Program-made: the position numbers and the translations under genes
Assembly: GCA_029946105.1 (NCBI GenBank)
Contig: JAQSDW010000034.1
Coordinates: forward strand, 27,384-69,055
Reading direction: 5' to 3'
Source: Reyranella sp.
Lineage (GTDB): Bacteria; Pseudomonadota; Alphaproteobacteria; Reyranellales; Reyranellaceae
DNA length: 41,672 bases
Shown here: positions 1 to 41,672 of the stretch, piece by piece
Position numbering within the stretch: position 1 is the first letter of the stretch
Layout of the letters: every line of letters begins with the position of its first letter
Notes under the pieces: model-generated
The model's database searches: none
Seen by the model: only the letters and a program-made list of their open reading frames with translations
Told to the model about the DNA's origin: nothing

Positions 1-696
1 CCCCGCGTGGGCGGCCCCCGCGTGGGGTTCGGCCGGCCGGCCGCACGGCATGTGCTTGGTGAGTTCGGGCCAGCGCTCGGGATCGCCCCATTGCTGCTGG
101 GCCTGGCTGCGCAACAGCGTCGTCATGCGATCGGTGCGCGTGCCCGGCGGATTGATCGCGACCACGCGCACGCCGTGATCGACACTCTTGGAACCGACGG
201 CGCGCGTGAAGGCCATCAGGCCGGCGTTCGCCGTAGTGCCGGCGACGTAGTCATAGTTATGGCTCTCGCCCGCGAGACCGATGATGTTGACCACCACGCC
301 CTTCTTGCGGGCATACATCTTCTCGAGCATGTGGCGCGTGGCGTTCACGTAGCCGAACATCTTCAGTTCCCAGGCCTCGCGCCACTTCGGCTCAGTCATG
401 CCGAAGATGTCGCCGCGCGGGATGGCGCCGGCATTGTTCACCAGGATGTCGGCGTGGCCCACGGCCTCGACCACGGCGCGCACCGTGTCGCCCTTGGAGA
501 AATCGGCGGGATGGATTTCGACCGGCACATTGTGCCTTGCGCGGATCGTTTCGCGCGCCTTCTCGAGCGTCTCCTTCGAGCGCGAAGCTAGATGGACGCT
601 GCAGCCTTCGGCGGCGAAGCCCATGGCGCAGGCAAAGCCGATGCCCTTGCTGCCGCCGGTGATCAGCACCGTGCGGCCGGAGAGTTTCATGTCCAT
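1..696 (-). CDS. SDR family oxidoreductase, 3' end cut off by window edge
   Basis: Short-chain dehydrogenase/reductase fold. The cofactor motif TGGSKGIG lies at residues 13-20 and NNAG at 87-90, both typical of classical SDRs. The catalytic Ser/Tyr/Lys are not in their usual places: the strand that normally carries NxSS reads NIIG (137-140), and the YxxxK position reads G-T-T-A-N (153-157), so reduction by the usual mechanism is doubtful. The ATG at 696 was chosen because AGGAGA sits 7 bases upstream; an ATG two codons later (690) is possible. About 232 codons are in the window and the C-terminus is missing. The gene starts 11 bases after the stop of the upstream MBL-fold gene, so the two are probably co-transcribed. 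Substrate unknown. Confidence 0.85.
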   Translation of the reverse strand, partial: MDMKLSGRTVLITGGSKGIGFACAMGFAAEGCSVHLASRSKETLEKARETIRARHNVPVEIHPADFSKGDTVRAVVEAVGHADILVNNAGAIPRGDIFGMTEPKWREAWELKMFGYVNATRHMLEKMYARKKGVVVNIIGLAGESHNYDYVAGTTANAGLMAFTRAVGSKSVDHGVRVVAINPPGTRTDRMTTLLRSQAQQQWGDPERWPELTKHMPCGRPAEPHAGAAHAG

Positions 697-707
697 GTCG
701 TGGTCTC

Positions 708-1601
708 CTAGAGCCGATAGGTGGAGCCGATGGTGGCGCGACCGTCCTCGGTCTTGATGCGGCCGTCCTTCACCATCTGGATGAGGTGGGCCAGCATCGA
801 GCGGCCGGCGGCGGGATGGAGATGGATCGGCGTGTCGGCGTAGTTCTTCGCCACCATCTGCGGCACGGTCTGCGGACCTTCCTTGAGACGCGCCATGATC
901 TGCGCCTCACGCCCCAGACGGTGCTCGATGTAGGACTGAACAAACGGATTGGGATTGCGGATCTCGGCGCCGTGCGTCGGGATGTAGAGCTTCTCGTCGC
1001 GCGGCAGGAGCTTGCGCAGGCTGGCGAAATAATCGGCCATGTTGCCGTCGGGCGGCGAGATCACCGCCGTCGACCAGCCCATGACGTGATCGCCCGAGAG
1101 CAGCGCCTTGTCTTCCTTCACCGCGAAGCACAGGTGGTTGGAGATGTGACCGGGCGTGTAGACCGCCTCGACGTTCCAGCCGTCACCCTGGACCACGTCG
1201 CCGTCGTTCAGCTTTATGTCCGGCGCGAAGGCGAAGTCGCCTTCCTGCTCGGTCGCGACGCCTTCGGGCGGCTTCGGATGCGGACCGTAACTATACACCT
1301 TGGCGCCGGTCGCCTTGGCGAGCGCCGGCGTGGCCGGCACGTGGTCGATGTGGGTGTGCGTCACCAGGATGTGGGTCACTGTCTCGCCGCGCACGGCGCG
1401 CAGAACCGCGTCGATATGGTCCTGCTGGTCAGGGCCGGGATCGACCACCGCCACCTTGCCGTGGCCGATGATGTAGGTGCCGGTGCCCTTGAAGGTGAAG
1501 GCGCTTGGATTGTTGGCCACCACGCGGCGGATATTCGGTGTGACCTCCGTGGCGGTACCGTAATCGAACTTGAAGTCGCGGATAAAGGGAATGCCTGGCA
1601 T
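708..1601 (-). CDS. MBL-fold metallo-hydrolase (LACTB2-like, winged-helix C-terminus)
   Basis: A 297-residue metallo-beta-lactamase-fold hydrolase. The metal-binding motif THTHIDHVPA gives H82, H84, D86 and H87, and a second metal-site region follows at GDHVMGW. The C-terminal ~70 residues (HRLGREAQIM onwards) look like the winged-helix extension of LACTB2-type proteins, which hydrolyse thioesters, nucleic acids or other esters; the substrate cannot be told. The start at 1601 follows AAGGA, which overlaps the stop codon of the upstream beta-propeller gene (9-base gap). Likely order of one transcript: beta-propeller gene, this gene, SDR. No missing ligand is apparent in the HxHxDH core. Confidence 0.88.
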   Translation of the reverse strand: MPGIPFIRDFKFDYGTATEVTPNIRRVVANNPSAFTFKGTGTYIIGHGKVAVVDPGPDQQDHIDAVLRAVRGETVTHILVTHTHIDHVPATPALAKATGAKVYSYGPHPKPPEGVATEQEGDFAFAPDIKLNDGDVVQGDGWNVEAVYTPGHISNHLCFAVKEDKALLSGDHVMGWSTAVISPPDGNMADYFASLRKLLPRDEKLYIPTHGAEIRNPNPFVQSYIEHRLGREAQIMARLKEGPQTVPQMVAKNYADTPIHLHPAAGRSMLAHLIQMVKDGRIKTEDGRATIGSTYRL

Positions 1602-1610
1602 CGCGCGTCC

Positions 1611-3320
1611 TTACGGTGTGGGCGGCGTCAATTTGTAGAGGGCGTTGCGGATGTCGGAACTGACGTAGACCGTGCCCGACTTGGCCACGGCAACGCCGGT
1701 CGGCACCAGCGCCGGCGGGCCGCCCTGGAAGGGCGCCAGGCCGATATCGAGGTTCGAGGCGATCACCGTGCGGGCGCCCGAGACGGGGTCGATGGCAACG
1801 ACGCGCTTCTGGCCCACTTCGGCGACGAACAGGCGGCCGTCGGGTCCGACATCGATGCCTTCCGGGCCGGCCAGGCCATCGGCCACGACCTTGCGGGCAC
1901 CCGTGGCGACGTCGATCTGGAGCACCGCGCCACCGGCGATCTCGGTGATGTAGATCAGATTGCCAGGACCCTGGGCCATCGCGGCAGGCCCGCGCAGCTC
2001 CTTGGCAACGGTGCTGCGCGTCTTGCCGTCGGGGCTCACCTTGACGAGGTTGCCGCTCGCCAGCTCGGCGACGTAGATCGACCCGTCAGCGGCCTCCAGC
2101 GCGTCGATGGGTGCGGCAAACTCGGTCAGGGTCGCCACGAGCTTGCCGGTCTTGCGGTCGACCTTCTCGACAGTATTGGAGAACCAGCTCGACAGCAGCA
2201 CATGCCTGGGCCCGACGGAGATGCCGATCGGGTAAGCGTGGGTGTCGCCATGGACGCGGAGCACATCGGACACCGCGCCACTTTGGCCATCGACGGTGCG
2301 GTAGCTGAACACATCGGCCACGTGTACCGTCTCCTTGCCGCCCTCGGTGGTGACGGCGAGATCGGAGGGCACGGCGAGCTTGCCCTCGACGATGGTCTTG
2401 GCGGCGCCGGTGTGCTTGTCGACGAGGTAGATGCCGTTGTCGGTCATCGACGTCACGAACAGGCGGCCGCGCGAATCGAACGCGAGGTTGTCGAGGCCGG
2501 GCTTCATCGAGGCCACCAGCCTCTTGGCCTTGCTGGTGAGGCTGACGCTCCACACGCCGCCGGTACCGGTGTCGACGACATAGAGGTTGTCGCGGTTCTG
2601 CGGATCGAGGTTGGCCGCCGCCGGAATCTTGAAGCCCGATGCGATGACTTCGATCGCGCCGGTTTCGAGATTGATCTTCACGACCTCGCCCTTGAACCAC
2701 AGCGGTCCATAGAGGAAGCCGTCGTCGCGATGGATCTCAAAGCCGTTCAAGCCGCCCATCTTCTCGGCGACCTTGCGCAATTCGGCGCGGGGAAACGGCT
2801 TGAAGTCGGGCTTGTCCACGTTCTTGAGGTCGATCTCGTAGAGCGCGTCGCCAAGGAAGACTTCCGACACGAACAGCCGGCCGTCCTTGCCGAAGGCAAT
2901 CGAGTTGGGGCCGCTCATGCCGTTGGCGACCTCGATGGTCTTGCCGTTGGGCTTGCGGATATAGACCTTGCCGAGCAGGAAGGCCGTCCAGGCCATGGTG
3001 CCGTCGTCGGCGAAGGCGATGTCGTCGGCCATGCCGGTCGGCGCATCGATCACGCGATCGACCTCGCCCGAATCGACCTGCACGCGATAGAGCGTCTGGC
3101 CGATCACCGACCCGGCAAAGAGCTGATCGTCCTTGTTGAAGGCGAGGCCATGGACGCCATGGAACCACGATCCCGGCACCAGGAACTGCTGGCTGTACTC
3201 CGCGGCTGTCAGGGGCGGCGTCGCCGAGGCGGCTGCTGGGGGCGATGCCTGCTGCGCGAGCGCGCTGCACGCGACGGCAAGCGCAAGCGCTCCCGCCGTG
3301 AAAAACCGGCCCAACCCCAT
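1611..3320 (-). CDS. Exported SMP-30/NHL-type beta-propeller protein
   Basis: A 569-residue protein with an N-terminal signal peptide (MGLGRFFTAGALALAVACSA, then LAQQA) followed by repeated blades of the type D-G-R-L-F-V-x-E and G-P-x-G-I/L, as in SMP-30/gluconolactonase, strictosidine synthase and NHL propellers. At least ten such blade motifs recur, so it may form one large or two stacked propellers. It probably acts in the periplasm, either on a lactone or as a binding scaffold; the substrate is unknown. The start at 3320 is set by GGAGGA about 5 bases upstream and by the signal peptide; the frame stays open further upstream but is not needed. It is divergent from the racemase gene at 3442 across 121 bases and leads the MBL/SDR gene set. 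Confidence 0.82.
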   Translation of the reverse strand: MGLGRFFTAGALALAVACSALAQQASPPAAASATPPLTAAEYSQQFLVPGSWFHGVHGLAFNKDDQLFAGSVIGQTLYRVQVDSGEVDRVIDAPTGMADDIAFADDGTMAWTAFLLGKVYIRKPNGKTIEVANGMSGPNSIAFGKDGRLFVSEVFLGDALYEIDLKNVDKPDFKPFPRAELRKVAEKMGGLNGFEIHRDDGFLYGPLWFKGEVVKINLETGAIEVIASGFKIPAAANLDPQNRDNLYVVDTGTGGVWSVSLTSKAKRLVASMKPGLDNLAFDSRGRLFVTSMTDNGIYLVDKHTGAAKTIVEGKLAVPSDLAVTTEGGKETVHVADVFSYRTVDGQSGAVSDVLRVHGDTHAYPIGISVGPRHVLLSSWFSNTVEKVDRKTGKLVATLTEFAAPIDALEAADGSIYVAELASGNLVKVSPDGKTRSTVAKELRGPAAMAQGPGNLIYITEIAGGAVLQIDVATGARKVVADGLAGPEGIDVGPDGRLFVAEVGQKRVVAIDPVSGARTVIASNLDIGLAPFQGGPPALVPTGVAVAKSGTVYVSSDIRNALYKLTPPTP

Positions 3321-3441
3321 CCGTTTCCTCCGACCCACTCTCGCGGCGCGGACTTTAGACCCCGCGACACATTTTGTAACGCCGAACCCTTCAGCTACCA
3401 TGGAGGCGCCAAGAAAACATGCATTTCGCGGGAGAAAACAC

Positions 3442-4590
3442 ATGGCGGGTCCGCTTTCGGGACTGACGATCGTCGAACTGGCCGGAATCGGGCCGGGACC
3501 GATGTGCTCCATGATGCTGGGCGACATGGGCGCCAACGTGATCCGCATCGATCGCACCAAGAGCCACGTCATGGATCGCCTCGCCGATCCGAAGTTCGCC
3601 GTGCACAACCGCAGCAGGCGCTCGGTCTCCGTTGACCTGCAGAAGAAGGAAGGCGTGGAGGTCGTACTGCGTCTGATCGAGAAGGCCGACGGCATGACCG
3701 AGCCGTTCCGGCCGGGCGTCGCCGAGCGGCTGGGCGTCGGTCCGGACATCTGCCTCAAGCTCAACCCGAAGCTGGTCTACGGCCGCATGACCGGCTGGGG
3801 CCAGGAAGGCCCACTCGCCAAGGCCGCCGGCCACGACATCAACTACATCGCCCTCACCGGCGCGCTGCATGCCATCGGCGGCAAGGATAGGCCGATGCCA
3901 CCGCTCAACCTGGTCGGCGATTTCGGCGGCGGCGGCATGCTGCTCGCCTTCGGCATGGTATGCGGTCTGCTCGAGGCGCAGCGCTCGGGCAAGGGACAAG
4001 TCGTCGACGCCGCCATGGTCGATGGTGCAGCGCTCCTGCTGGGCGGGATCTACGGTATGGCCGGCGCGGGCCTGTGGAAGGACGAGCGCGAGGCCAACAT
4101 GCTGGATGGCGGCGCGCATTTCTACGGCACCTACGAAACCAAGGACAGCAAGTTCATCTCCATCGGCTCGATCGAACCGCAGTTCTACGAGCTGCTGATC
4201 GAAAAGACCGGCCTCAAGGGCCAGAACCTGCCAGCGCAGATGGACCGCAAGATGTGGGGCGACCTCAAGGCCAAGCTCGAGGGCGTCTTCAAGACCAAGA
4301 CGCGCGACGAATGGTGCGCGATCATGGAAGGCACCGACATCTGCTTCGCCCCCGTGCTCACCATGCAGGAAGCCTCGCAGCATCCGCACGCCAAGGCACG
4401 CGGCGCCTATGTCGACGTCTCGGGCTTCCCGCAGCCGGCCGCCGCGCCGCGCTTCTCGCGCACCAAGGAAAGCGTCAAGGGTCCGGCCGCCAAGCGGGGC
4501 CAGCATACCGACGAAGTGCTGAGCGAAAGCGGCTTCTCGGCCAAGGAGATCGGCGAGCTGAAGGCGGCCGGCATCGTCGGCCCGCAATGA
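3442..4590 (+). CDS. Alpha-methylacyl-CoA racemase-like protein (CaiB/BaiF family)
   Basis: A 382-residue member of the CaiB/BaiF CoA-transferase superfamily. It fits the racemase branch best: the H-D-I-N-Y motif gives H131, VGDFGGGGM gives D160 and IGSIEPQFYE gives E245. These correspond in spacing to the His126/Asp156/Glu241 catalytic set of mycobacterial MCR. The expected role is epimerisation of 2-methylacyl-CoA esters so that branched or sterol side chains can enter beta-oxidation. The N-terminal LSGLTIVELAGIGPGP is typical of the family. The ATG at 3442 follows GGAGA. It lies 121 bases from the divergent beta-propeller gene. A CoA-transferase role cannot be excluded, but the conserved triad favours racemisation. 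Confidence 0.88.
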   Translation: MAGPLSGLTIVELAGIGPGPMCSMMLGDMGANVIRIDRTKSHVMDRLADPKFAVHNRSRRSVSVDLQKKEGVEVVLRLIEKADGMTEPFRPGVAERLGVGPDICLKLNPKLVYGRMTGWGQEGPLAKAAGHDINYIALTGALHAIGGKDRPMPPLNLVGDFGGGGMLLAFGMVCGLLEAQRSGKGQVVDAAMVDGAALLLGGIYGMAGAGLWKDEREANMLDGGAHFYGTYETKDSKFISIGSIEPQFYELLIEKTGLKGQNLPAQMDRKMWGDLKAKLEGVFKTKTRDEWCAIMEGTDICFAPVLTMQEASQHPHAKARGAYVDVSGFPQPAAAPRFSRTKESVKGPAAKRGQHTDEVLSESGFSAKEIGELKAAGIVGPQ

Positions 4591-4613
4591 CCGCCTAGTC
4601 GGGATACGGTCCG

Positions 4614-5309
4614 ATGATCCGCGCTTTCGAACTGGCCGTCCGGCAGCTCGGCGATCCCAGGCTGCGGGGCATTATCTGGCAGTCGCTGCTGCTGTCGCTG
4701 GTGCTGCAGATCGCCATCGGCGTCGTGGCATGGTGGGCGTTGCAGTCCTTCGCCAACTTCCAGTGGAGCTGGGTGAACGAGACCATCCGCTGGCTGGGCG
4801 GCGGCGCCGTCACGGTGCTGGCGCTGATGCTGTTCCCGGCCAGCTTCGGCATCGTGATCTCGATCTTTCTGGAGAAGATCGCTGACATCGTCGAAGCCGA
4901 GCACTACCCGCAGCTCGGAAAGGCACGTGGCATTCCCATGTGGATCGGCATCCGCTCGGGCGTCGTGTTCCTGCTTACCCTGATTGCCCTCAATCTCGTG
5001 CTGCTACCGTTCTACCTGGTGGCGCTGTTCATCGCCGGGCTGGGCGCGGTGCTGTTCTATGGCGCGAACGGCTGGCTGACCGGCCGGGAATACTACGAAC
5101 AGGTGGCGCTGCGCCGTCTCGACCCGGCCGACGTAAAGGCCTGGCGCAAGGCCAACGGCGGCGTCCTGTGGTTGACCGGGATCGCCATCGTGTTCCTGGG
5201 CACGGTGCCGATCCTGAACCTGATCGTGCCGGTCCTGGGCGTGGCGGCCATGGTGCATGTAGCGCAGTCGCTGAAGCCGCCCCTTAATTTGCCGGCCCGG
5301 TCGCGCTAG
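4614..5309 (+). CDS. EI24-domain (CysZ-like) integral membrane protein
   Basis: A 231-residue membrane protein with about five hydrophobic segments, near residues 21-45, 60-85, 110-140 (long, probably two passes) and 185-212. The motif NGWLTGREYYEQVALRR is characteristic of EI24/CysZ-type proteins. CysZ members import sulfate; the function of the short alphaproteobacterial members is not established. The gene begins 23 bases after the racemase stop and is followed 9 bases later by the lipoprotein gene, so the three are probably one transcript. The Shine-Dalgarno signal is weak. Confidence 0.82.
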   Translation: MIRAFELAVRQLGDPRLRGIIWQSLLLSLVLQIAIGVVAWWALQSFANFQWSWVNETIRWLGGGAVTVLALMLFPASFGIVISIFLEKIADIVEAEHYPQLGKARGIPMWIGIRSGVVFLLTLIALNLVLLPFYLVALFIAGLGAVLFYGANGWLTGREYYEQVALRRLDPADVKAWRKANGGVLWLTGIAIVFLGTVPILNLIVPVLGVAAMVHVAQSLKPPLNLPARSR

Positions 5310-5318
5310 ACTGCCTGG

Positions 5319-5708
5319 ATGAAAAAGACATTTGGGGCACTGGGGCTGGTTCTTCTGCTGGGGGGCTGCGTCACGGACTCACCCCCGCAATATTCACTCG
5401 GCGGCGGCGAGAAGGGTGTCTTCACCTCGCGCAACGCCGGCACCCCGATTCCCCTCGACCGCATCAAGGGCATGGACGAGCAGCAGCTCGCGACCACGTT
5501 CGGCGCCGCCGCCCTCGATCGCAAGGACGAGCCGGCCCGCGTGCTGCGCTACCAGTCCGACGCCTGCACGCTGTTCGTCTCGCTCTATCGCCGCAACGGT
5601 ACCCCGTGGCGCGCCGAATTCGCCGATGCCTACGACACCCACCTGCGTCCCCTGCCGGCCGACCAATGCGCGGGCTCAGTGGCGGCGCAGAAGAAGCGTG
5701 TCGCCTAG
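5319..5708 (+). CDS. Small outer-membrane or periplasmic lipoprotein
   Basis: A 129-residue protein with a lipoprotein signal peptide: MKK, a hydrophobic run and lipobox LLGGC with C17 as the expected acylated cysteine. The mature part contains a short helix-turn region (GMDEQQLATTFGAAALDRKD) resembling the SmpA/OmlA-like small lipoprotein style, with DACTLFVSLYR later. No enzymatic motif is seen and the function is unknown. It follows the EI24 gene by 9 bases and is convergent with the frameshifted gene whose stop is at 5713. Confidence 0.8.
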   Translation: MKKTFGALGLVLLLGGCVTDSPPQYSLGGGEKGVFTSRNAGTPIPLDRIKGMDEQQLATTFGAAALDRKDEPARVLRYQSDACTLFVSLYRRNGTPWRAEFADAYDTHLRPLPADQCAGSVAAQKKRVA

Positions 5709-5712
5709 ACGG

Positions 5713-6380
5713 CTAGTGGCATCCGAGGCAGGTGAGCGGCACGCGCGCGGCGGGATCGGCGCTGCGTAGGGCGGCGTTCTGCGCATAGGCCGTGCCGGGC
5801 AGCTCGGCGGTCATGCGGTCGAGATAGGGGCCGGCTTTGGCCATGTCGCCCAGCAACAGCCAGCCTTCGGCCAACGCGCCCAGCAGTTCGCCGCGGCCAT
5901 GCTCCTTCATCGTGTTCCATCGGGGCGCGCTGGCCGTCATCACGAACTCGAAATCGCCCATCGCCGTGGCGGCCAGGCGATCGGCCTGGGCCTTGTCGAA
6001 GGGACGCAGTCCTCCGGCATAAGGCATCAGGCCGTGGCGCGCGGCACCCTGACCGCAATGTCGTTGGGGGCGAGCGCCACGGCGCGATCCATGTCGGCCA
6101 GTCCGCCGGCCGACAGGGTCTGGCCTTCCTTGAAGGCGCCACGCTGGAATGCTTGGCCGGCGAGGAACAACCGGGCGTCGCCGCGCCAGACCAGCGCCTC
6201 GGCATGGTCGGGATCGGCTGCCAGCGTGTCGGCAATAAGCTTCATCGCGCGGTCGAAGGCCGCGGTATCGCCGTCCATGCCGGCGAACATGTCCTCGCGG
6301 ACCTTGAAGTCGAAGCGCTGCTGAGCGAGTGCCACGACACTCAGGGAGAAGGCCAGCAAGAGTGGAGTGATCCAACGCAT
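5713..6380 (-). pseudogene. Frameshifted exported TPR-like protein
   Basis: Two adjacent minus-strand frames together make one protein of about 222 residues. The first (6380 down to 6027) has a signal peptide ending near ALAQ and two TPR-like helical pairs (DPDHAEALVWRGDARLFLAG; GGLADMDRAVALAPNDIAVR), and it stops at a TGA at 6029-6027. The second (from about 6030 to 5713) continues with PYAGGLRPFDKAQ and further helical repeats, ending in LTCLGCH. Adding one base near 6029-6031 would read A-T-A-L-M-P-Y and restore the frame. The ATG at 6380 lies within four bases of the upstream membrane-protein stop and follows GGTGAGG. This is either a true pseudogene or a one-base sequence error. The role is unknown, probably periplasmic. 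Confidence 0.75.
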
Positions 6381-6383
6381 GCC

Positions 6384-6905
6384 TCACCCCACCACGACAG
6401 CGGTGCGACGGGCGCGCAGCAGCACGCCCGCCAACCAGCCGATGCCGATCCCCGCCACCGCGCCACCGACACCACCCGACAGGCAAATCCACAGCGGTTC
6501 GACCCGCAGCGCCGGCAAGATGCCGAACAGAACACCCAGCGCATAGCGGACGGCGAAGATCGACAATCCGAAAACCAGCACGAACCAGCCGCCGGCGATC
6601 TCAAGTCGGCCGTCCTCGGGCCTCCGGCGCACCTCCCGCCTGCTGCCGATGGCGTAACCCATCGGCAGGGCCAACAGCAGCGCCACGGCCCAGCCGGCAA
6701 GCGCCAGTGCCGGCCCGGCCGACTGCGCGATGGCGGCCAGCGACGAGCCGATGCTGACCAGCGGCAGGATGGCGGGACGCCACAGCGGCACGGTGCGCGG
6801 CTGCAGCCCCTGCCAGCCGAGCCAGAGGACGAAGATCATGAGGGGCCACACCCACAACGGGGTGTTGGTGACGATCTGGGTGACGATCTGGAAAAAGGTG
6901 GGCAT
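6384..6905 (-). CDS. Small integral membrane protein (DUF6622-like)
   Basis: A 173-residue very hydrophobic protein with about five predicted membrane segments. It opens MPTFFQIVTQIVTNTPLWVW and continues with LQPRTVPLWRPAILP, a pattern seen in DUF6622-type proteins of Proteobacteria. The loop SRREVRRRPEDG is basic and presumably cytoplasmic. The function is unknown. The start at 6905 is the most likely because the hydrophobic N-terminus begins there; the open frame upstream has no membrane or family character. The stop overlaps the Shine-Dalgarno region of the downstream frameshifted gene. It is divergent from the LytTR regulator gene at 6999 (93 bases between the starts). Confidence 0.72.
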   Translation of the reverse strand: MPTFFQIVTQIVTNTPLWVWPLMIFVLWLGWQGLQPRTVPLWRPAILPLVSIGSSLAAIAQSAGPALALAGWAVALLLALPMGYAIGSRREVRRRPEDGRLEIAGGWFVLVFGLSIFAVRYALGVLFGILPALRVEPLWICLSGGVGGAVAGIGIGWLAGVLLRARRTAVVVG

Positions 6906-6998
6906 GGGGCAAAGGTGCGTGTGACACCGGCTGCAATCCATCGTGCTTGCGTGGAAGTGCTGGCGTTTTTCGCGAACTGCCCCAATCATCAACTCACG

Positions 6999-7820
6999 AT
7001 GCGCGAATCGCCCTACTTGAGATCCTTTCCCTATCAGGCGCCGTGGGTGATCGGGCTCGCCGTCGTCATGGCCGTGACTGGGCCCTTCGGCACCTACGCC
7101 TACATGGATCTCGGCGTGCGCCTCGTCTATTTCGGTGCCATCGCCGTCGCGAGCTGGCTGCAGGTGATCGTGCTCGCGGCCTGGTTCGGCGGCATCGAGC
7201 CGATCAACCGCTGGCCGGTGGCCGTTCGCATGGCGCTGGTCGGGGTCTTGGCCGCGGTGCCCGGCACGCTCGAGATCATCGCCGTGCATTCCTGGCTGGT
7301 GCGGCCTATCCCCTGGTCGATAGCGCCGTCCCTCTTTCCCCAGAATGCATTTCTAACCGCAGCGATCTCCGTCGTGGTCGGCTTGTTCGTCGAGCAGCGC
7401 TTGCATGCCGCCGCCGACGCCGAGCGCGCCCGCGTGGCCGCCCTGCCGCAACCGGCGACTCCGCGGGCCGACGCTCCAGGCGCCGATGCGCCAGCGGCCG
7501 CCCCACCCGATTTCTTCCGCCGTGTGCCGCCGGCGCTCGGCCGCGACCTGCTGGCGCTCGAGATGGAGGACCATTACCTGCGCATCCATACGGCACTCGG
7601 CAGCGACCTCATCCTGCTGCGCTTGCGCGATGCGCTGGGCGAACTCGGGCCGTCACGCGGGCGTCAGGTGCACCGCTCGTGGTGGGTGGCCGAGGGCGCC
7701 GTCGCCTCGGCGGAGCGCGATCCACGTCGACCCATTCTGGTGCTGCGCAACGGGCTGCGTGTGCCGGTCAGCAAGAGTTTTCGCGATCAGGTGAAGGAAG
7801 CGGGTTGGCTCGACGGCTAG
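6999..7820 (+). CDS. Membrane-anchored LytTR-family transcriptional regulator
   Basis: A 273-residue protein with four hydrophobic segments in residues ~15-145, a linker rich in Ala/Pro (about 145-175), and a C-terminal LytTR DNA-binding domain from about residue 178. Its core reads LLALEMEDHYLRIHT, then VHRSWWVAEGAV and ILVLRNGLRVPVSKSFRD. LytTR domains bind direct repeats near target promoters. Here the four-helix membrane part probably senses an envelope signal, as in other TM-LytTR proteins without a receiver domain. It is divergent from the small membrane protein gene at 6905, a plausible target (inference). The ATG at 6999 is taken because it begins just before the first membrane segment. 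Confidence 0.86.
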   Translation: MRESPYLRSFPYQAPWVIGLAVVMAVTGPFGTYAYMDLGVRLVYFGAIAVASWLQVIVLAAWFGGIEPINRWPVAVRMALVGVLAAVPGTLEIIAVHSWLVRPIPWSIAPSLFPQNAFLTAAISVVVGLFVEQRLHAAADAERARVAALPQPATPRADAPGADAPAAAPPDFFRRVPPALGRDLLALEMEDHYLRIHTALGSDLILLRLRDALGELGPSRGRQVHRSWWVAEGAVASAERDPRRPILVLRNGLRVPVSKSFRDQVKEAGWLDG

Positions 7821-7824
7821 AACT

Positions 7825-8868
7825 CTACTTGCCGCCGCGATCCTCGCGCCAGAGATCGAGCTTCTCCTGCACCGGCCGGTCGGAGAAGGAGAACAGCACA
7901 GCCTCGCTCCGGGCCTTGTGCACGACCTTGGCCCAGCTCGGCACCACGAAGTGATCGCGCTTCGTCCAGGGCATCACCTTGTCGCCGACAATGCTCTCGC
8001 CCTCGCCCTCGACGACCGAGAACACAGTGCCGTCGGTGCCGCGGTAGAGCGCCGTCGCGAAGCCCTTGGGCAGGAGTTGCATGTAGGTGCCCATGGTGGC
8101 GATCGGCGCGCCGCCGCTTGCCGGATTGACGTAGCGCAGCTTGTAGCCGTGGCAGGCGTCGGGCGGGCCGACCTTGGCGAGGCCGTGCAGCGCCTCGCGC
8201 GTGCGGGTGTAGGGATAGTTGAAGATCGGCGAGGCCTGGCGGGCTGGCTTCCAATCGACCGGCAGCAGGCCGCTCGCGAACTTCGCGTCCGATGTACCTT
8301 CGGGCGTGGTCACGACCTGTTCGTCGCTTTCGCCGTTCTCGGCGAAACCCGCGTTGAACATCGCCACCAGCGGGATATCGAGACCGTCAAGCCACACCAT
8401 GGGCTTGGACGAATCGTTGCCGTGGTCGTGCCAAGTCCAGGTCGGCGTGATGACGAAGTCGCCCTCGCGCATGATCGTGCGCTCGCCGTCGACGGCGGTG
8501 TAGGCGCCCTCGCCCTCGACGATGAAGCGCAGCGCCGATTGCGTGTGGCGATGCGCCGGCGCCACCTCGCCCGGCAGGATGAGTTGCAGGCCGGCATAGA
8601 GCGTCGGCGTGATGCAGGCGCTGCCCGGCATCGCCGGATTTTCCAGGATCAGCACCCGCCGGATCGCTTCCTTGGCGGTGATGAGCGTGCCCGACTCCAT
8701 CAGGAACGGCCGGACCTTGGCATAGTCCCAGCTTGCCGCCTGGTACTTGGGCGCCGGCTGCGGCGGCACGAGCTGGTGCAGCGATTCCCAGAGCGGCGCC
8801 ATCGACAGGCCGCCGATGCGTTCATAGAAATCGCGGCGGGCGTTGTTGCGCGTGGTGCTAGCGGCCAT
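7825..8868 (-). CDS. Gentisate 1,2-dioxygenase-like bicupin
   Basis: A 347-residue cupin dioxygenase. The iron ligands expected in gentisate and salicylate 1,2-dioxygenases are present: H106 and H108 in APAHRHTQSALRF, and H147 in TWTWHDHGND. Their spacing (2 and 39 residues) equals that of characterised enzymes. The N-terminal WESLHQLVPPQP and the length also fit. The expected reaction is ring cleavage of gentisate or a related hydroxylated aromatic acid to a maleylpyruvate-type product. No maleylpyruvate isomerase or fumarylpyruvate hydrolase lies beside it. The ATG at 8868 has only a weak ribosome site. The gene follows the amidotransferase gene by 20 bases, so the pair may be one transcript; the functional link is unclear. 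Confidence 0.88.
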   Translation of the reverse strand: MAASTTRNNARRDFYERIGGLSMAPLWESLHQLVPPQPAPKYQAASWDYAKVRPFLMESGTLITAKEAIRRVLILENPAMPGSACITPTLYAGLQLILPGEVAPAHRHTQSALRFIVEGEGAYTAVDGERTIMREGDFVITPTWTWHDHGNDSSKPMVWLDGLDIPLVAMFNAGFAENGESDEQVVTTPEGTSDAKFASGLLPVDWKPARQASPIFNYPYTRTREALHGLAKVGPPDACHGYKLRYVNPASGGAPIATMGTYMQLLPKGFATALYRGTDGTVFSVVEGEGESIVGDKVMPWTKRDHFVVPSWAKVVHKARSEAVLFSFSDRPVQEKLDLWREDRGGK

Positions 8869-8888
8869 GGCGGACGCTCATATCATGA

Positions 8889-9704
8889 TTATTCGGCGGC
8901 GGCCCGCACGGGCACGCCCATCCGCGCCGCAGCACGGGCACGGCATGCCGCGGCGAAGGCACCGAACACCTTCATTGAGACCGGATTCTCGAGCGCCTTG
9001 TATTCGGGGTGCCACTGCAGCGCGAGAGCGAAGCCCGGCGCATCGGGCACGCTGAAGGCCTCGACCTGGCCGTCCTCGGCCACGGCCTCGAGCCGGGCGC
9101 GCGGCGCCAACCGGTCGACGCCCTGGGCATGCAGCGAATTCACCTGCACCCGCCGTTCGCCCAGCAGGCGATGCAGCAGACCACCTTCGACGATGTTGAT
9201 GTCGTGGGCCGGTGCGTAGTTCACATCCGTGTCGGTCGACTTGGGCGAGCGGTGGTCCCGCCGGCCATCGACCTCGTGCACGAGCTGGTGCAGCGAGCCG
9301 CCCAGCGCCACATTGACCTCCTGCAGGCCGCGACAGATCGCGAACAGCGGCACGGCGTGGTCGATCGCGTGGCGGATGAGCGGCAGGGTGGTGGCGTCGC
9401 GGGCGGCATCGTGGGCCGTGCCGGGATGGCTGGTCTGGCCGTAATGGTGCGGCTCGACATTGGACGGGCTGCCGGTCAGCAACACGCCGTCCAGCATATC
9501 GAGCAGGCGATCCAGCGTCGCCGTCATGGAGGCATCGTCGCCCAGTTCGGGCCCAAAGGCTGGAATCAGCACCGGCAGGGCGCCGACGGCACGGATCGCG
9601 GCCTGGACATATTTGTCGCCCACCGTGTGGTGCCAGCCACCACGACCGTTTTCCTTGAGACAGGCGGAAACACCCACCAGGGGCCGCAGAGAAGACCGAT
9701 CCAT
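8889..9704 (-). CDS. Class I glutamine amidotransferase-like hydrolase (peptidase C26, PuuD-like)
   Basis: A 271-residue gamma-glutamyl-gamma-aminobutyrate hydrolase family protein. The nucleophile is C124 in FAICRGLQEVNVALGG, and the His/Glu pair is H232 and E234 in QWHPEY, completing the C26 triad. GVLLTGSPSNVEPHHYG is also typical. It would cleave gamma-glutamyl amides, as PuuD does in putrescine breakdown, but no other puu gene is near, so the substrate is open. The start is uncertain: ATG at 9704 is used; a GTG six codons upstream (9722) is equally open and neither has a strong ribosome site. It is divergent from secB across about 150 bases. Confidence 0.85.
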   Translation of the reverse strand: MDRSSLRPLVGVSACLKENGRGGWHHTVGDKYVQAAIRAVGALPVLIPAFGPELGDDASMTATLDRLLDMLDGVLLTGSPSNVEPHHYGQTSHPGTAHDAARDATTLPLIRHAIDHAVPLFAICRGLQEVNVALGGSLHQLVHEVDGRRDHRSPKSTDTDVNYAPAHDINIVEGGLLHRLLGERRVQVNSLHAQGVDRLAPRARLEAVAEDGQVEAFSVPDAPGFALALQWHPEYKALENPVSMKVFGAFAAACRARAAARMGVPVRAAAE

Positions 9705-9854
9705 AGCCGTGCAAAATCCCACTATCAGAAGGGTTTATCATCGCCGCTGGGCGCCCGATTGGCAATTGCCTGGCGCCTGTCGCTGCCCGCAGCTTGTGCA
9801 GTGCAGCCCTGCATGGTACCGCCCGGCCCGCTCAAAACCAGTGTAAGGTGCGCC

Positions 9855-10370
9855 ATGACGACCACGCCCCCTCCCGCTCCGCCGGCTGCCGACAAGCCCC
9901 AGGCCACCGGCGCTCCGCTGACCATGCATGGCCAGTACATCAAGGATCTCAGCTTCGAGAATCCGCGCGCACCGCAGAGCCTGATCGAGCAGACCCAGCC
10001 GCAGCTCACGCTGAACGTCCAGGTCACCAACCGCCAGTTCGACGCCAAGACGTTCGAAGTCGCGCTCACGATCGAGGCCAGCGCCCAGACGCCCGAGAAG
10101 GAGCCGCTGTTCATGCTCGAGCTGGTCTACGCCGGCACGGTCTCCCTGGGCGACCTGCCGCAGGATGCCTATGGCCCGATGCTGTTCATCGAGACCCCCC
10201 GGCTGTTGTTTCCGTTTGCCCGCGCCGTAGTGGCCAACACCACGCGCGAGGCAGGCTTCCCGCCGCTCAACATCGCGCCAGTCGATTTCGTGGCGCTCTA
10301 CCGCCAGCAGCTCGAAGCCAACGGCGGCCGGATGCCCGGCATTGCCGACGGACCTGTCGGCCACGCCTAG
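9855..10370 (+). CDS. secB: Protein-export chaperone SecB
   Basis: A 171-residue SecB. It keeps preproteins unfolded and delivers them to SecA. After a proline/alanine-rich leader (residues 3-22) come the conserved QYIKDLSFENPRAP, LNVQVTNRQFDAKTFEVAL, LELVYAGTVSL and the Pro-rich LLFPFARAVVANTTREAGFP region that forms the tetramer and peptide groove. The extended N-terminus is somewhat longer than in E. coli SecB. The ATG at 9855 follows AAGGTG. It is convergent with dnaQ (18 bases between the stops); this secB/dnaQ neighbourhood is common in Alphaproteobacteria. Confidence 0.95.
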   Translation: MTTTPPPAPPAADKPQATGAPLTMHGQYIKDLSFENPRAPQSLIEQTQPQLTLNVQVTNRQFDAKTFEVALTIEASAQTPEKEPLFMLELVYAGTVSLGDLPQDAYGPMLFIETPRLLFPFARAVVANTTREAGFPPLNIAPVDFVALYRQQLEANGGRMPGIADGPVGHA

Positions 10371-10388
10371 GGCGTCGCCGAGGGTCGG

Positions 10389-11069
10389 TCAGGCCTTCAG
10401 CCAGAGCGGATCGCTGAGCTTCTTCAGAAATTCGGCATGCACGGCGAGTTCAGCCGCGCTGACTGGATGCGGCCGCGCCGGGCGCAGCGGCCGGTTGTTC
10501 GGCGCCGCGGTGCCGTCAGTGGCCGTGCCCGCCATCTCCGGGGCGAGGCCGAGATCGCGCTGCCGGCCGCCACTCAGCTCAAGATAGACCTCGGCCAGCA
10601 GTTCCGAGTCGAGCAAGGCGCCGTGCTTGGTGCGATGCGCATTGTCGATACTGAAGCGCTCGCACAGCGCGTCCAGGCTGGCGCGCTGGCCGGGAAACTT
10701 ACGCCGCGCCATCGAGACGGTGTCGACGTAGGGATTGGCGATCCTGGCCTTTCCCGCACGCTCCAGCTCGGCGTTGAGGAAGCCCAGGTCGAACTGGGCA
10801 TTGTGGATCACGAGTTGCGCGTCGCCCAGGAAGGCCAGCAGTTCATCGGCCTTGTCGCCGAACAGCGACTTGTCGGACAGGAACTCTTCAGTGAGGCCGT
10901 GCACATCCTGAGCGCCTGTCGGCATGTCGCGCTCGGGATTGAAGTAACACTGAAAGGTGACGCCGGTGGCCACCATGTTCACGAGTTCGAGGCAGCCCAC
11001 TTCGACAATACGGTGCCCGGCAAGGGGATCGAGGCCGGTGGTTTCGGTGTCGAGAACGATTTCGCGCAT
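10389..11069 (-). CDS. dnaQ: DNA polymerase III subunit epsilon (proofreading exonuclease)
   Basis: A 226-residue DEDDh 3'-5' exonuclease. D7 and E9 lie in LDTETTG, D94 in IHNAQFDLGFL, and H149 and D154 in KHGALLDSELL, so all catalytic residues are present. AQDVHGLT is the typical substrate-strand contact region. The C-terminal tail (after about residue 180) should carry the contact to the polymerase alpha subunit; here it is Ala/Pro-rich and ends in DPLWLKA. The start at 11069 gives the standard MREIVLDTETTG N-terminus. The gene lies 25 bases downstream of coaE on the same strand, the usual alphaproteobacterial pairing. Confidence 0.95.
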   Translation of the reverse strand: MREIVLDTETTGLDPLAGHRIVEVGCLELVNMVATGVTFQCYFNPERDMPTGAQDVHGLTEEFLSDKSLFGDKADELLAFLGDAQLVIHNAQFDLGFLNAELERAGKARIANPYVDTVSMARRKFPGQRASLDALCERFSIDNAHRTKHGALLDSELLAEVYLELSGGRQRDLGLAPEMAGTATDGTAAPNNRPLRPARPHPVSAAELAVHAEFLKKLSDPLWLKA

Positions 11070-11094
11070 CCCGACCTTTTAGCGAGTTGTCGCC

Positions 11095-11757
11095 CTATTT
11101 GCGACGGGCGCGTGCGAGCTGGGCTGTGAATCGCTCACGCCACGGGTTGGGTGGCCAGAAGCGGCCGCGGTGCTGCCGCAACCTGGTCACGGCCGCCGCG
11201 AGCGCCGCCCGCGTGGGCGCAAGCCCCATTCCGGTCGGAATGACAAGGCTCGCCTTGCGCCGCTTGAGCGCGTCCGGCACCTGCTGGCGCAGGATTCCGT
11301 CGAGCCTTTCCGCCGTCATGCCGGGCCGGGCCATGACGCGGCGGCGCTGCAGGAAGGCCGGCGCACTCACCACCAACGTGGCATCGACGCGGCGCTCGCC
11401 CAGCCCCTCGAACAGCAGCGGAATGTCGAGCACGACGAGCGGCTCGCCGGCGAGTGCCGCACGTCGCAGGAACACGCGCTGCCGGCGTTGCACCAGCGGA
11501 TGCACGATCGCCTCGAGTTGGCGGAGCGCCGCCTTGTTGCCGAAGACGCGCGCACCCAGCGCCTGGCGGTCGAGCACGCCCGCCTTCACGACCCCTGGAA
11601 ACGCCGCCTCGATGCCGGGCAGCGCCGCCCCGCCCGGCGCCTGCAGCGCATGGACGGCGGCATCGGCGTCGTAGACGGGCACGCCCATCTCCCGCAGCAT
11701 TTTCGCTGCGGTCGACTTGCCCATGCCGATCGAGCCGGTCAGACCGACGATGACCAT
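11095..11757 (-). CDS. coaE: Dephospho-CoA kinase
   Basis: A 220-residue P-loop kinase that phosphorylates dephospho-CoA in the last step of CoA synthesis. The Walker A motif GSIGMGKST is at residues 8-16, DADAAVH follows at about 30, the LID-region VVSAPAFLQRRRVMAR is intact, and the C-terminal QVPDALKRRKASLVIPTG fits the family (usually ADFVI-x-T-G). It is followed by dnaQ after 25 bases. In many Alphaproteobacteria aroE sits directly upstream; here a quinone reductase gene takes that place and aroE lies 4 kb away on the other strand. Confidence 0.94.
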   Translation of the reverse strand: MVIVGLTGSIGMGKSTAAKMLREMGVPVYDADAAVHALQAPGGAALPGIEAAFPGVVKAGVLDRQALGARVFGNKAALRQLEAIVHPLVQRRQRVFLRRAALAGEPLVVLDIPLLFEGLGERRVDATLVVSAPAFLQRRRVMARPGMTAERLDGILRQQVPDALKRRKASLVIPTGMGLAPTRAALAAAVTRLRQHRGRFWPPNPWRERFTAQLARARRK

Positions 11758-11793
11758 CGACGGATTATCGCATCAGCCGTTCGGAGCAGCCGC

Positions 11794-12771
11794 TTACGGT
11801 ACCAGGACCGTCTGGCCGGTCGTCTTGCGGCTCTCGAGATCGCGATGGGACTGGGCGGCTTCGGCCAGCGGATAGCGCTGGTCGATGGCGATCTTCACCT
11901 TGCCGCTCTTGACCATCTTGAACAGCGAACGGGCAGAGGCTTCGAGATCGGCGCGCGTGGCAGTGTAGGAGCCGAGGCTCGGCCGCGTGAGATAGAGCGA
12001 GCCCTTGGCGTTCAGGATGCCGATCGGCTGCGGCGGCACGGCGCCCGAGGCATTGCCGAACGAGACGAGCAGGCCGCGTGGCTGCAGGCAGTCGAGCGAG
12101 GCAGCCCAGGTGTCCTTGCCGACGCCGTCGAACACGACGGGCACTTTCTTGCCCTTGGTGATCTTCATCACCTGCTCGACGACGTTCTCCTTGGAATAGT
12201 CGATCACCCACTTGTAGCCGTTCTTCTTGGCCAGCGCCGCCTTCTCCGGCGACGACACGGTGCCGATCACCTTGTAGCCACGCGCCTTGGCCCACTGGCC
12301 GAACAATAGTCCGACGCCGCCGGCGGCGGCGTGGAACAGGACGGTGTCGCCCTTCTTCAGCCAGGCCTTGGCGGTGTGATCGACGAGATACTCCGTGGTC
12401 ATGCCCTTCAGCATGATTGCCGCGGCCTGCTCGTCGCTCACGCCCTTGGGCACGTGGACGAGCTGTTCAACGCCCATCAGGCGTTCCTGGCAGTAAGCGC
12501 CCAGCACGCCGCAATAGGCGACGCGGTCGCCCTTCTTGAAGCCTCGCACCTTTGGTCCGACCTGGACGATCACGCCGGCGGCCTCGCGACCGACCGCGTG
12601 CGGCATCGGCGTCGGATAGAGGCCGGAGCGGGTATAGACATCGATGAAATTCAGGCCGATCGCGGTGTGACGGATCTTCACCTGGCCGGGACCGGGAGCG
12701 CCGACCTCGACGTCGTGAAGCTGCATCTTCTCCGGACCGCCGTTTTCGTGAATCAGAATGGACTTGGACAT
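11794..12771 (-). CDS. NADPH:quinone reductase-like zinc-free MDR oxidoreductase
   Basis: A 325-residue medium-chain dehydrogenase/reductase of the quinone oxidoreductase type. It has a GroES-like N-terminus with GLNFIDVYTRSGLYP and the Rossmann motif AAAGGVG at 148-154, followed by GQWAKARGYKVIGTVSS. It lacks the Cys/His zinc ligands of alcohol dehydrogenases, as expected for QOR. The expected role is NADPH-dependent one-electron reduction of quinones. AAGGGAGAGAG lies directly before the ATG at 12771. It begins 25 bases after the LLM-monooxygenase stop, so the two genes form a probable operon inserted beside coaE. Confidence 0.9.
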   Translation of the reverse strand: MSKSILIHENGGPEKMQLHDVEVGAPGPGQVKIRHTAIGLNFIDVYTRSGLYPTPMPHAVGREAAGVIVQVGPKVRGFKKGDRVAYCGVLGAYCQERLMGVEQLVHVPKGVSDEQAAAIMLKGMTTEYLVDHTAKAWLKKGDTVLFHAAAGGVGLLFGQWAKARGYKVIGTVSSPEKAALAKKNGYKWVIDYSKENVVEQVMKITKGKKVPVVFDGVGKDTWAASLDCLQPRGLLVSFGNASGAVPPQPIGILNAKGSLYLTRPSLGSYTATRADLEASARSLFKMVKSGKVKIAIDQRYPLAEAAQSHRDLESRKTTGQTVLVP

Positions 12772-12796
12772 CTCTCTCTCCCTTGAAATCGTTTGG

Positions 12797-13969
12797 CTAT
12801 TCGGCGGCGCGCTTTGACTTGGCGGCCTGATACTTCTCGATCTCGCCGGCGACGGCGGCCTGCGATTGCACCGAGTAGGTCTCGCGGTTGCCGGTGGCGA
12901 TATCGTAGCTCTGCTGCCGCGGCGCGTTTGAGTTGTGCTGAAAATGCGGATGGACGAAGCGCGCCATCAATTCATAGGAGCGCTGCGTCGCCGGCCAGTC
13001 GGCCCAGTTGTGGGCGAGCAGCAGCACGGCGCCGAAACCGCCGTCCGAGCCCTTCCACAGCCGCTCGAAGTGCTTCACGCAATCGTCGGGCGTGCCGATG
13101 CAGGCGATGCCTTCCTTGGTCAGGTACTCGGCCGCATCGGTGATGCCGGGCGGCAGGATCGGGAAGGTGGCGACGTCGGTGAAATACTTGGCGAAGCGGT
13201 CGATGCCGAACTTCACGTCCTTGAAAGCCTGCTCGCGCGTCTCGGCGACGTGGGCGAACGTAACGATGCGCCACTTCGACCGGTCGGCGGTCCGGCGGTT
13301 CTTGCGGGCGTTGTCGACATAGACGCCCCAGTTGGCGGCGTGCGCTTTCAGGGCATCGTCCGACGTGCCGCCAATCGACAGCATGCCGATGCCGTGCCGG
13401 CCCGAGGCAACGGCGCCGACCGGTGAGCGCGAACTCGCCACCGCCATCTCCATGCCACCGGGGCTATAGGGCCGGAGCTGAAGCTGGGCAGCGTTCAGGT
13501 TGAACCAGTTGGTCTTGCGCGTTACCGACTTGCCGGCCATCAGGTCGACGATGATGTCGAGCGATTCGGCCATGCGGTCGCGCTGATCGGCCGGCTTGAC
13601 GCCGATCTTGGCGGCGTCGTGCACCAGCGAACCCGGGCCGACGCCGAACATGGCGCGGCCGCGCGTCATGTGATCGAGCTGGGTCATGCGCGAGGCCAGC
13701 ATGAACGGGTTGTGGTAGGGCAGCGAGACCACGCCGGTGCCGAGGCGAATGTGCCGGGTGCGTTCGGCCGCGGCGGCGATGAACATCTCGGGGCTGGCGA
13801 TGATCTCGAAGCCGCCGGAGTGATGCTCGCCGATCCAGGCCTCATGATAGTTCAGCCGGTCAAGGTGCTGGACCAGCTCCATGTCGCGTTCGATTGCCAG
13901 CGTGGGATTCTCATCGAGCGCATGGAACGGCGCGAGAAAGATGCCGGAGCGCAGAAAGCGGTCGGTCAC
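12797..13969 (-). CDS. LLM-class flavin-dependent oxidoreductase (luciferase-like)
   Basis: A 390-residue bacterial-luciferase-like TIM-barrel protein. Family marks are the GIFLAPFHAL start, EAWIGEHHSGG near residue 45, IRLGTGVVSLPYHNPFMLA, MTRGRAMFGVGPGSLVHDA and the C-terminal GTPDDCVKHFERL. It should use FMNH2 (supplied by a reductase) and O2 to oxidise an unknown substrate. The start is a GTG at 13969: AGGGGA lies about 6 bases upstream and the protein begins V-T-D-R-F-L-R-S-G-I-F; the frame runs on upstream without family character. Its neighbour, a quinone oxidoreductase, is in the same operon. It is divergent from the PQQ-type dehydrogenase gene (109 bases). Confidence 0.9.
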   Translation of the reverse strand: MTDRFLRSGIFLAPFHALDENPTLAIERDMELVQHLDRLNYHEAWIGEHHSGGFEIIASPEMFIAAAAERTRHIRLGTGVVSLPYHNPFMLASRMTQLDHMTRGRAMFGVGPGSLVHDAAKIGVKPADQRDRMAESLDIIVDLMAGKSVTRKTNWFNLNAAQLQLRPYSPGGMEMAVASSRSPVGAVASGRHGIGMLSIGGTSDDALKAHAANWGVYVDNARKNRRTADRSKWRIVTFAHVAETREQAFKDVKFGIDRFAKYFTDVATFPILPPGITDAAEYLTKEGIACIGTPDDCVKHFERLWKGSDGGFGAVLLLAHNWADWPATQRSYELMARFVHPHFQHNSNAPRQQSYDIATGNRETYSVQSQAAVAGEIEKYQAAKSKRAAE

Positions 13970-14034
13970 GGAAAGTCCCCTCACGGTTATGGGGCTGGTT
14001 GCGGCGGTCGAGTATAGTGTCCGCCATTCCGCGC

Positions 14035-14054
14035 GCCAGCCCGCCCAGGCTGGC
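14035..14054 (+). other. Hairpin in the leader of the PQQ-dehydrogenase-like gene
   Basis: A perfect 7-bp stem (GCCAGCC / GGCTGGC) with a 6-base loop lies about 25 bases upstream of the ATG at 14079 and just before its ribosome site GAGGG. A -10-like TATAGT stands about 20 bases further upstream, without a convincing -35. It could affect mRNA folding, but no function is shown. Confidence 0.4.
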
Positions 14055-14078
14055 TCATCCCTGCTGCCACGAGGGTTT

Positions 14079-15200
14079 ATGCGCCGCCGCCATTTCCTTC
14101 TCACCGGATCCGCTGCCGGGCTGGCAGCACCCGCCATCGCCAGAGCCCAGGAGGTGACGCGGAGCGCCAAGGCTGCCTATCGCCTGACGACGCTCAGTCG
14201 AGACCTCGAGCAGCCCTGGAGCATCGCCTTCCTGCCCGACGGCCAGTTGCTGATCACCGAGCGCCCCGGCCGGTTGCGCGTCTTCGCCAATGGGCGGCTG
14301 GAGAAGACGCCGCTCGCCGGCGTGCCTAAGGTCTATTCCCGTGGCCAGGCAGGGTTACTCGACGTCTGCCTGCATCCCGACTTCGCCCGTAATCGGTTGC
14401 TCTATCTTTCGTACATCGCCGAGGGACTGGGCGGCGCGGTGACCGCCGCCGCTCGGGCTGAGCTTGCCGACGGCGGACTACGCAATGTGACACCGATATT
14501 TCAGGCGCTGCCGTTTGGTGGTGGCAGCCTCAATCTGGGCTCGCGGATCGTCTTCGACCGCGCCGGTCTCATGTACATAACGACCGGCGACCGCTTCCAG
14601 ATGGCGCAGGCCCAAAACCTCGCCAGCCTGTGGGGCAAGATCGTGCGCCTCCGGGACGACGGCTCGGTGCCGCCCGACAATCCCTTTGTCGGCCGGCCGG
14701 GTGCGCGGCCCGAGATCTTCACCTGGGGCAACCGCAACCCGCAGGGTATCGCCCTCCATCCCGACACCGGCCGGCTGTGGGAGGTCGAACACGGGCCAAG
14801 GGGCGGCGACGAGCTCAACATCCTGACCGCCGGCGCCAACTACGGCTGGCCGCTGGCCACCCACGGCATCAACTACGACGGCAGCAAGATCACCGACCAC
14901 AAGAGCCTGCCGGGCATGGAAGACCCGTTGCGCGTCTGGGTGCCGTCGATTTCTCCCTGCGGCCTCTGCTTCTATACCGGCGACCGCTTCCCCGGCTGGA
15001 AGGGCTCGGTCTTCACCGGCGCGCTGTCGAACAACGCCCTTTTCCGTATCGAACTGGACGGCGAGCGCTACCGCAGCGAAGAGCGGTTGCTCGTAGATCG
15101 TCTTCCCTATATCCGCGACGTTCGTCAGGGCCCCGACGGGCTCCTCTATCTCATCACCCATAGGGATGACGGCGGACTGTTCCGCCTCGAACCCGCGTAA
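14079..15200 (+). CDS. Tat-exported PQQ-dependent sugar dehydrogenase homologue with altered active site
   Basis: A 373-residue six-bladed beta-propeller of the soluble glucose/aldose sugar dehydrogenase family. The N-terminus has a twin-arginine motif (RRRHFLLTG) followed by a hydrophobic stretch ending near ARAQ, so export is expected by the Tat route. Conserved blocks are present: QPWSIAFLPDGQLLITERPG, YITTGDR (D171), WGNRNPQG and EHGPRGGDELN. The motif that normally reads H-F-G-S-R, and supplies the general-base histidine, reads N-L-G-S-R here (N152), so catalysis on sugars may be lost or changed. The ATG at 14079 follows GAGGG. maf follows 12 bases downstream, so the gene heads a PQQ-type/maf/aroE/thioesterase series. 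Confidence 0.87.
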   Translation: MRRRHFLLTGSAAGLAAPAIARAQEVTRSAKAAYRLTTLSRDLEQPWSIAFLPDGQLLITERPGRLRVFANGRLEKTPLAGVPKVYSRGQAGLLDVCLHPDFARNRLLYLSYIAEGLGGAVTAAARAELADGGLRNVTPIFQALPFGGGSLNLGSRIVFDRAGLMYITTGDRFQMAQAQNLASLWGKIVRLRDDGSVPPDNPFVGRPGARPEIFTWGNRNPQGIALHPDTGRLWEVEHGPRGGDELNILTAGANYGWPLATHGINYDGSKITDHKSLPGMEDPLRVWVPSISPCGLCFYTGDRFPGWKGSVFTGALSNNALFRIELDGERYRSEERLLVDRLPYIRDVRQGPDGLLYLITHRDDGGLFRLEPA

Positions 15201-15212
15201 GCTCTCTCGATC

Positions 15213-15824
15213 ATGCTCCCCCCTGCGCTCATCCTCGCCTCCGCCAGTCCGTCGCGCCGCCAGCTCCTCACCAGCGCCGGCCTCGTCTTCGAGGTCGAGC
15301 CGTCGGGCGTCGACGAGGACGAGGTCAAGCGCAGCCTGCTCGGCGAACGTGCCTCGCCGCAGGCCGTCGCCGAGACGCTGGCCGAGCTGAAGACCAAGCG
15401 CGTCTCGGCACGGCATCCGGCCGCGCTGGTGATCGGCGCCGATTCGACCCTGGCCTGCAACGGCCGCCAGTTCGACAAACCGCCGACGCTGGCCGCTGCC
15501 CGCCAGCAGCTTCTGGCGCTCGCCGGCCAGACGCACGAGCTCTGCTCGTCGGTGGTGGTGGCGCGTGGCGGCGTCCGCCTGTGGCATCACAATGGGCGCG
15601 CGCTGCTCACCATGCGGCCGTTCACCTACTCATTTCTCGACGCCTACCTGGCGCGGGCTGGCGCACAGGTGACGGCATCGGTCGGCGCGTACCAGCTCGA
15701 AGGCCTCGGCGCCCATCTCTTCAGCCAGATCGACGGCGATTACTTCACCATTCTCGGCCTGCCACTGTTGCCGTTGCTTTCGTTCCTGGCGGGCCATGGC
15801 ATCGGTCTGGAGCAGGCGGCATGA
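15213..15824 (+). CDS. maf: Maf-like nucleotide pyrophosphatase
   Basis: A 203-residue Maf/Ham1-type nucleoside triphosphate pyrophosphatase, which removes non-canonical or excess nucleotides. The N-terminal LILASASPSRRQLL is the substrate-phosphate loop, IGADSTLACNGRQFDKP carries the catalytic Asp region, and SVGAYQLEGLGAHLFSQIDG and LGLPLLPLLSFL are conserved in the alphaproteobacterial Maf group. Which nucleotide it prefers cannot be read from the sequence. The stop overlaps the aroE start in an ATGA arrangement, implying coupled translation. No strong ribosome site precedes the ATG. Confidence 0.92.
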   Translation: MLPPALILASASPSRRQLLTSAGLVFEVEPSGVDEDEVKRSLLGERASPQAVAETLAELKTKRVSARHPAALVIGADSTLACNGRQFDKPPTLAAARQQLLALAGQTHELCSSVVVARGGVRLWHHNGRALLTMRPFTYSFLDAYLARAGAQVTASVGAYQLEGLGAHLFSQIDGDYFTILGLPLLPLLSFLAGHGIGLEQAA

Positions 15825-16711
15825 GCGCTTACGATCATCTCCTGGCCGAGGCGCGGGGCCGGCCGTTCGCCGCCATCGTCGGCTGGCCGGTCGAGCATTC
15901 GCGCTCGCCGGCGTTACACGGCTACTGGCTGAAGCAGCATGGCATCGACGGCCACTATGGCCGCCTCCCGGTCGAGCCCAAGCGCGCCGCGCTGGAGGAG
16001 CTGGTGGCCTTCCTCAGGCGCACGCCCAACGCGCGCGGCTGCAATCTCACCCTGCCGCACAAGATCGACATCATGCCGCTGCTCGACCGTATCGATCCCG
16101 CCGCGGCGCGGATCGGCGCGGTCAACACCGTGATCAAGCAGGCCGGCGGCACGCTGGAAGGGCGCAACAGCGACGGCTTCGGCTTTCTCGCCCATCTCCG
16201 CGCCAGCGCGCCGGACTGGAAAGCCGACGCGGGCCCGGTCGTCGTCTTGGGCGCCGGCGGAGCGGCGCGTGCCATCGTGGCGACCCTGATGGACGCCGGC
16301 GTCCCGGAGCTGCGCCTGATCAACCGCACGCAGGAGAGCGCCATCCAGCTCGGCCTCGCCTTCACACCGCGCGACGGCCGCCGCATCGCCATCGAACGCT
16401 GGGACGAGCGCTCGGAGAGGCTTGATGGCGCGACATTGCTGGTCAACACGGCAGCGCTTGGCATGACGGGCAAGCCGCCGCTCGAGATCGATCTCGCCAG
16501 GCTGCCCAAGGGTGCAGTGGTGAACGACATCGTCTACATCCCGCTCGAGACCGAGTTGCTGGCCACGGCGCGCGCGCGCGGCAATCGCTGTGTCGACGGC
16601 CTCGGCATGTTGCTGCATCAGGGTCGGATGGGCTTCAAGGCGTGGTTCGGCGCCGACGTCCAGGTGAGCACCGAACAGCGCCACGCCGTCGCCTCGGATC
16701 TCGGAGCCTAG
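15821..16711 (+). CDS. aroE: Shikimate dehydrogenase
   Basis: A 296-residue NADP-dependent dehydrogenase reducing 3-dehydroshikimate to shikimate. GWPVEHSRSP is the shikimate-binding loop (usually G-x-P-x-x-H-S-x-S-P) and NLTLPHK carries the catalytic Lys. GRNSDGFGF holds the catalytic Asp and has Ser where Thr is usual. GAGGAARA is the dinucleotide motif, NRT follows the second strand, and GLGMLLHQG is the C-terminal signature. The ATG overlaps the maf stop by four bases (ATGA). A hotdog thioesterase gene follows with no gap. coaE, the usual next gene, is absent here. Confidence 0.94.
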   Translation: MSAYDHLLAEARGRPFAAIVGWPVEHSRSPALHGYWLKQHGIDGHYGRLPVEPKRAALEELVAFLRRTPNARGCNLTLPHKIDIMPLLDRIDPAAARIGAVNTVIKQAGGTLEGRNSDGFGFLAHLRASAPDWKADAGPVVVLGAGGAARAIVATLMDAGVPELRLINRTQESAIQLGLAFTPRDGRRIAIERWDERSERLDGATLLVNTAALGMTGKPPLEIDLARLPKGAVVNDIVYIPLETELLATARARGNRCVDGLGMLLHQGRMGFKAWFGADVQVSTEQRHAVASDLGA

Positions 16712-17131
16712 ATGGACTCCGATCCTCCCGAAGGCTTCAAGCCGCTGTTCCGCACCAGCCCGTTCCTCGATCACAACGGACCGTTGTTCTATCGCGAGAA
16801 CGACGACGGCACTTTCGTGGTCGGGCTGCGCATCCAGCCCAAGCACGCCAATGCCCGCGGCATCGCCCATGGCGGCATGCTGATGACCCTGTGCGACATC
16901 GCGCTCGGCTATCGCACGACCCGAAGCCAGACGCCGTCGCCGATGCTGACGACCGCCAGCGTGAAGACCGATTTCGCCGGCTCGGCCAAGATCGGCGACT
17001 GGGTCGAGGCCCATGTCGACGTGCAGAAAGTCGGCGGGCGGCTGGCTTTCGCCAACTGTTATCTCAAGGTCGGCGAGGAGCGCATCGTGCACGCCAGTGC
17101 CGTGTTCGCGCGGAGCGGTGATCGTTCATAA
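16712..17131 (+). CDS. PaaI-family hotdog thioesterase
   Basis: A 139-residue hotdog-fold thioesterase. The helix motif HANARGIAHGGMLMTLCDIA contains the HGG turn and catalytic Asp position of PaaI/YbgC-like acyl-CoA thioesterases, and TTASVKTDFAGSAKIGDWVE is the dimer strand. It would hydrolyse an acyl- or aryl-CoA; the substrate is not known. The ATG begins directly at the base after the aroE TAG, so it is the last gene of the maf-aroE transcript. It is convergent with rho. Confidence 0.88.
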   Translation: MDSDPPEGFKPLFRTSPFLDHNGPLFYRENDDGTFVVGLRIQPKHANARGIAHGGMLMTLCDIALGYRTTRSQTPSPMLTTASVKTDFAGSAKIGDWVEAHVDVQKVGGRLAFANCYLKVGEERIVHASAVFARSGDRS

Positions 17132-17199
17132 AAGGCGCCCCTCCCGTTGAACCGTGCGGGCTTTCGGTGCTGATTACAGCGCCTGCCGCCCGCCAGGGC

Positions 17200-17219
17200 A
17201 GGGCGCGCGAGAGCGCGCC

Positions 17220-17221
<2 letters not shown>
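17200..17221 (-). terminator. GC hairpin overlapping the rho stop codon (no T-tract)
   Basis: A perfect 9-bp stem (AGGGCGCGC / GCGCGCCCT) with a GAGA tetraloop spans the last bases of rho, including two bases of its stop codon. No run of T follows on either strand, so it is not a classical intrinsic terminator. It may protect the 3' end of the rho mRNA or separate the convergent paaI-like and rho transcripts. The rest of the 17132-17199 gap shows nothing clear. Confidence 0.45.
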
Positions 17222-18599
<1,378 letters not shown>

Positions 18600-18738
18600 G
18601 TGTCTTCAGTCCGGGGAATGACGCACGCGCTTCGGCGACCGGGACGGTCGAACCTGTGAGAATAAGCGCTGTGTCGTACTTGGGTGGGCCCCGTCGATCA
18701 CCGCCGGGGAGGCGGCGCCAAGGGCCCTAGGTGGCGCT

Positions 18739-18767
18739 CATATAGGGGCGTAACCCTGATCTGTCAA
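18739..18767 (-). promoter_or_regulatory. Sigma70-type promoter of rho
   Basis: On the minus strand a perfect -35 TTGACA (18767-18762) is followed after exactly 17 bases by TATATG (18744-18739). The -35 overlaps the stop codon of the cupin gene upstream. Transcription would begin near 18732, giving a leader of about 130 bases before the rho ATG at 18599; the leader is GC-rich with several short stems. Long leaders are known sites of Rho autoregulation in E. coli; whether that holds here is inference. Confidence 0.75.
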
Positions 18768-19153
18768 CGAATTACCGGTCGGTGCTCAGTGCCGGCGCCC
18801 GGCGTGATGAACAGCAGGTCGCCGGGCTGGCGCACGATGCCGCGGTGCCAAAGGCCGGTCGGAATGACCAGGGTCTGGCCCGGCTTGAGCACGGCCCGCT
18901 CCTCGCCGGCCTCGGTCTCCAGCACGATCTCGAGTTCGCCGGACAGCAGGGTCAGGATCTCTTCGCCGGCGGGATGGCGCTCCCAATGATCCCAGTCCTT
19001 GGTCTGCAGTGTGGCGCCCATCAGGCGGCCCTGCTCGAGGTCGCGACGGTCCTCGATGCCGGCCCAGAACTTTTCGCCACCCTCCATGGCGAGCGCACTT
19101 TCGTCCGGCCGCAGATGGACGTAGGTGCCCTTGAGCGAGAAGACCTGGGTCAT
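18764..19153 (-). CDS. Single-domain cupin protein
   Basis: A 129-residue small cupin. Motif 1 is DHWERHPAGEEILTLLSGELEI and motif 2 is GQTLVIPTGLWHRGI; the conserved His/Glu positions suggest a bound metal ion. The function is unknown; small cupins of this type often accompany catabolic operons. The ATG at 19153 overlaps the upstream dehydrogenase stop (TGATG) and has AGGAGG just upstream, so translation is probably coupled. A GTG one codon earlier is possible but less likely. It is the last gene of the CMD-GNAT-HIBADH-cupin set. Confidence 0.85.
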   Translation of the reverse strand: MTQVFSLKGTYVHLRPDESALAMEGGEKFWAGIEDRRDLEQGRLMGATLQTKDWDHWERHPAGEEILTLLSGELEIVLETEAGEERAVLKPGQTLVIPTGLWHRGIVRQPGDLLFITPGAGTEHRPVIR

Positions 19154-20067
19154 CACTCCTCCTCGGCGAGCATCTCGGCGTAGCGGAGGATCTCGGTATG
19201 GTCAGCGCCGGCGCCGAGCTTGCCGTCGGCCGCCATCCAGTAGCCCATCGCCTGCTGCAGCATCGGCATCTTGAGCTTCAGATGCTGGGCGACGTCGCCC
19301 GCGGTGCGCAGGTCCTTGGCCATCAGGCGGGTGCTGAAGCCCGAGGCGAAGCTGCGCGACACTACGAACTGGCGGCCTTTGACCTCGGTCGCGTTGCTCT
19401 TGCCGGTCGAGCTGTTGAACACGTCGACCATGGTGCCAGGGTCGAGCCCGAAGGCCTCGCCGACCACCAGCGCCTCGCACATCGCGACCAGGCCCGAGGC
19501 CGAGAGGAAGTTGTTCAGCGCCTTCAGCGCATGTCCGGCGCCGGCCGGTCCACAGAGTGTGATCGTCTTGCCCATGGCGTCGAGCAGCGGTCGCGCCCGT
19601 TCGAGATCGGCGACGCTTCCACCCACCATGATGGCGAGCGAGCCATCGACTGCGCGCTTCACGCCACCCGAAACGGGCGCGTCGAGCAGCGCCACGCCCG
19701 ACGCCGCGAGATCGCGGGCGAGCTTCTGCGTATCGACGGGATTGGACGAACTCATGTCGAGTACCAGGGCGCCAGCACCGAGGCCTTCGCGCGCCGCATC
19801 GCGGCCCTCGATCAGCGCCTGCCGCACGATCTTGCCGTCTGGCAGCATGGTGATCAGCGCATCGGCGCCTTCGGCCGCGGCCTTGGCCGACGCGGTGGCC
19901 AGCGCCGAGGGATGGGCGCCGACGAAATGCGACACGGCCTTCTGCGAAACGTCGAACACGCGCAGCTTGAAGCCGGCGCCTGCAAGTCTAGCGGCCATCG
20001 GCCGGCCCATCATGCCGAGGCCGAGAAAGGCGATGGTGGCGGGAGGTACCAATGAAGATGCGGTCAT
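19153..20067 (-). CDS. 3-hydroxyisobutyrate dehydrogenase-like beta-hydroxyacid dehydrogenase
   Basis: A 304-residue NAD(P)-dependent beta-hydroxyacid dehydrogenase. The Rossmann motif is GLGMMGRPMAARLAGAG. The substrate-binding DAPVSGGVKRAVDG and the catalytic Lys K182 in GHALKALNNFL are intact. Candidate substrates include 3-hydroxyisobutyrate, tartronate semialdehyde and related acids; no further clue is in the sequence. The start at 20067 overlaps the GNAT stop (ATGA) and the stop overlaps the cupin start, so it sits in a tightly coupled operon. Confidence 0.9.
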   Translation of the reverse strand: MTASSLVPPATIAFLGLGMMGRPMAARLAGAGFKLRVFDVSQKAVSHFVGAHPSALATASAKAAAEGADALITMLPDGKIVRQALIEGRDAAREGLGAGALVLDMSSSNPVDTQKLARDLAASGVALLDAPVSGGVKRAVDGSLAIMVGGSVADLERARPLLDAMGKTITLCGPAGAGHALKALNNFLSASGLVAMCEALVVGEAFGLDPGTMVDVFNSSTGKSNATEVKGRQFVVSRSFASGFSTRLMAKDLRTAGDVAQHLKLKMPMLQQAMGYWMAADGKLGAGADHTEILRYAEMLAEEE

Positions 20068-20537
20068 GAACGAGCCCCGGATGTGAGATCGTATTCATAG
20101 AGGGGCAGGCTGCGGCCGGGAATGGCATCCGATGGCGCGTTTCGCAGGAAGCGCGCGCCCATGCGCTCGTAAAACGGCGCCGCGTTGGGATCAACCAGAA
20201 TGGTCAGGACCTTGGCGTCGAAGGTCCGCGCTGTCTGGGCGGCAGCCTCGAACAGGACACGCCCGATGCCACGACCGAGGAAGGGTGGATCGACGAAGAA
20301 CAGATCGAGGTCGGCGCTCTCGCCGTCCGGGATCACGCTGGCGACGCCGATGGCGCGATCCTTGCCATCGACGGCCACCAGCACGCGGCCCAGCGCGATA
20401 TCGGCCGAACTCACGCGCAGCGACGAAGCGCTCTGCCGCATGAATTCGGCGTCATAGCCCCAATGTGCCTTAGAGCGGACGCAGAGCGCGGTCAGCATCG
20501 TCGCCTCCCCGACCTGCGCCGCTCGAATGGCGAGCAT
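20064..20537 (-). CDS. GNAT-family N-acetyltransferase
   Basis: A 157-residue acetyltransferase. The acetyl-CoA pyrophosphate loop is PFLGRGIGRVLFEAA, preceded by the strand ADLDLFFVDP, and the C-terminal PNAAPFYERMGARF is typical of GNAT proteins. The acceptor is unknown. The ATG at 20537 is 3 bases after the CMD stop, and the stop overlaps the next start by four bases (ATGA). The context does not identify the substrate. Confidence 0.88.
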   Translation of the reverse strand: MLAIRAAQVGEATMLTALCVRSKAHWGYDAEFMRQSASSLRVSSADIALGRVLVAVDGKDRAIGVASVIPDGESADLDLFFVDPPFLGRGIGRVLFEAAAQTARTFDAKVLTILVDPNAAPFYERMGARFLRNAPSDAIPGRSLPLYEYDLTSGARS

Positions 20538-20540
20538 TGT

Positions 20541-20963
20541 TCAGACGCCGCGTTCCTTGAAGACGTCGCGCGCCGTCTTGAAGGCGTCGAGGCCGGCCGG
20601 GATGCCGCAATAGATGGCGACCTGCAGGAAGATCTCCTTGATCTCCTCCTTGGTGAGGCCGTTGGTGAGCGCGCCGTTGACATGGAGCTTGAGCTCGGGC
20701 CCGCGGTTGAGCGCCGCCAGCATGGCGAGATTCAACATCGAGCGGGTCTTCTTCGACAAGCCCGGTCGCGACCAGACGTAGCCCCAGCAATATTCCGTGG
20801 TGACATCCTGGAACGACATCATGAAGTCGTCGGCATTCGCCATCGAGTTGTCGACATAGGCCGAGCCCAGCACGGCTTTGCGAAGCTTCATGCCGTCGTC
20901 GTACAGCTTCTTGTTGCGGGGCTTGGGGGTGGCTTTCTTTGCTTTCGCTTTGGCTTTCGCCAT
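20541..20963 (-). CDS. Carboxymuconolactone decarboxylase-family protein
   Basis: A 140-residue CMD/AhpD-like protein. The motif FQDVTTEYCWGYVWSRPGL with a single Cys resembles gamma-carboxymuconolactone decarboxylase (PcaC) rather than the two-Cys AhpD peroxidase-reductant type. LNLAMLAALNRGPELKLHVN and EEIKEIFLQVAIYCGIPAG are conserved. It begins with a Lys/Ala-rich extension (residues 2-15) not needed for the fold. GGAGG precedes the ATG at 20963 by about 9 bases. It is the first gene of the CMD-GNAT-HIBADH-cupin operon, 51 bases downstream of the Rrf2 regulator. Confidence 0.88.
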   Translation of the reverse strand: MAKAKAKAKKATPKPRNKKLYDDGMKLRKAVLGSAYVDNSMANADDFMMSFQDVTTEYCWGYVWSRPGLSKKTRSMLNLAMLAALNRGPELKLHVNGALTNGLTKEEIKEIFLQVAIYCGIPAGLDAFKTARDVFKERGV

Positions 20964-21014
20964 GGTCGTGATCCTCCGTTCATGAAGTGACGGACGAGCA
21001 TAGCGCAGGAAATT

Positions 21015-21473
21015 TCAGACGACGACTTGGCGCGCCGGTGGGCTGGTTTGCGTCACGAGCCCCTTGTCGCGCGCCTGGCGGCAGAGATCGTCAATGGAGA
21101 TGCCGTCGAGCTGCGCCATCATGTTCTCGCGCAGTTTCTCCCACACCGGCCACACCACCTCATGGGCGAGTGGCGAGCCGACGGAGGGATCGTTGGGTTC
21201 GGTCTCGGCCTCCAGATTACGCACGACGCGGACGACCTCGCCCAATGTAATCTGGCTGCGGTCGCGGCCGAGGCGATAACCGCCCCTCGGGCCGCGCTTG
21301 CCCGACAGGATACCAGCGCGAACGAGATGCTGCAGGACCTGCTCGAGATAGCGCTTGGGAATGCGCTGGCGTTCGGTGATGTCGCCACTGCGCACGGGAT
21401 GCTCGCCGACATGGAATGCCACGTCGAGCACCGCCTCCAGAGCGAACATCGTCTTCTTGCTAAGCCGCGGCAT
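21015..21473 (-). CDS. Rrf2-family transcriptional regulator lacking the Fe-S cysteine cluster
   Basis: A 152-residue Rrf2 winged-helix protein. ITERQRIPKRYLEQVLQHLVRAGILSGKRGPRGGYRL is the recognition helix and wing. IscR and similar members bind a [2Fe-2S] cluster with three closely spaced Cys in the loop after the wing; here that loop (VRNLEAETEPNDPSVGSP) has none, and the only Cys in the region is in DDLCRQA near residue 130. So it is unlikely to be a classical cluster sensor. It starts 38 bases after dut and lies 51 bases before the CMD operon, its probable target (inference). Confidence 0.88.
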   Translation of the reverse strand: MPRLSKKTMFALEAVLDVAFHVGEHPVRSGDITERQRIPKRYLEQVLQHLVRAGILSGKRGPRGGYRLGRDRSQITLGEVVRVVRNLEAETEPNDPSVGSPLAHEVVWPVWEKLRENMMAQLDGISIDDLCRQARDKGLVTQTSPPARQVVV

Positions 21474-21511
21474 CCTGTCTTCCCTTCAGGCCCTCCGCAC
21501 CAACCCCGTCA

Positions 21512-22009
21512 TCACGTTCCCGTCTTTGCCTCGCCAGTCGAGGCCCCGGTCGAGACACCCGTCGATCCGAAGCCGCCGGCGCCCCGCGCCGTCCGGTCGA
21601 GCTCGCCGACTTCCCGCCAGATCGCGCGGGCATGCCGGGCAATGACCAACTGTGCAATTCGCATGCCGCGCGTGATCTTGAACGGCTCGCGGCTGAGATT
21701 GATCAGGATCACGCCGACCTCGCCGCGATAGTCGGCGTCGATCGTGCCAGGCGCGTTGGCGACCGTTATTCCGTTCTTGGCGGCCAGGCCTGAACGTGGC
21801 CGCACCTGAGCTTCGAAGCCCACCGGCAGCGCCAGCGAAATCCCGGTCGGGACGATCTTTCGTTCGAGCGGTGCCAGCTCGATCTCGCCGTCGATGGCGG
21901 CCAGAAGATCGGCGCCGGCAGCGGCGGCCGTTGCATAGTCGGGCAAGGCCAGGTCCCGCCCATGGGCCAGCCGCACCACCTCGATCTCGACGCTTTCGAC
22001 ACCGTTCAT
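21512..22009 (-). CDS. dut: Deoxyuridine 5'-triphosphate nucleotidohydrolase
   Basis: A 165-residue trimeric dUTPase that converts dUTP to dUMP and keeps uracil out of DNA. The five family motifs are present: [32 protein letters not shown], the [10 protein letters not shown] strand, and the C-terminal P-loop-like [12 protein letters not shown] short Ser/Thr/Gly tail follows. The ATG at 22009 was chosen because GGAG, overlapping the coaBC end, precedes it and [14 protein letters not shown] gives a family-like N-terminus. It is 7 bases after coaBC, the usual alphaproteobacterial coaBC-dut arrangement. Confidence 0.95.
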
Positions 22010-22016
22010 ATGACCG

Positions 22017-23270
22017 CTACTCCGCTGCTTCCGCCGACCGCGGCCGAGCCAGATGAAGGGCAATGCGCGCGGCGAGGCGGCCGGCAACCTCATCCTTGGC
22101 CAGAGTCGGCCAATCCTCCACGCCGGTGGCACTGATCAGGTGGACGGTGTTGCGCTCGCCTCCGAAGGTGCCGGTGGCGGGCGAAACGTCATTGGCCACG
22201 ATCCAATCGCAGCCCTTGCGCTGGCGCTTGTCGATCGCATTGGCCACCAGGTTCTCGGTCTCGGCGGCAAAGCCCACGATCAGCGTCGCGCGCCCGGTGC
22301 CGGGCTTCGACAGGGTGGCGAGAATATCGGGGTTGGGTGCGAGGTCGAGCGCCGGTGGCTGCGCGCCCGGCTTCTTCTTGATCTTGGCTTTGGAAGGCTT
22401 CGCCACTTTCCAGTCGGCGACCGCAGCGGCGCAGACGGCGACATCGATGGCGCCGGCGGCGAGGCAGGCCGCCAGCATCTCGTCGGCCGAATCGACATGC
22501 ACCGTGCGCACGCCCGTCGGATCGGCCACCGTGACCGGGCCACTCACCAGCGTGACCTCGGCGCCGAGCCGCGCCAGGGCGGCGGCGATAGCGTGGCCCT
22601 GCTTGCCCGAGGAATGGTTGGAAATGTAGCGCACCGGGTCGATCGCCTCGCGTGTCGGCCCGCTTGTCACCAGCGCGCGCTTGCCGGCCAATGGTTGTTC
22701 AAGGAGCGGCCTAGCGGAAGCCAGCCCCACGGCCAACATCGATTCGATGGCGGCAACGATCTCTGCCGGCTCTGACATACGGCCGGGGCCATGCTCGTTG
22801 CAGGCCATGGCGCCATCGTTGGGGCCGATGAAGGTGACGCCGCGCTTCTTCAGGGTTTCGACATTGGCGACCGTCGCGGCATGGGTCCACATGCGGACGT
22901 TCATGGCGGGTGCGGCGAGCACGGGCTTGTCGGTGGCCAGCAGCACCGTGGCGGCGAGGTCGTCGGCCATACCGCCTGCCATGCGCGCCAGGATATTGGC
23001 GGTGGCGGGTGCCACGACCAGCAGGTCGGCATCGCGCGAGAGCTGGATGTGGCCCATCTCGTTCTCGTCGGTCAGCGAGAACATGTCGGTGTAGACGCGG
23101 TCTTCCGACAGGGCCTGCAGCGACAGCGGCGTCACGAATTTGGCGCCCGCTTCGGTGACCACACATCGCACCGCCGCGCCGCGCTCGCGCAGACGACGGA
23201 TCAGCTCGAGCGACTTGAAGGCAGCTATGCCGCCCGCGACGATCAGCAGGATTCGCTTGCCGTGCAACAT
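22017..23270 (-). CDS. coaBC: Bifunctional phosphopantothenoylcysteine decarboxylase/synthetase
   Basis: A 417-residue fused CoaC-CoaB enzyme. The FMN-dependent decarboxylase half has H74 (GHIQLSR), the PAMN motif at 121-124 and C157 in [14 protein letters not shown]. The CTP-dependent synthetase half has [28 protein letters not shown] with the KIKKK substrate loop, and VANDVS. All catalytic residues expected from E. coli Dfp are present. Together they turn phosphopantothenate and cysteine into phosphopantetheine. It lies between a TauE-type transporter and dut, 13 bases from the former. Confidence 0.96.
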
Positions 23271-23283
23271 GCCCGTTAGACTA

Positions 23284-24024
23284 TCACAACAGGCGGCTGG
23301 TGAAAGTATAGACGCCCGTCAGCAGCAGCGCCCAGAACACGGCCAGGCGGAACTGCTCCACCGACAGGCGCAGGCGGATCTGCTGCCCGACCCACATACC
23401 CGCGAGCGCCGGCCCGACGGCAACCGCCGACACGATGGCCCGCGGGCCGTCGAGGAGACCGAAAAAGAGCAGCGATGCGGTAAGCGTGAGCGACGTGGCG
23501 CACAGCACGACGCCCAGGGTCTGCACCAGCTCCGACGGCTTGATATCGAGCCCCTGCAGGTAGGGCATCAGGGGAATGATCGGCACGCCGACGAGGCCCG
23601 CCACAAAGCCGGATACGACGCCGACCACCGGCGCCAGGGGCCGCTCCAGATCGGCATGGATATGAAGCCGGATGCGCAGCAGGCCGAGGCCGCTATAGAC
23701 GATCAACACCGCCGCCAGGACGAGGAACGCCCAGTTCGGGCCCTTTTGGCCGATTAGCCACATGGTGAGATAGAGCGAGATCGCCAACGGCACCATGAGG
23801 GGCCATTGGCGTCGCGCGATGATCCGGAACTGGCCGCCGATCGCGGCCTGCCAGACGTTGGTGAAGATGGTCGGGAGCGCGATCAGGGCGATCGACTCCG
23901 TCAATGGCAGGACAAGCGACGTGAGCGCAATCGTGATGGTCGGCAAGCCGAGACCCACCAGCCCTTTGACCGTTCCCGCCAGCAGGAACACCGAGAGACC
24001 GAAGACGATATCCTGCGTCGTCAT
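23284..24024 (-). CDS. TauE/SafE-family membrane transporter
   Basis: A 246-residue integral membrane protein with about eight hydrophobic segments. The first contains FLLAGTVKGLVGLGLPTITIAL and the second half repeats with VVGVVSGFVAGLVGVPIIPLMPYLQG, the internal duplication typical of TauE/SafE (sulfite/organosulfonate exporter) proteins. The substrate is not known. It begins 3 bases after the ubiB stop and ends 13 bases before coaBC, so it was added inside the conserved ubiE-ubiB-coaBC-dut series. Confidence 0.9.
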   Translation of the reverse strand: MTTQDIVFGLSVFLLAGTVKGLVGLGLPTITIALTSLVLPLTESIALIALPTIFTNVWQAAIGGQFRIIARRQWPLMVPLAISLYLTMWLIGQKGPNWAFLVLAAVLIVYSGLGLLRIRLHIHADLERPLAPVVGVVSGFVAGLVGVPIIPLMPYLQGLDIKPSELVQTLGVVLCATSLTLTASLLFFGLLDGPRAIVSAVAVGPALAGMWVGQQIRLRLSVEQFRLAVFWALLLTGVYTFTSRLL

Positions 24025-24027
24025 CCT

Positions 24028-25560
24028 CTAGTGCCACCAGGCCACGAAGGCGGCGACGAGGGCGAGCACGGCCACTGCTTCGGCGAAGCCGATGCGTGGC
24101 CACGCGCGACCCGAAGCCGGCAGCGGCGGGGCGGCGGCACGTTCGGCGATGCGGCGCTCGTGCTCGACGACGAGATGGAGGCTGTCGATCAGGCGCGGCA
24201 GGCGCCGGATCGCCTGGGCAACATCCTCGACCGCGCGTCCGACGGTGGCACGCGGCCCGAAATGCGTGCGCATCCATTCCTCGATCAACGGCCGCGCCAG
24301 CTCCCAGATATTGACTTTGGGATTGAGCTTGGTGCCCATGCCCTCGGCCATCAGCATGGTCTTCTGCAGCAGCAACAGCTGCGGCTGCACCGCCATCTCG
24401 AACTGTTCGGTGACGCGTAAGAGCTGGGCAAGCAGGCGGGCGATCGAGATATCGTAGCTCGGCTTGCCGAAGATCGGCTCGCCGATCGAACGGCAGGCCT
24501 GGGCGAACATTTCCAGCGACTGGTTGGGTGGCACGTAGCCGGCGCGGAACTGGACCTCGGCGACGGCGCGATAGTCTCGCCGCAGGAAGGCAACCAGCAG
24601 CTCGGCGAGATAGCCGCGCGTGTCCTCGTCGATCCGGCCCATGATGCCGAAATCGACCGGCACGACGCGGCCCTCGCGATCGACGAAGGCGTTGCCACCG
24701 TGCATGTCGGCATGGAAAAAGCCGTCGCGGAACACCTGATAGAAGAACGCCTCGGCGCAGGTCTTCATGACGACGTCGGCGTCGTGGCCCGCCGCCACGA
24801 TGGCGTCGCGGTCGCCGATCGGAATGCCGTCGATCCGTTCCAGCGTCAGCACCCGCTGGGCCGTGCGGTCCCAGTCGATTGTGGGCGCCCGATAGCCCGG
24901 ATCGTCGACAAAGTTTCCACCCAGCTCTTCGGCTGCCGCGGCCTCCATGCGCAGGTCCATTTCGACGCGCACCACGTCGGCGAAGGCGCGCACCGAATCG
25001 ACCGGCTTCAGCCGGCGGAAACGCGGCTGCGTGCGCTCGACCAGCTCGGCCATCCAGTAGAAGAGATCGAGGTCACGCTCGAAGGCCTTTTCGATGCGGG
25101 GCCGCAGCACTTTGACCGCAACGTCGCGGCCGTCGGTGGTGACGGCGAAATGCACCTGGGCGATCGAGGCAGCCGCCACAGGCTCATCCTCGAAGCTTGT
25201 GAACAAAGCCTCCAGCGGTCTCCCCAGTTCGCTCTCGACGATGCGACGGGCTTCGGCAGCGGAGAAGGCCGGCAGATGATCTTGCAGGCGCCCCAGGTCG
25301 GCCGCGACACCTTCGTCGAGGAGGTCGGCCCGGGTCGAGAGCGCCTGGCCGAGCTTGATGAAGGACGGCCCCATCTCCTGCAGGGCCGCCGCCAGCCGCT
25401 CGCCGGGTCGACGCGGGTCGCGGCGGCGGGCGAACAGTCGCGCCCAGGCGATCAGTGCCGGTGCGATGCCCAGCGTCTCGAGCGGAAACAGCGCATCGTG
25501 GCGGGCAAAGCTCAGCGCCATGCGCAGCAGGCGCCAGCTGTTGCGAAGGGCACGCAGCAT
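24028..25560 (-). CDS. ubiB: UbiB-family atypical kinase for ubiquinone biosynthesis
   Basis: A 510-residue ABC1/ADCK-type atypical kinase needed for ubiquinone biosynthesis. The diagnostic KLGQALSTR (KxGQ motif) is at residues 69-77, the Ala-rich nucleotide loop region AAASIAQVH at about 132, the metal/active-site DMHGGNAFVD and the VDFGIMGRI loop later. The C-terminal hydrophobic segment (about 485-508) anchors it in the membrane. The ATG directly follows the ubiE stop (TAG then ATG). Its neighbours ubiE, coaBC and dut are the usual ones. Confidence 0.95.
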   Translation of the reverse strand: MLRALRNSWRLLRMALSFARHDALFPLETLGIAPALIAWARLFARRRDPRRPGERLAAALQEMGPSFIKLGQALSTRADLLDEGVAADLGRLQDHLPAFSAAEARRIVESELGRPLEALFTSFEDEPVAAASIAQVHFAVTTDGRDVAVKVLRPRIEKAFERDLDLFYWMAELVERTQPRFRRLKPVDSVRAFADVVRVEMDLRMEAAAAEELGGNFVDDPGYRAPTIDWDRTAQRVLTLERIDGIPIGDRDAIVAAGHDADVVMKTCAEAFFYQVFRDGFFHADMHGGNAFVDREGRVVPVDFGIMGRIDEDTRGYLAELLVAFLRRDYRAVAEVQFRAGYVPPNQSLEMFAQACRSIGEPIFGKPSYDISIARLLAQLLRVTEQFEMAVQPQLLLLQKTMLMAEGMGTKLNPKVNIWELARPLIEEWMRTHFGPRATVGRAVEDVAQAIRRLPRLIDSLHLVVEHERRIAERAAAPPLPASGRAWPRIGFAEAVAVLALVAAFVAWWH

Positions 25561-26349
25561 CTAGACGCGCCAGCCGCTGTGCAACGCCACGACACCCAGC
25601 GTCATGTCGCGCCAGGCAACGTTCGCGAGCCCGGTCGCGCGCATGCGCACGGCCAGTTCGCGCTGGGGAGGAAAGCGACGGATGCTCTCGTGCAGATAAC
25701 GATAGGAGCCGGCATCGCTGGCAACAAGCTTGCCGAAGAACGGCAACGCCCGCTCCGAGTAGGCGTCATAGACGCGACCCAGGGCCGGTGACGTCATCTT
25801 GCTGAATTCCAGGCAATAGAAGCGTCCCCCCGGCTTCAGTATCCGGTAGGCCTCGGCCAGCGCCTTGTCGATGTTGGTGACGTTGCGCAGGCCGAAGGCG
25901 ATCGTGTAGCCATCGAACGACCGGTCCGGAAACGGCAGCGCCTCGGCATCACCCGTCGTCCAGGTGAGGCCATTCAGAAGCCCGCGGTCGACCGCCCGGT
26001 CGCGACCGACCGCCAGCATCGCCGGATTGATGTCGCAAACAGTGACGTCGGGCCGTCCGGGCCCCTTGCTTCCGGTTTGGCGTCCGAGGAGGCGGAAGGC
26101 GATGTCGCCGGTGCCGCCCGCCACGTCGAGGAATTTCTCGCCCGGTCGCGGATTGACCACGTTGACCAGGGTGTTCTTCCAAAGGCGATGGACACCACCC
26201 GACATCAGGTCGTTCATCAGGTCGTAGCGCGGCGCCACGCTTTCGAACACCTGGCGCACCATGCCGGCCTTGTCGGCCGCCGGAACGTCACGATAGCCGA
26301 AGGATGCCTGTGCGGAGGGGTCTGACGCGCTAGGATCGGACTGAGTCAT
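25561..26349 (-). CDS. ubiE: Demethylmenaquinone/2-methoxy-6-polyprenyl-1,4-benzoquinol methyltransferase
   Basis: A 262-residue SAM-dependent C-methyltransferase of the ubiquinone pathway. After a Ser/Asp/Pro-rich leader come VRQVFESVAPRYDLMNDLMS (UbiE signature 1), the SAM loop FLDVAGGTGDIAF, YTIAFGLRNVTNIDKAL (signature 2) and LKPGGRFYCLEFSK. All are intact. The ATG at 26349 gives the family N-terminus; the frame stays open far upstream, but that part is antisense to the next gene. It is divergent from the SDR gene at 26374 with only 24 bases between the start codons, so its promoter must lie inside that gene. Confidence 0.95.
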   Translation of the reverse strand: MTQSDPSASDPSAQASFGYRDVPAADKAGMVRQVFESVAPRYDLMNDLMSGGVHRLWKNTLVNVVNPRPGEKFLDVAGGTGDIAFRLLGRQTGSKGPGRPDVTVCDINPAMLAVGRDRAVDRGLLNGLTWTTGDAEALPFPDRSFDGYTIAFGLRNVTNIDKALAEAYRILKPGGRFYCLEFSKMTSPALGRVYDAYSERALPFFGKLVASDAGSYRYLHESIRRFPPQRELAVRMRATGLANVAWRDMTLGVVALHSGWRV

Positions 26350-26373
26350 GGGTTGCAACTTAGAGGAACCGCC

Positions 26374-27108
26374 ATGCTGCTGAAAGACCGGGTGATCCTG
26401 ATCACCAATGTCGAGAAGTTCGCTGGCCACGGCACCACACAGGTGGCCCTTGCCCAGGGCGCCACCGTGCTGGCCCACGATCCCTCGTTCGAGGCGCCCA
26501 GTGTGCGCCACAAATACGAGGCCCAGTTCCAGGGCGCCCATGCGCTGTCGTCCGCCGACGCGCCGACCATGGTCGAGCTGGCCCTCAGGCGCCACGGACA
26601 CATCGACGCGCTGGTCAACAACGACGCCTATCCGGCGCTGCGCGCGCCGCTCGGCGAGGCCCGCCTGGAGGACTATCGCGCGGCGCTGGAGGCCATGGCG
26701 GTGGCACCGTTCCGGATCGCCCAGCTGGTGGCGCCTTCGATGCGCAAGCGCAAGTCCGGCCGGATCGTGTTCGTGTCCTCGGCGGCGCCATTCCGCGGCA
26801 TCGCCAACTACGCGCCCTACGTCTCGGCGCGGGCGGCGGCCAACGGCCTGGTGTCGTCGCTCGCCAAGGAACTTGGCCGCGATGGCATCACGGTGAACGC
26901 CGTCGGTTCGAACTACGTCGAAAACCCCGACTACTTCCCGCCGGCGCTGCTGGCCAACCGCGAAGCGATGGCCAAGATGACGGCGCAAATCCCTCTCGGC
27001 CGGCTCGGCAAGTCCGACGAGCTGGGCGCCACGATATGTTTCCTGTGTTCCGATGGAGCGGGCTTCATCACCGGCCATGTCCTGCCCCACGCCGGTGGCT
27101 GGGCGTGA
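26374..27108 (+). CDS. Halohydrin dehalogenase-like SDR (HheC-type fingerprints)
   Basis: A 244-residue SDR-fold protein carrying both fingerprints that separate halohydrin dehalogenases from ordinary SDRs. The nucleotide-loop motif T-x4-F-x-G is met by T11, F16, G18 (TNVEKFAGHG), and the triad S-x12-Y-x3-R by S136, Y149, R153 (Arg replaces the SDR Lys). Further stretches resemble HheC: MRKRKSGRIVFVSSAAPF, NNDAYPA, and NYVENPDYFPP at the position of the halide-binding loop. The expected reaction is halide release from vicinal halohydrins to give epoxides, without a nicotinamide cofactor. GAGGAA precedes the ATG. No haloalkane dehalogenase or epoxide hydrolase lies nearby. It takes the position beside ubiE where mutM is often found. 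Confidence 0.82.
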   Translation: MLLKDRVILITNVEKFAGHGTTQVALAQGATVLAHDPSFEAPSVRHKYEAQFQGAHALSSADAPTMVELALRRHGHIDALVNNDAYPALRAPLGEARLEDYRAALEAMAVAPFRIAQLVAPSMRKRKSGRIVFVSSAAPFRGIANYAPYVSARAAANGLVSSLAKELGRDGITVNAVGSNYVENPDYFPPALLANREAMAKMTAQIPLGRLGKSDELGATICFLCSDGAGFITGHVLPHAGGWA

Positions 27109-27123
27109 CGCGGGATTTCGCTG

Positions 27124-27187
27124 ATTGAGTGGACACGAGTGGACAGTCGCGCGTAACGCTTGTGTCCACTCGCCGTGTCCACTCAAT
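27124..27187. repeat. Inverted-repeat cluster of GAGTGGACA units
   Basis: The unit GAGTGGACA appears twice in one direction (27127-27135 and 27137-27145) and twice inverted as TGTCCACTC (27163-27171 and 27176-27184). The outer 13 bases, ATTGAGTGGACAC at 27124-27136, are matched perfectly by the inverse at 27175-27187. Folded, the block gives a long stem with a 3-base bulge and a 17-base loop. A weaker third copy (GTGTCTACT) follows at 27189. It starts 16 bases after the SDR stop. It may be a terminator-like structure, a protein-binding array or the remains of a mobile element end; the sequence does not decide. Confidence 0.8.
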
Positions 27188-27214
27188 CGTGTCTACTGCC
27201 CATGGCTCTCGCTT

Positions 27215-27371
27215 TTCCGAACACGGATGTCCGGAATCTGTTCGGACAGCTGTTCGGAACTCGGCAGATAAATCACCCGATTTCCCAAGAGCCTCAGACC
27301 CTTGCGCCGAATCTCGCGAACAATCCCGCATGCGTTTTCGACTCACGCTCACTCCACGGACTTGTTCGGAA
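27215..27371. repeat. Scattered TGTTCGGA/TCCGAACA repeats
   Basis: TTCCGAACA at 27215-27223 is the exact inverse of TGTTCGGAA at 27251-27259. TGTTCGGAC stands at 27239-27247 and another TGTTCGGAA at 27363-27371. The first two could form a hairpin or a spaced operator pair. Function unknown. Confidence 0.5.
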
Positions 27372-27390
27372 ACTCCCTCACACCGGAATG

Positions 27391-27420
27391 AAAAAGGCCG
27401 GCGCAATCGAAGCGCCGGCC
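27391..27420 (-). terminator. Intrinsic terminator, minus strand, without an obvious gene
   Basis: A perfect 9-bp stem (GGCCGGCGC / GCGCCGGCC) at 27396-27420 has a 7-base loop and, read on the minus strand, is followed directly by TTTTT (27395-27391). This is a textbook Rho-independent terminator for leftward transcription. No minus-strand gene was found in the 300 bases to its right, so it may end an unrecognised small RNA or antisense transcript, or stop leftward read-through. Confidence 0.7.
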
Positions 27421-27656
27421 AGTTGAAACGGCGGGACGAGAGGCCGCGCCGTCAGCGTCAACCTATGTTCGCCCCGTAAGATCAATCGAGTTCACCCGGC
27501 CGCTCCTCTCCCTTGCTAGCAGGGGAATGGCCGCGTGCGCCGGTGATCTCGAAGCCAGCGCGCCCTCACCCTACTGGTGGCGGCGCCGTGTGGTGGATCG
27601 AGCTGGCGTTTCGCCGAGGCGACGGGACTCCGAGCGACTCTTTTTGATTGCTTTTG

Positions 27657-27685
27657 TTGCCGGTTTTGCTGGTTCTTGCTATGAT
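27657..27685 (+). promoter_or_regulatory. Sigma70-type promoter of the Rieske oxygenase gene
   Basis: TTGCCG (27657-27662), a 17-base spacer and TATGAT (27680-27685) form a good sigma70-type promoter 40 bases upstream of the Rieske start. The region around it is T-rich compared with its surroundings. Transcription would start near 27692, directly at the palindromic operator. Confidence 0.72.
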
Positions 27686-27693
27686 CGTACAAA

Positions 27694-27710
27694 CGTCCGT
27701 ATAGCGGACG
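27694..27710 (+). promoter_or_regulatory. Palindromic operator, probable IclR-type site
   Basis: CGTCCG-TATAG-CGGACG is a perfect 6-bp inverted repeat around a 5-base centre, placed just downstream of the -10 of the Rieske promoter and 14 bases before its start codon. A bound protein here would block transcription. An IclR regulator gene is directly downstream of the Rieske gene, making it the natural candidate (inference). Confidence 0.65.
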
Positions 27711-27724
27711 AATTGGAGGACACC

Positions 27725-29053
27725 ATGCTTACAGCAGCAAAGAATGAGATGCTGACGCGTGTTGGACCCGGGACGCCCATGGGCGACCTGATGCGCCAAT
27801 ACTGGATTCCCGCCTGCCTTTCGGAGGAATTGAAGCCAGACGGCGAACCGATGCGGCTCCTGCTGCTGGGCGAGCAGCTGATCGCTTTCCGCGATACCGA
27901 CGGCCGGATCGGCGTCATGGAGCATCGCTGCCCGCACCGTTGCGCCTCGTTGTTCTTCGGGCGCAACGAGGAAGGTGGCCTGCGCTGCATCTATCACGGC
28001 TGGAAATTCGACGTGGAAGGCAACTGCCTCGACATGCCGAACGTGCCGCCGGCCCAGGACTTCAAGCACCGCGTCAAGGCCAAGGCCTACAAGGTCGTCG
28101 AGCGGGCCGGCTTCGTCTGGACCTACATGGGACCCCGCGCGGAAGCACCGCCGCTGCCGAATATCGAAATCCTGATGCTGCCCGAGGCGGAACGCTTCAC
28201 GCGCGTCCACCAGCGCGAATGCAACTGGTTCCAGTCGCTGGAAGGCGACATCGACACCTCGCACTTCGGCTTCCTGCACATCGGCGGCCTCACGGTGGAT
28301 GACGTCGATCCCAGCACCATCCATCGCTGGGGCGTCGGCGATCGCGCGCCCGACTACAAGGCGACGGAGACGGAATGGGGCACGATGTACGCGGCCTACC
28401 GCCCGGCCGATCCCGGCACCTACTACTACCGCTTCGCGCACTTCCTGTTCCCGTTCATCACCTTCACGCCCAATGGCTCGTTCGAGGACCAGGTCGCGTG
28501 CACGCTCAACGTGCCGATGGATGACACGCACACCATGACCTACAACGTCGCCTGGAAGCAGAAGACGCGGCCATTGGAGACACTGGCGAACGGCGACTGG
28601 ATCCCGGGCCTGGCGCCCGACATGAAGTTCCTGCCCAACACCAACGACTGGTATGGCCGTCATCGCCTCGTCGCACGTCGCGAGAACGACTACTTCATCG
28701 ACCGCGACATGCAGAAGAACGTCAATTACACCGGCATCCAGGGCATCGGCCGCCAGGACCAGGCGGCGGTGGAATGCATGGGCGAGGTTGTCGATCGCAG
28801 CCTGGAACATCTGGCGCCTTCCGATCGCATGATCGCCATCACGCGCAAGCGGCTGCTGACCGCGGCGCAGGAACTGATGAACGAGAAGAAGGTGCCGGCC
28901 ACGGTCGACAATCCCGACATCTATCGCGGCGCGCGCGGTGGCGCGTTCATCGCCTCGGCCAAACTCGACTGGCTCGACGCCTATGCCGAGAACATGCAGA
29001 CGGCGAAGAGCCCGCTCGGGTTGCTCGCGCGAATGGCCCTGGCGGCCGAATAG
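27725..29053 (+). CDS. Rieske non-heme iron oxygenase, alpha subunit (phthalate 4,5-dioxygenase-like)
   Basis: A 442-residue ring-hydroxylating oxygenase subunit. The Rieske [2Fe-2S] ligands are C69, H71, C88 and H91 (CPHRCASLFFG ... CIYHGW). The mononuclear iron region SLEGDIDTSHFGFLH gives H180 and H185 with a nearby Asp. The closest recognisable type is the phthalate 4,5-dioxygenase/vanillate demethylase group, which hydroxylates or demethylates aromatic acids using a separate reductase. No reductase gene is adjacent. GGAGG lies about 5 bases before the ATG at 27725. It is controlled by the promoter/palindrome just upstream, probably through the IclR regulator downstream. Confidence 0.92.
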   Translation: MLTAAKNEMLTRVGPGTPMGDLMRQYWIPACLSEELKPDGEPMRLLLLGEQLIAFRDTDGRIGVMEHRCPHRCASLFFGRNEEGGLRCIYHGWKFDVEGNCLDMPNVPPAQDFKHRVKAKAYKVVERAGFVWTYMGPRAEAPPLPNIEILMLPEAERFTRVHQRECNWFQSLEGDIDTSHFGFLHIGGLTVDDVDPSTIHRWGVGDRAPDYKATETEWGTMYAAYRPADPGTYYYRFAHFLFPFITFTPNGSFEDQVACTLNVPMDDTHTMTYNVAWKQKTRPLETLANGDWIPGLAPDMKFLPNTNDWYGRHRLVARRENDYFIDRDMQKNVNYTGIQGIGRQDQAAVECMGEVVDRSLEHLAPSDRMIAITRKRLLTAAQELMNEKKVPATVDNPDIYRGARGGAFIASAKLDWLDAYAENMQTAKSPLGLLARMALAAE

Positions 29054-29079
29054 ACACGGCGAGACGGCTGCGGGAGACA

Positions 29080-29100
29080 GCCGCCGCAACATGCGGCGGC
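29080..29100 (+). other. Strong hairpin after the Rieske gene
   Basis: A perfect 9-bp stem (GCCGCCGCA / TGCGGCGGC) with a 3-base loop lies 27 bases after the Rieske stop. No T-run follows, so it is not a classical terminator; it may stabilise the mRNA 3' end or reduce read-through into the IclR gene. The rest of the gap to 29199 shows nothing clear. Confidence 0.45.
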
Positions 29101-29199
29101 GCGGTCGATGGTGGTTGGCGACACGATTACCCTGCTGGTTGACGCCAACAACGCCTGGGCGCTTCAGCCCTGATCGTCACCGGCTTCTGGAGAGTGTAG

Positions 29200-30000
29200 A
29201 TGGCGCGATTGCGGGCGGTGGACGCGGAGAAAAGGGCGGCGAGCGGCCATGGGCCTGACTTCCTCGAAGCCTTCGCGCGGGGCCTGCGGGTCATCGCCGC
29301 CTTTGGACGCCAGAAGAGCCACATGACCCTGAGCGACGTCGCCCGGGCCACCGACTTGCCCAAGCCCAGCGTGCGGCGCGCGCTCTACACGCTTACCTGC
29401 CTGGGATTGGCCGCCCGCGACGGCCGCACGTTCCGTCTGACGCCGCGCATTATGGAACTGGCATCGGCCTATCTCGGGTCGAACATGGTCTCGACCGTCG
29501 TCCAGCCGGCCTGCGAGCGCATCGGCGACCGCACTGAGCAATCATGCTTCGCAGCGGTGCTCGACGGCTACGACATCGTCATGATCGCCCATTCCCTGCA
29601 TGGTCGTCCCGACGTGCTTGCCCCCACGATCGGTCTCAGGCGGCCGGCCTTCAACACCGCGGCGGGCCGCGTCATCCTGAGCCAGCTTCCCGACGCGACG
29701 CTCGACGCCTGGCTCGACAAGCTCGAGCCCAAGGTCATGACGGACTTCACCGTCACCGACAAACGGGTATTGCGGGAGGAAATCCTGCATGTGCGCCAGC
29801 AGGGCTACGCCATCACGGCGCAGGAGATGCGCCGCGGCTTTCATGCCGTCGCGGTGCCGCTCAAGCGCTATGACGGTGCCACGATCGCCGCCATATGCGT
29901 GGCCGCCTGGCTCGAAGACTCCTCGATCGGTTCGGTCGCCGAGAATTACCTGGCCGTGCTGCGCGACGAGACGGAAGCGCTCGAGCAGCGACTGCTCTAG
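29200..30000 (+). CDS. IclR-family transcriptional regulator (PcaR/PobR-like)
   Basis: A 266-residue IclR regulator. An N-terminal winged helix (MTLSDVARATDLPKPSVRRALYTL, about residues 42-65) is followed by a GAF-like effector domain with NTAAGRVILSQLP, EMRRGFHAVAVPL and IAAICVAAW, as in protocatechuate and p-hydroxybenzoate regulators. It probably binds an aromatic acid. GGAGAG precedes the ATG. It is downstream of the Rieske oxygenase gene on the same strand, and the palindrome at 27694-27710 is its probable operator. The stop codon overlaps that of the convergent MocR gene through the four bases CTAG. Confidence 0.9.
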   Translation: MARLRAVDAEKRAASGHGPDFLEAFARGLRVIAAFGRQKSHMTLSDVARATDLPKPSVRRALYTLTCLGLAARDGRTFRLTPRIMELASAYLGSNMVSTVVQPACERIGDRTEQSCFAAVLDGYDIVMIAHSLHGRPDVLAPTIGLRRPAFNTAAGRVILSQLPDATLDAWLDKLEPKVMTDFTVTDKRVLREEILHVRQQGYAITAQEMRRGFHAVAVPLKRYDGATIAAICVAAWLEDSSIGSVAENYLAVLRDETEALEQRLL

Positions 30001-31583
30001 CTGGCCGCCTCTTCCCTGGTGGCGCGTTCCCGCCTTCCGCGCCTCGGGCGCCGGCTCTCCTTGAGCACCACGCCGCGCAGCGTCACCAGCGCGCGCTCGA
30101 TCTCCGCCTCGGGCGTTCCGGCGTAACCCAGGATCAGCCCGTGCCGTCGCGGCTTGCCGGCGTAGCAGACGGAGAGCGGCTGGACGATCACGCCCTCAGC
30201 GGCCGCTGCGACCGTCACCGCTGTATCGTCGAAGCGGGGTGCCAGCTTCGCGGAGGGGATCGCGATCACGTGCATGCCGCCTGCGTCGGGCGCGATGGCG
30301 AGCAGCCCGTCGAGATGGCGGGCGGCGGCCTGGAGCAGCGCCTGGCGGCGGCCGGCATAGAGTTGGCGCGTGCGGCGCAGGTGGGCCGCGAAGTGGCCCT
30401 CGGCGATGAAGCGGGCGAGCGCGCCCTGCCCCATCAGCGGTGCCCGCACCGAGACGCGATCCATGATCCGCTCCGTGGCCTCGACCAGCGAGGCCGGCAG
30501 GACGAGGAAGCTGAGGCGCAGCACCGGAAACAGGAGCTTGGAGAAGCTGCTGAAGTAGGCGACGCGCCCCGCGCGATCGAGGGTGCGCAACGGCGCCAGC
30601 GGTCGGCCACTGTAGCGATACTCGCCGTCGAAATCGTCCTCGGCGATCCAGCCCCGGGTCCGCTCCGCCCAGCTCAGGAGTGCGAGACGGCGCCGCAGAC
30701 TGAGCACGGTGCCGAGCGGGAAATGATGGGCCGGCGCCACGACCGCGAGCCGCGCGTCAGGCGCCAGCACCTGCGCTGCTTCGGGCGAAAAGCCGGACGC
30801 GTCGATGCCGACCGGCACGGCGCGAACGCCCGACGCCGCCAGCGCCTCGCGCACGCCGACGAAGCCCGGCTCCTCGATCCAGGCGGTGTCGCCGGCATCG
30901 AGCACGACCTCGGCGAACAGCGAGAGCCCGTGGCGGATGCCGGTCGTGACGACGACCGCCTCGGGATCGCAGGTGAAGCCGCGCGCCACGCCGAGATAGG
31001 CCGCGATCGCCTCGCGCAGTCCTTGATGGCCGAAGGGATGGGCAGCCCCCGCCTCCCCGGCGCCGGGCCGTCGCCATTCGCGTTCCAGCAGCTTGGCCCA
31101 CAGCGCGAACGGGAAGGCTTCGCGATCGGGCTGTCCGGTCGGAAAGGCAGTTGGCGGGAAGGCGACAGGCAGGCCTCCCGGGACAGGCGGTGCCTCTTCC
31201 GACAGCAGAACACGCGTGCGACGGGCCAGGGCGGGCTTCGCGGGAGCCCTGCCCTCGGGCGCGGCGCGTCCCGATTTCCGAGGGGCCGTCGGCACGGTCA
31301 GCATCTCGTCGGGCAGGTTTGCCGCCACCGACATGGCCGATCCCGCCTGGCTCACCACATAGCCTTCGGCCGCGAGCTGATCGAAGGCGAGCACGACGGT
31401 GCCACGCGCGCAGGCGAGGTCCTGCGCCATCAGGCGCGACGAGGGCAGCCTCGTGCCGGGTTTTAGCCGCCGTTCGAGGATGGCGCGCCGCATCTGCGCA
31501 CCAATCTGGCGGTGCAGTGGCTCGGCGCTGGCGGGATCGAGCGCGATGCCGAGCGGCGGCGCGTGGCGAGCACGGGGCTTCAA
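29997..31583 (-). CDS. MocR-type GntR/aminotransferase transcriptional regulator
   Basis: About 528 residues: an N-terminal GntR winged helix (PLHRQIGAQMRRAIL, LKPGTRLPSSRLMAQDLACA, TVVLAFDQLAAEGYV), a linker, then a fold-type I aminotransferase domain. The latter has EDDFDGEYRY and the PLP-Lys motif SSFSKLLFP. Such proteins use PLP or an amino-compound adduct as effector. The start is unclear: no ATG or GTG is in place. TTG at 31583 gives a family-length N-terminus; TTG at 31655 is the upstream alternative and would place the operator repeats inside the gene. It is divergent from a flavin-binding pyridoxamine-oxidase-like gene, a common MocR arrangement. Confidence 0.82.
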   Translation of the reverse strand: MKPRARHAPPLGIALDPASAEPLHRQIGAQMRRAILERRLKPGTRLPSSRLMAQDLACARGTVVLAFDQLAAEGYVVSQAGSAMSVAANLPDEMLTVPTAPRKSGRAAPEGRAPAKPALARRTRVLLSEEAPPVPGGLPVAFPPTAFPTGQPDREAFPFALWAKLLEREWRRPGAGEAGAAHPFGHQGLREAIAAYLGVARGFTCDPEAVVVTTGIRHGLSLFAEVVLDAGDTAWIEEPGFVGVREALAASGVRAVPVGIDASGFSPEAAQVLAPDARLAVVAPAHHFPLGTVLSLRRRLALLSWAERTRGWIAEDDFDGEYRYSGRPLAPLRTLDRAGRVAYFSSFSKLLFPVLRLSFLVLPASLVEATERIMDRVSVRAPLMGQGALARFIAEGHFAAHLRRTRQLYAGRRQALLQAAARHLDGLLAIAPDAGGMHVIAIPSAKLAPRFDDTAVTVAAAAEGVIVQPLSVCYAGKPRRHGLILGYAGTPEAEIERALVTLRGVVLKESRRPRRGRRERATREEAAS

Positions 31584-31619
31584 AACTGGTCCAGTCTCTT
31601 TCCTTAAAACTGGCTCTTT
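31582..31619. promoter_or_regulatory. Direct repeats AAAACTGG, probable MocR operator
   Basis: AAAACTGG occurs at 31582-31589 and 31606-31613, 24 bases apart, each followed by CTCTTTC after 6 and 0 bases. The first copy also lies in the palindrome ACTGGTCCAGT (31585-31595). MocR regulators typically bind direct repeats in the divergent intergenic region beside their target. This one would control the PNPOx-like gene at 31679 (inference). Confidence 0.55.
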
Positions 31620-31678
31620 CGCCTGATCCGTATCCCGCCGATGGTCCGCCCGCAAGCAACCCCCATCAGGTGCGCCAA

Positions 31679-32416
31679 ATGACGAGCCCTCCCGACTCCA
31701 TCGATCCCGCCAGCAGCTTCCCGGTGACCCAGGTCAACAAGGTGAAGCGTGTCCACGAGCGCGGCACCTACGACAAGAAGGCGGTTTACGCGATCCTCGA
31801 CGCCGCCCTGGTGTGCCACATCGCCTATGTCATCGACGGCAGGCCCTTTTGCACGCCAACCGGCTTCTGGCGCGAGGGCGACCATCTCTACTGGCACGGC
31901 TCGTCGGCCAGCCGGATGATCCGCAACCAGAAGGAGGGCGTCGACGTGTGCCTCACCGTCACGCATCTCGACTCGCTGGTGATGGCGCGCTCCGGCTTCC
32001 ACCACTCGGTGAACTATCGCGCCGTGATGGCCTTCGGAAAGGCGCACGTCATCGACGATCCGGAAGCGAAGCTGAAGCTGATGGACCGCTTCATCGACCG
32101 CATCTATCCCGGCCGCTCCAACCTCATCCGCCAGCCGAACAAGCAGGAGTTCAAGGCGACCACCATGATCGGCATGGAGATCGAGACGGCGTCGGGCAAG
32201 GTGCGCGACAAGCACGTGGCCGACGAGGAAGAGGATTACGCTGAAGTGCCGGCGTGGTCGGCGCTCTATCCGATCACGCAGGTGCTGGGCGAGCCGTCGG
32301 ACTGCGCGCGCCAGATCCCCGGCCTCACGCGGCCCGACGAGATGTCCGACTTCGTGCCGGGCACGCGGTTCGACGAGCTGATGACCAAGAGCTATCGCAA
32401 GACGTTCGGGGACTGA
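31679..32416 (+). CDS. Pyridoxamine 5'-phosphate oxidase-like flavin-binding protein
   Basis: A 245-residue split-barrel flavin-binding protein of the pyridoxamine 5'-phosphate oxidase-related type. Marks are VKRVHERGTYDKKAVYAILD, CHIAYVIDGRPFCTPTGFWREGDHLYWHGSSASRM and MGIEIE-like MIGMEIETASGKVRD. The substrate is unknown; relatives include FMN- and F420-binding proteins. AGGTG stands before the ATG at 31679. It is divergent from the MocR regulator, which suggests control by a PLP- or amine-related signal. No overlap or truncation is seen; a non-coding repeat island follows. Confidence 0.88.
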   Translation: MTSPPDSIDPASSFPVTQVNKVKRVHERGTYDKKAVYAILDAALVCHIAYVIDGRPFCTPTGFWREGDHLYWHGSSASRMIRNQKEGVDVCLTVTHLDSLVMARSGFHHSVNYRAVMAFGKAHVIDDPEAKLKLMDRFIDRIYPGRSNLIRQPNKQEFKATTMIGMEIETASGKVRDKHVADEEEDYAEVPAWSALYPITQVLGEPSDCARQIPGLTRPDEMSDFVPGTRFDELMTKSYRKTFGD

Positions 32417-32439
32417 GCGGCAATGCCGAAGCGACCCAC

Positions 32440-32519
32440 CTCATCCTGAGGCCCATCACAGGGCGGAGGTTACTCCGCCCGATTCGAGAATCGGTCCTGC
32501 AGACCATGCCTCAGGATGA
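32440..32519. repeat. Palindromic repeat element with three stems
   Basis: The outer arms TCATCCTGAGGC (32441-32452) and GCCTCAGGATGA (32508-32519) are perfectly complementary over 12 bases. Inside lie an 8-bp hairpin (GGGCGGAG / CTCCGCCC, 32461-32480, GTTA loop) and the short palindrome GATTCGAGAATC (32481-32492). The ends resemble the CCTCATCCTGAGG type dispersed repeats found between genes in many Alphaproteobacteria. It begins 24 bases after the PNPOx-like stop. Confidence 0.75.
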
Positions 32520-32556
32520 AGTGTGGTTTGGTCGGACTGCATGATAAATTGAATTC

Positions 32557-32727
32557 ATGACAGAAGAGCCCAAGCGCGTTTCTAGCGCCTCGCAAGATCG
32601 CGACGCCATCACACGTTGGCTTTGGGATGAAGTGGCGCCTGCCTATGACGCGACGAAGACGAATCCCGAACGCAAGCTCTCAGCGAAAACGGTCTTTGCT
32701 GAAGTCTGGGCTCGTTATCGATCCTAA
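32557..32727 (+). CDS. Small 56-residue ORF, antitoxin-like
   Basis: A 56-residue open frame beginning MTEEPKRVSSASQDRD and including ITRWLWDEVAPAYDA and TVFAEVWARY. The S-x-A-S-x-D-R-D-A-I-T-R-W and AYDA-T-K-T-N-P-E-R pattern resembles small antitoxins that accompany RelE/ParE-type toxins. No toxin gene follows; the next ~185 bases hold repeats and a terminator. No good Shine-Dalgarno is seen. It is less GC-rich than the neighbouring genes. It may be an orphan or decayed antitoxin, or not expressed. Confidence 0.45.
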   Translation: MTEEPKRVSSASQDRDAITRWLWDEVAPAYDATKTNPERKLSAKTVFAEVWARYRS

Positions 32728-32736
32728 GTCGTGAAC

Positions 32737-32781
32737 CTCACCCTAAGGAGCATCGCGCAGCGATGCGTCTCGAAGGGTGAG
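32737..32781. repeat. Palindromic repeat element, CTCACCCT...AGGGTGAG
   Basis: The outer stem CTCACCCT (32737-32744) / AGGGTGAG (32774-32781) encloses an inner 7-bp hairpin GCATCGC-GCA-GCGATGC. With its GTCTCGAAGGGTGAG end it matches the common alphaproteobacterial intergenic repeat pattern. It lies 9 bases after the small ORF. Confidence 0.8.
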
Positions 32782-32798
32782 ATACAGCGAGACTGGGG

Positions 32799-32839
32799 CT
32801 CATCCTTCGAGACGGCGCTTCGCGCCTCCTCAGGATGAG
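32799..32839. repeat. Palindromic repeat element, inverted copy
   Basis: The outer stem CTCATCCT (32799-32806) / AGGATGAG (32832-32839) encloses an inner 5-bp hairpin GGCGC-TTC-GCGCC. It has the same CGAGAC and CTCCTCAGGATGAGG blocks as the preceding element but in the opposite direction, so the two form a head-to-head pair 17 bases apart. Confidence 0.8.
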
Positions 32840-32863
32840 GATGGGGTCTGGTCGACCGGACCA

Positions 32864-32899
32864 AAGAAAAAGATATGACGCGCCACTGGAGTGGCGCGC
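32864..32899 (-). terminator. Terminator of the nrdB transcript
   Basis: Downstream of nrdB on the minus strand a 10-bp near-perfect stem (GCGCGCCACT / AGTGGCGCGT, 32878-32899) with a 2-base loop is followed after a few bases by a T-rich run (CTTTTTCTTT, 32873-32864). It probably ends the nrdAB message, though the T-run is slightly displaced. Confidence 0.6.
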
Positions 32900-32911
32900 C
32901 CCCAGCACAGT

Positions 32912-33874
32912 CTAGGCGAACGCCTCTTCCCAACTACCGCGCGTAGATGCCTTCGAGTACTCGGTCGAGCGGTTCTCGAAGAAGTTGGTGTGCTCGATGG
33001 CGCCCAGCATCTGGTCCATCCACGGCAGCGGGTTCTTCGCGTCCTGGCGGTAGATCGGCTGCAGGGTGAGCTGCTGCAGGCGGCGGTCGGCGATGAAGCG
33101 GATGTAGCGCTTCACGTCGGTCGCGGTCATGCCCTCGATACCGCCCATCTCGAAGGCGAGATCGACGAAGGCGTCCTCATGGTCGACGATGGTCGAGCAG
33201 GCGACGTAGATCTCGCGCTGCAGCGCCTCGGTCCAGACTTCCGGGTTCTCCTGGATGAAGGTGCGGAACAGGCGGATGATCGAGTTGCAGTGCAGCGTCT
33301 CGTCGCGCACCGACCACGTCACGATCTGGCCCATGCCCTTCATCTTGTTGAAGCGCGGGAAGTTCATCAGCATGGCGAAGCTGGCGAAGAGCTGCAGGCC
33401 CTCGGTGAAGGCGCCGAACACGGCCAGCGTCTTGGCGATGTCGGCCTTCGAATCGACGTTGAACTCCTGCATGTAGTCGTACTTGTCCTTCATCTCCTTG
33501 ACGGTGAGGAAGACCGAGTACTCCGTTTCCGGCATGCCGATGGTGTCGAGCAGATGGCTGTAGGCGGCGATGTGGACCGTCTCCATCGAGGAGAAGGCGG
33601 CCAGCATCATCTGCACTTCCGTGGGTTTGAAGACCCGCGAATAGTGCTTCATATAGCAGTTGTTCACCTCGACGTCGGCCTGGGTGAAGAAGCGGAAGAT
33701 CTGCGTCAGCAGATTGCGCTCGCTGTCGGTCAGCCTGTTGCGCCAGTCTTTTACGTCGTCGGCCAAAGGGACTTCTTCCGGCAGCCAATGAATACGTTGC
33801 TGCGTCAGCCAGGCGTCGTAGGCCCACGGATAATGGAACGGCTTGTAGATCGGCTTGGCGTCGAGAAGGGACAT
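32912..33874 (-). CDS. nrdB: Ribonucleotide reductase small (beta) subunit, class Ia type
   Basis: A 320-residue R2 protein that holds the di-iron/tyrosyl-radical cofactor for deoxynucleotide synthesis. The metal ligands and radical Tyr are readable: D67 (TQADVEV), E98 and H101 (METVHIAAYSH), and Y105 four residues after that His. The second pair is in EGLQLFASF and SVRDETLHCNS. The presence of Tyr argues against a class Ic (Phe/Val) type. The C-terminal tail ends GSWEEAFA and should dock to NrdA. It lies 83 bases downstream of nrdA and has its own clear terminator. Confidence 0.94.
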   Translation of the reverse strand: MSLLDAKPIYKPFHYPWAYDAWLTQQRIHWLPEEVPLADDVKDWRNRLTDSERNLLTQIFRFFTQADVEVNNCYMKHYSRVFKPTEVQMMLAAFSSMETVHIAAYSHLLDTIGMPETEYSVFLTVKEMKDKYDYMQEFNVDSKADIAKTLAVFGAFTEGLQLFASFAMLMNFPRFNKMKGMGQIVTWSVRDETLHCNSIIRLFRTFIQENPEVWTEALQREIYVACSTIVDHEDAFVDLAFEMGGIEGMTATDVKRYIRFIADRRLQQLTLQPIYRQDAKNPLPWMDQMLGAIEHTNFFENRSTEYSKASTRGSWEEAFA

Positions 33875-33957
33875 GGCATTGGACCGGTCAGACGGTGAAG
33901 CGAAAAATCCCCGTCGCGCCCAGCCTGTTGCGGCCGGCGCGGCGAGGGTTGATCAGG

Positions 33958-35847
33958 CTACTGGCAGCTAAGGCACTCTTCGTAGTCGTTGGTCTGAGTG
34001 ATGTTGGTCTGGGAGATCTTGTTGCCGACGAACGGCAGCGGCGCATCGGCGCCCTCCTCCCGCGTCGGCACGCCCATGGCGTGGTCGCCGAGCTGGTCGG
34101 CCATGGCGTCGTGCGAGACCGCCTCGGCGCGCTGGATGCTGAGCGAGCGGCAGTAGTAGAGGCTCTTCACGCCGCGCTTCCAGGCCATCATGTGGATCTG
34201 GTGCAGGTCGCGCTTATGCACGTCGGCGGGCAGGAAGATGTTGAGCGACTGGCTCTGGCAGATGTAGGGCGTGCGGTCGGCGGCATGCTCGACCAGCCAG
34301 CGCTGGTCGATTTCGAACGCGGTCTTGAACACCGCCTTCTCGTGGTCGTCGAGGCAGTCGAGATCCTTCACCGAGCCCTGGCTGGTGGTGATCGTCGTCC
34401 AGGTGTCCTCGTCGTTGCGACCCTTCTGCTCGAGGATCTTCTCGAGGTACGGGTTGCGCACCACGAACGAGCCCGAGAGGGTCTTGTGGTTGTAGACATT
34501 GGCCGCCGACGGCTCGATGCCGGGCGAGGCGCCACCGCAGATGATCGAGATCGACGCCGTCGGCGCGATCGCGAGCTTGTTGGAGAAGCGGTCCTCGAAG
34601 CCGAAGTCTGCGGCGTCGGGGCAGGGGCCGCGCTCGCGGCCGAGCGTTTTGGAGGCATCGTCGCACTGGCCGCGGATGTGCTTGAACATCTTCTTGTTCC
34701 ACACCTTGGCCATCACCGATTCGAGCGGGATGTTGTTCAGCTGCAGGAACGAGTGGAAGCCCATGACGCCGAGGCCGACCGAGCGCTCGCGCATGGCGGC
34801 ATAGGTGGCGCGGGCGAAGTCGCTGCCGGCGGTATCGATGAAGCTCTGCAGCACGTTGTCGAGGAAGCGCATCACGTCCTCGATGAAGGTCGGATGCTCG
34901 TGCCACTCGAGATAGCTCTCGAGATTGAGGGAACTCAGGCAACACACCGCCGTGCGCTGCTTGCCGTGATGGTCGATGCCGGTCGGCAGCGTGATCTCGC
35001 TGCAGAGGTTCGAGGTCTTGACCTCGAGGCCGGCCAGCTTGTGATGCTCGGGCCGGGCGTTGTTCACGTGATCGACGAACACCAGGTAAGGTTCGCCGGT
35101 CTCGACGCGCGCCGTCAGGATGCGGATCCAGAGGTGGCGGGCCGAGACCTTGCGCTGTACGGCGCCGTCCTTGGGGCTGACCAGCGCCCACTCCTCGTCG
35201 TTCTCGACCGCGCGCATGAAGGCGTCGGAGATGAGAAGCCCGTGGTGGAGGTTGAGCGCCTTGCGGTTGGGATCGCCGCCGGTCGGGCGGCGGATCTCGA
35301 TGAATTCCTCGATCTCGGGATGGTTGACCGGCAGGTAGCAGGCAGCCGAGCCACGGCGCAGCGAGCCCTGGCTGATGGCCAGCGTCAGCGAGTCCATGAC
35401 GCGGATGAACGGCACCACGCCCGAAGTCTTGCCGTTCATGCCGACCTTTTCGCCGATCGACCGAAGATTGCCCCAGTAGGAGCCGATTCCGCCGCCACGG
35501 GCGGCCAGCCAGACGTTCTCGTTCCACAGGCCCACGATGCCTTCGAGCGAGTCGTTGGCTTCGTTCAGGAAGCAGGAGATCGGCAGGCCACGGCTGGTGC
35601 CGCCGTTGCTGAGCACGGGCGTGGCCGGCATGAACCAGAGATTGCTGATGTAGTCGTAGATCCGCTGGGCATGGCCGTCGTCGTCGGCATAGGCCGAGGC
35701 GACGCGGGCGAACATATCCTGATAGCTTTCGCCGGGCAGGAGGTAGCGGTCGGTGAGGGTGGCTTTGCCGAAGACGGTCAGCCGGGCATCCCGAGAGGAG
35801 TCGGTAACAACCCGGGCACCGGTGCGAATTTGAACAACATCAAACAC
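33958..35847 (-). CDS. nrdA: Ribonucleotide reductase large (alpha) subunit, lacking an ATP-cone
   Basis: A 629-residue R1 protein. Active-site Cys are in LPISCFLN, SNLCSEITLP and AVCCLSS, the radical-transfer Tyr pair is in SLYYCRS, and the C-terminal redox pair is CLSC at the end. GIGSYWGNLRSIG and APTASISIICGG also fit. It begins directly with the VVQIRTGARV barrel region, so the ~90-residue N-terminal ATP-cone of E. coli NrdA (761 residues) is absent. GTG at 35847 is chosen as start because GGGGG lies 6 bases upstream and the family N-terminus begins there; GTG at 35892 would add 15 residues translated from the palindromic leader. nrdB follows after 83 bases. Confidence 0.92.
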   Translation of the reverse strand: MFDVVQIRTGARVVTDSSRDARLTVFGKATLTDRYLLPGESYQDMFARVASAYADDDGHAQRIYDYISNLWFMPATPVLSNGGTSRGLPISCFLNEANDSLEGIVGLWNENVWLAARGGGIGSYWGNLRSIGEKVGMNGKTSGVVPFIRVMDSLTLAISQGSLRRGSAACYLPVNHPEIEEFIEIRRPTGGDPNRKALNLHHGLLISDAFMRAVENDEEWALVSPKDGAVQRKVSARHLWIRILTARVETGEPYLVFVDHVNNARPEHHKLAGLEVKTSNLCSEITLPTGIDHHGKQRTAVCCLSSLNLESYLEWHEHPTFIEDVMRFLDNVLQSFIDTAGSDFARATYAAMRERSVGLGVMGFHSFLQLNNIPLESVMAKVWNKKMFKHIRGQCDDASKTLGRERGPCPDAADFGFEDRFSNKLAIAPTASISIICGGASPGIEPSAANVYNHKTLSGSFVVRNPYLEKILEQKGRNDEDTWTTITTSQGSVKDLDCLDDHEKAVFKTAFEIDQRWLVEHAADRTPYICQSQSLNIFLPADVHKRDLHQIHMMAWKRGVKSLYYCRSLSIQRAEAVSHDAMADQLGDHAMGVPTREEGADAPLPFVGNKISQTNITQTNDYEECLSCQ

Positions 35848-35867
35848 TTGTGGCCCCCATTTTCTTT

Positions 35868-35903
35868 TTGTCCACAGTTGTGGATAGAACACACTGTGGA
35901 AGA
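35868..35903. promoter_or_regulatory. DnaA-box-like sites in the nrdA leader
   Basis: TTGTCCACA at 35868-35876 and the opposed CTATCCACA (minus strand, 35887-35879) each differ by one base from the E. coli DnaA box TTATCCACA. They share the palindrome TCCACA-GT-TGTGGA (35871-35884). A third, weaker copy (TGTGGA at 35895-35900) follows. E. coli nrdAB is DnaA-controlled; a similar link here is inference. Confidence 0.5.
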
Positions 35904-35934
35904 TACCTACATCTTGGGAGGGTTTTCGCTCCCT

Positions 35935-35975
35935 CCACTATCCATAGATGATACGGCACCTGCGCCGGCTGTCAT
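35935..35975 (-). promoter_or_regulatory. Probable nrdA promoter with NrdR-box-like site
   Basis: On the minus strand ATGACA (35975-35970), a 16-base spacer and TATCAT (35953-35948) form a fair sigma70-type promoter about 100 bases before the nrdA start. The sequence CCACTATCCATAGATG (35935-35950) overlaps the -10 and start site and keeps the C-A-C-T-A-T ... A-T-A-G core of NrdR boxes (about 10 of 16 positions). NrdR is the usual repressor of ribonucleotide reductase genes; a second box was not found. Confidence 0.42.
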
Positions 35976-36296
35976 CGGCAATTTTTTTCCCGGCTTGTGA
36001 ATCTCAAGAATGGTCGGTTAACCATTTGGAATGATTATATAAAATAGGCTTTGAAATTTTGTTTTTCTGGCCGTCTGCGAACCTTCGCAGTTGCAGCATT
36101 GAATGAGAACAAAACGCGCTTTGCCACGGATTCCGTGGGCTGCAAACAGAAACGCCAGCGAATCGGCTCGACCGCATCGGGGCAGGTCGCAAAACGCGAG
36201 ATGCGATAGGCACTTCTGGCGTCGCGCGAGATCGTCGTCAGATTGTCACACGGCGGCGTAACATCCGCCGGTCGTCCCGGAGAGGAAACACAAGAT
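35976..36296. other. Divergent intergenic region, AT-rich, nrdA / glutamate dehydrogenase
   Basis: About 320 bases without a gene. Bases 36001-36065 are strikingly AT-rich for this genome (GATTATATAAAATAGG and a run of T), probably holding the promoter of the rightward glutamate dehydrogenase gene, but no single -35/-10 pair stands out. The remainder up to the start codon has normal GC and short dyads, none convincing. Confidence 0.5.
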
Positions 36297-39200
36297 ATGG
36301 CCATTGCACCGGCGCCGCGGCTTTATGGCCTGGATGCCATCTCGGCCGCGGCCCTCAAGGCCGGCGGCGAGCAGGGCGCCCCCTTCGCGCGACGGCTTTT
36401 CGAGCGGCTGGCCGACAAGGATCTGGCCGCCGCCCCGGCCGAACAGCGTGCAGGCAGCGCGCTCGCCCTGCTGGCCTTCGCCCGCCGCCGCCTGCCCGGC
36501 ATCGCCAAGGTCCGGGCCTTCAACCCGACCGAGGAGATGCACGGTTTCGAGAGCAAGCACAGCATCGTCCAGGTCGTGAACGACGACATGCCGTTCCTGG
36601 TCGATTCGATCACCAACGAGTTCAATCGCCGCGAGCTCGGCGTCCATCTGCTGGCCCATCCGGTGCTGACCGTGCGCCGCGACCTCGACGGCGACCTGCT
36701 CGACTTCGGCCCGGAGAGGGGCCCCGAGGCCCGCGCCGTATCGGGTGAACGAAGCGGCCGGCCCGAATCGATGATGCACATCGAGATCGACCGCCAGGCC
36801 GAACCGGGCGTGCTCGACGAAATCGCCGCGGCGCTGACGCGCGTGCTGGCCGAGGTCCGCCTCGCCGTCGACGACTGGCGGCCGATGCGCCAGGCCTGCC
36901 TCGACGCCATCGCCGATCTCGCGCCCAGCCGCGCGCCGCAGCAGGACGAGTACGAGGATTTCCTGCAGTGGCTCGAGGCCGGCAATTTCACCTTCCTCGG
37001 CCATCGCCGCTATCGCTATGTCGACGATCCGGCACAGCCGGGCGGCGTGCGCTACGACATCATGCCGGGCTCGGCGCTCGGCATCCTGCGACGCGACGAG
37101 GCCCGGCTGTTCGATGCGGGACTGGGCGGCGGCGAGGCCATGGCGCGCTTTGCCCGCGGCACCGACAATATCCTGATCGTGAAAGCCGACCGGCAATCGC
37201 TGGTCCATCGCAGCGGTCCGCTCGATTGCGTGATCGTGAAAACCTGCGATGCCGACGGCCGGGTGACCGGCGAGCGGCGCTTCGCCGGCCTGTTCACGTC
37301 CGCCGCCTATCACGCGATGGTGGTCGACGTGCCACTGCTGCGCGGCCGGGTCGCGGGCGTGCTGCGCCGCTCCGGCATCGAGGCCGACGGCCACGACGGC
37401 AAGACACTGCTGGCGATCCTCGATTCCTACCCGCGCGACGAGCTGTTCCAGATCGACGAGGACACGCTCTACGACCAGGTGCTGGGCATCCTCCAATTGC
37501 AGGAGCGGAGGCGCGTAGCGCTGTTCGCCCGCCGCGACGCCGTCGGCCGCTTCGCCTCCAACCTGGTGTTCGCCCCGCGCGAGCGCTTCGATGCAGCACT
37601 CAGCGAGCGGATCACCGCGATCCTGGAGCAGGCCTGGGACGGCAAGGTGACCAATGTCGTGGGCGCGGCCAGCAGCGATCAGGCGCTGGCCCAGGCGCTC
37701 TATACGGTGAAGCTCCGCCGGCCCGATGCGCCGACGCCGGATCTCGCCGCCCTCGAACAGGCCTTGGCCGAGGCGGCCACGTCCTGGAACGACCGGCTGC
37801 GCACCGCACTGCAGGCCAAGTTCGGCGAAGCCGAGGGACGCGCCGCAGCACGGCGCTGGCGCGAGTGGTTCCCGCCGGTCTATCGCGAGGTCTTCGACGC
37901 CGCGCAGGCCGTGACCGATATCGAGCTGTTGCAGAAAATGCTGGGCGGCACGGATTTCGGCGTACAGGTCGGCCGCCGGGCGGGACTGCCGGCGCATCGC
38001 TTCGCCATCCGCCTGTTTCACCCGCGCAAGCCCATCGCGCTGTCCGACATCCTGCCGCTGGCTGAAAACCTCGGCCTGCGCGTCATCAGCGAAGCGCCGT
38101 TCCTGCTGCACGCGGCGAATGGCGACAAAGGCAATGGCAACGAGAGCAACGGCGGCGTGGCGATGCAGGTGCTGCGCGTGGAGACGGCCGACGCCTCGGC
38201 CGTCGATCTCGCTTCCGTCGGACCGCGCTTCATCGAGGCGATGGAAAGACTGCGGTCGGGTGCCCTGGAAAACGACGGGCTCAATCGCCTGGTGCTGGGC
38301 GCCGGCCTCGCCTGGCGCGAGGTGGCGCTGCTGCGCACCTACACCAAGTATCTGCGGCAGGCCGGCGTGGCCTTCAGCCAGGACTATATGGAGCGCACGC
38401 TGGCGACCTATCCCGTCATCGCCCGCGGCCTGGTCGATCTCTTCCTCGCCCGCTTCGATCCGGCGCTGGGCGAGGCAGGGTCGGACGCCCGCAAGAGTCG
38501 CGGCGCGAAGATCGAGGCAGCGCTTGTCACCGCGCTAGAAGGCGTCACAACGCTCGACGAAGATCGCATCCTTCGGCGCTTCCTCAATGCCGTCGGCAGC
38601 ACGCTCCGCACCAACTTCTGGCAGGCCTCAGTCGACGGGGCGGCCGAAGGTGCCGCGAAGGAGTGGATCTCGATCAAGATCGACAGCCGGGCGATCGACG
38701 ACTTGCCGGCGCCGCGGCCACTGGTCGAGATCTTCGTCTACAGCCCGCGCATGGAAGGCATTCATCTGCGCGGCGGCCGGGTGGCGCGCGGCGGCATCCG
38801 CTGGTCCGACCGGCGCGAGGACTTCCGCACCGAGGTCCTGAGCCTGATGAAGACCCAGATGGTGAAGAACGCCGTCATCGTGCCGGTGGGCTCCAAGGGC
38901 GGCTTCTACGTCAAGCAGCCTCCTGTTGGCGGAACACGCGAACAGGTCCAAGCCGAAGGCATCGCCTGCTATCAGACGCTGATCCGCGGCCTGCTCGACC
39001 TCACCGACAATTACACCGCGGATGGCATCGCGCCGCCGGCCAATGTCGTGCGCCATGACGGCGACGATCCATACTTGGTAGTCGCGGCCGACAAGGGCAC
39101 GGCGACCTTCTCCGACATCGCCAATGCGCTGGCCGCCGACTACGGCTTCTGGCTGGACGATGCTTTCGCGTCGGGCGGCTCGGCCGGCTACGACCACAAG

Positions 39201-41180
39201 AAGATGGGCATCACGGCACGCGGTGCGTGGGAATCGGTCAAACGCCACTTCCGCGAGCTCGGACAGGACATCCAGTCGACGCCCTTCACGGTGGCGGGCG
39301 TGGGCGACATGTCGGGCGACGTGTTCGGCAACGGCATGTTGCTGTCGCACCATATCAAGCTGGTCGCGGCCTTCGACCACCGCCACATCTTCATCGATCC
39401 CGCGCCCGATCCTGGAGCGAGCTGGGCCGAGCGCAAGCGGCTGTTCGACCTGCCGCGCTCGTCGTGGATGGACTACGACAAGGCGCTGCTGTCGGCCGGC
39501 GGCGGGATCTACGACCGCGCCGCCAAGTCGATCGCGCTCTCGGCCGAGGCGCGCAGCGTGCTGGGCATCGAGGCGCCCACGATCGCGCCGGTCGAGCTGA
39601 TGCGCGCCATCCTCGCGGCGCCGGTCGATCTGCTCTATTTCGGCGGCATCGGCACCTACGTAAAGGCCTCCAGCGAAAGCCACGCCGACGCCGGCGACCG
39701 CGCCACCGATGCGTTGCGCATAGATGCCGTACGCCTGCGCGCGCGTGTGATCGGCGAGGGCGCCAACTTAGGCTTCACCCAGCGCGGCCGCGTCGAGGCG
39801 GCACTGGCGGGACGCCGGCTCAACACCGACGCGCTCGACAATTCGGCCGGCGTCGACACCTCCGACCACGAAGTGAACATTAAGGTGGCGACCGGCGAGG
39901 CAATCGCGCGTGGCCTGTTGGCCCGCGACGACCGCAACGCGCTGCTGTTCTCGATGACCGACGAGGTGGCCGCCCTCGTGCTGCGCCACAATTACCAGCA
40001 GAGCCAGGCGATCAGCGTCGCCGAGGCCCAGGCCGGCGAAGCGCACGACCGGCTGGAACGCTTCATGCGCGCGCTCGAGCGCCAGGGCCGGCTCGACCGC
40101 GCCGTCGAATTCCTGCCCGACACGACGGCGATGCGCGCGCGCGGCCAGAGCAGGCAGTACCTGACGCGGCCCGAGCTCTCGGTGCTGCTGGCCTACGCCA
40201 AGATCGATCTCAACGACGAGATCCTGGCCTCCGACCTGCCCGACGATCCGCTGCTGGAGCCCGAGCTGCTGCGCTATTTCCCGACCGCGCTGCAGGAGAA
40301 GTACGAACCGGCGATCCGCGCCCATCGTCTGCGCCGGGAGATCGCGGCCCTGCAGGTTCTGAATTCGCTGATCAATCGCTGCGGTCCGACCTTCGTGCGC
40401 GACGTCGGCCAGCGCACCGGCGCACCGGCCGCCGCCATCGCCCGCGCCTTCGCCGTCGTGCGCGATGCCTGGAAACTGCGCGATCTGTGGAGCGACATCG
40501 AGGCGCTCGATGGCGCGCTCAAGGCCGAGGCGCAGACGCGGATGCTGGTCGCCTCGCAGCGCTTCCTCACCCGTGCGGTGCAATGGACATTGCGCCGCCT
40601 GCCGCAACCGCTCGACACGATGGCGGCGACGGAGCAGCTCGGCGCTGCGGTGGTTGCCCTGGGCGAGCTGCCGCCCGAACTGATCGGCCCCTCGGAGAGC
40701 GCCGCGCTCGTCGAGCGTGCCACCGCCTTCGAGGCCATGGGCGCCCCGGCCGGTGTCGCCCGGCGGGCGGCCGCGCTGGAAACGCTGGCGGCGGCGGGCG
40801 ACCTGATGCTGGCGGCCCGCACCAACGGCTGCAGCATCGCCGAGGCGGCCCGGCTCTACTTCGGCCTCGGCGAGCGGCTGTCCCTCGCCACCCTGGCGAC
40901 GGCGGCCCAAAACCTGCCGCGCGACGGCCAATGGCCGGCGCAGGCAGCCCTCGCCCTGCAGGACGACCTGGCGGCCCTTCACGCGGATTTGCTGGGCTCA
41001 GCCTTGCGCGCCGACGACCACGACCCCAAATGCGACGCCGACGCCGCGCTCGCCAAATGGAGCGAGTCGCGCGGGCTGGCGCTGGATCGGGTCGACCGAT
41101 TGCTGAGGGAGGATTTCGCCGGCACCCTCGATCTCGCCATGCTGTCGGTGGCGACGGCCGAGTTGCGAAGCCTGGTCTAG
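36297..41180 (+). CDS. gdhB: Large NAD-specific glutamate dehydrogenase
   Basis: A 1627-residue enzyme of the ~180-kDa NAD-glutamate dehydrogenase family, which deaminates glutamate to 2-oxoglutarate and ammonia. The N-terminal half (about 1-700) holds ACT-like regulatory segments (FLVDSITNEFNRRELGVHLL; FAIRLFHPRKPIALSDILP). The catalytic region (about 800-1250) has GGIRWSDRREDFRTEV, VGSKGGFYVK and DKGTATFSDIANA. The nucleotide part has VAGVGDMSGDVFGNGML and VIGEGANLGFTQRGR. A helical C-terminal domain follows. An N/G/D-rich loop lies near residue 608-620. The length is normal for the family. The ATG at 36297 follows GGAGAGG at a rather long distance. The gene symbol is used loosely (gdhB/gdh2/gdhZ in different species). 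Confidence 0.95.
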   Translation: MAIAPAPRLYGLDAISAAALKAGGEQGAPFARRLFERLADKDLAAAPAEQRAGSALALLAFARRRLPGIAKVRAFNPTEEMHGFESKHSIVQVVNDDMPFLVDSITNEFNRRELGVHLLAHPVLTVRRDLDGDLLDFGPERGPEARAVSGERSGRPESMMHIEIDRQAEPGVLDEIAAALTRVLAEVRLAVDDWRPMRQACLDAIADLAPSRAPQQDEYEDFLQWLEAGNFTFLGHRRYRYVDDPAQPGGVRYDIMPGSALGILRRDEARLFDAGLGGGEAMARFARGTDNILIVKADRQSLVHRSGPLDCVIVKTCDADGRVTGERRFAGLFTSAAYHAMVVDVPLLRGRVAGVLRRSGIEADGHDGKTLLAILDSYPRDELFQIDEDTLYDQVLGILQLQERRRVALFARRDAVGRFASNLVFAPRERFDAALSERITAILEQAWDGKVTNVVGAASSDQALAQALYTVKLRRPDAPTPDLAALEQALAEAATSWNDRLRTALQAKFGEAEGRAAARRWREWFPPVYREVFDAAQAVTDIELLQKMLGGTDFGVQVGRRAGLPAHRFAIRLFHPRKPIALSDILPLAENLGLRVISEAPFLLHAANGDKGNGNESNGGVAMQVLRVETADASAVDLASVGPRFIEAMERLRSGALENDGLNRLVLGAGLAWREVALLRTYTKYLRQAGVAFSQDYMERTLATYPVIARGLVDLFLARFDPALGEAGSDARKSRGAKIEAALVTALEGVTTLDEDRILRRFLNAVGSTLRTNFWQASVDGAAEGAAKEWISIKIDSRAIDDLPAPRPLVEIFVYSPRMEGIHLRGGRVARGGIRWSDRREDFRTEVLSLMKTQMVKNAVIVPVGSKGGFYVKQPPVGGTREQVQAEGIACYQTLIRGLLDLTDNYTADGIAPPANVVRHDGDDPYLVVAADKGTATFSDIANALAADYGFWLDDAFASGGSAGYDHKKMGITARGAWESVKRHFRELGQDIQSTPFTVAGVGDMSGDVFGNGMLLSHHIKLVAAFDHRHIFIDPAPDPGASWAERKRLFDLPRSSWMDYDKALLSAGGGIYDRAAKSIALSAEARSVLGIEAPTIAPVELMRAILAAPVDLLYFGGIGTYVKASSESHADAGDRATDALRIDAVRLRARVIGEGANLGFTQRGRVEAALAGRRLNTDALDNSAGVDTSDHEVNIKVATGEAIARGLLARDDRNALLFSMTDEVAALVLRHNYQQSQAISVAEAQAGEAHDRLERFMRALERQGRLDRAVEFLPDTTAMRARGQSRQYLTRPELSVLLAYAKIDLNDEILASDLPDDPLLEPELLRYFPTALQEKYEPAIRAHRLRREIAALQVLNSLINRCGPTFVRDVGQRTGAPAAAIARAFAVVRDAWKLRDLWSDIEALDGALKAEAQTRMLVASQRFLTRAVQWTLRRLPQPLDTMAATEQLGAAVVALGELPPELIGPSESAALVERATAFEAMGAPAGVARRAAALETLAAAGDLMLAARTNGCSIAEAARLYFGLGERLSLATLATAAQNLPRDGQWPAQAALALQDDLAALHADLLGSALRADDHDPKCDADAALAKWSESRGLALDRVDRLLREDFAGTLDLAMLSVATAELRSLV

Positions 41181-41210
41181 CGCGCGATCATTTCGCCCAA
41201 GGAGCACATC

Positions 41211-41612
41211 ATGAGCAAAGACGCCCCCGTCAAGAAAAGCGATACCGAATGGCGCCAGGAACTCGATCCGCTGCAGCATCACGTGCTGCGCGAGCACGGC
41301 ACCGAGCGGCCCTTCACCAGCCCGCTGAACAACGAGAAGCGCACCGGCGTCTTCCGTTGCGCCGGCTGCGGCGAGCCGCTGTTCGATTCCGCGACCAAGT
41401 ATGAAAGCGGATCAGGTTGGCCGTCGTTCTATGCGCCGATGCCCGAGTCGGTCGCCACGACGACCGACAGCAGCCACTTCATGACCCGCACCGAAGTGAC
41501 CTGCGCCAAGTGCGGCGGTCATCTCGGCCACGTCTTTCCCGACGGGCCGCAGCCGACCGGTGAGCGCTATTGCATGAACGGCGCCGCGCTGAAGTTCGAA
41601 GAGAAGAAGTAG
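41211..41612 (+). CDS. msrB: Peptide-methionine (R)-S-oxide reductase
   Basis: A 133-residue MsrB that reduces methionine-R-sulfoxide in proteins. The zinc site is C50/C53 and C98/C101 (FRCAGC; CAKCGGHLGHVF), and the catalytic Cys is C121 in RYCMNGAAL; SGSGWPSFY and the His of GHVF complete the active site. No second (recycling) Cys stands out besides the zinc ligands. AAGGAG precedes the ATG at 41211. It follows the glutamate dehydrogenase gene by 30 bases and may share its transcript. The last 60 bases of the window contain no recognisable feature. Confidence 0.95.
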   Translation: MSKDAPVKKSDTEWRQELDPLQHHVLREHGTERPFTSPLNNEKRTGVFRCAGCGEPLFDSATKYESGSGWPSFYAPMPESVATTTDSSHFMTRTEVTCAKCGGHLGHVFPDGPQPTGERYCMNGAALKFEEKK

Positions 41613-41672
41613 CTCGGCCTAGAGTCTTTTCGGTTCATATCGAAGCATATCCAGCGTTAGCGATGTATCGAG

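Follow-up and report, generated by a model that had tools for sequence, protein, structure and literature searches.

Halohydrin dehalogenases (HHDHs), the motifs by which they are recognized and a structure 90% identical to the protein analyzed here are already known. The motifs are defined in section 5 of PMC4989007, where motif 1 is given as T-x4-F/Y-x-G, and section 4 of the same source describes the reaction mechanism and the C-terminal extension of HheC. PMC11976700 places the genes of HheC and an epoxide hydrolase in one operon, and PMC5292711 reports industrial use of HHDHs, e.g., for a building block of atorvastatin. The known structure is PDB 6A41, released on 2019-06-19 as a "dehalogenase" or "Dehalogenation enzyme" (Foldseek title). 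No paper found in the literature joins "halohydrin dehalogenase" with "Reyranella" or "6A41", nor "dehalogenase" with "6A41", and the label of this entry may itself rest on sequence since no paper behind it was found. A search that excluded supplementary tables found no publication in which an HHDH is described as belonging to the Reyranella core genome at a constant place beside ubiE, and published HHDH lists may contain a Reyranella entry.

The HHDH gene described here belongs to a 5.62-Mb draft genome of Reyranella sp. and lies in a stretch of 41,672 nucleotides that was analyzed as a whole (the window). It occupies positions 26374-27108 on the plus strand and encodes a 244-aa orthologue of 6A41. 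The preliminary description had reported both family motifs, and the translation bears them out. Motif 1 (T-x4-F-x-G; 26404-26427, plus strand) reads TNVEKFAG at residues 11-18, with T11, F16 and G18 in the expected positions, and occupies the place of the glycine-rich NAD(P) loop of short-chain dehydrogenases/reductases (SDRs). Motif 2 (S-x12-Y-x3-R; 26779-26832, plus strand) supplies the catalytic triad S136, Y149 and R153 within the segment SAAPFRGIANYAPYVSAR. The stretches described as shared with HheC are likewise present, namely KRKSGRIVF, N83-D84 and N180-Y181, and N83, D84 and N180 are invariant in an alignment of 22 sequences.

In the alignment, S179-N180-Y181 (26908-26916, plus strand) belongs to the loop of the nucleophile (halide) pocket and replaces the P-G of SDRs. 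This loop is indeed about two residues shorter than that of HheC, as had been described, but it is not an oddity of the Reyranella protein: HheA2, HheB and HheD2 share its length in a MAFFT alignment, which makes HheC the long-loop exception. Serine precedes N180 in all eight Reyranella-type rows of the 22-sequence alignment, the kin L037 and L031 included, while the 14 other rows have proline at this position in 12 cases, serine in L042 and alanine in L056.

Compared to classical NAD(P)-dependent SDRs, the protein is altered at each of the aligned functional sites. TGxxxGxG has become TNVEKFAG, NNAG has become NNDA, the catalytic Asn is replaced by Met108, YxxxK reads YVSAR and PG reads SN; both hallmarks of the classical enzymes, the TGxxxGxG loop and YxxxK, are therefore missing. 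Judged from these residues, F16, N180-Y181 and the loss of TG and PG point to a spacious anion pocket rather than a dinucleotide site, and the protein is probably cofactor-free. Neither seven SDR paralogues encoded in this genome nor 19 further ones contain motif 1 (20 were sought; tblastn found nothing for L161, and the L164 sequence is a fragment of 62 aa). One of these SDRs, L159, matches motif 2 yet has an ordinary Y-x3-K and glycine loop. With motif 1 missing from every SDR paralogue examined, SDRs of this genome do not carry the HHDH motifs by chance.

The family assignment is supported by these motifs together with a PDB sequence search, structure comparison and phylogeny. In a phmmer search of the PDB, the best match was 6A41 (E 1.5e-146), ranks 2 to 10 were all HheC or HheA entries (E 2.4e-42 to 2.6e-36), and these were followed by 7b73 (8.3e-29; titled HheD2), 8xxb and HheB. 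The first FabG appeared at 1.8e-24, 12 to 18 orders of magnitude weaker than the nine HheC/HheA entries. An AlphaFold monomer model (pLDDT 91.7) matched 6A41 with a Z score of 38.5, HheC with 32.6-33.3, HheA with 31.8 and FabG 4nbu with 31.8; because the FabG ties with HheA, the fold alone says only that this is an SDR fold. Profile libraries gave generic results: the two Pfam matches are both to generic SDR families, the 25 NCBIfam models listed of 207 matched are all SDR/FabG-type oxidoreductases, each below its own cut-off, and no HHDH-specific model is among the Pfam matches and these 25 of 207 NCBIfam matches.

The preliminary description had proposed phylogeny as a test, and no firm placement among NAD(P)-dependent SDRs resulted. 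A tree of 63 proteins separates its 51 HHDH-type rows, with 100/100 support, from 12 SDRs that the Reyranella genome itself encodes. A quick tree had been built from 54 rows picked out of 123 unique ones, the query, seven references and seven SDRs; for the careful tree, L154, L152b, L155b, L155, L156, L009, L028, L038, L143 and L144 were removed along with HheC_3zn2, SDR_L002 and SDR_L006, and eight SDRs were added, one of them the fragment L164, which is contained in the drawn tree and left out of the topology tests and the 63-protein tree. Forcing a 13-row clade of Reyranella and its kin together with the SDR rows L005, L007 and L008 cost 126 log units and was rejected (p-AU 5e-5). A topology that attaches the full set of 12 SDRs to the clade of seven Reyranella rows was not rejected (p-AU 0.255), so the root may fall inside the HHDHs.

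Within the HHDH-type part of the tree, from which subtypes HheE, HheF and HheG are absent, 6A41 lies inside the Reyranella clade, adjoining R. aquatilis. HheC sits on a long branch and groups with two proteins from Rhodospirillales metagenome-assembled genomes, L137 and L129 (98/92), which stem from a locus set biased toward the N-Y pair discussed below. HheA2 groups with four alphaproteobacterial proteins (98/94), and HheB, HheD2, 8xxb and L148 form a 100/100 clade separate from the Reyranella HHDH. A clade of the 13 rows with HheC alone was not rejected (p-AU 0.329), while one with HheA2 alone was (p-AU 0.020).

Collectively, these results make it almost certain that the protein belongs to the HHDH family. 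It is very probably a true HHDH of the A/C-like branch, which retains the SDR fold but no longer binds NAD(P) and carries out HHDH chemistry, a statement about family and chemistry and not about cellular role. Cofactor-free halohydrin and epoxide chemistry in vitro is, from the residues retained, highly likely, and the active form is presumably a tetramer. By analogy with HheC and HheA, Ser136 would hold the hydroxyl of the substrate or the epoxide oxygen, and Tyr149, with its pKa lowered by Arg153, would take up or return a proton. A small anion (a halide, perhaps also cyanide, nitrite or azide) would leave to, or attack from, a pocket at the former dinucleotide site that is lined, on the same analogy, by Thr11, Phe16, Gly18 and the Ser179-Asn180-Tyr181 loop.

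An N-Y pair, N145-Y146 (26806-26811, plus strand), stands shortly before the catalytic tyrosine in the Reyranella protein, in closer alphaproteobacterial relatives and in 6A41. It is found in 25 of the 27 best-scoring non-Reyranella relatives, rows that come from a protein search and are its best-scoring ones; the other two have D-Y and N-F. The counterpart of the pair is E-L in HheC, Y-N in HheA2, G-A in HheB and R-A in HheD2. A count of N-Y in 103 of 123 unique rows is biased, as one fetch pattern for 80 loci contained the N-Y segment itself. Nine of the weaker class-level matches possess motif 2, and just two of them carry N-Y; the pair is therefore typical of the nearer relatives and not of the whole family. 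Among these nearer relatives it is a candidate mark of substrate specificity. In HheC, Leu142, the counterpart of Y146, lines the substrate site.

Motif 1 itself varies among the 66 unique non-Reyranella rows, with Trp in six and Ser in four. Trp occupies the aromatic position (T-x4-W-x-G) in L122, L127, L134, L040, L042 and L043, and Ser replaces the Thr in L037, L052, L117 (Vineibacter terrae), L118 and L124. In PMC11976700, a saturation study of HheC lists G, A, C, S, Q, H and Y, and not W, as active variants of F12, and a change of Thr to Ser at the motif 1 position kept activity in HheC and HheG. These variants widen the motif, and motif-based mining would miss such relatives. Tandem pairs of HHDH-like genes (L152, L155 and L156) were observed in three alphaproteobacterial genomes of 1.6-2.3 Mb (G121, G230 and G320), one member of each pair being without either motif.

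The gene is a core gene within Reyranella. It was found in 57 of 65 Reyranella genomes sampled; for good-quality genomes alone, the count is 41 of 44. Among the 57, G793 and G007 show only a piece at a contig end, and the gene is single-copy in 56, G799 having a full copy and a second fragment. As for the genomes without a match, the ubiE contigs of G018 and G785 end 46 and 12 codons into the HHDH gene, and that of G796 ends within ubiE. In the remaining five (G800, G781, G782, G794 and G795), ubiE is likewise without a match at E<=1e-60, which makes it seem that the assembly lacks the locus. No genuine empty site was seen among the 65 genomes of the genus. The preliminary description had called such enzymes rare, which holds for a draw of genomes across the phylum (4 of 398, the present genome included, at E<=1e-45), but not for a draw across the class (43 of 385 at E<=1e-30, including four Reyranella), and not within Reyranella.

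Strong purifying selection acts on the gene in this genus, with a median dN/dS of 0.082 over 52 comparisons with relatives. Across loci with at least 70% coverage, median identity to the window is 90.2% for the HHDH and 79.2% for UbiE, with the HHDH higher in 50 of 50 loci. It is also more conserved than the products of coaBC (41/41 loci), dut (35/36), tauE (36/38) and ubiB (39/46), and less conserved than that of nrdB (HHDH higher in 0/11).

The gene lies beside ubiE, as had been stated: ubiE (25561-26349, minus strand) is its divergent neighbour, and the two start codons are separated by a 24-bp gap (26350-26373) with an AGAGGA stretch resembling a ribosome-binding site at 26362-26367 on the plus strand. 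Farther upstream lie ubiB (24028-25560), a gene for a TauE/SafE family transporter (23284-24024) and coaBC (22017-23270), all on the minus strand. In the 53 Reyranella-type loci examined, ubiE is the divergent neighbour in every case, followed by ubiB, mostly tauE, coaBC and dut, where the contig reaches. The ubiE and HHDH start codons lie 24-25 bp apart in 45 of the 53 loci and 23-27 bp apart in 48, and an AGAGGAA stretch of the ribosome-binding type is kept in most spacers. Exceptions are L065 (40), L083 (148), L102 (144), L103 (146) and L105 (-2). For L065, L102 and L105, the sequence near the HHDH start resembles that of other loci, so we suspect the choice of ubiE start codon made by the script. 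In L083 and L103, the gap is about 147 bp as opposed to 24; that of L083 contains a palindrome-like stretch (TTCGGCTG...CAGCCGAA), perhaps the insertion of a repeat element. Two metagenome-assembled records titled Asaia bogorensis (L088 and L101) resemble Reyranella both in the HHDH gene itself and in the ubiE synteny, and these titles look wrong.

A functional link to ubiE as such was discarded, as no ubiE match was found in the flanks of the non-Reyranella relatives L113-L115 and L117-L120, and inspection by eye of rough ORF predictions for 14 loci, either kin or more distant, revealed no other constant neighbour. Downstream of the HHDH gene, nrdB is present in 11 of 53 Reyranella-type loci (at least 70% coverage), as in the window, and also in L117, L118 and L120; we see no functional sense in this arrangement. 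Between the HHDH gene and a mocR-like gene, the window (27527-30000) encodes a ring oxygenase of the Rieske/LigXa type and a regulator of the IclR type, the best NCBIfam match of the latter, to PcaR/PcaU/PobR, being under cut-off. A link with this pair was considered and rejected, for neither had a tblastn match (E<=1e-15) in the flanks of 80 related loci, which extend up to 5 kb and are often cut by contig ends; the pair is perhaps a recent insertion. Between 26200 and 27600, a sigma-70 consensus scan found no promoter, and one terminator-like site was found against 0.8 expected.

The absence of dehalogenation genes around the HHDH gene, also part of the preliminary description, was confirmed for the nine neighbouring genes scanned. 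Elsewhere in the genome, five proteins exceed the cut-off for HAD type II (2-haloacid dehalogenase), on C40, C211, C74, C39 and C202 (L177-L181), and two matches exceed that for the epoxide hydrolase N-terminal family (EHN), at C36:20335-20649 and C219:4604-4936. None of these is on the contig of the HHDH gene, and the genome gave no match to a limonene-type epoxide hydrolase. In 14 control genomes, the HAD type II cut-off was exceeded in two and the EHN cut-off in one. A search of 72,556 plasmid records at E<=1e-30 had a sole match, in Microbacterium sp. J1-1 from activated sludge (33.6% identity), whose HHDH gene stands between an epoxide hydrolase gene and glpK with transposases of the IS1634 and ISL3 families around it. 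Nothing of this epoxide hydrolase-HHDH-glpK kind is seen among the nine neighbours of the Reyranella gene.

These observations bear on what the protein does in the cell as well as on what it is. An ordinary NAD(P)-dependent SDR oxidoreductase with motifs matched by chance would account for the generic Pfam and NCBIfam matches and the common fold (FabG Z 31.8), but its catalytic lysine would have to be an arginine and its glycine loop and catalytic Asn gone, while 6A41, HheC and HheA take all of the first ten places in the PDB search. A chance match of this kind was rejected on the motif scan of the SDRs of the same genome and on the rejected nesting with three of them, and this reading is extremely improbable. 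An enzyme of xenobiotic degradation, acquired for haloalcohol use like the plasmid-borne haloalcohol dehalogenases, would be of the same family, and the five HAD type II and two EHN proteins could be counted in its favour, though they are on other contigs. Against this stand the single genus-wide locus and the core, essentially single-copy status of the gene, and a recent xenobiotic operon was discarded on the Reyranella-type synteny and the lack of the epoxide hydrolase, glycerol kinase and transposase genes that flank the J1-1 gene. Acquisition for haloalcohol use is thus unlikely, and a recent role in pollutant degradation is also argued against by conservation above that of the ubiquinone-synthesis neighbours, although the epoxide hydrolases encoded on other contigs could use the product of the HHDH.

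A more serious alternative leaves the family assignment untouched and differs over the cellular role, namely that this is an HHDH-family enzyme without a halide reaction, which performs cofactor-free epoxide opening or beta-elimination on a core metabolite and shows halohydrin activity, if any, as a by-reaction. We would give it somewhat less than even credence. Core-gene behaviour under strong purifying selection, nine neighbours without halogen or epoxide genes, and an N-Y pair common to the nearer relatives and 6A41 and seen in none of HheA2, HheB, HheC and HheD2 all agree with it, and workers on HheC doubt, in PMC11976700, that the substrates tested are the natural ones. However, all 57 unique Reyranella-type sequences retain motif 1, suggesting continued anion binding; 6A41 was deposited as a dehalogenase; and the N-Y pair, scarce among the weaker relatives, is no mark of the whole family. 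For the HHDH proper, the role is most likely, if speculatively, a standing chromosomal handling of natural epoxides or vicinal halohydrins and not the degradation of man-made haloalcohols.

Nearly all sampled Reyranella keep an HHDH beside a ubiquinone gene, and an enzyme type regarded as pollutant-degrading may thus have an everyday job. As a broader and tentative proposal, to which we give slightly less credence than to a role without halide, HHDHs may descend from an old chromosomal enzyme of Alphaproteobacteria with a fixed physiological role, still core in Reyranella, and may not be mainly recent degraders of pollutants. HheC and HheA would then be degradative offshoots nested among such proteins, and the HheC line, whose closest relatives L129 and L137 keep the N-Y pair, would have lost it as it turned to degrading haloalcohols; absence of the pair seems to be more widespread on the HheA side. 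Because Reyranella keeps this gene as core, essentially single-copy, in conserved synteny and under strong purifying selection, the natural role of an HHDH becomes something that a plain gene deletion can address.

Compared to the known systems, the Reyranella HHDH is closest to 6A41, with which it shares 220 of 244 residues over the full length without gaps, both motifs and the N-Y pair, the difference being 24 substitutions; among the loci compared, the natural sequence nearest to 6A41 is L036 (240/244). HheB and HheD2 (PDB 4ZD6 and 7B73) share the family motifs but form their own clade, and the Reyranella protein falls outside the HheB and HheD subtypes. HheA/HheA2 (PDB 4Z9F and 1ZMO; 33-34% identity) resemble it in the motifs, the length of the halide loop and the lack of a C-terminal extension, but it lies outside the HheA subtype, given the rejected clade of HheA2 with the 13 Reyranella-and-kin rows. 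HheC of Agrobacterium radiobacter (PDB 1PWX and others; 35-36% identity, Z 32.6-33.3) shares the motifs, KRKSG-x-I-x-F, ND and the N-Y of the halide loop. The extension carrying Trp249 that marks the HheC subtype is missing from the Reyranella protein, which ends at HheC residue 244 of 254 and further differs in its shorter halide loop, the Ser in place of Pro and the N-Y instead of E-L before the catalytic tyrosine.
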